64,000 nt of DNA from Aphrocallistes beatrix (lineage: Eukaryota > Porifera > Hexactinellida > Sceptrulophora > Aphrocallistidae), in assembly GCA_963281255.1 (NCBI GenBank), contig OY725488.1:5739524-5803523 (forward strand), read 5' to 3'. Positions within the stretch are counted from its first letter, which is position 1; each line of letters opens with the position of its first letter. Both the position numbers and the translations under genes were made by a program. This document shows, piece after piece, positions 1 through 64,000 of the stretch. Below the pieces are notes generated by a model. The model was not told where the DNA came from, ran no database searches, and saw only the letters and a list, made by a program, of their open reading frames with translations.

Positions 1-1594
1 TCCATGGTTCCACACTGTGTCCTGACTGCTTTATCACAGTGGCGATGCTCCGTAGAAAAGGAAGGTCTCCCTCTGTGAACAAAGTCACAGCTCTCCCAGA
101 CCTCCCTGCCCTGCCTGTGCGCCCCACCCGGTGGATGTAGGAGACCAGCGAGCTAGGCATATCGAAGTTAATCACCATGTTAACACCTTTGAAGTCCATC
201 CCCCTGGCCACCAGCTCCGTGGCGATCATCACCCACAACTTGCCAGAGCGGAACGCCTTCACGACGTTGTCTCTCTGCGCTTGTGTGCGCTCGGAATGAA
301 TCACGTCCGCATTGATGCCGTCGTAGATCAGCTCCCGCATCAGATCCCGCGCTCGGTCTACCGTGTCCAGGAAGATGAGTACAGGTGGATCCAGCTGTCC
401 CTCCTTCACCATCTGTCTGATCGCCAGTATCTTTCCGCCCTCTGTTCCCACGAACTTGAGCTCCTGCCGCACCAGGTTACACGCGGAATTTCTCACCCCT
501 ACCGTGACTCGAGCATGGTTGGGGAGGTGTGCCCGGCACCACTCCTCCACCTTGTCGGGGAGTGTGGCTGAGAAGAGACCCATGCAGAGGTCCGGATGGG
601 AGCAGGCGGACAGGATGGCAGAGATCTGCTTCACGAACGGCTGCTTGCTCTCAGCCTCGAACAGCTTGTCCGCTTCATCCAGCACCAGCCAGCGGACCGC
701 GTCGAGGGATATCCCGGGCGGCTGAGAGGAGAGGAGGGAGACAAGGCGCTTCGGAGTGGCCACCAAGATGTCCAGTTTCAAGGCGCCAGAAGGAGAGTAG
801 ACCTGAGCAGCGGAGGATGACTTAGTGAGTAAGTGAATGCGAAATTTGACACCTCTTGAGAGTCGCACGAATTCACGGTGTATCTGCGCTGCTAGCTCCC
901 TGGTGGGCGTTAGTACCAGGGCCCGGAACCCGACCCTCTGAGGCTGCGAGAGGTGTGAGAGGATGGGGAGGGCGAACGCAGCGGTCTTCCCGGAACCCGT
1001 GGGGGCACAGCATAGCACGTCTCTCCCCTGCATGAGCAGCGGCACCGCCTGCATCTGGACGGGCGTGGGAGAAAAGAATCCTGAACGGATGAGGTTGTCC
1101 AGGAGGCAGGAGGACATCTGGGAGGAGTAGCAGTCGTTGAGAGATTGGAAGGAGTCATGGGGTGCAGGGATGTCGCTACTCTTGATGTGAATCTTGTATT
1201 GTTTTCTCAGACTAGCTGATAGGTCAGGGGATGGATCGGATTGTTTGGTAAGCTTTCTCTTCTTTTTGGAACGGGGTACTGAGTCTGAGGATAGCAACCG
1301 TATTGGAGAAGAATCCTCCGAGTCCGAGTCGTCTGCGGATTCTAACACTTCCTCCTGAACGGTTAGAGTTACTTCTTTATTGGAAAGTTCTGATTTCTTC
1401 CGTTTCCTGCTAGCTCCTTCATGTCTACCTTCCTGAGAGAATTCCCCGAAGAAGTCTAGAGAAATTCTCGGATCGGTGGCAGGAGTCTGGGGCTGTTTGT
1501 TCTTATGGAACTGACTTTGAACGATTGTGTTAGATCCGCCTTTGAATGAAGCGCCTACTTTTAGTCTCTGGAATAATTTATCCGTGTCTACCAT
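1..1594 (-). CDS. DDX52: DEAD-box RNA helicase DDX52/ROK1, C-terminus off the left edge
   Basis: Open on the minus strand from an ATG at 1594 to the window edge (about 531 residues, no stop). All main helicase motifs are visible: Q-motif with PTPVQMQA, Walker A APTGSGKT near residue 197, PTRELA, DEAD near residue 306, SAT near 342, HRVGRTGRAGR near 488. The N-terminus (MVDTDKLFQRL, then LDFFG) and the segment with VIHSERTQAQRDN are typical of DDX52 rather than other DEAD-box families. Known family role: nucleolar helicase (yeast Rok1) for early 18S rRNA processing and release of snR30 in small-subunit assembly. The acidic, lysine-rich stretch between residues about 60 and 150 is the usual variable linker. 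The visible part is intronless. A bent coding GC content relative to the flanks is typical of the housekeeping genes here. The stop codon and about 60-80 expected C-terminal residues lie outside the window. Confidence 0.95.
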   Translation of the reverse strand, partial: MVDTDKLFQRLKVGASFKGGSNTIVQSQFHKNKQPQTPATDPRISLDFFGEFSQEGRHEGASRKRKKSELSNKEVTLTVQEEVLESADDSDSEDSSPIRLLSSDSVPRSKKKRKLTKQSDPSPDLSASLRKQYKIHIKSSDIPAPHDSFQSLNDCYSSQMSSCLLDNLIRSGFFSPTPVQMQAVPLLMQGRDVLCCAPTGSGKTAAFALPILSHLSQPQRVGFRALVLTPTRELAAQIHREFVRLSRGVKFRIHLLTKSSSAAQVYSPSGALKLDILVATPKRLVSLLSSQPPGISLDAVRWLVLDEADKLFEAESKQPFVKQISAILSACSHPDLCMGLFSATLPDKVEEWCRAHLPNHARVTVGVRNSACNLVRQELKFVGTEGGKILAIRQMVKEGQLDPPVLIFLDTVDRARDLMRELIYDGINADVIHSERTQAQRDNVVKAFRSGKLWVMIATELVARGMDFKGVNMVINFDMPSSLVSYIHRVGRTGRAGRSGRAVTLFTEGDLPFLRSIATVIKQSGHSVEPW

Positions 1595-1695
1595 CTAAAA
1601 GCAAAAATTAATGAATACAAATATATAGTATGTAGTTTCATGAATCTGGGTGATTTTAAAAATCTCAATTCAATCAGAATTTAATTTTAATTATA

Positions 1696-1814
1696 AAAGC
1701 CCCTCACAGAGGTGTGCCTCCACCTTCCTGAGATGATGCACAAGCACAACATATGCTGTGTATCATCATTCAGGGAAATGGAAGCACACTCCCATCCTAT
1801 CTGTGAGGGGCTTT
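1696..1814. repeat. Short foldback MITE
   Basis: Terminal inverted repeats AAAGCCCCTCACAGA and TCTGTGAGGGGCTTT bound a 119 bp unit containing GAAGCACACTC near the right end. A related unit sits at 10146-10261, and GCACACTC-containing fragments lie near 8057 and 8221, so this is a dispersed family. No open frame. I could not define a target-site duplication with confidence. Confidence 0.7.
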
Positions 1815-1908
1815 CTCCATACTGGACATCTCTTGTCAGGGGAGTGACTACGGCCGGGACATAGCTAATTTACGGAATGGAACGGTACTATTCTGTGAAA
1901 TCTGAGTA

Positions 1909-1964
1909 CCTAATTTACGGAATATTCCATTCCGGATATTGTACGGAGTATTCCGTAAATTAGG
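1909..1964. repeat. Inverted repeat of CCTAATTTACGGAATATT
   Basis: Arms CCTAATTTACGGAATATT and AGTATTCCGTAAATTAGG face each other with about 20 bp between; a third copy of CTAATTTACGGAAT lies at 1866-1879. It is probably the relic of a small foldback element. Confidence 0.6.
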
Positions 1965-2005
1965 CATTTATAATATCCGGAATGGATTGTCTCTATTGCT
2001 GAGGT

Positions 2006-2072
2006 ATTGAAAAGTCGAGTGCGCATACGAACTCGACCCTTTTGAATGCGCATGCGCACTCGACTTTTCAAT
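2006..2072. repeat. Hairpin with 21 bp perfect arms
   Basis: A 21 bp arm at 2006-2026 (core AAAGTCGAGTGCGCAT) is matched without mismatch by its reverse complement at 2052-2072, with a 25 bp loop that itself contains part of the arm (ACTCGACC). It lies between the start of DDX52 and the 3' end of the ANKRD16-like gene. Confidence 0.75.
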
Positions 2073-2150
2073 ATATGTATTGCTGGCCGTATCATCAGCG
2101 CACTAACATTTTTTTCAAAACACATACAATTAATCTAGAGTCGACTTATA

Positions 2151-3107
2151 TTAAATTATTTTCATGAAATTTAGTTTTATTGATTCTGGGTTTGGTTTGC
2201 TACTGCTACATAATTCTGCAAGCTCTGTCGGAGTTCTCCCAAATGAGTCTCTTATTGCGGTGCTGGCTCCTTCAGATACCAACGCACTTACTGCCTCTGC
2301 GTGTCCCTCTCTCATAGCGTAGTGGAGAGGTGTGAATCCATTCGAACTGGCCTTTGAATTGACTTTGAGTTTCGTTCTCGACAAGAGTGCTCTGATACAT
2401 GCGACAGATCCAGACTGAGCAGCAATGTGTAAAGGAGTTCGTCCAGATTTGTCAAGGATGTCCGTACTGCCGCCATGTCCCAGCAACCTAATCAAGCAGT
2501 CTGTAGCTGGCAGCCTGCACGCGTCCATTAGAGGAGAAACCCCGCATACATCTTGTACGTCAATTGCTATCCACGATTGCTCGAGTAGGAACTCCAAGGC
2601 ATTGGACTGGTCGTTAATTGCTGTGGTATGCAATGGCGTTCGGCCGTTCCTACTTACGCACTGCCAACTATTAGGCTCAGCCTCTAGCAGATACTTCAGA
2701 ATTGCCACATCTCCATGTCGACATGCGATCATAAATGCATTCCATCCATCTTTGTTTTCAATATCCAATCTTCCTCCAGCTTTCACTAGCAATCTGATTG
2801 TGTCTAAGCTGTCTCGAGTGCAGGCTAACATTAACGGAGTCCAGTCACCCCTCTTTAGAGAATTAGGATCAGCTCCAGCTCCTAATAGCAATCTAACACA
2901 TTCAGATTGCGAATAGATGCAAGACTCATGCAATGCTGTCTTCCCATCACTGTTTTTATGTGCGAGGTAATTTTCTACGTTGCAACATGTCGCGAGTAAG
3001 TCTCTAACTGTATCAACATTCCCCGTTTTACAAGCTTGAGAAAGTGATGAATCTTTAGCTTGGTGGATATAATTCATTGATAAACTGGAAAATATTCTCA
3101 TTTTCAT
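2151..3107 (-). CDS. ANKRD16: Ankyrin-repeat protein, ANKRD16-like
   Basis: A 318-residue intronless frame made almost wholly of ankyrin repeats (about eight, from residue 20 to 300). The string and spacing of ACTR after DWTPLM, NKDGWNAF, RTPLHT and CGVSPLMDA matches ANKRD16 rather than a generic ankyrin protein. Known role of ANKRD16 in vertebrates: it binds alanyl-tRNA synthetase and takes up wrongly activated serine on lysine side chains, preventing serine-for-alanine mistranslation. The protein is about 40 residues shorter than the vertebrate one, missing roughly one N-terminal repeat and having a degenerate last repeat. Either the first ATG or the Met at residue 11 could be the start. 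Orthology is inferred from motif order and recalled family features; function here is unproven. Confidence 0.82.
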   Translation of the reverse strand: MKMRIFSSLSMNYIHQAKDSSLSQACKTGNVDTVRDLLATCCNVENYLAHKNSDGKTALHESCIYSQSECVRLLLGAGADPNSLKRGDWTPLMLACTRDSLDTIRLLVKAGGRLDIENKDGWNAFMIACRHGDVAILKYLLEAEPNSWQCVSRNGRTPLHTTAINDQSNALEFLLEQSWIAIDVQDVCGVSPLMDACRLPATDCLIRLLGHGGSTDILDKSGRTPLHIAAQSGSVACIRALLSRTKLKVNSKASSNGFTPLHYAMREGHAEAVSALVSEGASTAIRDSFGRTPTELAELCSSSKPNPESIKLNFMKII

Positions 3108-3240
3108 ACGATTATATAGTCAAGTGCTTTGTGAATTTAATGTACGGAGTATATAAAAGCATCAAATTTTGCATGACGTCTTACTTGGGGGATACATACA
3201 ATTCGTGACAGGTTTAATGCAGTCTAACATCGATTTAATG

Positions 3241-3420
3241 AGGATTCCTATGGGATTCCCATTGGATTGCTGAAGGGATCTCCATGGAGATTCCCAACAG
3301 GATTCCTATGCGGATTTCATGGAACTAGCTTTCAGAACTCGTCTGATAATCAGGGTTGTCGTGGGAATGGGAATCCCCATGGGATAGGAATGGGAATGAC
3401 TTTTGCCCCGTCCCTTTTTT
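3241..3420. repeat. Relic of GGGAATGGGAATCCCC foldback family
   Basis: Dense interplay of GGGATTCCCAT, GGAGATTCCCA and GGGAATGGGAATCCCC words, starting CAGGGTTGTCGTGGGAAT at about 3353. The same words and the same terminus recur in the well-bounded element at 53853-54011, so this is a broken copy of that hAT-type MITE. Confidence 0.6.
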
Positions 3421-3884
3421 TCCAGAGGTACCAAATTATTTGTCGTTTTCCTTCTTTGCTAGAATCCGTGAGTTGAAAAAGTAGCTCTACAAATAAAACT
3501 GTAGCCTGAAGTATACAGTTCCTAGGGTAAATACGATATTGTATAGAAGTTAGCCAATCAAGTTAGGCTTGTAATCTAGCTTAGAGCTGTAATGACTAGA
3601 ATCTGAAATCGATAAATTAGTCTCATTATTTATTGGACAACCCTTGTATATATGGTGTCTCAAAAGTCCTGCAATAACCAATTTACCTCGTTAATTTTAC
3701 TAAGATCATTAGTTTTTTCCAAATTAGCTTGCATAAATGAAATCTAGCACCCATATTGCATAGAAATGAGCTCAACTCATTACGCAAAAGACATTTCTTA
3801 TAAAATTTTGAATAATTACATACTATTGACTCCAAAATGTGGAGCTCAAAAGTGCTAAGCGCGCTTATATATATATTGTGTTCA

Positions 3885-4862
3885 CAAAAAATTCAAATAT
3901 TTGAATCTTTAGATGTTTACCCTTCAAATAGTTTACTTTGATCACTAGGGATCGACCGGGAATCCCGGTTGAATCCCGGTTTTGCCGGGATTTGGCTATT
4001 TTACCGGGATCCCGGTTATTGCCGGGATCGCCTAAATTTACCGGGATCTAGCCGGGAATTTAAAAACCTTTATATAGTGGAACTCAGAATGAATTAATAT
4101 TCTATTCATGTAATTTATGGTTAAACGTAGTTATTATACACTATAGACATTAACATTAATTTATTTCAGAATTTTTGACACCCCGCTATTCCGAATTCCG
4201 ACCATTCTTTGAGGACGAAACCCTACCTAAGGCTACATTTAACCTCAGAAATACGGTCAATTCATTACATCAATCGTTCACTACTTGTTGAATCAATAGT
4301 TACGTGTTAAACCAAAACATTTTATTGACAATTGACAATATGTACTAATCCCGGCAAAAAAATTGACAATCCCGGCAAAATCCCGTCCCGGCAGAAAATC
4401 TTATCCCGGTCGATCACTATTGATCACCAAATGTTTACCATAAAAAATTCAAGCAACATTTTTGATGAGTTAAAATCTACTGGTTTGGAGATATTGGTGA
4501 AATCAGTTGGGGCCATTAATAATTAAAAGTATGAAGGCTGGTCCCAGCTATTTCACCAATATCTCCAAACCGGTAGATTTTAACTCGTCAAAATGTATTA
4601 TTAGCTGAACTGAAACCACACCCAAATATATCGATACAAAGTTGCTAGATCCTTTACTTATATCAGAAGTACTCTTTTTGCAATTTTATCCCTAAACCGG
4701 AAAAATCACATCATAAATCTGCACTTGGAGAAGCCTACCTTGCGCAACTACTAAATCATCTCCAAATTGCTTGAATTTTTTATGGTGAACATTTGGTACT
4801 CAAAGTAAACTATTTGAAGGTAAGCATCTAAAGATTTAAACTTTTGAACTTTTTGAAACACT
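3885..4862. repeat. Large foldback element interrupted by a hAT element
   Basis: Left arm around 3890-3945 and 4428-4512 pairs with right arm 4548-4600 and 4765-4860. Matching words are AATCTTTAGATGTTTACC against its complement near 4830, and TTTGGAGATATTGGTGAAAT against 4551-4570. The right arm carries about 170 bp with no partner in the left arm. The hAT element at 3946-4419 sits inside the left arm. Confidence 0.6.
3946..4419. mobile_element. Non-autonomous hAT element, CCCGG-word type (474 bp)
   Basis: Flanked by an exact 8 bp target duplication TTGATCAC (3938-3945 and 4420-4427), a hAT hallmark. Inverted termini TAGGGATCGACCGGGA and TCCCGGTCGATCACTA. Both subterminal zones are filled with clustered ATCCCGG/CCGGGAT words, the central part is AT-rich, and no transposase frame is present. 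Confidence 0.85.
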
Positions 4863-5868
4863 CTAATATATGTACACATATACATTAATCGAGTTTTAAT
4901 AGTAAGGATGTGTAACAATTAAAATATACACGTAGTAACTGATTATTTGAATATATTTAGTTCACTTTGTAATTAGATTTATGGCTACTCTAATATACGT
5001 ACTATACACATATACATTAATCGAGTTTTAATAGTACAGGGTGGCTCATAAGTTCTGTGACAAGCTTCATTAGGTATAATATTTCTAATACTCAAACAAT
5101 CTTAGCTATTATGGTCTTTAGAGATTCTAAATCAAATATTCTCAATGATTCTAGAAGACTTTTCCAGTCTAAGACCTGTAACTGTGTTTTGTAAGGTGAT
5201 TTTTATGGGGAAAAAATGTGTCCTGGCACGCAGCGAAAATCCAGTATCAGGACCCACTGCTTTTCAAATGATCTTTCTAGAGTCTTCAAATTCTACGAAA
5301 AATTGGCTCTCACATTTCCCTCGAACAATCTAAATTTGTAGAAATATAGGATGTTTATATCAGTACATATTGAGAACCATTTGGATCAGATTTTTGGTGA
5401 TGTAATTTTGGGTGATTTTGCAAAATGTACCTAATTTGATCTCGTGAAATAATAACTTTCTCTCGTTTCTGATAATGAATTCAATGGATTTATGAAATAT
5501 TTCCATGGTGAATGAAAGGTATCTGGTGCTAAATCGCCATAGGACATCGATTATAAAGACATTTTTTACAGAAGTAGAGACCTTGATTCTCGATTTTCGC
5601 TGCGTGCCAGGACACATTTCCCCCCCATAAAACTCACCATACAAAACACAGTTCCAGGTCTTAGACTCGATAAATATATTAAAATCATTGAGAATATTCG
5701 AATTACAATCTCTAAAGATCATAATAGCCAAGATAGTTTGAGTATACATCATTTTATATATAATGAAGCTTGTATCAGAACTTATGAGCCACCCTGTAAG
5801 GATATGTAACAATTAAATGTAACAATTGAATATATTTAGTTCACTTTGTAATTAGATTTATGGCTACG
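4861..5868 (+). repeat. Tandem duplication of about 127 bp, second copy split
   Basis: The stretch 4861-4988 (CTCTAATATA through TTTATGGCTAC) is repeated at 4988-5036 plus 5799-5868. The second copy is interrupted by the mariner-type element 5037-5796 and ends on the start codon region of the propeller gene at 5860. So a decapitated copy of that gene's ATGGCTAC start lies at 4981. Both copies contain the Helitron-like terminus TCGAGTTTTAATAGTAAGGA. Confidence 0.8.
5037..5796. mobile_element. Tc1/mariner-type foldback MITE (760 bp)
   Basis: Termini CAGGGTGGCTCATAAGTT and AACTTATGAGCCACCCTG with a TA duplication on both sides (5035-5036, 5797-5798). The inverted arms extend over some 200 bp each (GTGTCCTGGCACGCAGCGAAA recurs in complement near 5600). 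No transposase frame; the minus-strand open frame over 5360-5812 is a chance reading of the arm. Confidence 0.88.
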
Positions 5869-7091
5869 AATGATCCTTCTTCAGACCATAAAGAAGATAA
5901 TTTTGTTTTAGAGTTGAAGAGGATCAGACAGCAAATACAACAAAAGTTCAGCGATGTGACTGACCTTGTGAAGGCTAGAGAGTGTGAACTTTTAAAGGAG
6001 TTAGATACCATTATAGCTTGTCATCAGTCTTATCGAAATGAAATTGAGAAAATATCTGAGAAAAAAAGAGATTTTGAAGCCATGAAGAAAGTATTAGAGC
6101 TAGATCTTAGTACATCAGTTGTAAAAACTTTTCAAACGAAATATTTCAAAGAAATTACTGAAGAATTGCAATCAATTAAGATTCCCGCTGAACCCCAAAT
6201 GATCCAATTCGTGTGTGACAATAACAATATATTTTCGGAATTGAACAAGTTGGGTAGTTTGGTAGAAAAGGTTAAATGTGTCGACTACAAGAGTAAAGTG
6301 CATCCTATAGTGAGTGTTGGTGAAAAAGGAGAAGGAAAAGATCAGTTGTGTGAACCGTATGGAACGGCAGTTGATAATAAAAACGGTAACATATTTGTTG
6401 CAGATCGATTTAATAACTGCGTAAAGGTATTCGATAGCTCTGGAAAGGTCTTGTTCAAATTCGGGGATAGTGACGGTATGTCATGCCCTAGGTGTCTAGT
6501 TATTACCGAGAATAGAATCCTAATATCGAATGGAGATTACTCTATCCACGTTTATCAATTAAATGGCGACTTTGTACTGAAAATTGGAAGATTTGGGAAA
6601 GGCGAAGGTGAAATTAATTATCCCCGTGGTATTACTTATGATGAATCGAGTGGTGATGTTTACATCTGTGATTCTAAAAATAATCGTGTTCAAATTCTTT
6701 CTAAAGAATTTACTTTCAAATCTCAGTTTGGTGCTGATAGACTCAAACGTCCTCGTGATGTGAAACTCTCGAAAGAACACATTTTTATTCTGGATGAGTC
6801 AAATCCTTGTTTGCATTTGTATAGCTATGATCTTATTCTAGTGAAGAGTGTCATTTCGCGAGGGCGAGACATGCAAGCTGAAGTACCTCTTTCTTTCTTT
6901 ATTGATAATTCCAAAAATATCCTCGTAACTGATTTGGCTTCTGATTGCGTTCATATATTTAATCCTCAACAAGTGTTGATCCACAAGATCCACACCACAC
7001 TTCTACTCATCCCATGGGAGTAGTTGTGGACGATAAAGGAAGAGTCATAGTAGCATGTCAAGCTGAAAAAGATTGCCTTCAGATATTTTAG
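5860..7091 (+). CDS. Coiled-coil plus NHL-propeller protein, C-terminal frameshift
   Basis: Starts at an ATG and reads 387 residues before a stop at 7023. Residues about 10-130 are charged and helical (likely coiled coil). From about residue 150 NHL repeats follow, with typical words PYGTAVDNKNGNIFVADRFN, PRGITYDESSGDVYICDSKN and FIDNSKNILVTDLASD. There is no RING finger and no B-box. After residue about 376 the frame loses NHL character, while another frame continues with MGVVVDDKGRVIVACQAEKD to a stop at 7091, exactly the expected last blade. A one-base indel (real or an assembly error) is therefore likely. Probable role by family: cytosolic propeller scaffold of the TRIM-NHL type; ligand unknown. 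Its 5' flank was duplicated and then hit by a mariner-type element. Confidence 0.8.
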
Positions 7092-8391
7092 AATATAATG
7101 GGATGATATTCCCTCTCTACGCGTACTTTCTGGCTCTTTTATATATATTCTATCCTGAATTCTCAATTTATTTTATCTATTTTTTTATGTTTGTATAAAA
7201 GTTTGTTTGTATAATACTCAGCATATGCGGAGAATGGTGTAGTATTTACGGCTTCATAATAGTGAACTAATTTAAAGAGCTTAATTAATTTTAGTGGGTT
7301 CGGTTTGGGACTGCACCCCTCATCCACCTCTGTCTCTGGTATACCTTTATAGTGCGGATGCCACAGGTTAAAACCACTGACTTAAGTATCTGCCATTTCT
7401 AGAGAAGGGAAAATGTCAAAATTAAATTTTTAAAAGAAGAGTGCTCTCGCACTTGAAAACTTTGGAGCACGCTCCCCCGTTTCTGCTACTATTTCAATAG
7501 ATCACTTCAGCCGCACACCTGGAGTTGGAGTGTGCTCCTAAAAGTAGGATTACAAATGTAAAACTTAATTATGGTACTCAAAGAACTTATGCCACACCCA
7601 TACCGCGAATATCGCCAAAATATTGGTGCGGCGGTCACTGCACCTGCTGCACCTGCTCCTTCGGCTCTGATTAGGGTACATGTCTGTTTGTATTTTAGGG
7701 TAGCCCTTAGTCAATCAGACATGCTAACTTGGGCCATGGAGAAAGCAGGACGCGACATTGAATTTCGCGGGACATGGCGGGACGCAATTGGAAAGTATTA
7801 TACATGTAATAAAAAAAACGGGATATAATGGGGAAATTTCATGTAAAAAGGGACAGTCATGAAAATTATCTTAATAGAAGAGTGAAAAAAGCGAAAACGT
7901 GGCAGTTTGCATGTGTGGTCAATCATAAAAAGGGAGATTGCTATCCCGATTCGATCATTTCTCCGATCTTGTACTTGTAGCACAGACTTTTACGTATTTA
8001 AACGCATAATCAGTCGCGTCTCTCTGGGCGCCCTTCTGGTGTGTCCACCTCAGCAAAAAGCACACTCTTATCCCATCCCATCTGTCAGGGACTATTTGGG
8101 ATCTGTTGCTGATATTAATAATATATGCCAGGAGTTGTAATGAGTTTCTTCTCTAGATTTTACTTATCGATCTCTTGCGTCTGGGAAGTATCAATTCATT
8201 TTATTCAACTGATTTAAAAAAGCACACTCCCGCGTCTGTGAGAATTTTTCACTCATTTGTTGTGTGGGAAACAAAAAAAAAATTATAACCAAAACTATTA
8301 AATCGTGATCCTTCTATAATTATCGAAAATTATCTTATTGATCCCTAATTATCCTCCCAACTTTGAGCTGTATTTCTTTGAGTTAGAAGCT
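7092..8391. other. Intergenic, mostly decayed repeats
   Basis: Holds the bounded repeat at 7719-7914, fragments of the GCACACTC MITE family near 7440-7545, 8057 and 8221-8250, and AT-rich filler. No convincing coding region. Confidence 0.5.
7719..7914. repeat. GCGGGAC-rich inverted-terminus repeat, copy 1
   Basis: Begins ACATGCTAACTTGG and ends GGCAGTTTGCATGT; interior has TTGAATTTCGCGGGACATGG and several GGGACA words. A second copy at 42910-43103 shares the termini and these interior words in the same order. Confidence 0.75.
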
Positions 8392-9291
8392 ATGGCCAGT
8401 GCAAATTTGATGGATGGTGTCAGCATACCGGAAAATATAAGTATCAGTGAAGTACCAGGTGCAGACTTCAAGAAGAGAGAGTATCCTGTGCGAGGCGCTT
8501 GTCAGCACAGAGGAGGGAAAAGCGTAGAACCTAGAGTGTTCTGCTGTCCAAACTCAATCGCCATCGATGAAATAACTCAGAATGTATTTATTTGTGATGG
8601 TGGAAACGACCGTGTACAAGTGCTAACGGCCTCTTTTGAATTCTCACATGAGTTCAATGATGGCATGGATACGCCGTTCGGTATATGCATCAGTGAGAAT
8701 AATGTCTACGTGACGCAGTGTAGAGGCGACCATCTCAACGTGTACTCGAAGCAGGGCAAGTTACTCAAGCTAGTTGGAAAGCAAGGAGATAAAGAGCTGC
8801 AGTTTCTATACCCCACAGGGGTTGCTGTCTCTACAGAGAAGAAGAAAGTTTACGTTTGTGACATGGAGAACGATCGCATTCAATGCTTGAATATGAATCT
8901 GACATTCGATTCGTTCATTCCTGATATCAAGCTTCCTCAAGATGTCAAACTGACCTCTGATAGGATTGTTGTTCTTAGTTTAGATGAAAAATGTGTCCGA
9001 AACTACGATTACGATCATAATTTGCTGGGAAAGATGATTCCCATTGGAGTAGGGTTTCCAACTCAACTCTGTATCGATGCTAAAGGCAATATTCTGCTTT
9101 CGGATGGCATGGCTATCTGTGTGTCCATCTTCTCACCTAGTGGAGAACTATTACAGAAGTTGGGTATGGATGGGTTGTACAGAGGAAAGTTCCTAATGCC
9201 TTCTGGGATTGCTTTGGACTCAGAAAACAGAATAATTATAGTATCTCAGAGTCCTGAAGAGTGTGTTCAGTCGTTTGAATTAAAATTGTAA
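8392..9291 (+). CDS. NHL-repeat propeller protein
   Basis: First in-frame ATG at 8392 gives 299 residues; the frame is open a little further upstream but without another ATG. At least five NHL-type blades are visible, with PNSIAIDEITQNVFICDGGN, PTGVAVSTEKKKVYVCDMEN and PSGIALDSENRIIIVSQSPE. It lacks RING, B-box and coiled coil. An upstream exon carrying them cannot be excluded, since an AG acceptor-like site lies just before the ATG (GTTAGAAG). Blade sequence is related to the gene at 5860 in the same orientation 1.3 kb upstream, so the two are probably an old tandem pair. Confidence 0.8.
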   Translation: MASANLMDGVSIPENISISEVPGADFKKREYPVRGACQHRGGKSVEPRVFCCPNSIAIDEITQNVFICDGGNDRVQVLTASFEFSHEFNDGMDTPFGICISENNVYVTQCRGDHLNVYSKQGKLLKLVGKQGDKELQFLYPTGVAVSTEKKKVYVCDMENDRIQCLNMNLTFDSFIPDIKLPQDVKLTSDRIVVLSLDEKCVRNYDYDHNLLGKMIPIGVGFPTQLCIDAKGNILLSDGMAICVSIFSPSGELLQKLGMDGLYRGKFLMPSGIALDSENRIIIVSQSPEECVQSFELKL

Positions 9292-9575
9292 GATATTTGG
9301 GATCTGTTACTGATAGGAATGGTATATGTCCGAGTTGCAGTGAGTTTATCCCCTCTCTAGATTATACTTATCGATAGATTGTGTCAGGGATGTATCAACT
9401 CATTTTGAGCTTGCAAAAATGATATTTTGGTCTATCAATTTATTAAGAAAATATTTAGTATCAGCCGACTCATTGTATATCAAAACAAGCGCACTTGTGC
9501 TGCACGGATCTCGAACACTTCGCGTCCGAATGAGGCGCTTGGTGAACTCAAATATGTAGATGCATGGGTTAAATT

Positions 9576-9990
9576 TAGGGCAAGATCTTTCGATCCATGA
9601 CCGGAAGATCCGGATCGCGATCCTTTTTTTGAGGATCGAGATCGGATCAACGATCCTTTTTAAAAGTAGGATCGGGATCGGATCGAAACTTTTACTGAAT
9701 TCGATCCGATCCTTTTTCTTTTTAATCCCCAAGTTGGAAGTGAAAGTGTTTTATGTTGATTAAATATATTTTTTTAATGTGTTTTATGGTTTGAATACTA
9801 ACTTAAGCACTAAGCACGCCCCCAGGCTGCCGCAGACGGACGGACATTGCACGCTGTCCATGCCATAAGGCATCTCCTTCCAGGAGCTGTCAAAAAATGA
9901 TAGTCCCCTCTGACTCTTATTGAAAGGATCTTTTTGGGGATCGTGATCGGATCGAAGATCCTTTTTTTTTGAGGATCGACTAATGCCCTA
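9576..9990. mobile_element. Non-autonomous hAT element, GGATCG-word type (415 bp)
   Basis: Exact 8 bp target duplication GTTAAATT (9568-9575, 9991-9998). Termini TAGGGCAAGATC and TCGACTAATGCCCTA. Both arms are packed with GGATCG/CGATCC words; the centre is AT-rich. Built like the element at 3946 but with a different repeated word. Confidence 0.85.
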
Positions 9991-10145
9991 GTTAAATTCA
10001 CAATAAAAAAGGTGACCATGACGGCATACCCATGTTGAGAAGCATTTTGAAAGCTAATCTCAAGCATATCTTATATATAGTAAACAAAAGTAACAAGTAA
10101 TTAATCATTCAGTTTTGAAAAACGATATTTAGAATCTACACCCCT

Positions 10146-10261
10146 AAAAAGCCCCCTGCAGACGGAATAGAGCGTGCTCTCCTGAGATGGTACCATACAT
10201 GAATGTGACGTCACAATCTCAGAAAATGTGGAAGCACACTCTGTCTGTGGGGGACTTTTTT
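10146..10261. repeat. Short foldback MITE, relative of 1696-1814
   Basis: Termini AAAAAGCCCCCTGCAGACGG and GTCTGTGGGGGACTTTTTT; GAAGCACACTC precedes the right end as in the copy at 1696. The centre holds GTGACGTCAC. Confidence 0.7.
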
Positions 10262-10424
10262 CGCCACTAATTATGAGTATGATATACTTTTACGACAAAA
10301 CGTGGATTCATGTTTTTGCTGTGTCATCATGACGTTAACATAATATTGTAGAGACATCCATGCTGAACATTTTATCACTCATTAGTTTTATCCTAATCAA
10401 GGGCCATACTAAGAGTTTCCTGAT

Positions 10425-11170
10425 TCAAGCAGTTTAATAACTTCCCCCAGTCATCCTTGTCGATGGTCGAGACCGCCTCAAAATAAGTATCCATGGCATG
10501 CCTTTGACTTTAGGGAACAAAAAGAAGTCCTAAGGGGCTATAGAGGATGTGGAAGTATATGAACCCCTTCTGACTCTAAAAAATCCAAGTTCGAATAGCA
10601 GTGTGAGCTGGTGCATTACCGTGGTGCCATAGTAATCCTCGAGTTCTACCTTTTGGTCGTCGTTGACACCAAGCTAGGAGAACCCTCCCTCCCCTGGGAC
10701 CGCCCCTGCCTCTGGCCTACCTAATTTTAGTGGGAGGCGGTTGATCTTGCCCACACCATACCATTGATTGTCGTTTAGATCTGGATCATAATGATATCCA
10801 GGTTTCATCACCAGTGACGATTTAGAAGCACCACGGTTGAATTTTCGAAGCATACACCAATTCCCTGGAGTTCATCTTTTTGGAAATCGGTTAGAAAATG
10901 GGAGACCCATCGGGCAGCTAGTTTTCTGAGACCAAATAGTCGTGAATGATCGATTGTGCTACTACCGATCCAATCCCCACATACCCCTCAATGTCCTCGA
11001 TAGTGATCTTTGAATTTTCTTCAACCAATTCCCGTACTTTGTCAACATTTTCAGGACAGGTCGCCGTTGATGGACGCCCACTCCTAGGGTCATCTTCGAG
11101 TGAAGGGCTACCACGTTTGAAGTTGCCATACCAGTCATATACAGTTGTTCTAGAAGGTGCTTGATCTCCA
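10425..11170 (-). pseudogene. Mariner transposase relic
   Basis: Read on the minus strand in shifting frames: an N-terminal helix-turn-helix part (RSGRPSTATCPENVDKVREL near 11060) followed by VTGDETW near 10820, then HGNAPAHT near 10610 and DFFLFPKVKG near 10510. These are the ordered landmarks of mariner D,D34D transposases. Several frameshifts, stops and a divergent patch near 10660-10740 show it is dead. No terminal repeats were recognised. Confidence 0.85.
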
Positions 11171-11318
11171 AAACATCTTGTCGGCTTTCAAGCAGTTTTG
11201 TTGACTTAAACTATCTTTAAAATCATAAAAATCATGGCCCAGAAATGTTCTCGTAGTTCCATCAAATAAATTGATAAAGTACCAAATGTAGATATTGAAA
11301 AAGTCATAAATATTCATT

Positions 11319-12992
11319 TTACAAAAAGGGGAGAATAACGCTCATGATTGCAAGACCGATACAAATCAATGCTACAAAGCTGATAATGATAAGAACTAGA
11401 TTATTCGAGTACCAACCAGAATAGGGAGTTCTAGCTTCTACGTCGAATAGGAACTTTAGAAATTGGTTATTAAAAGCTGTCCTTCGATGCGAAGGCGATT
11501 TGTGGCGTCGAGGTGACACTGGTTGATCTGAAATATGACTCTCTGTGCCGACACTCACATCATGGTTTTCAAATATCGTTGACACATATTCGGAATTCTC
11601 TAATTTCTGAATACAGAGACGTTTCGATTGGAACTGGAACAAAATGGGAAAAATGAACAGTATTAGAAATGCAAACAGTCCTGCGAACTTAAGTACTGTC
11701 ACCAAGTTTGATATAAAAATAGCTCCAATCAAGGGAGTAACTGCGATAACGAATCGAAACAAGAGTTTTCCAATGCGATCCTTCCACGTTTTCATAGCCT
11801 CAGACGTGTCACGACACATCAGCACTGAATATATATTATTAGAATTTATGATTACCCCCAGTGGATAAGCAGAGATAGTGTCTAGCGTGGGAAAAAGGAT
11901 GATGAAGTAGGATACGATTCTCACTGCAATGTTGCTGTTAGCGCCTGTGAAGTAATTCCATCCTAGAGCAGCATTCTCATTGGTGAGACTGAGAAAAGCG
12001 AATGATACCAGAATACCTATAAGTGTGTAGAAACTCCACGTTGTGACGAAGGTTGCAATTAGCATAGCTTTTAAATGTTTCTTGGGTACCACAGGATGTG
12101 CGAATGAGGGAATCCCTTGGTGTAGACTTTGAGCATAGATTAGAACAGGGAGGGTCACTATCCACCACTTCATATTAAACCTTGACAACAATAGCGTGCT
12201 TGTGGTATTTGTGTATTTGACTTCAGGGAGGAGAGAAGTGTTCGTGCTGAGGCTATTATGGATGATGATGTAGGTTGAAAATGATATGATTGAAATGAGT
12301 GCAATGAATCTTAAAATGGAGAATATTGTCTGAATGTATTTCTGCTCGTTCAGCTCCAAAAGAGAGAGTAATACGACTATAACCCCAAATACAGAGACAC
12401 AAACCTGATACCAGTGATAGCAGCGCGTGTCCGCAGGGAAGTATTGCATGGTGAAGTCTCTCTCATGACATTGCGCAATCACGGACGCATTCACTGGTAT
12501 GTTAGTGGACCATGAGGTCCCCACAATTGTCACGGAGCTCCATAGGCTCGAATAGATTAGCAACAAGATAGCGAAGATAATTTGGGCAGCTTTGCCGAAC
12601 ATCATTCTACATAGTTCTGTCATTTCAAACTTTCGCTCGCTTGAAATGAAGTAGATATTTTCTTGAATGGCAGTGTTATTCTCAGAATTGTCATTCAATA
12701 AGTCTTCTCCTTCACTCCCTGACCGTAGCTTGTTCAGAACTCGAGCTCTTGCTAGAATTTCCAACATCCACAGCGCAGTAATGCACCCACACACGGATAG
12801 TATTGTCAGTGTCGCAATGCTAGGAATTACCCCAGCGTGATAAAATGTGAATGGTATTCCAAGAAACCCTGTCCCCACAATGAAGTTTAAGTTGTAGAAG
12901 TAGCCAATGACGGCATTGAATTGATGTGGCGCTAATTTTCTGCCACGTAGAATGTTCGGAGTCTCCATCCTACCTACGATCTCATAGAGCAC
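11319..12992 (-). CDS. TMEM104: Multi-pass membrane protein, TMEM104-like (AAAP transporter fold)
   Basis: An intronless frame of 557 residues with about eleven hydrophobic segments. Near residue 30 YFYNLNFIVGTGFLGIP is the amino-acid/auxin permease-like first helix. The loop with EMTELCRMMFGKA, the DTRCYHWYQ region, LNEQKYIQTIFSILRFIAL, and LIYAQSLHQGIPS then PVVPKKHL occur in the order seen in TMEM104. A long hydrophilic loop (about residues 455-515) precedes the last helix. Family members are predicted amino-acid transporters; the substrate of TMEM104 is not something I can state. Met 9 is an alternative start. Assignment rests on recalled motif order and would be tested by a reciprocal search against SLC36/SLC38. 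Confidence 0.75.
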   Translation of the reverse strand: MLYEIVGRMETPNILRGRKLAPHQFNAVIGYFYNLNFIVGTGFLGIPFTFYHAGVIPSIATLTILSVCGCITALWMLEILARARVLNKLRSGSEGEDLLNDNSENNTAIQENIYFISSERKFEMTELCRMMFGKAAQIIFAILLLIYSSLWSSVTIVGTSWSTNIPVNASVIAQCHERDFTMQYFPADTRCYHWYQVCVSVFGVIVVLLSLLELNEQKYIQTIFSILRFIALISIISFSTYIIIHNSLSTNTSLLPEVKYTNTTSTLLLSRFNMKWWIVTLPVLIYAQSLHQGIPSFAHPVVPKKHLKAMLIATFVTTWSFYTLIGILVSFAFLSLTNENAALGWNYFTGANSNIAVRIVSYFIILFPTLDTISAYPLGVIINSNNIYSVLMCRDTSEAMKTWKDRIGKLLFRFVIAVTPLIGAIFISNLVTVLKFAGLFAFLILFIFPILFQFQSKRLCIQKLENSEYVSTIFENHDVSVGTESHISDQPVSPRRHKSPSHRRTAFNNQFLKFLFDVEARTPYSGWYSNNLVLIIISFVALICIGLAIMSVILPFL

Positions 12993-13797
12993 TTGAACGA
13001 ATGTTACTCTCGCGGATTCTTTGTACCTTTAGATCTGGTTGTTATAGAGTTTACAAATAGGTAGTTTACAAGTGCTGTAAGTATTAACTTCTACATACAA
13101 TTGTTATACAGTAGATACAATTACTAGCTTTAGAAACCTGATTATCGCATCATCTTTTAATTGTTTACAGCCTAGATGCCTAGCTACTTATTATCCAAGA
13201 GACTGATCAAAGTGGCCGTCAGTGGTGTTTTGCTAAAAAATAAGTGGGGAGGCTCCAATGTTTATGATCAAAACCCTGGTAACGAAGTTTTAACGATATT
13301 TAATTAGTTTGGATCAAGAACTAAGTTTGGCATATAGATTCGTGAGTTTTGCTTGGCCGTCCTACACCGTCCTACAGAGCATAGGCGCACAGGGGGGGCG
13401 CGCACCCACAGAAAATGTTGAAGGGGGGCACAAGAATGGGCGGTATTACCGTGCCCTCCACTCTAGATAAAAATGAAATATATTCAAGGACAGAATAAAT
13501 CTAAAATCATTCAAAAATGGCATCTGTTGTTCCATTCCGCCCTTGAGGCAACCTGGTTCTGTCTCATTGATATGCTTTGTGAATCTCTCCATTCATCTAC
13601 TCCGTCTTGTATATCGATTTCATCTAAAAGGTCAGCGGACGTGACAGATTGCTCCGTGGGTGAAACGGGCTTAACCACAGGTGCTTCTGAGGTATGTGCG
13701 CAGCCTCCTCATAACAGAGAAGGCGCGCTCAAGTAGTTGAAGCTTGAACAAGGAGAAGACGTAAACAGGAGTAAACGTTGGTAGGACAACCCGCAAC

Positions 13798-13942
13798 CAG
13801 TGGCGTAGCCAGGGGGGGGGGCAGCCGGGGCCAGGCCCCGGTATGGACCCCACCGCTTCAGTATTTCTGCATAGCAGGCCCGCTGAAATATTTGAGTGCC
13901 CCAGGTGTCCCAGGTTGAGATCAACGTCTGGCTACGCCACTG
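13798..13942. mobile_element. hAT-type MITE nested in the hAT transposase (145 bp)
   Basis: Termini CAGTGGCGTAGCCAGG and CTGGCTACGCCACTG with an exact 8 bp duplication CCCGCAAC (13790-13797, 13943-13950). Removing it and one duplication rejoins the transposase frame in the dimerisation region. Confidence 0.9.
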
Positions 13943-14407
13943 CCCGCAACATGGAATCAACCTGAAAGTCTGACACAAAGTCCTCAACATGCCATTCATT
14001 TCTGTCCGGTTTGATCAGCCTTATTGTCTTCACCTCGCGTCTAAGGGTTTCTGAATCCACACCAGCTGTAAACACCTCACCCACCGTCCGGATTGCCACC
14101 TCTGAATCCTCGGTCCCAGGATAACGAATCAGAACATCTTCTGGAGCAACAATAGCCTCATCCACATGGAAGCGTTCTTCGAGCTCATCGAGAGCAGTTT
14201 TAGAGAGATCCTTATACTTTGATAAGATTTACGTCTCGATGTCTGCCTCAGTAACTGGAACGATTCTCCTTGCCCAACGACATATCCCCGAAATTTAATT
14301 TTGACCGCGTGGAACAGTTGGTGCCTCTAGGTTCATCTCCTCGGATGTAGCCTTACACTCGCGGTAGAACTCACCTCCCTCGATAGCAGCTTCAAGCCGC
14401 AGTAGTG

Positions 14408-14762
14408 GGGAAACGGAATTTTCGTCGCGGAACTTTCGTCGCCCGGAACTTTCGTCGCTCAACGTTTAGTTATTATTATTATTAACGTATGTAATTGATT
14501 ATTGTTAACGGATATAATTTCGCCTCATTAGTGACTAAAATAAACGGGTACTAATGTGTAGGAAGGGAAGTTGAGGCTTTTTGAGTGGAGTGTGTTTGAA
14601 AGTATGGTTGAGGGCTTTTGATTGAGAAATAAGTAAGTGCGAAAGGGGTATCGTGATGAAAATTCCAGGGGCAAAAGTTCCGCTACCAGTTGTCCGGTAA
14701 CTAATGTTCAGAGGACGAAATGTCCGCGATGAAATGCCCGGGCGACGAAAGTTCCGCCATTC
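14408..14762. mobile_element. Nested element with CGACGAAAGTTCC words (355 bp)
   Basis: Termini GGGAAACGGAATTTTCGTCG and CGACGAAAGTTCCGCCATTC, flanked by GTAGTG on both sides (14402-14407, 14763-14768). Short copies of GGAACTTTCGTCGC repeat inside the left end and GACGAAATGTCCG near the right. Superfamily uncertain; the apparent duplication is 6 bp. Confidence 0.75.
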
Positions 14763-15970
14763 GTAGTGTCGCTAGCGTCGATGACGTTTTGGTCTCTGAA
14801 ATAGTTATGTTGACTCCATGAACTCACTTATGTACTGGATGCACTATCTCGAACAGTCGCATCAGCGTCTTCAAGGAAAAGAGCACAGAGAAGTCGCTCA
14901 GGTTGTTAATGTGAATTAGGGCTGATGTCTTGTCTTGTCTTTTTCCTTCCAAGATTTGCTGCTGGAACCAATCCAGCAGATGTGTACAGTTCTGAGTAAA
15001 GCTCGCACCGCCGGCATCCTCAAGACCCATCGCGTTGGACACAACTTCTTCAACTTTTCAGTCTCCGCAGAATCCTCCAGTCCGTTCTCGAATTCCGAAA
15101 ACGATGCAAGGCGTCTCGGGCTGCTCTTAACATAGACAGTCAGTGACTGCACAATGCCAAGACATCTCTTCATTGCCGCACCCTGTCTCACTGCCTCTTG
15201 CAGGACGAGGTTAAGGCAGTGACCCTTACAGTACGAAAACCGTGCAAAAGGATCCTTGTTTCCCAGGCGGGTTCGGACTCCCTTATTCTTTCCGGTCATG
15301 GAAGCTGCGCCATCAAATGCCATCCCGCGAGAGTGGAGAGGAGGCTTGAGGCATAAATTGATATGTTTTGAAAACTAAACAACAAATTGGAAATTGAATA
15401 TTCATATAATACTCTTGATTCTTGAATATGAGCATAGATATGACTCATATATTTTGTCTCTACAGTGGTCGGATGACTGAAGACATTGCGAGGGGTGGAA
15501 GTTCAAACGAGATTTTTTTCCAATACCATTACCAATTTATGAAAATGGGTATGGAATTGTTGCTCTACTGACTACTCCAAGAATGGTTACAATCGATATG
15601 AGTATCTAAGGATCGATTTTTTTTCTGGGGGACAAGCCCCCCAGACCCCCCTTATAGTCGCTCGATTCACTCGCTCCGCGCCCCCCCAAGTTTCACCCCA
15701 TAGCGGTATAACTTTGCGCCCATGCTACAGAGGTAGTCATCGTCATAGATAATTGAGCCTCATGTTGGACCTCAGGGAACAAATAAATACAAAATGCAAT
15801 GAATAGAGATTGTTAACAAGAATATTATAATTATTATTAGAATTACACAACTGGTTATTGCTATGAATTAATTAATTTTGTTTAGTTATAATGAATGGAA
15901 TATTACGTCTGTTATTAGTTACAGTTTAAACTTATTAATTCAATAGTAATTTATAATAATTTAATAATAA

Positions 15971-16050
15971 CAAGCCCGCTTCGCTTGCTTGCGCTGCGCG
16001 GCTTGTAGACACCGTGTCCGCTGAGTCTCCCTGCAAGGTGCCTGGGGATA
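15971..16050 (-). repeat. 3' end of a Helitron-like element
   Basis: Carries CAAGCCCGCTTCGCTTGCTT and GCGCTGCGCGGCTTG, the GC-rich hairpin end shared with the copies at 51326, 59349, 60325 and 60819. The remainder of the element is not attached. Confidence 0.7.
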
Positions 16051-16109
16051 TCAAAGAAACGGTTGATTGCTTTCTATTTCTCAACTAAAAAAATCATTTA
16101 TCTACGATA

Positions 16110-16620
16110 AATCATGAATTCAGGCCTGCAGAAGAAAACTAGGTCCATGATAAATGGAATTCGAAATCTACACCCATAAAAACCCATGTCAACCGTTGAA
16201 AGCTAGCCTCTAGCATATTTTTCAAAATTCGTCAAATGGCATGAAAATATACACATAAAATTTTTATTGCTATAACTATAATAAATTAAGATCTATATAG
16301 TAAGTTATTGCTTTGAAGTATTAATAACAGTGACAGTCTATTATAGACATTATACAATGATTTCTATTGTGAGTGAAGCCATATATACGTATTGTGTAGG
16401 TGTGAAAATTGTTTTCCATTTTTTTGCAGAGGTGTGAAAATTTCGCTTAGATCTTCGAACTTAAAAACGCTAGGTCACAATAGTAGAACTCGACCCAGTT
16501 TCTAATATACCTCCCGAATTTATTACTTTATGGAACTACGTAATATATTAATGAAGCCATATATGATACGTATATTGGAGATGTGTGAAAATTTGTTTAG
16601 ATATTTGGACTAGTTTAGTG
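16110..16620 (-). repeat. Dispersed repeat E, copy 1
   Basis: Contains GAAATCTACACCC, CCATGTCAACC, the pair of GGTGTGAAAAT words and TTTTTTGCAGAGGTGTGAAA in the order found at 61495-62090 and, reversed, at 58290-58905. No open frame. Confidence 0.7.
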
Positions 16621-16875
16621 ACTCACCATTTGACATCTATTTCCAATTTTCATGCAACAGTCCTGTTGCATGAGATTCTGACCCGCGTGGGATTTTGACC
16701 CATTGATAGCTTTTTCATTTTTTAGACTAAGTAACATTTCCTCCATGGTACTTATTATTGACTATATAATTATCTTCACATCATAAACTTTCATTCTAAC
16801 TTTATCTCTTTTTTCTAGATTGCTTTACTCAACCTTCTATTTACGAATTTACTTCGAACTGACATTGACTCTATC

Positions 16876-18985
16876 ATGAACGTGAACGAGTACCAGCAAA
16901 TTCAGAGTTCTCTCTTTCAAGGATTCAAGTGATCGATATAAGAAAAATATTTTTGTCAGAAGGTACACAGAGTATTATCTACAACAAACTTGTAAAAGTA
17001 AGTTAAAATACGACAGAATTCAAACTAGCTTTTATCAACTCTTTGCTATTATTGAATCTTGGTCACCAATATTTTTCAATTTTACTAATCATGCAAATCG
17101 TATGTATCCATTCATTTTTACTGTCCATATTTTAGAGTGTGAGGAAGAACGGAGAGTCGTGAAATACCTTGAGGTTCCACTTGAATCCGAAATCAATGAT
17201 ATCATCAGCTTCTACCATGACACTACTCGCGCTGGTATCAATACCACCATTGATGGCATTCATAACAAATATGACTGGATCGGCATTCATGAAGATGTTC
17301 GACAATATGTAAGAAATTCCAATTCAATGAATTAGAATGACACTAATAATTTATTGACGTTTTTTTAATCCATTTAGAGGAAAACCTGTCACGATTGCCA
17401 ATCTAATGCAGCACTCCCACCTCAGCCCCAACGAGAACTCCGACCCATTCCACCTCCACAAAATCCCTGAAGTCACTGTGGAATTGATCTAATTTGCAAT
17501 ATGACCCCAGATTCTTTCGGATTTCAGCATATTTTGGTTATTGTCTGCTACCTGAGCAAATTTGTAGTTGCACACCCTCTCAAAACTAAGACATCCAGGG
17601 AGGTATTGAATCGCTTGCAAGATATCTTTCTTACATTTGGAGTTCCTAAAGTTATCCAGAGCGACCAAAGCAAAGAATTCTCGAGCAAGGTATAAACATA
17701 TATTTTTGTAATGAACACCTGTTGGTGCTTAGACATATATAGTTAATCTAATAGTTAATTTTATCATATCTTAAAGAATAAACAAGAGAATACGCCCTCT
17801 TTACTAACTTAATTAAGTACGTCTGGTATACATTGACATTATTTGATATTCACCAGCTTCAACGTAGTGGAAATTCTAAATTAGCTAAATTAGCTGCTCC
17901 TTTTTTTAAGTTAACGTCCCAATTAAGCCAGCATTAATGTGAAGGTGGCATACTTATTTTTAATGTTTTAGGAATTTCAATCAGAACTTGATGTTGAGCT
18001 TAGAAGAACCACCGCTTACCATCCACAAAGCCATGGAAGCGCACAATAAACAATAAAATTATCAAAAGTGTCTTATTTTATTTATCTAACTCCCATATTA
18101 TTAGTTACTCTCTTTTTATTAAATCAACTTTGAATTATAGTAAAATTTACAAATTGAGGAGTAATGCAGATACAGAATGGACAGCAAAACTACAACCAGT
18201 AGTTTTGTCAGCAAATACTCAGAAAAAACGGTCTACAGGGTACACTCCATTCTATCTTATGTTTGGAAGAGATTATGATTCCTCTAACCTCTCAACTTGA
18301 TTACCTCATCATCAAATATCAACGACCGTTCTGAGCCAAATGAATACGATTCTACTGATCCAGGATCCCCCAACTTTATACCATTTCAATGACTATTGAC
18401 GAAACAGATCCTATGAGCTACCAAATACTGATGATGAGTGGATGAAATAAATAGATGAAACTCGTGATATTGACAGAATGTTTGCTATCGACAACATCAT
18501 AAAGGAACATAAGATTCAAAAACGGAATTTTGACCGTAAACTAAAAGTGAGTAATTCTTATTTTTAGTGTTTGGTTCCAATAACAGAAAGTAATGACAAT
18601 GATGATAGCATCACCAAGAGCATATTTTCTCAAAAGAAACTTTGCAATTCGCATAACTTCTCACACAAAATATTTTCTGTTGACGTAAATTCAATTCATC
18701 ATGACTCAAAAATCTTTATTTATTATTAATTAACTAAGTAGCTAAATTTGAATCGGAATTCGAGGAAGGCCAAGTACTTGTACACAATATCAAAAAATCC
18801 CAACATCGTGCCCAACCAAAAATGCAAAGAAATATCTTGGATCATATTCAGTAGATAAAGTGACACCAAGCCATTTATTGCACATACGCATTTCAACAGC
18901 AAAAAGACAACTAAGATACCAATTCACCTTTCTCGAATATATCATAAACGCACAAATTCTATAGTTAGTGAAAAAATATTAGTAA
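16876..18985 (+). pseudogene. Ginger-type integrase gene, decayed, with introns
   Basis: An integrase can be followed in order: a start region with NVNEYQQIQSSLF; an H2C2 zinc-binding part (17130-17310, IISFYHDTTRAG then NKYDWIGIHEDV) completed after a 67 bp GT-AG intron by KTCHDCQ; a catalytic core with GIDLICNM and ILVIVCYLSKFVVAHPLKTK; then VPKVIQSDQSKEFSSK. A second GT-AG intron (17692 to 17971) is followed by TTAYHPQSHG. The third catalytic acidic residue after HPQSHG is lost to a stop. Later pieces (STGYTPFYLMFGRD near 18235; QKRNFDRKLK near 18510; EEGQVLVHNIKKS near 18765) match the tail of such integrases. Stops and frameshifts throughout. Ginger transposases are a known family of DNA transposons related to LTR-retrotransposon integrases. 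Confidence 0.78.
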
Positions 18986-19139
18986 TTTTTAATTAAAATG
19001 CTATCAATTCCTACAAATTTGATAATTTTATTTTAGGATACGGAGACATCCATCAATTCTATTCGTGAGGAATATTAGTATCGTTAAGTTATTTACTTTG
19101 AAGTTAATTTGGATACCTAAATTATATTCTTAGAATCCT

Positions 19140-19913
19140 ATGATAATATGGATACCTTAACATTGGGAGCGACAGAAGAGACTGTAAGAAATTTGATCAA
19201 CTGCGAGACCACATTGCTTCACATATTTGACTAAAAATTATCAACCAGTCGCTGGTTAAATGTTATTTTTCGGATCAGAGGGTAATATCATTCAATTTCT
19301 ACGTACCTTGGACCTATGCAATGATCGCTACATCTCCACCTTTAAATGCCACCAATGCTCAAACACCTTCAACGCCACCTGTATGCTAGTTACCATAGGT
19401 AGCGTCATCACCAACTTAGAGTCTTCAGTTAGTCGCAAACTCCTCCCAAGTAAATGCAAATCTTGTGAGTCAGCAAATTCCATCTTCGAAAGACAATCTG
19501 GCCAATTCAAATCCATTCCTACTCTACTAACAATTGAAATTGAACATCTCCCTAACATCGACAAGCAACTTGCAATATCAGATATCGACAAACAGTTTAC
19601 CATCGGCCATAACCATCAAACACTGCACTACCAACTAGCCGGCTTCTCCATCTTACTCCGAACTCACTTCTATTCTATTCTCAACGACAACGGAACATTC
19701 TATAGATATGACGGGATGAGGACATCAACAACTGAGGCATGGGACTGTGACAACTTCCTTGGGACACTCAATACTGTATTCTACTTCTTGCACTCTTCTT
19801 TTTCTTCTTCATCCGAAATGCTCAAAGGCAAGGCCAGGTACATCGAACCTTGTTTGGACCTCTGCTCGAGGTTATTCAGGCAACGCAATCTCTATCATGG
19901 TGAGCCCAGATAA
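19140..19913 (+). pseudogene. Ubiquitin/SUMO protease-like domain downstream of the integrase
   Basis: An upstream stretch (NLINCETTLLHIFD then stop, then TSRWLN at about 19240) leads into an open frame 19260-19913. That frame has TFKCHQCSNTF, CKSCESANSIFERQSGQFKS, IPTLLTIEIEHLPNID and a C-terminal AGFSILLRTHFYSIL followed by FYRYDGM. Paired cysteines, the late His in THFYSIL and the YDGM strand resemble cysteine proteases of the USP/USPL1 type; some Ginger elements are known to carry protease domains. The catalytic Cys region falls where the frame is broken, so it is probably inactive. A separate host gene is a less likely alternative. Confidence 0.6.
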
Positions 19914-20451
19914 GAACACGTGACCTGCAACAGCGGATCCCAAGTGGCGGAACAAAGTAATTACCACTTCACCACCAGATATCCATCTCAAGTGTATTGC
20001 GGGAGAGGCAACGCAACTGACGAGTCCAAGCCGGGACGAAACACAAAAATTGGGACAGAATAGCAAGCGAGTTTTATATAATACCTTATATATATGTATA
20101 CTTATTATTTAATTGTCTGAGTGAGTATTTTAATTAGAGTCTTATGTCTGGTGTCAACGGTAGGTATCTAAATGATATTATTCTACGCCCTATGTGCTGT
20201 CATAATCCGAATTAAAATGCAGTCTGTATAAAGTTTTTACTATTAATAGTGATTAATTCAGCTTGGGTTAAATGTTCCAATCCATACATAGCGGATTATT
20301 TAACTTGGATGCATATTATAATATAGTCGACTCGACTCTCGTCGTACGAACACAGTTAATAATTATAGCGTAACCTGGATAAATACAAAGTAGTACACTT
20401 TCAAATTACCTATATACAATAGTACACATAAACAAGACGTACACATTTCAA

Positions 20452-21198
20452 GGGGAGCCTGCACATGTCAGAATTTGGAGTTATGATTTTGGCAGAATAT
20501 CTAGTTCTGCACATGTCAGAATCGCTTTTCTAGAGTTCTGCACTTGTCAGAATGAGTTTTTTAGAGTTCTACACTTGTTAGAATGTAATTTCTATAGTTC
20601 TAGTAAATGCTACTCAACCACCTCGTCACGAAATTAAAATGCCACTTTCAGACTCAAATAGACACTATTCCGAACATAAAATGCCCCTTTTCACACCTTT
20701 ATTTTACATATTACTGTCGAAACTGCTCACTTTCGCTCTTCCATTCATTCTAAAAAGAAATAAAATGCCACTCAACCACCCTCCCACGAAACTAGAGTAG
20801 AACTTGACTCCCATTCTAACAAAGTCATAACTCGATAAAACTGATTCTGACATGTGCAGAACTCTATAATAGCCGATTCTGACATGTGCAGAACTCTAGA
20901 AAACCGATTCTGACATGTGCAGAACTCTATAATAGCCGATTCTGACATGTGCAGAACTCTAGAAAACCGATTCTGACATGTGCAGAACTCTATAATAGCC
21001 GATTCTGACATGTGCAGAACTCTAGAAAACCGATTCTGACATGTGCAGAACTCTAGAAAACCGATTCTGACATGTGCAGAACTCTATAATAGCCGATTCT
21101 GACATGTGCAGAACTCTATAATAGCCGATTCTGACAAGTGCAGAACTAATTATTCTGACAAAATCATAACTAGAAATTCTGACATGTGCAGCTCCCCC
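20452..21198. mobile_element. Foldback element A with TTCTGACATGTGCAGAA arrays (747 bp)
   Basis: Exact 8 bp duplication CATTTCAA (20444-20451, 21199-21206). Termini GGGGAGCCTGCACATGTCAG and CTGACATGTGCAGCTCCCCC. Left arm has four degenerate TGTCAGAAT units; right arm has about ten units alternating two 31-32 bp forms (with CTCTAGAAAACCGA or CTCTATAATAGCCGA). The 200 bp core has AAAATGCCACTTTCA, ACTATTCCGAACATAAAATG and CTGCTCACTTTCG, shared with element C at 28775. The minus-strand frame over the array is a repeat artefact. Confidence 0.85.
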
Positions 21199-21599
21199 CA
21201 TTTCAAAGGTCTGGCGTACGTGATAACGAGGGTCGAGGGTCGAATAATCTGCAAAACTAGATTAATAAGGAAGTGAATAAAAAGTTAGATATACCTGTTC
21301 CTTAAAAAATGTCTCAACCGGCTAATTTTATAATATTCGGTACCAAAAACCCTAGAATTTCCCTTGGTTCCTAATAACCACCCCCCTCCCATGCCCCAAT
21401 CCCTCTAACAGACTCGTATTCTTTATTTCACGAAATAAACACCATTCTTCCTCGCGATCCAAATTCAGTTGATCAATTCTCAAATCAATTCAATTTCTAC
21501 TGTTGATCAATTGCAAACCTACCGAATTCGATCAATTGCAAGCCCTCGTTATGTTGTATGTGGTTTTGACTCGACTACGTACATACTCTCACTATTATT

Positions 21600-21795
21600 A
21601 AAACATCGGTGCACCCGACCATCGGTACATTCGACTCTCGGTTCACTCGACTCTCGGTACATTCGACTATCTTAAATTGGATGGTCCTACATTTGACTGT
21701 CATAAATTCGGCTATCGTACTTCCGACTGCCGTACATACGACTGTCACACATTCAAAAAACGGTACACTCGATTAGCGATACATTCGAGAACAAT
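21600..21795 (+). repeat. Tandem short-period array GGTACATTCGACTATC
   Basis: About eleven imperfect units of 16-17 bp around GGTACATTCGACTCTC/GCCGTACATACGACTGTC run head to tail, directly before the larger array. Confidence 0.7.
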
Positions 21796-21804
21796 GCGAC
21801 CATT

Positions 21805-22440
21805 ATTTGTTGCGGGTCAAAATTCCACACGGCTAATATTTTTCAATGTTATTTGTTACGGGTCAAAATTCCACACGGCTCATATTTTTCAATGTTATTT
21901 GTTGCGGGTCAAAATTCCACGGCTAATATTACAATGTTATTTGGTGCGGGTCAAAATTCCACGGCTAACATTTACAATGTTATTTGGTGCGGGTCAAAAT
22001 TCCACGGCTAATATTTTTCAATGTTATTTGGTGCGGGTCAAAATTCCACGGCTAATATTTTTCAATGTTATTTGTTGCGGGTCAAAATTTCACGGTTAAT
22101 ATTTACAATGTTATTTGTTGCGGGTCAAAATTCCACGGCTAATATTTTTCAATGTTATTTGGTGCGGGTCAAAATTCCACGGCTAATATTTTTCAATGTT
22201 ATTTGGTGCGGGTCAAAATTTCACGGTTAATATTTACAATGTTATTTGTTGCGGGTCAAAATTCCACGGCTAATATTACAATGTTATTTGGTGCGGGTCA
22301 AAATTCCACGGCTAACATTTACAATGTTATTTGTTACGAGTCAAAATTCCACGGCTAATATTACAATGTTATTTGGTGCGAGTCAAAATTCCACGGCTAA
22401 TATTTACAATGTTATTTGGTGTGGGTCAAAATCCCATGAA
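21805..22440 (+). repeat. Minisatellite of about 40-44 bp units
   Basis: About 15 units built on TTATTTGGTGCGGGTCAAAA and TTCCACGGCTAATATT; lengths vary through TTTTTCAATG versus TACAATG junctions, giving an irregular higher-order pattern. Several open frames here are artefacts of the periodicity. GGCTAATTTTATAATATT at 21319 may be a diverged outlying unit in the same orientation. Confidence 0.85.
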
Positions 22441-22724
22441 ACCCTACAATTTGCCAGTTCTTCACAATAGTTTGTCCCCACCCCAACTGAAACTGTTACT
22501 GGCTACACCGTTTAATCCTTCCTAGAGAAATTACTGACCGTAGACCGGCCATATGCACTACGGTGACTCCTTACCGTATTGCCGTTTTGAACAAGTTCGA
22601 GGGACTAAATTAGGAGAGCAGTTATGTTTTCTAACTGATCAGACTCGAGTTAGTTATGGTCATGACGGACCGATTATATCCCTAATTAGTTATGTTGTAA
22701 CAGCTGTACTCAGAATATCTTAGC

Positions 22725-24578
22725 ATGGGCCAAGGCCTTCGTAGCTTCATCAGGCGTCATCCCAAACACAATGAGTTCATGCAGCATATGTCGTCCTACC
22801 TCTCAGCTCGTTCTGTGCTAATTATTGATGGGCCTAACTTGGTATACAAGTTTCACGAGCACATGAAGTTGGACTTCCTCTGTGGGGGACAGTACGAAGA
22901 GTTATATAAAGATCTGACCGAGTTTCTTTCGGCCCTTCGAGATTGCCCCAATCTTCGAGTGCTGATGCTCCTGGAAGAAGTAACGGAGGAAGATAAGCTC
23001 GAGGTAGTGAAAGCCAGGAAACTTGAAAAACTGAAACAATGGGTGGACGCGATTAAGCAGGCTCAGTCGCAGCAACCACTCATCCCCTTGTGTGCATGGG
23101 ATGTGTTCAAAGAGGCAGTGCGGTCCTGTGGTATAGAGATACTGCATTATGACAGTGAAGCGGACGATTTCTTGTCTGCTTTAGCGCTGCACTATACTAA
23201 ACAAGGAATTCGAGCATTCATTTTATCTAATGACACGGATTTCAACTTCACCAAGGGAGTAACTGGGTTCTTTCCATGGAGGACATTGTGTGGAGTCCCG
23301 CCAGCCGTACACGGCCTCTCATGGAGCAGAGCAAGTTTTTCTCCTTACCCCACTTCCTGACAACTGTCTGCTGCAAAGATTGGATGATTCCCTTCCTGGC
23401 TTTACTCCTAGGCAATGACCTGACTCCCTCAGAGCTCAAGACTGCCATGGAACCAATCAAAACAGAGTTCTCGAGTCAGGGTAGCGGACACTTCTTCATG
23501 AAGCTAGCTTCTCACCTCACCAACTGCACGAAGACAGAAGTAGCTACGCTTGCTGGTATCAGGTCTAAGCTGGAGCCTCACATGTGTGAAATGTTTGACA
23601 AGACTTACAAAAAGACTAAGAACAGATATCTCAATCCTCTAGAGAACATACCACCCTGGAGATATCCCCACTCCGCAGCTGAGGAGCATGAAGCTGTTGT
23701 ATCCGGGACTGTGTCAGGAGTCCCTTTACAGGATCTCCGCCGTTTGGACCAACAAGATTGGACTAAGGAATAAGGCATACTCATTCGCAGAGGATTATAG
23801 AAAACCTCGCGCCTCTCTCGCTTCTTTGGCGCTCAGATCTTTCTGGCACGGAGTGATACTCCTACCCACTCAGGAGGGTACAGCTGTCCCCCGGCCAACA
23901 CACATAAGAGAAATGTGTCGCATGAGAAGTGGCGCTGCAGAGGACACTGACACACTTGGGAATGTGATTACAGAAGAAATGGTGCCGGTATTCTATAAGG
24001 TAGGGGAACGCTGTCTCCCTAGCTTATCGCAGATACAGGAATTATCTAGAGGAGACAAACTCCAGTTTTTCAGAAGTGTGATGCATTGCTCTGACTGTCA
24101 ACTCATATTCTCTGATACAGAGTTCATTAACCACGAAGTGTCCGTGATTATAACTACTCTCTACTACTGGTTCCATGAAATTTCCTTCAGAGAGAATAAA
24201 TCTCCTAATGTTAAGCCTCCGTCTGATTTGAAGAGACAAGAACTGAAGATTCTGCTTAACGGTGCATTGGCTATCTACTTCAAAGATCAGCTGAGTTTCC
24301 CTATTTTGGAGGCGCCAAATCTTAATTCTGTCACTCAACACGAGTTTTACCACTCAGTGGCTGAATGGCTCTGCATTCAGAGTGACACTAATATGCTTCT
24401 CATTGCCCTTGATCTCCCCACTATACCCGTACGACGATCGTATAACGGACACCTACTGTTCCGTATGATCACAGATCCTTCTTATTGTTCAGCTGTCAGC
24501 TCGCAACTAACATCACTAATGAGGGAAGAACTCCTCCATAACATTCTCCAAATGTTGCTAACTCCTTACTCTGACTAA
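22725..24578 (+). CDS. ASTE1: Asteroid/ASTE1-like XPG-domain protein, in three frames
   Basis: Three overlapping frames (22725-23360, 23276-23773, 23688-24578) read as one protein of about 600 residues. N-terminus MGQGLRSFIRRH, then LIIDGPNLVYKFH and YDSEADDFLSALA and LSNDTDFNF are the XPG/FEN-type N and I regions as in asteroid homologues. Next come TGFFP, FLALLLGNDLT and, in the third frame, LASLALRSFWHGVILLPTQ. Vertebrate ASTE1 is a structure-specific nuclease tied to 53BP1-shieldin repair. The frame changes lie near 23275 and 23690-23740. The candidate GT-AG introns there would be only about 19-23 bp, and the first would remove conserved residues, so frameshifts (mutation or assembly error) are likelier. 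The gene may be a recent pseudogene. Confidence 0.78.
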
Positions 24579-24842
24579 AATTTACTCTTCTATTTGCTAC
24601 CAATATTTATTTAGTTTTTTTATAACATACACCTACTATTTATAATCGATATATAGCTCATAGCAATACTTATTTATTTTGGTCCGTAAGCGATTTGCTA
24701 TATTTAAATGTGCTCAGAGCAAATTCAGACAATATTTAGCGATCAAATTCTTCTTGCAAAAGTAGCAATCAGTTGAATGTTCTCGTTGTCTCGCCATTCA
24801 TTGGTTCCTATACTCATACATGGCCTACTTAATACACGGGCG

Positions 24843-24991
24843 GGTAATGCGGAAATGGTTCGACTTTTCGAAAAAGGAAATAGTTCGACTTTTTATCATT
24901 AGGATTAATGGTGGGTTTTTTTCGAATTATTTCCTTTTTTGGAAAGAGTCGAACTATTTCCGGTTTTTGTTCGAACTATTTCCACCATACC
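24843..24991. mobile_element. hAT-type foldback MITE (149 bp)
   Basis: Exact 8 bp duplication CACGGGCG (24835-24842, 24992-24999). Termini GGTAATGCGGAAATGGTTCG and AACTATTTCCACCATACC; TTCGACT/AGTCGAA words repeat in the arms. Confidence 0.85.
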
Positions 24992-25364
24992 CACGGGCGT
25001 GTATGTATATCACCGAGAAGGCCTGAAAAATAGGCCAGTTTTAACACAGTTCAAAGTTAAGTTAGACCGATAAATCAAAAACCGTATACGGTAGACCTTT
25101 GAAATATATTATTACTATAAACAAACATCATATCAGAGTCTGCAATTCAGCTGTCAAAAAGTTGATATGTGATTGCGCAATAGGCTATTTTTAGAGTTAA
25201 AATGCTGCTGTTCTACCTCATTTTAAACATCGCTATCTGCACTTTCTAAGGCATGATTGTTTGATAGAGTAACAATAGCAAGGCCTTGATCACAAAAAAA
25301 AAAATTTGATTGGAATAGCTATAGATTCCTGCGTTGCTATGGAAACAAAAATTTCAATGTTTAA

Positions 25365-27058
25365 GCATAGGGGGTTGCATGCATTTGTCAGAATTTTGAA
25401 GCTGTCATTTGTCAGAATTATCCTAATTGTCACTTGTCAGAATGGTTTTTAGGACTGCTGTGTCACTTGTCAGAATGGTTTTTAAGACTGCTGTCACTAG
25501 TCAGAATGGTTTTTTAAGAATGCTGTCACTTGTCAGAATGGTTTTTAAGGAATGGCGGATGTTTCGTCACTAATATTTCTTTGGATGAAATTAAAGAATC
25601 ACTACTTTCATTCTACCAAATAATAAATGACAATCACCCACCCCCACGAAATAAAAAAACCACTCTCGCGTGCCACTTTATATTATTTCAAACTCAAAAT
25701 GCCCACTCTCACTTTCCTACCAATTCTATTCAACTTCATGTGTCCCAACAGTTTGTAATTCCATTCTAAAATATCAGCGACGAAACCTCTGCCATTCCTT
25801 AAAAACTATTCTGACAAATGACAGCAGTCTTAAAAACCATTCTGACAAGTGAGAGCATTCTTAAAAAACCATTCTGACAAGTGACAGCAGTCCTAAAAAC
25901 CATTCTGACAAGTGACAACTAGGATAATTCTGACAAATGACAGCTTCAAAATTCTGACAAATGCAACTCCCCCAAGCATAGCCTACTGTATATAAGGCCT
26001 CACAGTAACTTGCGGATTTGGGATTAGGGATGCGGTAGAAGATGGTTGAACTAATACATGAGGTGCCTTAAATAATTAACAAAGTACAATAAAGCTTAGG
26101 AATGTATTACCAGCATATATAAATATGGTGTCAAAGTACCCATATCCGTTGTTAAAATTTAGATCAGTCACTATATGGTTGCCCAATAGGTTATAATTGT
26201 GACAAATTTGGTGATTTTCAGAGGTCGTTTAAGGGCACTTCTAAGTGTTTTTGTTATAAAACTTTTCGCATAGAACTGAGATATGAATGGCTTAATACGA
26301 AAAATGTGGAATTTTTTCATGGAATGTTGCAACATTCCAGTGTTGCTATGGAAACGTGTTTTGGTCAGTTGAGGTTATATCTTGAAAACCATGATAGCTA
26401 GACATTCAAATTTAATTACATCTGATATCGAATAGACTACTTCCTATTAAGCGATAATATAATTTCGAAGTCTTAATTCAATGGTTTACGAGATATTCGA
26501 CAAATTACCAAATGCGACCAATATGAGAAATTGTCTAATAACTCGTAAACCATTGAATTTAGACAAAGAAACTATATTATCACTTAATAGGAAATATTAT
26601 ATTGGCTATCAATTAGAATTATATATGAATGTCTAGCTCTTGGTTTTCAAGATATGACCCCAACTGACCAAAACACGTATCCATAGCAACACTGGAATGT
26701 AGCAACATTCCATGAAAAAATTCCACATTTTTCGTATTAACCCATTCACATCTCAGTTCTATGCGAAAAGTTTTATAACAAAAACACTTAGAAGTGCCCT
26801 TAAACGACCTCTGAAAATCACCAAATTTGTCACAATTATAACCTATTGGGCAACCATATAGTGACTGATCTAAATTTAACAACGGATATGGGTACTTTGA
26901 TACCATATTTATATATGCTGGTAGTACATTCCGAAGCTTTATTGTGCTTAGTTAATGATTTAAAAGGCACCTCATGTATTAGTTCAACCATCTTCTACCG
27001 CATCCCTAGTCCCAAATCCGCAAGTTACTGTGAGGCCTTATATACAGTAGGCTATGTT
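25365..27058. mobile_element. TTAA-flanked foldback element, copy 1, with nested insertion
   Basis: Two arms of about 500 bp face each other: CATAGCCTACTGTATATAAG at 25977 against CTTATATACAGTAGGCTATG at 27038. Arms also match around TTTCATGGAATGTTGC and TGGTTTACGAGATATTCG. TTAA occurs at both outer borders (25361-25364, 27059-27062), suggesting a piggyBac-like target, but this is tentative. Foldback element B is inserted near its left end. Other copies: 47760-48922, a fragment at 61148-61492, and the right edge from 63700. Confidence 0.75.
25371..25973. mobile_element. Foldback element B with CATTCTGACAAGTGACAG arrays (603 bp)
   Basis: Exact 8 bp duplication AAGCATAG (25363-25370, 25974-25981). 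Termini GGGGTTGCATGC and TGCAACTCCCCC. Each arm has five or six units of a 30 bp word (TTGTCAGAATGGTTTTTAAG and complement). The core carries ATTTCAAACTCAAAATGCC, partly shared with elements A and C. Confidence 0.85.
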
Positions 27059-27365
27059 TTAAGTCATAACTCAAAAGGTAAATATTGTAGACACTCAGAA
27101 ATAGTACACATATTTATCTTAATATTCTCTAGGATTTTGTCACTTCTCAATACTTCCTTATAGATCAGTGGCGGGCAACCTTAATCCTTAACTGCAGTGG
27201 TGTTTGGGGAGGCGCTCCATTCAGTTACAATTCTCCCTGATCATCTACATTGGGATTATTTACTCAATTTTATAAAACTTGTATCAATATAATGCTTTTA
27301 AAACTTAAAAGGTTTTTCAAAACAGCAACCTAGGTTGTTGAGTTTTTATAGTAAGGATGTGTGTA

Positions 27366-27872
27366 TATCTATCTATCTCTGTAACGAATTGATTGAAGAA
27401 ACTGCCAGGCGTAGAAAGCTGATTTTTGGCATGTGGGAGTCTTTTGGCTATGGCTCCACTAAGTTCTGAGCTCAGACGAAAATGACGACTCATCATGGAA
27501 TTATGACGTCATTGTCACCTTTTTTGTAATTATAAATTTCAGTTTTTCGACTATAACTCAGCCATAAAAGGTGATAGAAGGCTGAAATTTTAATAGAATG
27601 TGTATATTAATATATCTCACATATGATGCAACTATCATCAAAAGATGATGACTCATCACTCTGTTATGACGTCAACATTTCGCATCAAAAATTTAAAAAT
27701 TGACAAATTTAGTGATTTTTCGTGCGATATCGATTATAGCAGTAGGTCAGACGTATTTAGAGATGTTATCTCCCTTAAAATTAATCAATGTGGCCCCAGG
27801 CGCCCATAGGGCGCCTCCGGCGGACATAAAGTGTCCGCCAGCCGCGCAGCGCAAGCAAGCGAAGCGCGCTTG
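27366..27872 (+). mobile_element. Helitron-like element copy, 5' truncated
   Basis: Runs from TCTGTAACGAATTGATTGAA to GCGAAGCGCGCTTG, followed by T. Interior words GAGCTCAGACGAAAATG, TGACGTCATTGTCAC and GGCGGACA...TGTCCGCC are the family signature. A reversed family terminus (TTTATAGTAAGGA) abuts its left side. Confidence 0.75.
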
Positions 27873-28774
27873 TCAATATAATACTTGCAAGTATGTAGTT
27901 ACCGTATATTTCATTATGTTGTCAATTTTAAACTTAAAAAATAATTTGTAGTATGGAATCAAAATGTCTTCCAAAGGGAGATTTTTTAATAATCCAGCCC
28001 TATTTCACAATTTTCAGCTGAGTAGCATATTGCATTCAAGTTTTTTAATATGTTGTTCGATTTCAAAGTACCTCATTTGTGATAAACATAGTAGTACAAT
28101 GCACAATGATGTGAATAGTTCTTCCAATTCCTCAAAACAAGTACAACTTGTAATCATCCCAAAAAATAATCACTCTTGTTGATTTCCCCCGGACCAATAT
28201 TCCATGGAAAAATGGTCCATTGCAGTAGCAAAATTTTCAGGGGAGGACCAATTTTCCATGAAAAAATTGGTTAGAACAAAGATACAACCTCACGTCAAAA
28301 CAGCGATACCGTATTCCATGAATGTTCATTAGCAATGGGTGCTAACAAATACTTTCAAACCCATTAACAGAGTAATCTCGAATACTATTGTATTGGTGAT
28401 AATTAACAACAGCCAATTCTTAAAAATGATGATCAATGCAATAGTTACACTTCTCAATGGATTTCCTAATCGAAATATTAACCACTATCTTGTTCTTTCA
28501 AACAAATGTTAACTTCACAATAGTCAGTGAGCTCTTTAATTTCAACATAAATACGTACATCACGCTCAAGTACTCCCTTCTCATTAAACAAATTAAAAAT
28601 TAATCCTTATTATAATTAAACAAATAAAAAGTAGCAAAATATGCAGACTTTCTGGAGGGGGGCGGTAACAAGGGTATATTGTTGACAGGGGGCGGTGTCC
28701 GGAAAAAGTTTGAGAAACACTGGCTTAAACTGTATCGTGTACTTTTCTATCATCAGGGTGAAGAAGCTTGTATA

Positions 28775-29268
28775 GGGTTGCCGGGATAAGTCCGAATTTG
28801 AAGTAGGAATAAGTTCGAAAACCTATGAAGTAGGGATAAGTTCGAAAATATTTATGAAGTAAGGCCTAAACCATTCCAAGTAGGAATAAGACATAAAACC
28901 TGCGAAATAAGATTAGACCTAAAATGCCACACAGTACCCCCCTCAAGAAAAAATGCCACTTTCACACTTAATTGGACACTATTTCAAACCTAAAATGCCT
29001 CCTTTCACTAAGTTCCTGTGCATATCACTGTCCAAAATGCTCACTTTCGTTCTCCCTCAAATTTTAGGTTTTATTCCTACTTCAACTTTCGAACTTATTC
29101 CGCATCTCCCTTCATAGGTTTTCGAGCTTATTCCCACTTAGAGGCTTTTCGAACTTATTCCTACTTCATTTTTCGAACTTATTCCTACTTCATTTTTCGA
29201 ACTTATTCATTCCTACTTCATTTTTCGGACTTATTCCTACTTCAACTTTCGAACTTATTCCACATCTC
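28775..29268. mobile_element. Foldback element C with GAACTTATTCCTACTTC arrays (494 bp)
   Basis: Exact 8 bp duplication CTTGTATA (28767-28774, 29269-29276). Left arm units are AAGTAGGAATAAGTTCGAAA; right arm has seven or so complementary units. The core AAAATGCCACTTTCACAC, GGACACTATTTCAAACC and CCAAAATGCTCACTTTCG aligns with element A although the arms differ completely. Confidence 0.85.
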
Positions 29269-29680
29269 CTTGTATACATCCAATGACTCTTTTAAGGCAT
29301 ATCACTATCATTAGGGCTTTCTTCTCATCTGACCATTCTTTGGCTAACGAGCATATTTCGAAATGATCAATAAAATCATCAATATCACCACTCAAATTTG
29401 TCGATCTGTACATAATTAGCTATCTCGAAAACCACTCTCTGCTACCAGTATAGCAATAGCAAATCGATGCTATTAATTAATATCCAAAGTGCACCAAATC
29501 AAACACAGTAATGAACACTTAATAAAGTCCGGCCATAGCATTCTAATTGAAACACCACCACCTATATTACTAACATTTGAAAGTGAATAAGTAACCAGAA
29601 GGATGAAATTGGATCTACATTCCATATTGTGACCAAATCAACAGTTATGTATCAGATAATTGATGACCAATAATTTACTA

Positions 29681-29980
29681 CAGTACACCCTCGCTAATCC
29701 GAACACTTCATTTTACAATCCGAACACCCAAAATATAATTTTTTTCGCCTCTATGCCTTGAATCAATGTTTATAATCTTGTATCTATCAATAAGATTGAG
29801 AAACCTCATTAAAAAAGCAATCATAACAAAATAATATCCTTAATTTTCTAACATTACACATTTATTATAGTTAATAGTCCATTGAATTAGTGTTATTTCA
29901 CTAATCGGAACAAATTCACTAATCCGAACGATTTTTTCGATCATTGGCACAGAGCTGCTCGGATTAGCGAGGGTAGACTG
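29681..29980. mobile_element. pogo/Tigger-type MITE (300 bp)
   Basis: Termini CAGTACACCCTCGCTAATCC and GGATTAGCGAGGGTAGACTG with TA on each side (29679-29680, 29981-29982). CAATCCGAACACC and CACTAATCCGAACG words repeat inside each end. The termini are typical of pogo-like elements of the Tc1/mariner superfamily. No transposase. Confidence 0.88.
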
Positions 29981-29982
29981 TA

Positions 29983-31266
29983 TTAAATTTCTAAATTCCA
30001 ATCAACACCCAAATGCATTGAAATTTTCGTTTGTAGTATCCGACGCGAATAGATCCATACATTAATATACATCACGTTTTTTAATTTAAATTCTAGTAAA
30101 TATATTACTAATTCGATATAACATTGGTATGGAATTTTAAAATTTCAATTTAAGGTGGGACCGTGATCGGCAGACCGCGTCCGACACCTAAAATTAAGAA
30201 GCTATATCTCTTGGTGGTGCTGTTTGATGGCTAAAATATAATTAATTTTGAGTAGAAGCAAATTTTTAAAAGTGTTTTAATGATTATGTGGATAGTTAGC
30301 GTTCAAATTTTGTAGAGCAAGTTGTTAGTTAATGGAATTTTACCATAAAATGTGAAAAAAACCCTTTAATGCTATGAAAATTACCATAAAAATCAAAAGT
30401 AAGGCACAAAAATCAGAATATACCAAGTACATGTGTTATACTAGTACAGTAAGTTGTGGAGAAATTAAAGATAAAACATTGGAGACGCCGATTTATTTTT
30501 CTTTGAAGAATGGCAATTTATAAAGAAAATTTTGGACTTAAAGAGGCAATAACACATAAACACATGAGTATAGACAATCGGTTTTGATATATTTTAAACA
30601 AACCATCCTACTTATCATTGAGAAAAATTAATGATACATTTAGGCAAAGGGGTCAGGAAAATTTGAGCAATTTAAGGAAGGGGCCTCTAAAAAATAAGTG
30701 TCCGATCAAAAAAATCGAACTAGATAGGCTACAACTTTCTAACCAAAAGGAATTGAAAGCTCACATTTGGTAAATTTTCATAAGACATATAGGGTAAATT
30801 TCGAGTAAAATTTTCATGCGGGACCATAGCTAGAATTGGTTGAATTACAATGGAATGACACAGGGGTGGTGCCAGGAATTCCCCGACAGGGGGGCTAAAT
30901 TACAGTATATTTTCTAAATTTCTTTTAATTTTTCCCCGACAGATTATTAAATTTTCCCCGGCGGGGGGGGGGCAACGAAAATTTCAATCCATACTGTATG
31001 ATCATTGGCCCACAACTTTTGAACGGATTATCCGATTTGAAAAATCTTTTTTCTATGTATAGCGGGGGTCTTACTTAACATTTTAATAGCATAGAACATC
31101 AAAAAATAATTGATATCGCCAATTCTAGACAATTTCAGGAAAAATTGTACTAAGAATCGAATTTTTGGACATTTGGAGTAAAAAAAATGTCTTCCGAACC
31201 TTAGACTATGCTTAACAGAAATGGCTTACTGGCCATGATTAGTTAAGACACTAGTCTGAATGAAAT
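29983..31266. other. Gene-free AT-rich stretch
   Basis: No open frame of interest. Contains a one-ended repeat relic with two CCCCGACAG/CCCCGGCGGGG words at 30870-30970 and otherwise unstructured AT-rich sequence. Confidence 0.5.
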
Positions 31267-31269
31267 GCT

Positions 31270-32464
31270 GGGGCCATATTCACTAAGAAGTTAAGCACTA
31301 AGTTCGAACTTAAGTATTAAGTTCAAACTTAGTTAAGTCGGAGCAAAACCCGTATTCACTAAGAGTTCGTACTTAAGTACTAAGTTTAAACTTAGTTAAG
31401 TTCGAACTTAAGTACCAACTTTTATTATCAATATACTTGAGCACATGATTAAATAGTGCTAACAAGTAAAACACTGGATATTTTTGAAGTATGATATTCA
31501 AAAGACATACATTCATTTTCACACAAGTAACCAAAATCAAACGAACAAAAATATACGGCTAAATATATACATCAAAGTATCCAAAAAATCATAAACAGTT
31601 CGGAAAAAGAAATAGTAGAAGTGCAAAACAAATTAGATGGAAAAGAGGAATGCACATTGATTGAATTCATTGAAATTGCTGGTGATTCGATTAGGGGGTC
31701 AGGTAATAACGCTGAAATCAACAAGCAAAAAGGCACTGTGGATTGACAAGGAAGTTCCTTACAAATAGAGGGGTTGATGAGGTGGAAACAAGTAAAACTA
31801 GCCGAAAAGTTAATGCTAACCATCGCCATAGGGAGGCTAATAGGACTGGAAGTGGCTCTAACGAATGTTGGTGTCGTTCAAGAAGTTGAGGGACTCATCC
31901 TCTCTGCAGACAAGACTCTGACAAACACCGAGAGAATATCACAAATGTTTGAGAGTAGCCCATCTTTCAGTCGGAATTCAGGCACAGTGAAAGTCAAATC
32001 GAAGTCGAAAGCGGAGACGTGAAGCTTCTTCCGAGTTTGATCAGCCAAGGTTGACAGCATCCGTTTTAGTCTCTGCGAAGTACTCTATCAACCAATGCCT
32101 CAGTTCTCGGAGCAGCTGAAATTAATCGAAGAGCAAGAGCATATCATAAATTGAGAAGGGAAAAAATATTGAATCATTAATATTAACAGTTAGATGTGGA
32201 GTTTGTGTAGATCTTTAATTTAGATAAATTTAGAAATGTTGTATTGTTAGGCATACCGGCATGAATCAAATTTATACATCAAATGATGTTATGAAATTGA
32301 ACAAAAATATCGAATAGAATGACGAACAAAACAAGTTAGATGCTAATCTCTATGTAAAGTAATGTCATAAGTGTTGATATTTCAAAGAAAAATAGACTAT
32401 ATGTCGATAATTAGAAGCTAACGAATATTTAAGTACGAACTTAAAATGTTAGTGAATACGGCCC
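31270..32464. mobile_element. PIF/Harbinger-like element (1195 bp), degenerate
   Basis: Termini GGGCCATATTCACTAA and TTAGTGAATACGGCCC (one mismatch in 16) with 3 bp CTG on both sides (31267-31269, 32465-32467). Multiple AAGTACTAAGTT/AACTTAAGTAC words form subterminal repeats. Such GGGCC(G/A)TATTCACTAA ends and 3 bp duplications are typical of Harbinger elements. Only broken reading frames (31570-32130) remain and I do not recognise a transposase in them. Confidence 0.75.
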
Positions 32465-32468
32465 CTGG

Positions 32469-32644
32469 CAGGCCCGGATTAAGGGGCATTTGGGCTGGAG
32501 GCAATTAATAAAATTGGGGCTCCTTGAGTAATAATATTGAGTAATATTTCCCTCAGGATGATCAATGATGCCAGTTTTCAGGGCCGGTAAAAATCGGGGG
32601 CCGGAGGCAACTGCCTCCATTGCCTCATGGATAATCCGGGCCTG
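32469..32644. mobile_element. hAT-type MITE (176 bp) abutting the Harbinger end
   Basis: Exact 8 bp duplication GCCCCTGG (32461-32468, 32645-32652). Termini CAGGCCCGGATTA and TAATCCGGGCCTG. The duplicated bases include the right terminus and the CTG of the Harbinger-like element, so this insertion is the younger one. Confidence 0.88.
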
Positions 32645-32652
32645 GCCCCTGG

Positions 32653-34380
32653 TGAACGTGAATATTTGTTTTAAAAATAACTATCCTACTTATCCGCTAA
32701 AGTTAGACATGTGGAATCTAAATTTGAAAAATGGATCCGAGTTTGAAGACCCGAGAATGGGAGTCGACAGTCCATAATATTAAGTAGTCTATGGTTTTAA
32801 CATATGTTCATATCTTTGGAGAACATTTGTATTTCTAATTAGAATTTTGGGTAGTCCACAATTTAGATTTCAAATTTCACACTTTGAATGTTCTAAATGA
32901 TTAGTTCCTGATGTATTATGATAGTCACTTTTCACGTCCCGAGTCACTTACTGGAGCTGGAGCTGCACTATCGGTCTGTCGACCGACGTTTTTTAAATTT
33001 TGAATCGATTAAGTTTCTATGAACTTAGGTAGGGATTTACTTGCTATTTTTTTACTTACTTCTTACTACCTTTTTATCTTTTTGAAGAATAAAAAAAGTA
33101 GTAAGTAAATTTTCTGGACGGCGGGCAAAAATAAAGTAGCAAGTAAATTTTCCGGATACCTTGAGAAACTGGACATGGTTAAACATTAAGAAAATTCTGA
33201 ATCTGAAATTACTCAAATATTTACTCAAATATGCTAGATGCACACTCGTTTCGGTCCTGCACTACACGATCAATAATTACCCCCATCCCAACTAAATGCT
33301 GGTCAAAAAATTGGTAGCAAATTTAAAAAAAGTAATGAGTAAGTAAACTAAAAATAAAATGGTGGAAAAAATAAAGTAAGCAAGTAAACGATTGGGAACA
33401 AAATTCGTACAACTTTTTTTTTTTCCAGTTCTGGAATCCCTGAACTTAGGGGAATTTACATTTTTCGCATTTTCGTTTTGCACTAAGGTACATTGGAGCG
33501 TCAGAACACTCAGAACGGGTGTTATCTTCTAATCGATGGCCAATCCTGTTAAATGTATTTATAATTTACTAAAACCTGGGAGCCAACAATACTTGAACAC
33601 ATAAACACGGTAGAAGCCGCCAAACTAGGATAGCGCCACTTTGTGCCACGTGGTGCATGTAAAATGTGTAAGAATGTTTCAAATGTCAATTTCCCTCAGT
33701 TCATAAAAAAATACTTACAATTCAAAATGAGTATCAAACACAGCAAACATGTCGAACTAGATTGTTGAAGCTGAAAATTTCGGATAGCTTTGCGTAATAA
33801 TACAATTTTTCAAAAAGTCCGAGTATTTCCTCGGGAAAAGTTACTTCGTTACAGTGTGCCTGCGACCCTGAGCCAGTTTATTAGTCTAGACGCATTAACC
33901 ACTCAATTTGAACACATCTACGAAATCTGTTTGTTTCATAGATGATTTTATTAACACCTTGCTGATTCTACGAAAGCAATTAGTTTCTTAATTAATTACT
34001 AAATACACTTGCATAAATCGTCACCGTAACGGGCCAAGTACGTACAGTGCAAAGGAGTTTGTAACCGATACTCAAAATGAACTAGAATATTCCTTTGAGA
34101 TTTGATACTTTGTACTCGAGCTAAATTTAGATTTTTCTGAATCCATGAGTATTTATACTCCAGCAATAGTCAGAGTTCAGTTTTCTTTTCTCTTCATCTC
34201 GTAATGCTTCGCTTGAACTCCTAGAATTGTATATAGCAATTCGGCATTTTACTGCCTCTTTGTAGCCGTACAAAGGCACATGGCATGTTCTATAAGTACG
34301 GAATTGGGTATAGGAGCAGTAGGCCCATTGTCTCATATGAGAATTAAGTTCATTCATGTTTCTTTTTTCAAGTTAGCTAA
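32653..34380. other. Intergenic with AGTAAGTAAA-type repeats; MVP upstream region
   Basis: 33040-33420 has several AAAGTAGTAAGTAAATTTTC-type words and their complements, probably a broken foldback. From about 34130 the sequence is the presumed promoter and 5' leader of MVP: TATTTATA at 34150, TCTATAAGTA at 34288 and a pyrimidine-rich TTTCTTTTTTCAAGTTAG ending three bases before the ATG, which could be a 3' splice site for a leader intron. No gene seen. Confidence 0.45.
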
Positions 34381-36939
34381 ATGTCAAGAGCTCCGGCGCC
34401 CCGACGAGCAGACGGAGATGGAGATAGCATCTACCGCATCCCTCCCAACTACTACCTCCACGTGCTGGACTACAACACCAACGTGACACGCGTGATCATC
34501 GGACCTCTCACGTTCGTCCGTCAAGATAACGAGAAGATCATCCTCGGACCTGAGAAGATGGTGATGATCCCTCCTCGGCACTACTGCATCGTGGAGAACC
34601 CAGTCATGCGGGACAACAAGGGGGAGGTGATGACCGACAAGAGCGGCGAGATAAAGCTGCACTACGCAGACCAGCAGGTCCGCCTGTCTCAGGACCCCTT
34701 CCCTCTCTACCCGGGGGAGAATCTCAAGGGGGGAGTGACCGCCCTCCGGGTAGTGCAAGCCAACACCGCTCTCCGTCTGAGAGCCTCGCTGGACTTCCAG
34801 ACTGAAGAACTGAAGAGGATCGCAGGGGACGAGTGGCTGTTCGAGGGTCCTGGCACCTACATCCCCAAGAAGGAGGTGGAGATCGAGGAGACCATCAGGG
34901 CGACCATCATCAAGCCCAACCAGGCCCTGAAGCTGCGCGCGCGCAGGGAGACAGACGACAGGGGCGGCGTGTTCCGCGTGACCGGGGAAGAGTGGGTCGT
35001 GAAGAAGGTGGGCGCCTACCTGCCCGGCGCGAACGAGGAGGTGGTCGAGCTGGTGGACGCGTACGTCCTGACCGAGAAGGTGGCCCTGCACATGCGGGCC
35101 ACGCGCACGTTCGACGACGAGAAGGGGGCGAAGCGCAAGAACGGAGAGGAGTGGCTGATCCGCATGGAGGACACAGAGGCGCACATCCCCGGCGTGTACG
35201 AGGAGGTGGTCGGCGTGGTGGACATCACGACGCTGACCAGCAGGCAGTACTGCGTCATCCTGGACCCAGTCGGGGACACCGGCAAGCCGCAACTGGGACA
35301 GCGCAAGCTGGTGAAGGGGGAGAAGTCCTTCTTCCTGGAGCCCGGGGAGCGCCTGGAGAAGGGGATCCAGAACATGTACATCCTGGGGGAGGACGAGGGG
35401 CTGATCCTGCGCTCCCTCGAGGTGTTCCAGGACGCAGAGGCGGAGGTGGTCCGGCGGCCAGGCGACCGGTGGATGATCCGCGGCCCTGCGGAATACGTCC
35501 CCTGCGTGGAGGTGGAGGTGGTGGCCAGGAGGAAGGCCATCCCGCTGGACGAGAACGAGGGCATCTACGTGCGCAACATCAAGACGGGTCAGGTGAGAGC
35601 CGTGTGCGGACAGACGTACATGATGAACCAGGACGAAGAGATGTGGTCCAAGGAGCTGACGCCCGGGGTGGAGTCCCTGCTGACGGAGTACCGCGACCCC
35701 CTGGCCAACAGAGGCGACAAGGCCAGTGCCCCAACCACCAAGCGCGACAAGACCAAGGTCGTGAACTACCGCGTGCCGCACAACGCGGCGCTGCAGATCT
35801 ACGACTACAAGGAGAAGAGGGCCCGCGTCGTGTTCGGGCCTGACCTGGTCATGCTGGGACCCGACGAGCAGTTCACTCAGCTCTCTCTGTCCGGCGGCAA
35901 GCCCAAGAAACCCAACGTGATCAAGTCCCTCTGTCTCCTGCTCGGACCCGACTTCTGCACGGACATCATCGTCATCGAGACGGCCGACCACGCCCGGCTG
36001 CAGCTGCAGCTCGCCTACAACTGGCGCTTCGAGGTCGAGGACAAGACGAACGAGGCTGAAGCTGCCCGGCTCTTCTCCGTGCCGGATTTCGTCGGAGACT
36101 CCTGCAAAGCCATCGCTTCGCGCATCAGGGGAGCAGTGGCCGGAGTGCAGTTCGACGACTTCCACAAGAACTCCGCTAAGATCATCCGCTCCTCCGTGTT
36201 CGGCGTTGGCGAGAACAACAAAGTCCGCGACAAGTTCAGCTTCCCTCAGAACCAGCTGATCATCACCTCCATCGACATCCAGTCCGTGGAGCCCGTGGAC
36301 CAGCGCACTCGAGACTCCCTGCAGAAGTCCGTCCAGCTGGCCATCGAGATCACCACCAACTCCCAGGAGGCCGCCGCCAAGCACGAGGCCGAGCGAGTGG
36401 AGCAGGAGGCCAGGGGGCGCCTGGAGCGCCAGAAGATCCACGACGAGGCAGAGGCGGAGAAGTCCCGCCGCGAACTCCTGGAGCTGCAGGCGCAGAGTGC
36501 GGCCGTCGAGTCCACAGGCCAGGCCAAGGCCGAGGCTCAGTCCCGCGCCGAGTCCGCTCGCATCGAGGGAGAAGCGTCCGTGGAGCAGGCGAGGCTGAAG
36601 GCCCAAGCGTCCAAGATCGAAGCCGAGTCGGAGCTGAACAGACTGACGCAGGCGAGAGAGGCCGAGACCAAATACCTCAGCGAGCAGAACGACCTCGAGA
36701 TCACCAAGGCGCGCGAAATGGCCACAATCGAGATTGACAAGTTCAAGAATATGGTCGGTGCAATCGGGTCGGACACCATCAGGGCCATCGCCACCGCCGG
36801 GCCTGAGATGCAGGTGAAGCTGCTGCAGTCGCTCGGGCTGAAGTCGACGCTGATCACGGACGGGACCAATCCCATCAATCTCTTCAACACCGCGCATGGT
36901 CTGGTGGGGGGTGCGGCTCTAGAAGCGCCTCAGGTCTAA
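34381..36939 (+). CDS. MVP: Major vault protein, single exon
   Basis: 852 residues in one uninterrupted frame. N-terminal two thirds are MVP structural repeats ([32 protein letters not shown], and repeated [20 protein letters not shown] words). A shoulder domain follows around residue 520-640 ([26 protein letters not shown]), then a long Ala/Glu/Arg-rich cap helix around 640-770, and a short tail. The length suits the family (about 840-890). MVP polymerises into the 13 MDa vault ribonucleoprotein shell in the cytoplasm. The frame is strikingly GC-rich at third positions compared with its AT-rich flanks and is intronless, which points to strong codon selection for high expression or to a retroposed origin. 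MVP is patchily distributed in eukaryotes (absent from flies, nematodes and yeast). Confidence 0.97.
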
Positions 36940-37892
36940 GGGGCTGCCTGCCTGTATGTGTGACCTTATCAACTCAGTAGTTAGCTCAGTGTGCGCATAA
37001 GTCGGTAGATTGACAGAGTTTATTAGTTAGTATTTAGTGACGTACGAATTATTTTCCTAACTAGATTCTATGTAAAGAATTGTATGTAGATTTCAATTTC
37101 CAACCCTTGAAAGTGTCTATTAAATCTGTGAAGTCGGTAGGGGAATTAATGGGGGGTAAAGAATTAATTATAGATAGTATTATCAGAATACAGGTGTTAA
37201 GTTATTTCCAGGAAATGCTGGATCATATAGACAGGGTTTAGGCTATAGACCTCCCTGAAAAATTGTGTCATCAAATCCTGCCTGAATCTGCCCCTTTCTT
37301 CGCCTTAGTGTTCTCTTAGTTAAGACATATTTAAATAATTTATAAATCTCTGTCAGGGAATCTCATAATGAAGTCCAAGCTCCTGATGATTGGTCAAATA
37401 ATTGTCAAAATAACACGAAGAATAGTCTAATGTTTCCGAGGGGTGTGTCCTATGGTCAGGGTTAGGGGGTATCCTCCCTGGCAAAAACAGGGGGGGTCAG
37501 ACCCTCCCTGACTCCCCCATCGGCGCCTATGTTATAAGTATAGCTAACTGCCCTTGCGTCACAATGACGCTACACAGTTGATAATTTTAATCTGGAGAGA
37601 TGTTGCTATCATACTAATGTAGGTAGTTGGTTAGAAGAAATGAATTTCTATTTACATATGTATTGTCTATTATCGCTACTCTGGAATAGCTGGTATCAAG
37701 GCCTTGTCCAGGTGTCCTTAGGGGAGGGAAGATTGTCTTAAGGTGTCTCCGTTAGAACGAGATATACCGGGGCCATATGTCATGGGATGAGGATAATGGC
37801 TGATTATCTGACAATCCTACTCTCTTGAACGTGTATCGTTTAAATCTCAAAGGACAAAAAATATTACTACATTTTCTGTGATATAGTAGAGA
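36940..37892. other. MVP 3' region and bystin 5' flank
   Basis: Presumed 3' UTR of MVP, then a G/C-run repeat relic at 37440-37530 (CCTCCCTGGC, then GGGGGGGTCAG and CTCCCTGACTCCCCC) resembling the end of a hAT-type element. No reading frame of interest. Confidence 0.45.
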
Positions 37893-39209
37893 ATGGGAAA
37901 ATTCAAGAAGCCGAAGAGACGGGCTAAGGAACATAGAGAATCTCTGTCGAGACAAATCCTAAGTACAGGGAAAGTGAAATCAAGACAGAAATCTGATTTG
38001 GTCTCGGAATACCCCGCACAGGAGGAGAGAGGGGAAGAAGGGGAGGTACCAGTGGGTCCCTCTCTGTCTAGCAAAATCCTAAAACTCGCCCGCGAGCAGC
38101 AACAAGAGCTGATCGAGGAATGCCAGGGCCCTAGAACGAGATCTGCCCCCCTCACTCTCCCGGCCTCTCTGGACTCCGACACCAGCTCAGATTCTGGATC
38201 CGACGTAGACGACGACTTCGACCAAACAGTGCTAGAAGCTAAGGCGATGGAGAAGGAGCTCGGTGCCCAAGAGTCCGCCTCTCTGGACAAGTTCCTGCCC
38301 GCCGAGGGGGTGGGCCGTACCAGCATCTCGGATCTCATCGAGAGAGCTCTGAAGGAGAAGCGAGAGGAGCTGTCCGATGTCCGATCTCAGGTTTCAGGCG
38401 CCAATAGCGGGCTGAGCCTAGAGGCCGGCGTGGTGTCTGTGTACAAGAAAGTTGGAGTCATCCTATCCCGCTACAGAGCAGGGAAAGTACCCAAACCGTT
38501 CAAGGTGCTCCCTCGACTGCAGAGGTGGGAGGAGATCCTCCTCCTGACTCAGCCGGACAACTGGACCGCCGCCGCCGTGTACCAGGCCACGCGGCTCTTC
38601 GCCTCCAACGCCGGCCCCGCGCGCGTGGAGCGGTTCTACCGGATGGTGCTGCTGCCGAGGGTCAGAGACGATATTGCCGAGTTCGGGAAACTGAACTACC
38701 ATTTGTACGCCGCCCTGAAGAAGTCCCTCTTCAAGCCGTCCGCCTTCTTCAAGTCCATCCTGCTCCCGCTCAGCATCAGCGAGGGCTGCACCCTGAGGGA
38801 GGCCTGCATCCTCGCCAGCCTCCTGGTGAAGACGAGCGTCCCGATCCTGCACTCGGGGGCGTGTCTGATGAAGCTAGCCGAGACGAACGCGTTCTCAGGG
38901 CCTGTCAGCGTCTTCATGCGGGTTCTGATCAGCAAGCAGTACTGCCTACCGTACCGTGTGCTCGACCAGCTGGTCAGCTACTTCATGAAGTTCGACGCAC
39001 CCTCCCCCGCCAGCCAGCAGCAGCCCGTGCTCTGGCACCAGTGTCTCCTCGTGCTGGTGCAGATATACAGCAAGGACATGGCGCCCGATCAGAGACAAGC
39101 TCTGCTGCAACTCACGGACAGACAGAGACACCACGCCATCACACCCGTCATCAGGAAGGCGATGAAGGAGAGTAGCCAGCCTGAGGAGGGAGCTATGGAC
39201 TTCACATGA
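37893..39209 (+). CDS. BYSL: Bystin, 40S ribosome biogenesis factor
   Basis: 438 residues, intronless, starting MGKFKKPKRRAKEHRESLSR. The N-terminal third is charged and disordered with an acidic stretch (SDSGSDVDDDFDQT). The conserved bystin domain occupies about residues 160-430, with FYRMVLLPRVRDDIAEFGKL, LNYHLYAALKKSLFKPSAFF, SEGCTLREACILAS and YCLPYRVLDQLVSYFMKF. Length and architecture are those of BYSL/yeast Enp1, a nuclear and nucleolar factor that rides on pre-40S particles and is needed for 18S rRNA maturation. GC-rich like the neighbouring MVP. Same strand as MVP, 950 bp downstream. Confidence 0.97.
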   Translation: MGKFKKPKRRAKEHRESLSRQILSTGKVKSRQKSDLVSEYPAQEERGEEGEVPVGPSLSSKILKLAREQQQELIEECQGPRTRSAPLTLPASLDSDTSSDSGSDVDDDFDQTVLEAKAMEKELGAQESASLDKFLPAEGVGRTSISDLIERALKEKREELSDVRSQVSGANSGLSLEAGVVSVYKKVGVILSRYRAGKVPKPFKVLPRLQRWEEILLLTQPDNWTAAAVYQATRLFASNAGPARVERFYRMVLLPRVRDDIAEFGKLNYHLYAALKKSLFKPSAFFKSILLPLSISEGCTLREACILASLLVKTSVPILHSGACLMKLAETNAFSGPVSVFMRVLISKQYCLPYRVLDQLVSYFMKFDAPSPASQQQPVLWHQCLLVLVQIYSKDMAPDQRQALLQLTDRQRHHAITPVIRKAMKESSQPEEGAMDFT

Positions 39210-39483
39210 ACGGGCGTAGCGATGAATAGTCGGAATGTTACTAGTGATTTTAACCATTAATTAATTACGAATTAAAACGTCTTTAGTTGATTTTGTTTCA
39301 TGAACAATTCACAACAGGATGGGAGTTCCAGCAGCTCTTGTTACCTATGACCTGTAGGACAGCCCTCGTTTGAACTTTGCCCTACATGGATTTAATTAGT
39401 CTCGAAAGTAACGGATCATATTCACTGTTAACCATTCAACTGATACATGTGCGTGTTATTTTAACTACTCTTGTTTCTCAGAA

Positions 39484-39515
39484 ATGCAAATAGCAATGCA
39501 AATAGCAATGCAAAT
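39484..39515 (+). promoter_or_regulatory. Three ATGCAAAT octamers at 12 bp period
   Basis: ATGCAAAT occurs at 39484-39491, 39496-39503 and 39508-39515, spaced by AGCA. The octamer is the classical POU-domain factor site. It lies 275 bp after the bystin stop; it may simply be a small tandem repeat. Confidence 0.45.
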
Positions 39516-40352
39516 TTAGCTGACTATAAATAGATTTGTTGGGTTCTAACCTTTCACTATTTTAAATATTTAATTAATTAACATTTTCTAGCATATTTTA
39601 TCAATCAAAATAAATAGACAATGTACGTATATATAGTGTATATATGTACTACCTCTGCATACGTCTATAATAGATAGATATCGTTCCTCTAGGCTAGGTC
39701 CTAGTGTTGCTAATGAGAGTAAAATTATATCATATTTTGCGAGAACAAAATTCAGATGACAATATTAGGTCATTAAAATTAATCGTTACGACTTTGAATA
39801 TCCACAAATTTCTATTTTTGACTATGCAAGAGTTAGCAACAACAACTTAGTAACTCTTGTTAATATCCAATTAGTTGTTTACTATTTCTGCCAAAATCAT
39901 TGTGTTCCGACAAATATCGAATTGACCAGCTTAAAAATTGCGTATTAGAGATGCTTAGATAGAACTCTGTTGGTAATCTGTAAGCTGATCTCCTGACTGA
40001 TTTACGTATATTATTTTGTCGTTCGTTCGAAACCACTAATTGGGTGATTTGTCTGTTACGCAATTGCTTAGGAAGTTTAATAATACTCCGTAAGTATCAA
40101 TAAGTGTATTATTGTCGAAATTAGCATAAAATGTGTAAAAAAGAGTATAAATATTAAATTTCAAAATAAATATGGCTATGGAAATAAGTGATTATGGAAA
40201 GTAGCAAACTGTTGCTCCAACTTGTAAGGTGAGTTGGGTTATATTTTTGAGAGTGCATCAGTCACATCTCCCTCTGATCCTACACGAAGGTAGACATCCA
40301 TTACCCGAGTACCACAGAGCCGTAATGCAGTGCTTAGTATCATACTACTCAC
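39516..40352. other. Intergenic AT-rich stretch
   Basis: No gene or bounded element recognised. The minus strand from about 40330 to 40250 is open and may hold another exon of the PDZ gene, but no in-phase splice junction was found. Confidence 0.4.
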
Positions 40353-41083
40353 CTCCTCCTGGTATCTGAGCAACAAGCATTTCCAAGTTAGGCGAGTTGG
40401 ATGCCATCGCGGTTTTTACCGCCATAGCCGCTTGTCCATGCGTAACGCCTACCAAGTTCTCTCCTTGCACCTTTAGAATCTGGTCACCCACATTCAGTCT
40501 CCCATACCTAGATGGTAAGAACCGTAGTACGTGGTACTGTGCTGCTCAAGTAGTTCTGTGCTCATTTTATACAAAAGTTGTATGTGTTCAAAATTCTAAG
40601 AAATCTATCTGAAAGGGACACATGGGCATAAAGATATTGTCCTTTTAATTACTGTGTTTCTAGGCACTGAAGATTAATAAACTGCTCTGGTACGCATTTA
40701 GAAAACCTAGATAGACAGACAGTACGTCGTTAGTTTTGAGCAGTATGCCTTTACTTAATCGCTAATGTAGACTGATTCCACTACTAAACTCGATGGTATA
40801 ACTGTTATGATCAACTGCGAGACATTATTCAGCCCAGTTGATTGTTGTGTCATGCGTAATTTAATTAATTGAAAATTGATCGATGTTCTTACTCGTGTGC
40901 TGCCCCTCCCTCCTGAATGTGTGATATGAGTATCTTTCCTCCATGGACGGTATCTGTACCCCCTTGGATTGAGAATTTGAGGGGTCCATTCTTAGGTATA
41001 GAATGTTGTATTTGTTTTCTGCCCTCCAGGACCTCCTCACCAAACTCACTCACCTTCCCTTCTTGTTCCTCTCTCCTCTGAGT
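40353..41083 (-). CDS. PDZ-domain gene, two exons visible (partial)
   Basis: Two minus-strand exons. Exon 41083-40893 follows a 3' splice site (TTTTTTTTTCTAG) and encodes EGRKQIQHSIP, GPLKFSIQGGTD and ILISHIQEGGAAHE up to a GTAAGA donor. After an intron of about 385 bp ending TACCATCTAG, exon 40507-40353 continues in phase with YGRLNVGDQILKVQGENLVG, VTHGQAAMAVKTA and LEMLVAQIPGGG to a GTGAGT donor. Together they form one complete PDZ domain (carboxylate loop, GDQIL, and the VTHGQA helix start). Flanking exons were not found, so the parent protein is unidentified. PDZ domains bind C-terminal peptides in junction and scaffold complexes. Confidence 0.8.
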
Positions 41084-41099
41084 CTAGAAAAAAAAACTA

Positions 41100-41936
41100 G
41101 AATAATTAACATTTCCCCATTTGATGCTAAAATTGTAAATTCCATGTCCTGAAAGGCCGGCACTGATGAGGCACACATTTCTTGAAAATATTATTTTTGA
41201 TAGCTGTTGTCTTTTTTACGGTAGATTCTGTATAGTTATCGCCCTGTAGCAAAAAGAGATGGTGGCTCCACCTTTTTGACGATTGGTCATTGGTCATTAT
41301 GTTGTTTTGGAATTCGAGTGTGCCCCACCTGCTTCACCTTCGCGACGCCACTGCATGTATGTATTTCATTATAAGCAACCCTCAAATTGCAATTACTTTT
41401 CCATATTTTTATGCTATAGTAGTACGTATCTATAATATTTCAACGTGCTTAGTTATAAGACCCACCAATATGCAATTAATGAACAACACAAGAATAATAT
41501 ATACGTACAATGCATAATTGTATAGGATATTCTCGTCTAACTCAACTCAATTATTACGGACAGATGGCACAACTGGAAGTGGGTTCCCCCCCAATTTAGG
41601 CTAGAGAATGATTTCATAATTCTATATCCCCTTCACTATAGTATATAACATTATGAAAATTCATAGAATTATTCCATTGAATTGAATGAAAGATTGGTGC
41701 TGGTATAGGGCCGTGGAGTCATGGGATTATATTCGGTTGCCTGTAATGTTGAGTTTATGTCTTACGCTAACCAAACATCCTCCCGATTTAAACCAAGTCC
41801 CCCTCCCCCTTTTACTCTCCCATCACTGGATAGGGGTTGGTAGCACGTAGATGTGAACACTGGCCTGTGCCCTATATTATATGTATAAACTTCTCTTGTG
41901 TGTAAACTTACTTGCTCATGTCGTATAGCTAGCTAC
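41100..41936. other. Intergenic
   Basis: AT-rich, no open frame of interest. Probably holds intron or upstream sequence of the PDZ gene (minus) and the promoter of ARL5 (plus). Confidence 0.4.
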
Positions 41937-42482
41937 ATGGGTTTACTATGGAGCAAACTCTGGAGCCTATTCGGCAACGAGAATCACAAAGTGATAATAG
42001 TCGGGCTAGACAACGCAGGGAAGACGACGATACTCTACCAATTCCTCACGAACGAAGTGGTCCACACCTCCCCCACCATAGGCAGCAATGTGGAGGAGAT
42101 CCTATGGAACAACACCAAGTTCATAATGTGGGACATCGGCGGGCAGGACGCCATTCGCTCCTCCTGGGGCTCCTACTACTCCAACGCGGAGATCATCATC
42201 CTCGTGGTGGACAGCACGGACCGGGAACGGCTCCCCATCACCAAGGAGGAACTGCACGGGATGATCCAGAACGAGGAGCTGCGGAAGGCGAGGCTGCTCG
42301 TGTTCGCGAATAAACAGGATCTCCCAGATGCAATGAGTCCGACAGAAATTTCGAAATACCTCAACTTGACCTCGCTCAAAGACCGCATCTGGCACATACA
42401 GAGCTGCTGTGCCCTCACAGGGGAGGGGCTTTATAACGGCCTCGAGTGGATCGCCACACAGATTAAAAAGCATGGAAGGTAG
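41937..42482 (+). CDS. ARL5: ADP-ribosylation factor-like GTPase, ARL5
   Basis: 181 residues from the ATG at 41937, chosen because MGLLWSKLW gives the Gly2 needed for N-myristoylation; an in-frame ATG 39 bases upstream would bury it. G motifs: GLDNAGKT at residues 23-30, T47 in SPTIGSN, WDIGGQ at 65-70, NKQD, and CCALTGEGL. The run [15 protein letters not shown] is characteristic of ARL5A/B. Known role: trans-Golgi small GTPase recruiting GARP and bridging factors in endosome-to-Golgi traffic. Single exon. Usual Ser/Arg changes after switch II are replaced here by [11 protein letters not shown], still close to the family. Confidence 0.93.
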
Positions 42483-42909
42483 AGACTGGAAGTTTTTTTT
42501 AATAATTTAATGGAACACTCGACTCAGAGTGGGGAGAAGGAAGTTTAGCTTAAAACTTTAATTAAATAATTTATGTATAAAGAGCAGTTAACATCAATTC
42601 TATTTGTTATTAATTTAATGCACAAATGCTGACTGCACACAATTGTTTACTCTGTACTTGTATTTGACATGTTTGAATATTGCACTTTGTACATGCACTG
42701 GGTCTGTCCATGTACTCTTTAACCAGAGTAATTGGGGAATCTTACTACGTACTACTGATATCTACCTACTTGAATATTTATATTAGTCCTTGCTGCTAGA
42801 GCTCTGTCAGTTCTGGCTGAGTTTTGTCATATATCTGGTTTGGATTCAGTTTCGAGTTGGTTATGTGACTAAACGCTCAGCTCCTTATTTGATTATATGG
42901 AGGATTCAA

Positions 42910-43103
42910 ACATGCCAACTTGAGCCATGATAAAAGCGGGACGAGGCGTTGAATTTCGCGGGACATGGCGGGAGTATTATACATGGACTCAAAAAAAGCG
43001 GGACATATCGGGCTGAGAGTAAAACGGGACACTCGAGAAAATTAACCCATAAAAAGAGATAATAAAGCGGGACGTCCCGCCGAAAACAGAGCGGTTGGCA
43101 TGT
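42910..43103. repeat. GCGGGAC-rich inverted-terminus repeat, copy 2
   Basis: ACATGCCAACTTGAGCCATG at the left and AGCGGTTGGCATGT at the right; TTGAATTTCGCGGGACATGG inside, as in the copy at 7719-7914. Confidence 0.75.
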
Positions 43104-43734
43104 ATGAGAGATAGGAAACATTATAAATTATCGGGACTCAGTCAAGACTAGGAAGTGAAAATCGGGATGAGGGTGTTGGCCAATGTACCTGCTTTAATAT
43201 TTCTATATTTAATCCACAATTTAGGATATACGGTTTGTGAGGATGTTAATTTAAACGTAATCCTTATCTGGAACTCAGTTCCATACAATATTTTCTAATT
43301 TAAAATGGTATGATTATTACTCATAAATTGCCATATCATGAACTTTTGAGTTGTGGCATGAACATGACATGAACATTTGAGTTTTAGCAAGAACTTTGCA
43401 TGAACATTTAATGCTGTATGACATGAATTCGGCATGAACATGGAGAAAAACTCATCTGGCAACACTGCGGCGTCGGTATAAGAGTGAGTACTGTTGCATG
43501 ATATTTCTACTACATGAACATGATAGACTTGCTACCTTGACCATAGATACTATTAATCCAGGATATTTATACTATCATTAGTTTATTCCATAGGCTCCTT
43601 TAAGTAAGGGCTGTAGGCATCATTCTCGGGTCCTGGAACTTGGGTCCATTGTATATTATTTATAATTTGATAACCCATAATCCGCTCAAGTTAGACATGG
43701 GAAATGTTTTATTGTTATAAATATGAAGTCGTAT

Positions 43735-43920
43735 TTTTGGAGTCCATTGGTTATGTTACCTTACCTCAACTCAACAAAATTGTGTCCCCTGAAATTTTTG
43801 CCAATATTGGAAAAACATTGCAAAAATATGGACAGTGCACATCCACACCATAAAGAGATGCTACTTACGAAATTTGGTAGAAATCGGACTGTTAGATTTC
43901 ACTGCAGGTACGGGCGTACA
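43735..43920 (-). repeat. Dispersed repeat F, also in the TRIM-like introns
   Basis: Its reverse complement contains CATCTCTTTATGGTGTGGAT, GTGCACTGTC and TAACAGTCCGATTTCTACCA, matching the first 200 bp of the introns at 50639 and 54921. This suggests those introns contain a mobile repeat or arose with one. Confidence 0.65.
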
Positions 43921-44776
43921 TAGTGCACCTCCATATAGCCATTGGAGTGGCACTAATACACTAGCCGGACAAAAGTATTCGACCACCACGAAAACCGCCA
44001 TACAAATAGTATTAAAGTGGGTTTATCGACATTGAAATATGTACTCAAACTGTAAGAAATACTCTACTTTTGATCTCAAATTCATAATCTACACATTCTA
44101 ATTACTCATAATTGAGAGCTTCAACTCAATTGCTAACTACCAAGTTTTAAAAAAATCTACCTCCGATGCCTGATGCTACTTGTCCCTAGTCAGGGCCATT
44201 AAATATGATGGTGATTAGTGACACAAAGTGGCACACGTTGATAATTTTCTACATTGGAACTAGTATTTGTGTTGAAAGCTTCAAAAATGGGTAATTTCTC
44301 CGAAAACCGAAAAAAACCCATTGAAGCTAATGTTAAAGGTTCTCTTAATTGGGTCTAAATTTCCCTTAAATTCGATAAACTAGAGTCGAATTTGACACAG
44401 GATAAAGACTACCTACCTATAAATCATTATTTACTGAGGTGTCTAGAAATAAGAATGCTCTTTTGGAGGTATTAAATCTAAAATTAGCTTGTGACCAATA
44501 TTACCATTTTCGGCAAAGTTATTTTAGATTTTGAAAATTTAGATACAATTCGGACTGATATATTTTACAGGATCGCACATACGAACGGATGCAGGTAGAT
44601 ACCGTCCCTGTCATGATTAGTGCATCCCCTATATACGTATAGGAGCTGCACTAAAATCAGGTCACTACAATTAATCTTATTTAATTGTTCAATGCAAGCA
44701 AGGTAGGATATTCACACAATTTATGTAATGCAGCAAGAACTGAATGGTGATGTCACACGAAGCTGGAAGGAGAGGG

Positions 44777-46186
44777 CTAGCTGGTACTGTTTCCGCTTAT
44801 GATAAATCGAGCCGAGTCATTCAATGACTCGCATCTCGATCTAGTCATGTACCCGCCGGTGTTGTAGGTGGTGGATCTCTGGCGGGTGTGGCTGTGCAGT
44901 GACGAGGTGAGGAGCGACTGTCCACTACTGATGAAAGAATCCCTGTCCTTCATTCCATCCAGGATCCCGTCGATATCTGCAAATATCCATATCGATTGAG
45001 CGGACTCAGATGATTTGGACTTAGTTACATATGATTTGCATTCCTTTAGAACCCCCCTTGCTCCTTCATAGTCTCCTTCCTGAGCTTTCTTCTTGGATGT
45101 TCTCATTGCATTGATAGCTCTCCACCTGTTCTTCTGGATGTCTACTTCGTGATTACTTTGGCGTGGAGATTCCAAGTTTCTAACACGACTGATAACGATG
45201 TTTGCACCGATGGAATCTCTCTTTCCAAAAAGAGAGTTTGTATAGAAGATATCTACTTCGGCGTATCTAGTTGATGTTCCATCTGTCACCTGGAGCTGAG
45301 GTAATGCCAAGTTAAAAAGAATATCTCGCTGTTCTCCACATTGGATATCCGTTATCTCCATCAGTGCAAAAGTATGACCCATGCTTAATTCCAATTCTTC
45401 TCCCTCCGAAAACACGGCATTATTAATAGATTTGATGTTTATAGTAATGTCCTGAGCAAAAGTGGATAGCAGCCCTCCAATGCAATTCGCGAAGTTATTG
45501 GAGATATCTTTTGGGGAACTACTAGTGCGGTAGAAAACCCCATTGCCTGCTGTGCTTATGGCATCTAACATAGACGTATCGTGGTGAGTACCAAACCCGA
45601 AAGTATAAACCGTGTATGTTTGTGGTTTCCTTTGCATTAACAAAGCAGGTGCCCATTGGTTATACGGGTTTTTCATTGCGTTTACGATATCTACTCTGTT
45701 GGTGGTACCACATGTAGCGAATCCGTCTGAAAATAATAAAACTGAAGCCACTGCAGCGCTATTTCTATGTTCGAGCAATATTTTAATTCCAGAAATTAAT
45801 CCGTCACATATATTTGTCCCTTTTCCAATACATAAATTCTCGATCTTAACGTTCAACCAATCTCTGACTAGGGGAGCTACGTGGGTGAGTGGGAAGATCG
45901 TTTTTTCTTTCTGATCAAACACGACGAGAGATAAGCGGTCCCTGGAATTAAGCTTTGATACAAGAAAGTAAAGTGACTTCTTTACGAATTCGAACTTAAC
46001 TCCCTTCATAGAGCAACTGCGGTCAATTACAGCCACTAGATCAACAGGAGGGCGGAGTTGTGTCTCGTCCCTGATCTCCGGTGCGCGCAGCCTTACATTA
46101 ACCCAGCAATTTTCAGGATCATATGTATAAGCTGGAAACTCAACAAATGATTCTAGACTTATACTTTCTGTCCCTTGAATTGCCAT
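44777..46186 (-). CDS. von Willebrand factor A domain protein
   Basis: The frame is open from 46327, but the first 47 residues look like AT-rich leader; I prefer the Met at 46186 (MAIQGTESISLESF), giving 469 residues. A VWA domain spans about residues 48-240 with a complete MIDAS: D55-R-S57-C-S59 (VIDRSCSMKG), GKGTNI, and LLFSDGFAT. After it come a beta-rich segment (EGEELELSMGHTFALMEI) and a helical region (RWRAINAMRTSKKKAQEGDY), an arrangement seen in intracellular VWA proteins such as plant WAV3-type and bacterial VWA proteins. No signal peptide, so it is likely cytosolic and binds a partner through a metal ion. Specific function unknown. Confidence 0.82.
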   Translation of the reverse strand: MAIQGTESISLESFVEFPAYTYDPENCWVNVRLRAPEIRDETQLRPPVDLVAVIDRSCSMKGVKFEFVKKSLYFLVSKLNSRDRLSLVVFDQKEKTIFPLTHVAPLVRDWLNVKIENLCIGKGTNICDGLISGIKILLEHRNSAAVASVLLFSDGFATCGTTNRVDIVNAMKNPYNQWAPALLMQRKPQTYTVYTFGFGTHHDTSMLDAISTAGNGVFYRTSSSPKDISNNFANCIGGLLSTFAQDITINIKSINNAVFSEGEELELSMGHTFALMEITDIQCGEQRDILFNLALPQLQVTDGTSTRYAEVDIFYTNSLFGKRDSIGANIVISRVRNLESPRQSNHEVDIQKNRWRAINAMRTSKKKAQEGDYEGARGVLKECKSYVTKSKSSESAQSIWIFADIDGILDGMKDRDSFISSGQSLLTSSLHSHTRQRSTTYNTGGYMTRSRCESLNDSARFIISGNSTS

Positions 46187-46729
46187 ACCTCCGAGATACA
46201 GATTTAACACATTATTTATACTACCCGCGTACATCCAATATATTTGTATTATAAATATATAATAGTCATTGTCTGTTCGGGTATTCCGTAATACCCGATT
46301 GCAGATTTGATATATTTTAAGAAGCAAAACTACAAGGACTGTTATCGGTTAGTTGATGCGTGGTATTATGTCACCCTCTGATAGAGAAGGAAATTGCTTA
46401 TCTGATCTTCAAAGTCCACCTATCTGGTATTATTATGTTCTTAGACGTAGGAAAAATAATTACTGCAAATCTAGCTACGCAAAGATTCCTTGAGAGGAGA
46501 TGACTAATATTAAATAATAACCTTAAGAGAGATGACTAATATTAATGAAAACATTCATCAATATCAGTAATTGACTAAACCATACTTGCTAACCATCTCG
46601 GGATTTCCCCCCCCGGAAATTAGCCGGTCCAGAAATTATCAAAAGATCACTGTTACTAAGAATGATTATAGTGCGACTGCCACTGGACGATATATAAACA
46701 ATCTGATTGATACTTCTTAAATTAGACTA

Positions 46730-47674
46730 ATGGCTTGCGACCACAATCAACCCACTTGTGATAATATTCTTAGCGAACACAAGATTATTGGCAATCCTAA
46801 GAAAAGAATAACCCTAACTCCTCCAGAAGGACTGACTTCGCCCATAGCTTTTGCTCTTTATGAGGACAAGTCTCCAGTCTGCGGACCCCCTTCCATAGAT
46901 CCACTCGACAACACTTCTCTTTTCGTCGTGAGTGTTACAGCCCCTTATCTGATACAAATCTCGAATCAGAACTCAAATAGTAAGAAATGTTCCGGGAGTA
47001 GGCTCTGTGAGGTTGGCAGTACTGTGTTCACCACACCACACAACTCCGTGCACGGTGTCTCTACTCGTGGAAATTTAGTCTATGTCATTGATATGTTCAC
47101 CTCTCACACTTATGTGTTCTCAATCGCGGGAGATTTCGTCACTACATTTTATCCCAATTACAACAACCCCTACTTAACCGACGTAGCCATATCTCCTAAT
47201 GAAGAGACCGCTTTCTTCACGGACCATCAAGCTGACCGGATCCTTGTCCACTCGAGCTCCCTTCCTCTCCACGGAACTGCCGGAGAAGGAGTGTTGCTGG
47301 ACCCCGACCGGATCAGCACGACCCCCCTAGGTGGAGTGGTCTCACTTTGTCGTAACGGTGTGTTTCTGTTCCATGAGACCGGAAACGGATTAAGTTTAAC
47401 GCGAAAGTTGTTTTCATCGGCTCACTATTTATACCCATCCTCCTCAGACAATATAAGCACATGGCCTAGTCTCTGTTGCCATCCTAGTAGGGACCTGATC
47501 TACCTAATCACACCCTCGGAACTCTTGGCTATCAACCTGGATGGGATAGTGTTGGAGCGTTTGAAGTTAAAAGACATTCTCCCGACTCTACAATACAACG
47601 TGGATATTGAAGTGAATAGTAAAGGGAGATTGTTTTTTCTGAACACTTATAACAAATGCATTGAATCGTTTTAA
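46730..47674 (+). CDS. Divergent six-bladed propeller protein (NHL/SMP-30 like)
   Basis: 314 residues in one exon from MACDHNQPTCDN. Weak repeats with NSVHGVSTRGNLVYVIDMFT, LTDVAISPNEETAFFTDHQA and VDIEVNSKGRLFFLNTYNKC have the spacing of NHL blades, but individual blades are worn. No RING, B-box or coiled coil. It is divergent from the VWA gene on the other strand, starts 544 bp away, and a shared regulatory region is possible. Confidence is high that it is a real gene, moderate for the fold. Confidence 0.7.
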   Translation: MACDHNQPTCDNILSEHKIIGNPKKRITLTPPEGLTSPIAFALYEDKSPVCGPPSIDPLDNTSLFVVSVTAPYLIQISNQNSNSKKCSGSRLCEVGSTVFTTPHNSVHGVSTRGNLVYVIDMFTSHTYVFSIAGDFVTTFYPNYNNPYLTDVAISPNEETAFFTDHQADRILVHSSSLPLHGTAGEGVLLDPDRISTTPLGGVVSLCRNGVFLFHETGNGLSLTRKLFSSAHYLYPSSSDNISTWPSLCCHPSRDLIYLITPSELLAINLDGIVLERLKLKDILPTLQYNVDIEVNSKGRLFFLNTYNKCIESF

Positions 47675-47759
47675 TCGTTTAACTTCGGAATGTATTTATT
47701 ATTTTGCGAATCATTCTATTGGAAATCTATTTTGCAGGGTCTAGAATTAAATGATTTAA

Positions 47760-48922
47760 CATAGCCTACTGCAGGGCTGTCCAACTATATTTACTTCGGG
47801 CCGCAACTGCTTCATACCGTTTAGTGGCGGGCCGCAATACAGGGGCGTGCACTCGGGATGGGCATGGATAGAGACATTTTAGACGCAACGCGGGCCACAA
47901 AAACAAGGCCGCGGGCCGCCTGTTGGACAGCGCTGGCCTACTGTATATAAGGCCTCACAGTAACCTGCGGATTTGGGACTAGGGATGCGGTAGAAGATGG
48001 TTGAAATAATACAAGGGCTGCCTTAAATCATTAACAAAGCACAATAGAGCTTAGGAATGTATTACCAGCATATATAAATATGGTGTCAAAGTACCCATAT
48101 CCGTTGTTAAAATTTAGATTAGTCATCATATGGTTACGCAATAGTTTATATTTGTGACAAATTTAGTGATTTTAGAGGTCATTTAAGGGCACTTCTATTT
48201 GTTTTTATTATAATTTTTTTCAAATAGAACTGAGATGTGAATGAGTTGATACGAAAAATTTTTTCATGGAATGTTGCTACATTCCAGTATTGCTATGGTA
48301 ACGTGTTTTGGTCAGTTGGGGTCATATCTTGAAAACTGCAAGAGCTTGACATTCAAATGTAAGTCCATTTGATATTAGACAATTTATCATATTGGTCACA
48401 TTTGGTGATTTGTCGAATATCTCGTAAACCATTGAATTTAGACGTCGAAATTATATGATCGCTTAATAGGAAGTAGCCTATTCGCTATCAAATGGACTTA
48501 TATTTGAAAGTCTAGCTTTTGCGGTTTTCAAGAGATGACCCCAACTGACCAAAACAAGTTTCTATAGCAACACTGGAATGTAGTAACATTCCATGAAAAA
48601 ATTCCAAATTTTTCGTATTAACCCATTCACATCTCAGCTCTATGCGAAACATTTTATAATAAAAACACTTAGAAGTGCCCTTAAATGACCTCTAAAAATC
48701 ACTAAATTTGTCACAAATATAAACTATTGCGTAACCATATGGTGACTAATCTAAATTTTAACAACGGATATGGGTACTTTGACAGCATATTTATATATGC
48801 TGGTAATACATTCCTAAGCTCTATTGTGCTTTGTTAACGATTGAAGGCAACCCATGTATTATTTCAATCATCTTCTACCGCATCCCTAGTCCCAAATCCG
48901 CAAGTTACTGTGAGACCTTATA
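47760..48922. mobile_element. TTAA-flanked foldback element, copy 2
   Basis: Same arms as 25365-27058: GGCCTCACAGTAACCTGCGG at 47951 against CCGCAAGTTACTGTGAGACC at 48897, and TTTCATGGAATGTTGCTACA near 48265 against its complement near 48590. TTAA precedes the left end (47756-47759); the right end has lost about 15 bp. It is interrupted by a MITE at 47772-47935. Confidence 0.75.
47772..47935. mobile_element. hAT-type MITE (164 bp) nested in the TTAA element
   Basis: Exact 8 bp duplication GCCTACTG (47764-47771, 47936-47943). Termini CAGGGCTGTCCAACTA and GTTGGACAGCGCTG; GCGGGCC words inside. Removal restores the TTAA-element end CATAGCCTACTGTATATAAG. Confidence 0.9.
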
Positions 48923-49642
48923 CTCGTAACATGAATACAGTAAAGTACTGAATAGTCCTTTACGAGTTGTTTGGAAAATTGAATACAAGTAGTATTAGCT
49001 AAAATGCTGAAAAAAAAATTTGAGATAATGTTTAAAATATATTGTTGTCACATTTACTTGGTTACTATAATTGTACCAACCTAGCATTCCTTTAAATAAC
49101 AATCGTAATAAGCACATGTATGAAGTTCTAACATGAAGTGTGGGAGCTCTAAACATGAAGTGTGGGAGTTCTAAACATGAAGTGTGGCCGTTATATACAC
49201 TTATAGGGACCGAAAAAGGGTGGCCGCTGGCTGCGTTGAGCAGGTGACCGTGACACACAGGTTCAATATTATGAGAAATCGGATGGGACTGTTCTTAGGT
49301 GGCCGCTATATCCAGGTAACCGTTATATAGAGGCGGCCGCTAGAGCATGTCCGACTGTGCTTAGCTTATTTACAATAACCTCATTTGTACAATATTAGTA
49401 CTGTTAATGGTGATACGAGTATCCAGGGCGAAGACTTGCATGTTGCGATGATATACAAGGATATTATGGTTATTGCCTTATTGGTTATGCTAACTGGATT
49501 TTTTAAATCTAAAAGGCCCAATTGACTCAATAACATTGGTGTTGTATCAAATTTGACACAATTCCCAACCTCAAATCCTTGGTGACAGGAAACTCAAAAG
49601 ACACACATATCAAAACATGTCCCCACTCAAAAAGACGCAACA
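48923..49642. other. Intergenic, one-ended MITE relic
   Basis: GTGGCCGTTATATACACTTA at 49185 and CGTTATATAGAGGCGGCCGC followed by TAGAGCATGTCCGACTGTGC near 49330-49365 look like fragments of one MITE. ACATGAAGTGTGGGAG is repeated three times at 49130-49185. No gene. Confidence 0.5.
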
Positions 49643-49807
49643 CAGTCTCCTCTACAAAATAAATAGTTTCGATTTTTAAGGTTGTTATGACGTTTCAAAG
49701 TCAAAGGGTTACCAAAAAATTCTGGGGGGGTTTTATTTGAAACATCATAACAACCTTAAAAGGCATTTTGTGTAAAATCGAAACCAGTCATTTTGTAGAG
49801 GAGACTG
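49643..49807. repeat. Foldback MITE CAGTCTCC...GGAGACTG
   Basis: Arms CAGTCTCCTCTACAAAAT and ATTTTGTAGAGGAGACTG, then TTTCGATTTT/AAAATCGAAA and AAGGTTGTTATGA against its complement. 165 bp, no frame. Target duplication not clear. Confidence 0.75.
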
Positions 49808-50100
49808 TCTGCAGAGTATATTTCTTGATATAATGAATATACGTATTTGGAGTTATCCTATCAGCTGGATTTGAGTTTGGGAACTTGTCAAAATTTGATA
49901 TAAAAGTTATTGAGTCAATTCGGTATTTTGGGTTAAAAAAGCTTATAAAGGTTTTGCGCGGGTTTTGCGGGCGTTTGTACAAAACTGACCAACCGCAAAG
50001 CACTTTTGTATTTATCCTAATCTAGACAAGGTCTACTTGAAATAATCATAATTGATCCTCCCTGAAAACGGTTCTACAATAGAAATACAGTTTGGATAAA

Positions 50101-53100
50101 ATGGCTACTCGAATGATAGATACTTCTGCACATTCTGCTGAACATTCCCAACCTGAAGGTATACAATCTCTAATCGGGAGGGAACAGTACTTCAATGACG
50201 TCACATTCATCTGTCACCTCTGTAACAACACAGTGAATAGAGCTACATTCCTCTCTTGTTTACACTCATTCTGTAAACAGTGCATCGATGACAAACTCCA
50301 GACAGACACGCATTCGATGCTCTGTCCTCTCTGTCCCAGCTCTGAGTACCAGAGTGTAGAGCTACAGAGCAACCCACTTCCTGAACTGATCAGTAAGTTG
50401 AAGCAGTTGAAGTCAGTCGTAAGAGATGAAACGAAGAGCCTCGAGTGTACAGACTGTGTGTTTGGAGTGAAAGGTAAGCCAGCTGTTGCCTATTGCGTGG
50501 AATGTAATGCTACGATTTGTCAGATCGATATGAAGAGCCACGAGAAGTACAACATAGGACATCTGATACTAGAACTGAACCAGCTACAGGGATCGACTGT
50601 TCAGGATATAATCAAGCGACTACAAACTCCAAAACAGGGTAAATATGTATTTTTAGTGCAGCTACTGTAGGAAAATGCCCTTATGACATGGACAGCCTGA
50701 TACACCGTCTGTACATGCGATACTGCGAAATTTAACAGCTTAATTTCTACTAAATTATAGGATCTCTTTATGGTATAGGTATGCACCATCAATATTTTTC
50801 GCGAAATCTCATCACTTTCGGGTTTTTATAAGCGTATATTCATATTTTAAACTTCCACTGCGAAGCTGTTTAAATTTTATGCTCGAAACGAGTTCTCGTA
50901 TTTCAATATGTAGAATCCGATTTTCGGACTCATAAGAATGTGAGTATATTAGTTTTCATAAATTGAGTAGTTCCGATGTATTACGATATTCATATCTCAC
51001 GTGCCAAGTCACTTACTGGAGCTGCACTATCGGTCTGTCGACCGACATTTTATTTCTCGATTAATTTCTGGCATTCTTGATTTGTAAATCGTAGACGCCG
51101 ATTGTTTCCAGAATAAAACATCATCAAACGATGAAACAAAAATTCAAATGTCCATTTCGAGTACAAAACCTCTTAAACACATCGTTTTCATCTTTATTGG
51201 CCGCAGAATTTTTAGTGTGCTTCCTATAATATTATATTGGGATCGGATCTACGCATCTACGTTGATTTATCCTTACTATTAAAACTCGATTAAGGTGTAC
51301 ACGTATATTTGTTTGCTTATATATACAAGCGCGCTTTACTTGTATCAGCTGCGCGGCTTGCGGACATTGTGCATCCGCCGGAGGCGCCCTTTGGGCGCCT
51401 AGGCTCACTTTGATTAATTATAAGGTAGATAATATCTCTAAATACGTCTTTCCTACTGTTATAATCGATATCACTCGAAAAATCACAAAATTTGTCAATT
51501 TTTCAATTATTGATGCGTGATAATGACGTCATAAAAGAGTGGAGTCATTATTTTTTGATGAGAGTTGTATGATATTTGAGATCTATTAATAGACACATTT
51601 TATTAAAATTTCAGCCTTGTATCACATAAAATGGCTGAGACAAAGTGTCTTCCAGCCGCACAGCGCAAGCAAGCGAAGCGCGTGTGTTATAATTAAATAG
51701 GATACAGGCTAAAATAATCAGATTATTAAGGTGAAGTCAAGAACCGACCTTATTAGTGTAGGTTAATACTATAATAAAAAGCTAGTTATCGAAAGAATCA
51801 AGAGAAAAGAAGATTCTGAAACAGTACAAGAAGCTGCTAATCCTCTCACTGCTTCATCTGCAGAGATAGAAGACGTATGTATCCTAGAAGCGAGGAGCAG
51901 AATCTCTCAGTTGGAAGAGAGGAAATCCGATCTCGAGAAGGAATGGAACAACCAGGTGGCTGAGACAGTCGAGTTCTTCCAACAGCTGCACACGAAACTG
52001 CAAGCTCGTCAAACAGCTGTGTTGGAAGAACTGTCACAGCTGTATCAGCCACTGATGACTCCACTGCAGGAGGCCATAGGACAGCTGGAGCAGACAGTGA
52101 CTTACACAGGGTACGTGGGGATGCTGGGGAGGTACTCACGAGTTGCAGGCATCAGTGAGAAACCAGCAGAGAAGATACAGGACATCTCTATCCTCCTAGC
52201 TAACTTCACCACTCCCTCTGATCCCTACTCTGTACAAGTTAAACAACAAGACCAGCACACTGTTCAGGCTTCGGTAAATGCCTTTCTAACATTACAAAAT
52301 GTTCAGAAACCAAGCGATCCCGTCGATAATATTCCCAAGTTATTTTTATATAAAAAACAATTTAGTCACCAAATAGGTAAAGAAATTACTCGTACAATGT
52401 ATATTGCGCCTTTAGACGTAGCATTCAATTATACGACTAACATTTTCTATGTTCTATTTGACTGTTATTGGAAAACTTACCAACAACTACACAACTCATT
52501 GGTTGAGAGACAGACAGTGGAGATAAAGAATCCTACTTCAATTCCTATCAACTCTTCAATTGCTCTCCTCACTAACTCTGTTTATATAATGGCTAATCAT
52601 ATTGTGTATGTTTACTCGGATACAGGAGAATACAGAAATCAATTACAACAGATTCAGAATCAAATTGGTGCTGTTTTCCCAAATCCCAAGATTTATACTT
52701 TTACTGGCATCAATATGATATATCTGGCTTCTTTGCAATCATCTCAAGTGTATATGGTTGATTCTGTTAATGGCTATAACCAAGGAAGCATTGACTTAAC
52801 TAGTAATGGACAGAATATGCCAGGATATACTGGTTACAATAACTTTGTAGACATGGTCAGATCTCCTAAACAAAATAATCAACTATTGATACTATACTCA
52901 ATGTACCAAACTCAAAATCCACCCAATCACGAGACGACTAACAATCAATATTACATTCAAGTATTTGATATTAATAATTTGCAATTCTATGGTTCATATT
53001 CTCTTTCACAACAGATGTCTCCTTTCTGTTGTCTAACATCACATGGCAATACATTGTATGTTTTGGATGTCTCTACAGGATCTGTTCATCTTTATGACTT

Positions 53101-53335
53101 TAATGAAATGCAAAATAATCAACAATACAATCAGTATGGATATGGTGGCTATTATGATAATAATTCAACTTATTATTTGTGGAATCAAAAGTCCATCACA
53201 GAGAATTCTGTCCCCAAAAGTACCAAGCTAGATGGCAAGGAACCTAAAAACGAGATGATTAGAACCTTTTCTAATCAGCATTCCAAGAACCAAGTCTTGT
53301 TGTTATCTGGTGGAAGGATCCATTTAATTTCCTAA
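50101..53335 (+). CDS. RING/B-box/coiled-coil/propeller (TRIM-like) protein, gene A
   Basis: Two exons, 50101-50638 and 51786-53335, joined by a GT-AG intron in phase 1 (CAGG|GTAAAT ... GCTAG|TTATCG), giving 695 residues. Exon 1: RING of C3HC4 type (C38, C41, C53, H55, C58, C61, C75, C78) and a B-box-like site (C116, C119, C132, C135, C140, D143, H147, H154). Exon 2: coiled coil (RISQLEERKSDLEKEWNNQV onward), then a propeller-like beta region without canonical NHL motifs and a Q/N/Y/G-rich insert (NNQQYNQYGYGGYYDNNS). By family an E3 ubiquitin ligase whose C-terminal region recognises a target. Tandem partner of gene B 4.3 kb downstream. The translated frame in exon 2 alone has a Met further in, but splicing makes the upstream part coding. 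Confidence 0.85.
50639..51785 (+). other. Intron of TRIM-like gene A, repeat-filled
   Basis: Begins GTAAATATG with dispersed repeat F, then Helitron-like fragments: a family 5' terminus TCCTTACTATTAAAACTCG at 51274, a minus-strand copy from 51326 and a plus-strand 3' end (GCAAGCAAGCGAAGCGCG) near 51665. Ends at TAG 51785. Confidence 0.75.
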
Positions 53336-53844
53336 TACTACTAGCAAACTTATACATTCACAAGGTTGCCTAACTAAGTTAATTATTTTACTGACTCAAC
53401 TAGTTGCTGGTTAGGTTGAATAATGTTTACCTCTGAATTAATTTCCTCAAATGGTTTATTTATATATTGTTTAATTATTTGTAAATATTTTGTAGTAATA
53501 TAGTATTAGTATAGGGTAGGGCTGATTTAGACTCCAGAAGAATCTACAGAACTACAAATTTCTCTATGTTTTATTCTAGTTCACTAATTATTTTTATCAT
53601 TCAGAACAACAATATATTTTGTTTCATACTTAGTAATACTACTATAATGCTATATAACGTATTTAAAATCGGATCCCAGTTAATATACGTAACAATAAAA
53701 AATAGATATTCATCATAATTATCCATCTTTTTCTCGATCTTTCTTAGTCTCGACCTCAATTAATTTTGGTTACCAGAATTTAAAATGACTAGCATGAATC
53801 CTAAAATTCAGAATGGGCCGGGACCATCGCGGAAATTAGGTATC
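53336..53844. other. Spacer between TRIM-like genes
   Basis: AT-rich sequence with the presumed 3' UTR of gene A; no other gene. Confidence 0.5.
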
Positions 53845-53852
53845 CTGACCAG

Positions 53853-54011
53853 CAGGGTTGCCGTGGGAATGGGAATCCCCATACCCATGGGATGGGAATA
53901 GGAATGGGAATGATTTTTCCCCCCGTGGGGATTCCCATACTATTCCTATGGAGATTCCCACAGGAAATTTATGGGAATGGGAATTGAAATTTAATTCCCA
54001 CGGCAACCCTG
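53853..54011. mobile_element. hAT-type MITE with GGGAATGGGAAT words (159 bp)
   Basis: Termini CAGGGTTGCCGTGGGAAT and ATTCCCACGGCAACCCTG. Flanks CTGACCAG (53845-53852) and CTGCCCAG (54012-54019) match at 7 of 8 bases, an aged target duplication. Interior of GGGAATGGGAATCCCCAT type. Confidence 0.82.
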
Positions 54012-54382
54012 CTGCCCAGAGTCATAAGAAAAAGTAACCCTACGACAAAGCTGTTACTTATAGCCAGAGCATTAAGCACTTCTCTAAGAATACTTTTCGA
54101 AATAATTGCTTCCAAAATGTATGGGTTATACATTTGAATTGTTCCAAATTTCTCAAAAAAGATAGAAAAAGTGTAAGATTTTAATACCAAGATATCCAAG
54201 TGCCATTCTTTAAAAGTCCACTTTCTAATTTAAATTTAATCTGCATTTCTTTTAATATAGAAAGATAGAGAAAAATTCTTAGGATACCTGGAGAAATTGT
54301 TTTTGCACAAAGTCTACTTGAAATAATCATAATTGATCCCCCCGAGGACTGTTCTACAATAGAAGTACACTGTTGAGATAAA

Positions 54383-57300
54383 ATGGCTACTCGAATGATA
54401 GATACTTCTGCACATTCTGCTGAACATTCCCAACCTGAAGGTATACAGTCTCTAATCGGGAGAGAACAGTACTTCAATGACGTCACATTCATCTGTCACC
54501 TCTGTAACAACACAGTGAATAGAGCTACATTCCTCTCTTGTTTACACTCATTCTGTAAACAGTGCATCGATGACAAACTCCAGACAGACACGCATTCGAT
54601 GCTCTGTCCTCTCTGTCCCAGCTCTGAGTACCAGAGTGTAGAGCTACAGAGCAACCCACTTCCTGAACTGATCAGTAAGTTGAAGCAGTTGAAGTCAGTC
54701 GTAAGAGATGAAACGAAGAGCCTCGAGTGTACAGACTGTGTGTTTGGGGTGAAAGGTAAGCCAGCTGTTGCCTATTGCGTGGAATGTAATGCTACGATTT
54801 GTCAGATCGATATGAAGAGCCATGAGAAGTACAACATAGGACATCTGATACTAGAACTGAACCAGCTACAGGGATCGACTGTTCAGGATATAATCAAGCG
54901 ACTACAAACTCCAAAACAGGGTAAATATGTATTTTTAGTGCAGTTCCTGTAGGAAGATGCCCTTATGACATGGATGGCCTGCTACGCCGTCCGTATGTAT
55001 GTATGTCTGTCCGTCCGTACACGCGCTACTGCGAAATTTAACAGTTCGATTTTTACCAAAATATGGGCTCTCTTAACTCTTTATGGTGTAGGTGTGCACC
55101 GTCAATATTCTTTGTCGAAATCTCATCACTTTCGGGTTTTTATAAGCGTATATTCATATTCTAACACCGCTGCAAAGCTTCGTTTAAAGATTTAAGTGAG
55201 GTTTCAACGACTAATGTAGGGTTTTCACTATGAGAATCCGATTTTCGCACTTTGAAATTAATAATCTGAATGTTTTATCAGTTATTAACAGATGTATATA
55301 TCAGGGTTAGGTTCAAGTGCTTAAGTACATGCTTGTTGTCCTTCACTTCTTCTAATATCAATGTTCTTCAAATCCCATCTCAAATATAGTAGTGATACTT
55401 AATATATTTTGATTTTTATGTAAGTGTTTCGTACTATTTCAACTTTCAATTAAAATAAACGTGTGTGATACTACAAGTATGTAACCTATTTTGCACTCTT
55501 AGTACGGGAAATTTATTATAAGAGCTTGGAAAGTACTTGTGTACTAAAATCTAAAGAGTACTTGTATTGTACTTGAGTACTTTCAAAAGTACGTACTTGA
55601 ACCCAACTCTGGTATATACGTATACATATTTTCATTGTGACAGCGCGCTTGTCTCTTATATTTCCAAATGATATCAATTTTAATGTATTCCGACTTTTGA
55701 TCCTAATGATGACGTAATCATTCGATGATGTCACAATTTTTTCAGGTTAGCTATCAGTAAGTGAGTTATTCCATTACACTTCCATATTTCTATCACCAAT
55801 AATGGCGAAGTGATGGTCAAAACCTGGAATTTTTTATATTAAATTTTTGATTATGGCGTCATAACTTAATCCATGGTGTCACGGTCCTCAGAGATCAATT
55901 CCAAGTTGGATCTACCTCTAAAAACATACTATATGGTGTGTAGATGTTGTTTAAAAAGTATCATAATTTTATGAAAAATGCACACTAATTTTGTTTAACA
56001 GCTATACCATTACAATAATAACTCTGCTAGTTATCGGAGGAATCAAGAGAAAAGAAGATTCTGAAACAGTACAAGAAGCTGCTAATCCTCTCACAGCTTC
56101 ATCTGCAGAGATAGAAGACGTATGTATCCTAGAAGCTAGGAGCAGAATCTCTCAGTTGGAAGAGAGGAAATCCGATCTCGAGAAGGAATGGAACAACCAG
56201 GTGGCTGAGACAGTCGAGTTCTTCCAACAGCTGCACACGAAACTGGAAGCTCGTCAAACAGCTGTGTTGGAAGAGCTGTCACAGCTGTATCAGCCACTGA
56301 TGACTCCACTGCAGGAGGCCATAGGACAGCTGGAGCAGACAGTGACTTACACAGGGTACGTGGGGATGCTGGGGAGGTACTCACGAGTTGCAGGCATCAG
56401 TGAGAAACCAGCAGAGAAGATACAGGACATCTCTATCCTCCTAGCTAACTTCACCACTCCCTCTGATCCCTACTCTGTACAAGTTAAACGGAAAGACCAG
56501 CACACTGTTCAAGATTCTGTAAACGCCTTTCTAACATTACAAAATGTTCCAAAACCCAGCAATCACCCGGGAAAAATTTCCAAGCTATTCGCACATAAGA
56601 AACAAATAGGTCATAAATTAGGTAAAGAAATTACTCGTACAATGTATATAACACCTTTAGACGTAGCATTCAATTCTACCACTAACATTTTATATGTTCT
56701 ATTTGACTGTTATTGGAAAACTTACCAACAACTACACAACTCATTGGTTGAGAGACAGACAGTGGAGATAAGGAATCCTACTTCAATTCCTATCAACTCC
56801 TCAATTGCTCTCCTCGCTAACTCTGTTTATATAATGGCTAATCATATTGTGTATGTTTACTCGGATACAGGAGAATACAGAAATCAATTACATAAGATTC
56901 AGAATCAAATTGGTGCTATTTTCCCAAATCCCAAGATTTATACTTTTACTGACATGCATTCAATATACCTAACTTCATTACAATCGCATCAAGTGTACAA
57001 GATACATTCTGGTAATGGTTCTAATCAGGGATCTATTAACTTAACCAGTTATGGACAGAATATGCCAGGATATACTGGTTGCAATAACTTTGTAGACATG
57101 GTCAGATCTCCTATACAAAATAATCAACTATTGATACTATACTCAATGTACCAAACTCAAGATCCACCCAATCACAAAACAACTAACAATCAATATTCTA
57201 TACAAGTATTTTATATTAACAATATGCAATTCTATGGTTCATATTCTCTTTCACAACAGATGTCTCCTTTCTGCTGTATAACAGCACATGTCAATACACT

Positions 57301-57607
57301 GTATGTTTTGGATGTTTCGACCGGATCGGCTCATATTTACGACTTTAATGAAATGCATAATAATAACCAAAGGTACAATCAGTATGATGGATACAACGAG
57401 TATGGATATGGTGTCAGTGTTAAAAAGAATATTAAAAATGCTTTTTATTTATGGAGTCAAAAGTACACCACAGAGAATTCTGTCCCGAAAAGTACTAAGC
57501 TCGAAGGCAAGGGACCTAAAGATGAAATGATTAGAGCCTTTCCTAGTCAGTATTGCAAGAATCAAGTCCTGCTGTTATCTGGTGGAGAGATCTATTTCAT
57601 TTCTTAA
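54383..57607 (+). CDS. RING/B-box/coiled-coil/propeller (TRIM-like) protein, gene B
   Basis: Two exons, 54383-54920 and 56031-57607, same intron position and phase as gene A, giving 704 residues. The exon-1 protein is identical to that of gene A over all 179 residues; the DNA differs at four third-codon positions. The coiled-coil part differs by a handful of residues. The propeller part then differs widely in patches (for example HQVYKIHSGNGSNQGS against SQVYMVDSVNGYNQGS) and the Q/N/Y/G insert is longer and different. Probably an E3 ligase with a recognition domain that has diverged from its twin. An in-frame run upstream of 56031 is intron. Confidence 0.85.
54921..56030 (+). other. Intron of TRIM-like gene B
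   Basis: Starts GTAAATATGT like the gene A intron and shares its first ~230 bp with many mismatches, adds a GTAT/TCCGTCCG microsatellite near 54995, and diverges completely after about 55150. Ends CTCTGCTAG. It contains a fragment of the GCGCGCTTG repeat end at 55646. Confidence 0.75.
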
Positions 57608-57773
57608 TACTATTCTACTATATACGTAGATCATATGGGAACTTTGATAATAATTTTTTTATGGAAATAGAACAATGTTTGCCCCAGACTTTTTATTATA
57701 ATGGCTTGAAATTATTCTAGTGCATATTATTTAATATTAGTATTCATCATGTTATTTATTTACTTACAAGCGC

Positions 57774-58270
57774 TTCGCGTGCAAAACTGTGAACTGCCAG
57801 GCCCAGAAAGTTGATTTTTGGCATGTGGGAGTCTTTTGGCTATAGCTCCACTAAGTTCTGAGCTCAGACGAAAATGTCGACTCATCATGGAATTATGACG
57901 TCATTGTCACCTTTTTTATAATTAGAAATTTCAGTTTTTCGACTATAACTCAGTCATTTTAGTCGATAGAAGGCTGAAATTTTTATAGAATGTGTATACT
58001 AATATATCTCACATATGATGCAACTATCATCAAAAATGATGACTCATCACTCTGTATGACGTCATCATTACACATCAAAATTTTTAAAATTGACAAATTT
58101 GATGATTTTTGCGTGGGATATTGATTATAACAGTAGGTTCAGATGCATTTAGAGATGCTATCTCCCTAATAATTAATCAATGTGACCCCAGGCGCCCGCA
58201 GGGCGCCTCCGGCGGACACAAAGTGTCCGCCAGCCGCGCAGCACAAGCAAGAAAAGCGCGCTTGTATCTT
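57774..58270 (+). mobile_element. Helitron-like element copy
   Basis: CAGGCCCAGAAAGTTGATTT through GCCAGCCGCGCAGC to GCGCGCTTG (58262-58270), then T. The left end is fused to a reversed CAAGCGCTTCGCGTG end at 57769. GGCGGACACAAAGTGTCCGC hairpin present. Confidence 0.75.
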
Positions 58271-58289
58271 ATATCTTAAAACGCTAGGA

Positions 58290-58905
58290 TTTTTGTTTGT
58301 TTGTCCGAATTGATTGAAGAATTGGCAAGTCGTGGAGATACGAAAATTGGCATGTAGGTGTCAAATGATGAATCTAGGATTAAGTTCGAAAATCTAAGCG
58401 AAATTTTCGCACCTCTGCAAAAAAAATGGAAAACAATTTTTCACACCTTTTCTATACAATACTATGTACGGCTTCACTCTCACAATAGAAATTATTATAC
58501 GACAAAAGGCCGGCGCCATGTTTTATCGGCAGTGGGTGTCCTAAGAGGGATTTCCCTGAAAGGGGGTGTCCATTTATAGAGGGAAATATATTGTACAATA
58601 TGATAAAACAGGACGCAGTGGGTGTCTGGACACCCAGGACGCCCCCCGGTGGCGCCGGCCCTGGACAATATTGTAGGCTGTAATTGTAATTAATACTTCA
58701 AAGTAATAACTTATATAAATGTCTCAATTATATATTATAGTGTATGGCAGTTAAAAAGGTTATTTGTATATTTTCACACCTTTATATACATATTTTCACA
58801 CGATTTGATGAATTTTGAAATTATGCTAGAGACTAGCTACCAAAGGTTGACATGGGGTTGTCAGGGGTGTAGATTTCGAATATCATTTTTCAGATTGATA
58901 TGATA
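58290..58905 (+). repeat. Dispersed repeat E, copy 2, with nested MITE
   Basis: Reverse orientation relative to 61495-62090: TTGGCAAGTCGTGGAGATAC, CACCTCTGCAAAAAAAATGG, CTGCCATACACTATAA in complement, CATGGGGTTGTCAGGGGTGT. Interrupted at 58506-58663. Confidence 0.7.
58506..58663. mobile_element. GGCCGGCGCC-terminus MITE (158 bp)
   Basis: Termini AAGGCCGGCGCCA and TGGCGCCGGCCCTG, flanked by GACAA (58501-58505, 58664-58668). The uninterrupted sequence at 61850-61890 (complement ATCCGACAATATTGTAGG) gives the empty site, confirming the borders within a few bases. Confidence 0.78.
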
Positions 58906-59162
58906 AATTATTCGTTGACCTGGGCTGGGGTTGGTTAACCGATTTTATGGTTCGGTTATTTTTGTTTCCTTCAGGGGGGTTAACCGGTTAACCGGTTAAC
59001 CGAATCCAGCCTTGCGTTGACCTTTGTTTACAATATATACTATATAAAGGAAAAAAATCCAAAAATAGTGTAGATTGAGTAACTCTAGGCGCCCGCAGGG
59101 CGACTCTGCGGACACTGCGTGTCTGCAAGCCGCGTAGCGCAAGCAAGCGAAGCGCGCTTGTA

Positions 59163-60232
59163 TATCTATATATCTGTAACAAATTGATTGAAGAAACTGA
59201 TCAGTACAGAAAGCTGATTTTTGGCATGTGGGAGTATTTTGGCAATGACTCCACTAAGTTCTGACCTCAGACGAAAATGTCGACTCATCATGGAACTATA
59301 ACGTCATTGTCACCTTTTTTATAATTAGAAATTCCAGTTTTTCGACTACAAGCGCGCTTCGCTTGCTTGCGCTGCGCGGCTGGCGGACACGAAGTGTCCG
59401 CCGGAGGCTCCCTTCGGTCGCCTGGAGGTGACATTGGTTAATTAAACAGGATATATAATCTCTAAATATGTCCATCTTAGTTTTAAATCGATATTACTCG
59501 AAAAAACACCAAATTTGACAATTTTTAAAATTTGATGAGTAATGATGACGTCATAACAAAGTGATGAGTCATCATTTTTTGGTGATAGTTGCATCATATG
59601 TGACGCATGTTAGTATACAGATTCTATTAAAATTTCAGCATTCTATCTCCTATAATGGCTGAGTTATGCTCGAATAACTGTATTGCTTAACTTTAAAAAT
59701 GTGACAATGACGTCATAATTCCATGATGAGTCGACATTTTTGTCTGAGCTCAGAACTTAATGGAGCCATAGCCAAAAGACTCCCACATGCCAAAAATCAG
59801 CTTTCTGGGCCTGACAGTTTCTTCAATCAATTCGTTACAGATATATATATATATATACGTACACACATACACACATATATAGATTAATCGAGTTTTAATA
59901 GTAAGGATAACTCAGCCATTTCATCTGATAGAAGGGTGAAATTTTAATAGAATGTGTACATTAATATATCTCAGATATGATGCAATTATCATCCAAAAAT
60001 GATGACTCATCACTCTGTTATGACGTCATCAATACGCATCAAAAATTGAAAAATTGGCTAATTTGGTCATCTTTCGAGCGATATCGATTATAATAGTAAA
60101 ACAGACGTATGTATTTAGAGATGTTATCTACTTTATAATTAATCAATATGATTCTATGCGTTGGAGGGAGCCTCTGGCGGACACAAAGTGTCCGCCAGCC
60201 ACGCAGCGTAAGCAAGTGAACCGCGTTTATAT
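59163..60232 (+). mobile_element. Helitron-like element, host copy split by a second copy
   Basis: Plus-strand family sequence 59170-59348 (CTGTAACAAATTGATTGAAG onward) continues at 59908 with TAACTCAGCCATTTC and reaches the hairpin end GTCCGCCAGCCACGCAGCGT near 60215. The break contains the inverted copy 59349-59907. Confidence 0.8.
59349..59907 (-). mobile_element. Complete Helitron-like element, 559 bp, exact borders
   Basis: On the minus strand it starts TCCTTACTATTAAAACTCG and ends GAAGCGCGCTTG. It lies between host A and host T with no duplication, because the flanks CGACTA and TAACTC join to the uninterrupted family sequence CGACTATAACTC. Near the 3' end are a GGCGGACACTTCGTGTCCGC hairpin and a second GC-rich stem. 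Helitrons classically start TC, end CTRR after a hairpin and insert between A and T; here the end is CTTG. No Rep/helicase, so non-autonomous. Confidence 0.8.
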
Positions 60233-60324
60233 ATATACAGTATGCCCGATAATTATTTAGAATTTCACTTTTATGCATTCCTGGTCATCCTGTAATATTT
60301 ACACTGTTTGTAGTATAATCACTA

Positions 60325-60818
60325 CAAGCGCGCTTTCGCTTGCTTGCGCGCGTGGCTGGCGGACACTTTGTGTCCACCGGAGGCGCCTGGGGTCACATTG
60401 ATTAATTTAAAGGGGGATAGGATCTCTAAATACACCTGTCCTAATTTTATAATCGATATCGCACGAAAAATCACCAAATTTGTCAATTTTTAAAATTTTG
60501 ACGCGTAATGATGACGTCATAACAAAGTGATGAGTAATCTTTGATGATAGTTGCATCATATGTGAGGTATAATAATATACACACTATATTAAAATTTTAC
60601 TCTTCTATCACCTAAAATGGCTGAGTTATGGTCGAAAAACTGAAATTTCTAATTATAAAAAGGATGACAATGACGTCATAATTCCATGATGAGTCGACAT
60701 TTTCGTCTGAGCTCAGAACCTAGTGGAGCTATAGTCAAAAGACTCCCACATGCCTAAAATCAGCTTTCTGTGCTCGGTAGTTTCTTCAATCAATTCGTTA
60801 CATATATATATATATATA
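60325..60818 (-). mobile_element. Helitron-like element copy
   Basis: Minus-strand copy with 3' end CAAGCGCGCTTTCGCTTGCT at 60325 and body to ATCAATTCGTTACATATATA near 60810. 5' terminus lost in a TA microsatellite. Confidence 0.75.
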
Positions 60819-61147
60819 CAAGCGCGTTTCGCTTGCTTGCGCTGCGCGGCTGGCGGACACTTTGTGTCCGCCTGGAGTCACATTGGTTAATTATAAGGGA
60901 AATAACAACTCTAAACACGTCTATCTTACTGTTATAATCGATATCGCACGGAAAATCACGAAAATTAACAATTTTTAAAATTTTTGATGTGTAATGATGA
61001 CGTCATAACAAAGTGATGAGTCATCATTTTTTGATGATAGTTGCGTCATATCTGAGATATGTTAATATACACATTCTATTAAAATTTCAGCCTTCTATTA
61101 CCTAAATGGCTGAGTCAAAGTTGAAAAACTCAAATTTCTAATTATAA
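60819..61147 (-). mobile_element. Helitron-like element copy, truncated
   Basis: 3' end CAAGCGCGTTTCGCTTGCTT at 60819; body stops at about 61147 where a fragment of the TTAA foldback element begins. Confidence 0.7.
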
Positions 61148-61492
61148 ACTGACCAAAACACGTTTTCATAGCAACACTGGAATGTAGCAACATTCCATGA
61201 AAAAATTCCAAATTTTTCGTATTAACCCATTCATATCTTAGTTCTATGCGAAAAACACTTAGAAGTGCCCTTTAACGACCTGAAAATCACCAAATTTGTC
61301 ACAAATATAACCTATTGCGGAACCATATGGTGACTAAATTTCTCTAAATTTTAACAACGGATATGAGTACTTTGACATCATATTTATATATGCTGGTAAT
61401 ACATTCCTAAGCTCTATTGTGCTTTGTTAATGATTTAAGCCAGCTCATGTATTAGTTCAACCATCTTTTACCGCATCCCTAATCCATCCCTA
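61148..61492. repeat. TTAA foldback element, half copy
   Basis: From CTGACCAAAACACGTTTTCA to TCTTTTACCGCATCCCTAA, equal to the right arm of the copies at 25365 and 47760. Confidence 0.75.
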
Positions 61493-61494
61493 AA

Positions 61495-62090
61495 CAAATA
61501 TAATATTCGAAATCTACACCCCTGAAAACCCCATGTCAACCATTGGAAGCTAGTTTCTCGCTTATTTTTTTCATTTGTTTACTTTATGTATCTAATGTAA
61601 ACAAAAGTAAACAAATAATTTATCATATTGATCTGAAAATATGATATTCGAAATCTACACCCCTAAAAACCCCATGTCAACCTTTGGAAGCTAGTCTCTA
61701 GCATAATTTCAAAATTCATCAAATCGTGTGAAAATATGTATATAAAGGTGTGAAAATATACAAATAACCTTTTTAACTGCCATACACTATAATATATAAT
61801 TGAGGCATTCATATAAGTTATTGATTTGAAGTATTAATTAATTACAATTACAGCCTACAATATTGTCGGATAATGATCTCTATTGTGAGAGTGAAGCCGT
61901 ACATAGTATTGTATAGAAAAGGTGTGAAAATGGTTTTCCATTTTTTTTGCAGAGGTGTGAAAATTTTGCTTAGATTTTCGAAATGAATCCTAGATTCATC
62001 ATTTGACACCTACATGCCAATTTTCGTATCTCTACGACTTGCCAATTCTTCAATCAATTCGGACAAACAAACAAACAAACAAAAAAAAAA
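61495..62090 (-). repeat. Dispersed repeat E, copy 3 (uninterrupted)
   Basis: Contains CGAAATCTACACCCCTAAAA, CCCCATGTCAACC, TTTTAACTGCCATACACTAT, CAGCCTACAATATTGTCGG and TGCCAATTTTCGTATCTCTA, ending in an ACAA microsatellite. A partial duplicate of its first 60 bp precedes it. Confidence 0.75.
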
Positions 62091-62091
62091 A

Positions 62092-62690
62092 TCCTAGCAT
62101 TTTAATATATAAGATATGTATATCTGTAACGAATTGATTGAAGAAACTGCCAGGCCCAGAACGCTGATTTTTGGCATGTGGGAGTCTTTTGGCTATGGCT
62201 CCACTAAGTTCTGAGCTCAGACGAAAATGTCGACTCATCATGGAATTATGACGTCATTGTCACCTTTTTATTATTATTAGAGATATTAGTTTTTCCATTA
62301 TAACTCAGCCATTTCAAGTGATAGAGAACTGAATTTAATAGAATGTGTATATTAATTTGCCTAGGAATGTTGAATTGAAAGTGAAAGTTAATTGAAAGCG
62401 AATTGAAATTGAAAATGAAAGTGGGGTCATTTCTATTTATACCCTTTCCCCACGTCAAAATATTATTAATATTATTCACATGTGATACAACTATCATCAA
62501 AAACACTTATGACGTCATCATTACCAATCACAATTTTCAAAATTGATGATTTTTCGAGTGATATCGATTATAACAGAAAGACAGAAGTATTTAGAGATGT
62601 TATCTCCCTTAGCTTATAATTAATCAATTTGAGCCCAGGCGCCTCCGACAGACACAAAGTGTCCGCTAACTGCTTAACGCAAGCAATGTA
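62092..62690 (+). mobile_element. Helitron-like element with variant 5' end
   Basis: Starts TCCTAGCATTTTAATATATA after an A, continues with CTGTAACGAATTGATTGAAG and the family body, and decays before the hairpin end (AAAGTGTCCGCTAACTGC). About 90 bp of AAAGTGAAAGTTAATTGAAA-like sequence is inserted near 62370-62470. Confidence 0.7.
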
Positions 62691-63598
62691 CAGTGTGTCC
62701 GGAAATTATTGACACTAAACTTTAACTTAATGCAGTATCAAACTAGTACTTGGAAAGAGTATTATGTATTTTCTTACTATATATACACTGTTTTGAGTCA
62801 CACTATCATATCATGTGATTACCTAGCATCTTTTCTGGAATGCAAACTCATTCTTTGTCTCAGTTTTTGTCAAAATCCCAACCACAGTTTGCTATGGTAT
62901 AGCAATGTTTTCTTCTATACCGCTTAATTTAGTTATAGAATATCTAAGTATGTACATATCTTGTAGTTGTACAATTCTTAAGTGTTTGTTCAAAGGATTC
63001 GGAAAGATATAGGCTCTGAAAGTTAGATTAGGGGTGTGTCAGTGATTACCCTACAAAAATCAAATTTGAATTTGAATTTGAGAAAATATAATTGTATTTG
63101 CGGTCAATCCCCACAAATAGCACTAATTATTAGTTATTCCATTACTTTAAACCTTAAGTTCAGAATTGTAAATTTTATGGGCGAAATTCCACTTTTTACG
63201 TTGTTATTCACTGCGAGCGTCAATCACACCCCTAATCTGACTTTCAGAGCCTATATCTTTCCGAATCATTTGAACAAATCCTCAAGAATTGTACAACTAC
63301 AAGATATGTACATACTTAGATATTTCTATAACTAAATTAAGCGGTATAGAAGAAAACATTGCTATACCATAGCAAACTGTGTTTGGGATTTTGACAAAAA
63401 CTGAGACAAAGAATGAGTTTGCATTCCAGAAAAGATGCTAGGTAATCATATGATATGATAGTATGACTCAAAACAGTGTATATATATAGTAAGAAAATAC
63501 ATAAATGAAGTTATACTGAAATTATAATACTCTTTCTAAGTACTAGTTTGATACTGCATTAAGTTAAAGTTTAGTGTCAATAATTTCCGGACACACTG
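62691..63598. mobile_element. Tc1/mariner-type long-arm foldback (908 bp)
   Basis: Termini CAGTGTGTCCGGAAATTATT and AATAATTTCCGGACACACTG with TA on both sides (62689-62690, 63599-63600). The arms are each about 360 bp and near-perfect; GATATAGGCTCTGAAAGTTA at 63007 faces its complement near 63240. Only about 180 bp of centre is unpaired. No transposase; the open frames are arm artefacts. Confidence 0.88.
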
Positions 63599-63699
63599 TA
63601 TACGTATATATATAAAACATTAATCGCTTTTATATATAAAAATATTAATCGAGTTTTAATAGTAAGTATCATAATAATAATATACCTACTCTAATAATG

Positions 63700-64000
63700 C
63701 CTCACAGTAGACTGAAAATTATGGACTAGGGATGAAGTAGTAGCTGAATGGTTTAATACACGATTAGCCTAAAATCGTTAACCATGCAGAATAGGCATTA
63801 AGAATGTATTACCAGTATATATAAACATGGTATCAAAGTACATTTATCCGTTGGCAAAATTTCGATTAGTCATCATATCATTGCGCAACAAGTCATTCTA
63901 AGGATAATTTTAGCGATTTTCTAAGCTGATTTAACCCTATTTCTAAATGGTATTAAGGTGTGATTTTTGGGTAGAACCAAGATTAGTACGAGTTGATTTG
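63700..64000. repeat. Diverged TTAA foldback element entering from the right edge
   Basis: GCCTCACAGTAGACTGAAAA, GACTAGGGATGAAGTAG, ATTACCAGTATATATAAACA and TGGTATCAAAGTACATTTAT follow the order of the left arm at 25365. It runs off the window. Confidence 0.65.

Follow-up and report, generated by a model that had tools for sequence, protein, structure and literature searches.

A probable case of gene conversion confined to parts of tandem RING/B-box genes in the hexactinellid sponge Aphrocallistes beatrix

Results and Discussion

Two neighbouring RING/B-box-like genes

The window (the whole stretch of DNA that was analysed, 64,000 nucleotides of contig OY725488.1) contains two paralogous RING/B-box-like genes of two exons each, here called A and B, which are neighbours on the + strand. 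Their outer limits in the initial annotation, 50101 and 57607, were borne out, and the splice sites of both genes are alike (GT-AG, phase 1). The features are, in positions of the window:

50041..50100, + strand: leader of gene A homologous to B (90% over 48 aligned bases at 50041-50088)
50101-53335, + strand: gene A, two exons
50101..50638, + strand: gene A exon 1, with RING finger (residues 38-78) and B-box-like zinc motif; dS 0.036 to B
50639..51785, + strand: gene A intron, GT-AG, phase 1; initial ~215 bases alignable to B
about 51264-51639: dispersed repeat in the gene A intron, with repeat matches in the genome
51786..53335, + strand: gene A exon 2, with weak coiled-coil match and a C-terminal half without family match; stop included
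51786..52243, + strand: low-dS tract 2 of gene A, codons 180-332
52436..52714, + strand: probable low-dS patch in the gene A C-terminal half, codons 397-489 (change-point segmentation, BIC marginal)
52802..52930, + strand: second, weaker low-dS patch of gene A, codons 519-561, appearing only with at least six segments
54383-57607, + strand: gene B, two exons
54383..54920, + strand: gene B exon 1, encoding the same protein as A exon 1
54921..56030, + strand: gene B intron; 55165-56007 mostly genome repeats, not those of A
56031..57607, + strand: gene B exon 2, stop included
56031..56488, + strand: low-dS tract 2 of gene B, codons 180-332

The RING finger scores 27 bits against profile PF00097 (cut-off 21), so that the RING of TRIM/RBCC proteins is present, and its PDB matches are the RINGs of RING2/BMI-1, TRIM69 and TRIM2. 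The spacing of Cys and His residues in the second motif, judged by eye, agrees with what we take to be the B-box pattern; the zf-B_box score of 14.1 bits is under the cut-off of 24.1, and the region has a weak PDB match to the TIF1-beta chain 6o5k (E 0.003). Two coiled-coil profiles were matched, both under cut-off (PML_CC in A, E 0.04; TRIM_CC in B, E 0.1). An upstream open reading frame at 46721-47671 was compared with the C-terminal half of A and no similarity was found (E 0.21).

Divergence along the coding sequence

The initial annotation described exon 1 of A and B as encoding identical protein, with four synonymous differences in 538 bases, and the first ~470 bases of exon 2 as nearly as close. 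Recomputing exon 1 gave exactly these 4 synonymous and 0 replacement differences (on 423 replacement sites), and codons 180-335 are likewise nearly identical, differing by 4 synonymous and 5 replacement changes. The dS values are 0.036 for exon 1, 0.038 for codons 180-335 and 0.278 beyond codon 335, a step of about 7-fold within exon 2. The uniform dS that had been named as evidence against conversion is thus not what the genes show: the largest synonymous deficit spans codons 2-332, and when the 59 synonymous changes were scattered at a uniform rate along A/B, 0 of 20,000 simulations were as extreme. Counted by sites, 7 of 221 synonymous sites are changed in codons 1-332 vs 52 of 223 afterwards (Fisher 1e-10).

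The 3' half, which had been said to differ widely, is uneven and has probable low-dS patches inside: synonymous changes amount to 1/59 in codons 397-489 and 0/25 in codons 519-561, with intervening blocks at 0.3-0.65. The BIC is best for two segments (338.6), with four narrowly behind (340.0) and six more clearly so (345.2); on this ranking the patch at codons 397-489 is probable and that at codons 519-561 weak. A third donor copy was sought in the genome and none is visible, as exon 2 matches only itself and its partner at E 0.001. The next relatives of A and B are only 23-35% identical, and because a sufficiently close outgroup is lacking, the control for synonymous constraint was borrowed from the array on contig C3 described below.

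Leader, introns and flanks

The leader and the intron had also been held to differ widely, and each does so in part. The leader is 90% identical over its 48 aligned bases, with no clear homology beyond ~70 bases upstream of the ATG, where A-B homology stops; downstream, clear homology ends shortly after the stop codon. In the intron the middles are unalignable, but the start is not: 94% identity over 50 aligned bases from 50639 is followed by blocks of 81-94% to about 50856, and since similarity spills into the intron in this way, the boundary of exon 1 is not a strict one. Similarity in exon 2 begins about at the splice acceptor. Conversion had been described as exon-restricted, which holds only in part, as similarity runs on into the intron and probably recurs inside exon 2.

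The intron middles are not the product of drift alone, much of each consisting of repeats present elsewhere in the genome, different and unrelated ones in A and B. Among the other copies in the genome, the top-scoring one for the A block is 89% alike, and those for the three B blocks are 87%, 83% and 80% alike, values which suggest that the insertions are older than the low-dS tracts. Some short pieces have closer copies (in B, 94% over 105 bases and 95% over 39; in A, 100% over 25), which makes the relative age of the insertions uncertain.

An unlinked RING/B-box/NHL array and other paralogues

An unlinked array of RING/B-box/NHL genes lies at 485-500 kb of contig C3, with four testable genes forming six pairs (the broken L013 was excluded), each with a single open frame across the tract. 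In L014, the one gene profiled, the B-box scores 25.3 (cut-off 24.1) and NHL 47.7 (cut-off 20), and the RING (PF13920) 21.6 bits (E 1.9e-4), under the cut-off of 27. In all six pairs, coding bases 0-499, taken in 100-base blocks, are 88-99% identical, each block exceeding the 100 bases upstream (72-85%), and identity falls at +500. The contrast is weak for some: L018-L010 has 85-89% identity across 300 upstream bases, and two later blocks of L009-L010 reach 95-96%. Synonymous changes between L018 and L014 number 1/108 in codons 1-160 vs 60/191 in the C-terminal part (Fisher 1e-12), and the contrast has the same direction in 6/6 pairs (Fisher 0.0012 or less). Against the outgroup L005, three of the four genes (L009, L010 and L014) show no significant dip (Fisher 0.40-0.90), dS being 0.62-0.67 in codons 1-160 against 0.71-0.81; codons 41-80 have a fairly low dS (0.35) even in this comparison. 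Judged from this outgroup, synonymous constraint is an unlikely cause.

The array is also a mosaic. Upstream of the ATG, 17 of 23 four-gene informative sites favour one grouping, while at coding bases 1500-1899 another is favoured by 24 of 31, and 0 of 10,000 permutations were equally uneven. Further paralogues following one simple tree had been named as evidence against conversion; the C3 topology instead changes along the gene.

Elsewhere in the genome, none of four tandem or nearby pairs (L054, L055, L056, L061/L062) has a significant half-to-half difference (Fisher 0.12-1.0). Two further comparisons are not informative: L027 vs L005, for which only the C-terminal frame was compared (dS 0.02, 0.02, 0 and 0.37 in four windows), and the saturated pair L004/L006. 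A RING-less NHL array (L057-L060) has a polarity opposite to that of A/B. Overall, patchwork copying appears in two further gene clusters of this genome.

Gene conversion as the proposed explanation

The dS steps, the two-sided tract edges, the differing intron repeats and the like pattern in an unlinked array are best explained, very probably, by ectopic (interlocus) gene conversion that affected short, bounded tracts of an older tandem duplicate; the conversion proposed in the initial annotation is thus supported by the dS steps in A/B and by the mosaic in the C3 array. Conversion would have partly overwritten the older duplicate, the remainder retaining its older divergence. One tract would comprise exon 1 and the intron start, a second would begin near the acceptor of exon 2 and extend to codon ~332, a smaller one probably covers codons ~397-489, and perhaps one more lies at 519-561; the direction of copying is something we can only infer. 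We speculate that similarity feeds back on itself: conversion requires local likeness, so that the constrained RING/B-box/coiled-coil part would remain convertible, while unlike intron repeats and the changes accumulated in the less constrained C-terminal half would block the process. Given the opposite polarity in L057-L060, a frozen effector half is no rule, and such feedback would not be tied to that half. For the proteins, the consequence would be one interchangeable E3/assembly module in both genes joined to two different C-terminal halves, which would make mixed A/B dimers possible.

The C-terminal half of A and B

The initial annotation further proposed diversification of a C-terminal propeller, which the A/B data do not support. 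The C-terminal half is constrained, with a dN/dS of about 0.38 after codon 335 (0.107/0.278), an estimate that has little power as it rests on two sequences. Among 30-codon windows the ratio exceeds 1 only in the indel-bearing 631-660 (1.32) and is undefined in 451-480 (3 replacement, 0 synonymous changes). NHL repeats were sought in A/B by profile (no match), by hhalign (probability 1.5%) and in the PDB (no match up to E 10), and the structure model of the A C-terminal half is too poor for use (mean pLDDT 38). The six-bladed NHL propeller of TRIM-NHL proteins was accordingly not found in A/B, although a diverged propeller is possible.

Selection that diversifies the C-terminal surface and disfavours conversion in it, as in a receptor, could act alongside conversion and is compatible with it. 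The replacement rate is higher in codons 391-480 (7/212) than in codons 1-331 (3/773; Fisher 0.0013), a difference to be expected from weaker constraint and from diversification alike, and in the related RING-less NHL array the slots that hold ligand contacts in TRIM71 vary beyond the synonymous rate. With an A/B dN/dS of about 0.38 after codon 335, and with only one indel-bearing window above 1 and one undefined, we consider such selection unlikely. The likeness of A/B to a recognition-receptor family is one of resemblance, drawn by analogy.

Motif-slot variation in the RING-less array

The RING-less array lies on C3 at 2.86-2.97 Mb, and eight of its propellers were compared (L057-L060, L063-L066), leaving out the more distant L067 and L068, which is a different protein. 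The F-x-x-P-x-G / D-x-x-N slots are variable at 12/12 sites vs 31/178 other sites. Slot replacement changes (28 on 31 sites) exceed the overall synonymous ones (26 on 117; binomial 5.5e-7); when the comparison is made only with the small number of synonymous sites inside the slots, the value is 0.018. The idea came from L057-L060, before L063-L066; as the exact pattern was fixed after both sets had been seen, L063-L066 alone (10/12 slots vs 16/178 other sites variable) are only a partly held-out test. In human TRIM71 all 10 RNA-contact residues named in the available text of PMC5908797 fall in such slots, under a pattern loosened to suit its blades and set after the contact residues were known. 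The slots also have more synonymous change (pS 0.15 vs 0.07 elsewhere, averaged over mutation paths), a hint that variation was imported.

Not all of the genes show the effect. Replacement in slots/others is 0.037/0.066 in L061/L062 (12 slots) and 0.020/0.009 in L055 (21 slots), both with few changes, 0.472/0.096 in L056 and 0.383/0.186 in L054. In the C3 RING array 13/21 slots vs 84/272 other sites are variable (Fisher 0.0066), under a looser pattern that includes doubtful slots, and replacement there (0.24) is not above synonymous change (0.29).

Alternatives to conversion

Unequal crossing over between tandem copies can produce chimeric genes whose N- and C-terminal parts differ in age without conversion; the copies do lie in tandem, and the differing affinities of upstream and downstream parts of the C3 genes would be expected from crossovers too. 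A crossover would, however, move the N-terminal part together with its upstream flank, whereas the 5' flank is the more divergent both in A/B, where the short leader match stands against 4 differences in the whole of exon 1, and in the C3 array, where it falls below the coding start. Two-sided edges, moreover, require a double exchange or conversion, and we regard simple crossing over as very improbable.

Slightly less credit still is given to conversion through cDNA, in which a spliced transcript recombined with the other gene would homogenise the exons and spare the intron. This would account for a dS that is equal in exon 1 and in early exon 2, and for similarity that begins about at the acceptor; yet the intron start is also alike, the leader, which is part of any cDNA, is less alike than exon 1, and the C3 genes show the same pattern with no intron to spare. 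The heterologous intron repeats are a simpler account of the limit.

False tandem copies do arise in assemblies of heterozygous animal genomes, and false haplotype duplication or collapsed copies might in principle mimic the pattern; we think this highly improbable for copies with no clear shared flanks, unlike intron repeats and a dS of 0.28 in the 3' part, in a pattern that is repeated in an unlinked four-gene array. Least probable of all is uniform duplication with strong purifying selection on the N-terminal half, synonymous sites included, for which the scarcity of replacement changes there and the lowish dS of C3 codons 41-80 would speak, but which is at odds with the dS step inside one exon and with the outgroup dS across codons 1-160 of the C3 genes, uniform-rate duplication being rejected by the simulations.

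Relation to known systems

The closest precedent found, going by the available text of the sources, is mammalian IFIT1/IFIT1B: in the cat these are 97% identical over nucleotides 1-948 and 63% afterwards, and synonymous changes show the step while the between-species comparison is even (PMC4887208). As in A/B, adjoining paralogues have a homogenised 5' part (repeatedly so in the IFITs) and diverged 3' ends, and the step in synonymous divergence along the gene is found in both A/B and the C3 array. The IFITs differ in being antiviral TPR proteins, whereas A/B are RING/B-box genes with differing intron repeats and probable 3' patches.

In zebrafish NLR-B30.2 genes, conversion is described as acting differently on two domains, and B30.2, a domain found in TRIM proteins too, is reported to be under positive selection (PMC4852459). 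That family numbers nearly 400 genes, converted both within groups and between them; A/B are a single pair in which no positive selection was seen. The finTRIM genes of fish resemble A/B in being clustered and in having a single exon for RING/B-box and a C-terminal domain that varies; recombination was tested there, the RBB and B30.2 trees are reported to be highly congruent and B30.2 is positively selected, and the term 'gene conversion' has 0 occurrences in the available text (PMC2657112). TRIM-NHL proteins such as TRIM71/LIN41 and Brat share with A/B a RING and B-box-like N-terminus, as far as the available texts describe them (PMC5908797, PMC9634614). The C3 array has B-box and NHL repeats as they do; in A/B no NHL repeat is detectable.

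Implications

We tentatively suggest, as a possibility that we would not yet favour, a piecewise-converted repertoire of propeller-type proteins. Conversion would preserve the likeness of shared modules, namely the RING/B-box part for A/B and the C3 RING array and the propeller framework for the RING-less array, while ligand-contact positions diversify. Such a repertoire may represent a family for the recognition of RNA or other ligands that is diversified in the germline of a non-vertebrate animal, and A/B would be an outlier of it that bears an effector. If upheld in more genes and animals, a frozen NHL framework that carries diversified contact slots would be a candidate for a recognition repertoire. 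The opposite polarity in the related array makes the choice of the converted half testable inside one genome. If the conversion reading is right, conversion in RING/B-box and NHL clusters proceeds module by module, whole-gene trees and dates would be misleading for such clusters, and paralogues that are identical in their E3 module may diverge in their C-terminal halves.

Gene structure and domains

The paralogues A and B lie in tandem with their start sites 4.28 kb apart, in a genome of 100.5 Mb and 28 contigs that, judged by its genes, is probably an animal's.

Gene A: exons 50101-50638 and 51786-53335; same strand as B; GT-AG phase-1 splice sites
Gene B: exons 54383-54920 and 56031-57607; same strand as A; GT-AG phase-1 splice sites, as in A

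The exon 1 product contains a RING finger that passes the Pfam cut-off and a B-box-like motif that scores below it; the exon 2 product has a weak coiled-coil match, and its C-terminal half has no family match on profile search. Were the intron retained, the open frame of A (50639-50670) and that of B (54921-54952) would meet a stop soon after ten nearly identical residues; the product would be a RING/B-box-only protein, and this may be chance. Just upstream of A, an open frame of 317 aa (46721-47671) is propeller-like by eye, with no Pfam match and no detectable similarity to A. Two further NHL genes in the window, at 5854-7020 and 8389-9288 (PF01436, 66 and 63.5 bits), have no RING among their Pfam matches.

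Synonymous divergence between A and B

Nei-Gojobori estimates rise stepwise along the genes: exon 1 has a dS of 0.036 (4 synonymous, 0 replacement changes) and codons 180-335 one of 0.038 (4 synonymous, 5 replacement), but after codon 335 dS reaches 0.278, with a dN of 0.107. The uniform dS that the initial annotation had named as evidence against conversion is thus not seen, and when 59 synonymous changes were scattered uniformly, the observed deficit was reached in none of 20,000 simulations. Change-point fits divide the genes chiefly at codon 332/333. When further segments are allowed, low patches appear at codons 397-489 (1/59 synonymous sites changed) and 519-561 (0/25), but BIC is lowest for two segments (338.6, against 340.0 for four and 345.2 for six). 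In the DNA alignment these patches consist of 50-base blocks of 94-100% identity, flanked by blocks of 64-90%. The proposed diversification of the propeller is not borne out: taken as a whole, the C-terminal half is under constraint, and the only possible signs of positive selection seen were more frequent replacement changes in codons 391-480 and one indel-bearing window.

Tract edges and intron repeats

Homology stops ~70 bases 5' of the ATG, the leader of A (50041-50088) being 90% identical to that of B over 48 aligned bases. On the other side of exon 1, the introns are 94% identical over the first 50 aligned bases, followed by blocks of 81-94% up to ~50856. The near-frozen exon 1 of the initial annotation stands, and the wide difference elsewhere holds only in part. 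The remainder of the introns is mostly unalignable, in good part because they carry different dispersed repeats: among the best candidates scored, ~51264-51639 in A matches dozens of genome places, and three repeat stretches cover most of 55165-56007 in B. The top-scoring other copies among these candidates are 89% alike for the A block and 87%, 83% and 80% for the B blocks, which suggests that the insertions may predate the low-dS tracts and have served as barriers; their relative age is uncertain, since shorter B pieces have closer copies (94% over 105 bases, 95% over 39). Short dispersed repeats, many as inverted pairs, occur at 51264-51639 and 57790-61150, with a copy inside the intron of A; they match dozens of other places in the genome.

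An unlinked RING/B-box/NHL array

The array at 485-500 kb of contig C3 provided four usable genes, L009, L010, L014 and L018 (the last split over two frames); a broken fifth, L013, was excluded. In 6/6 pairs, similarity over the 100 bases upstream (72-85%) stays below that of every 100-base block of coding 0-499 (88-99%); at +500, identity falls. L018-L010, with 85-89% over 300 upstream bases, shows the weakest contrast, and L009-L010 returns to 95-96% in two blocks further along. All six pairs have less synonymous change in codons 1-160 than in the C-terminal part (Fisher 1e-12 to 0.0012), most strongly L018-L014 (1/108 vs 60/191). Between three of these genes and their outgroup L005, on contig C11, dS is 0.62-0.67 for codons 1-160 and, beyond codon 340, 0.71-0.81, a difference that is not significant; codons 41-80 are lower, at 0.35.

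The mosaic that the initial annotation had made a test of conversion is present among these paralogues, as the grouping switches along the genes: 17/23 informative sites upstream of the ATG back one grouping and 24/31 in coding 1500-1899 another, also backed by 67/71 in coding 1900-2300, a count inflated by aligned unrelated flanks. Coding 0-499 holds few informative sites (5). Array members that are split between frames, shortened or interrupted by stops (L018, L013, L027, L063-L066) are possible pseudogenes, and may still join in conversion.

RING-less genes

RING-less coiled-coil/NHL array: L057-L060 and L063-L066; genome G000, contig C3, 2.86-2.97 Mb

Here the polarity is reversed in 6/6 pairs of L057-L060 (dS 0.39-0.56 in codons 1-120, 0.05-0.07 in the remainder), opposite to A/B and the C3 RING array; which half is frozen thus varies by array. 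Codons ~41-120 of these genes, part of the coiled-coil region, reach dS of 0.2-1.6 per 40 codons and dN up to 0.41, and sit between far more similar coding segments. Four other pairs (L054, L055, L056, L061/L062), presumed RING-less, with L057 as the gene covered by the Pfam search, show no significant difference between halves.

The propeller framework of the array is nearly frozen and its F-x-x-P-x-G / D-x-x-N slots are variable: across eight propellers, several from broken genes among L063-L066, 12/12 slots vary vs 31/178 other sites, and in L063-L066 by themselves 10/12 vs 16/178. Minimum replacement changes in slots number 28 on 31 sites; synonymous changes overall number 26 on 117. On alignment to human TRIM71, a single numbering offset suits 10/10 RNA-contact residues named in the accessible text of PMC5908797, and all ten fall inside slots, which make up 36/267 residues. 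The slot effect is mixed in other pairs compared, and the slot patterns were in part adjusted post hoc. NHL loops are variable among distant proteins in any case, and conversion from unseen donors could bring in slot variation. For these reasons we regard the receptor reading as tentative, and somewhat less probable than not.

Proposed mechanism

For A and B, the best explanation is very probably ectopic gene conversion that local similarity keeps within bounds, given the stepwise dS, the two-sided edges, the differing intron repeats and the replication with an outgroup control. The process is already known from precedents: as far as the accessible text goes, mammalian IFIT1/IFIT1B show nearly the same pattern (PMC4887208), and conversion is domain-specific in zebrafish NLR-B30.2 genes (PMC4852459). 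Our literature search, which covered listings for the most part and passages of some papers, did not find such conversion for genes like A and B; this does not establish that none has been published. A feedback from similarity and the direction of copying are inferred. The functional outcome would be an interchangeable E3/coiled-coil module joined to two different C-terminal halves.
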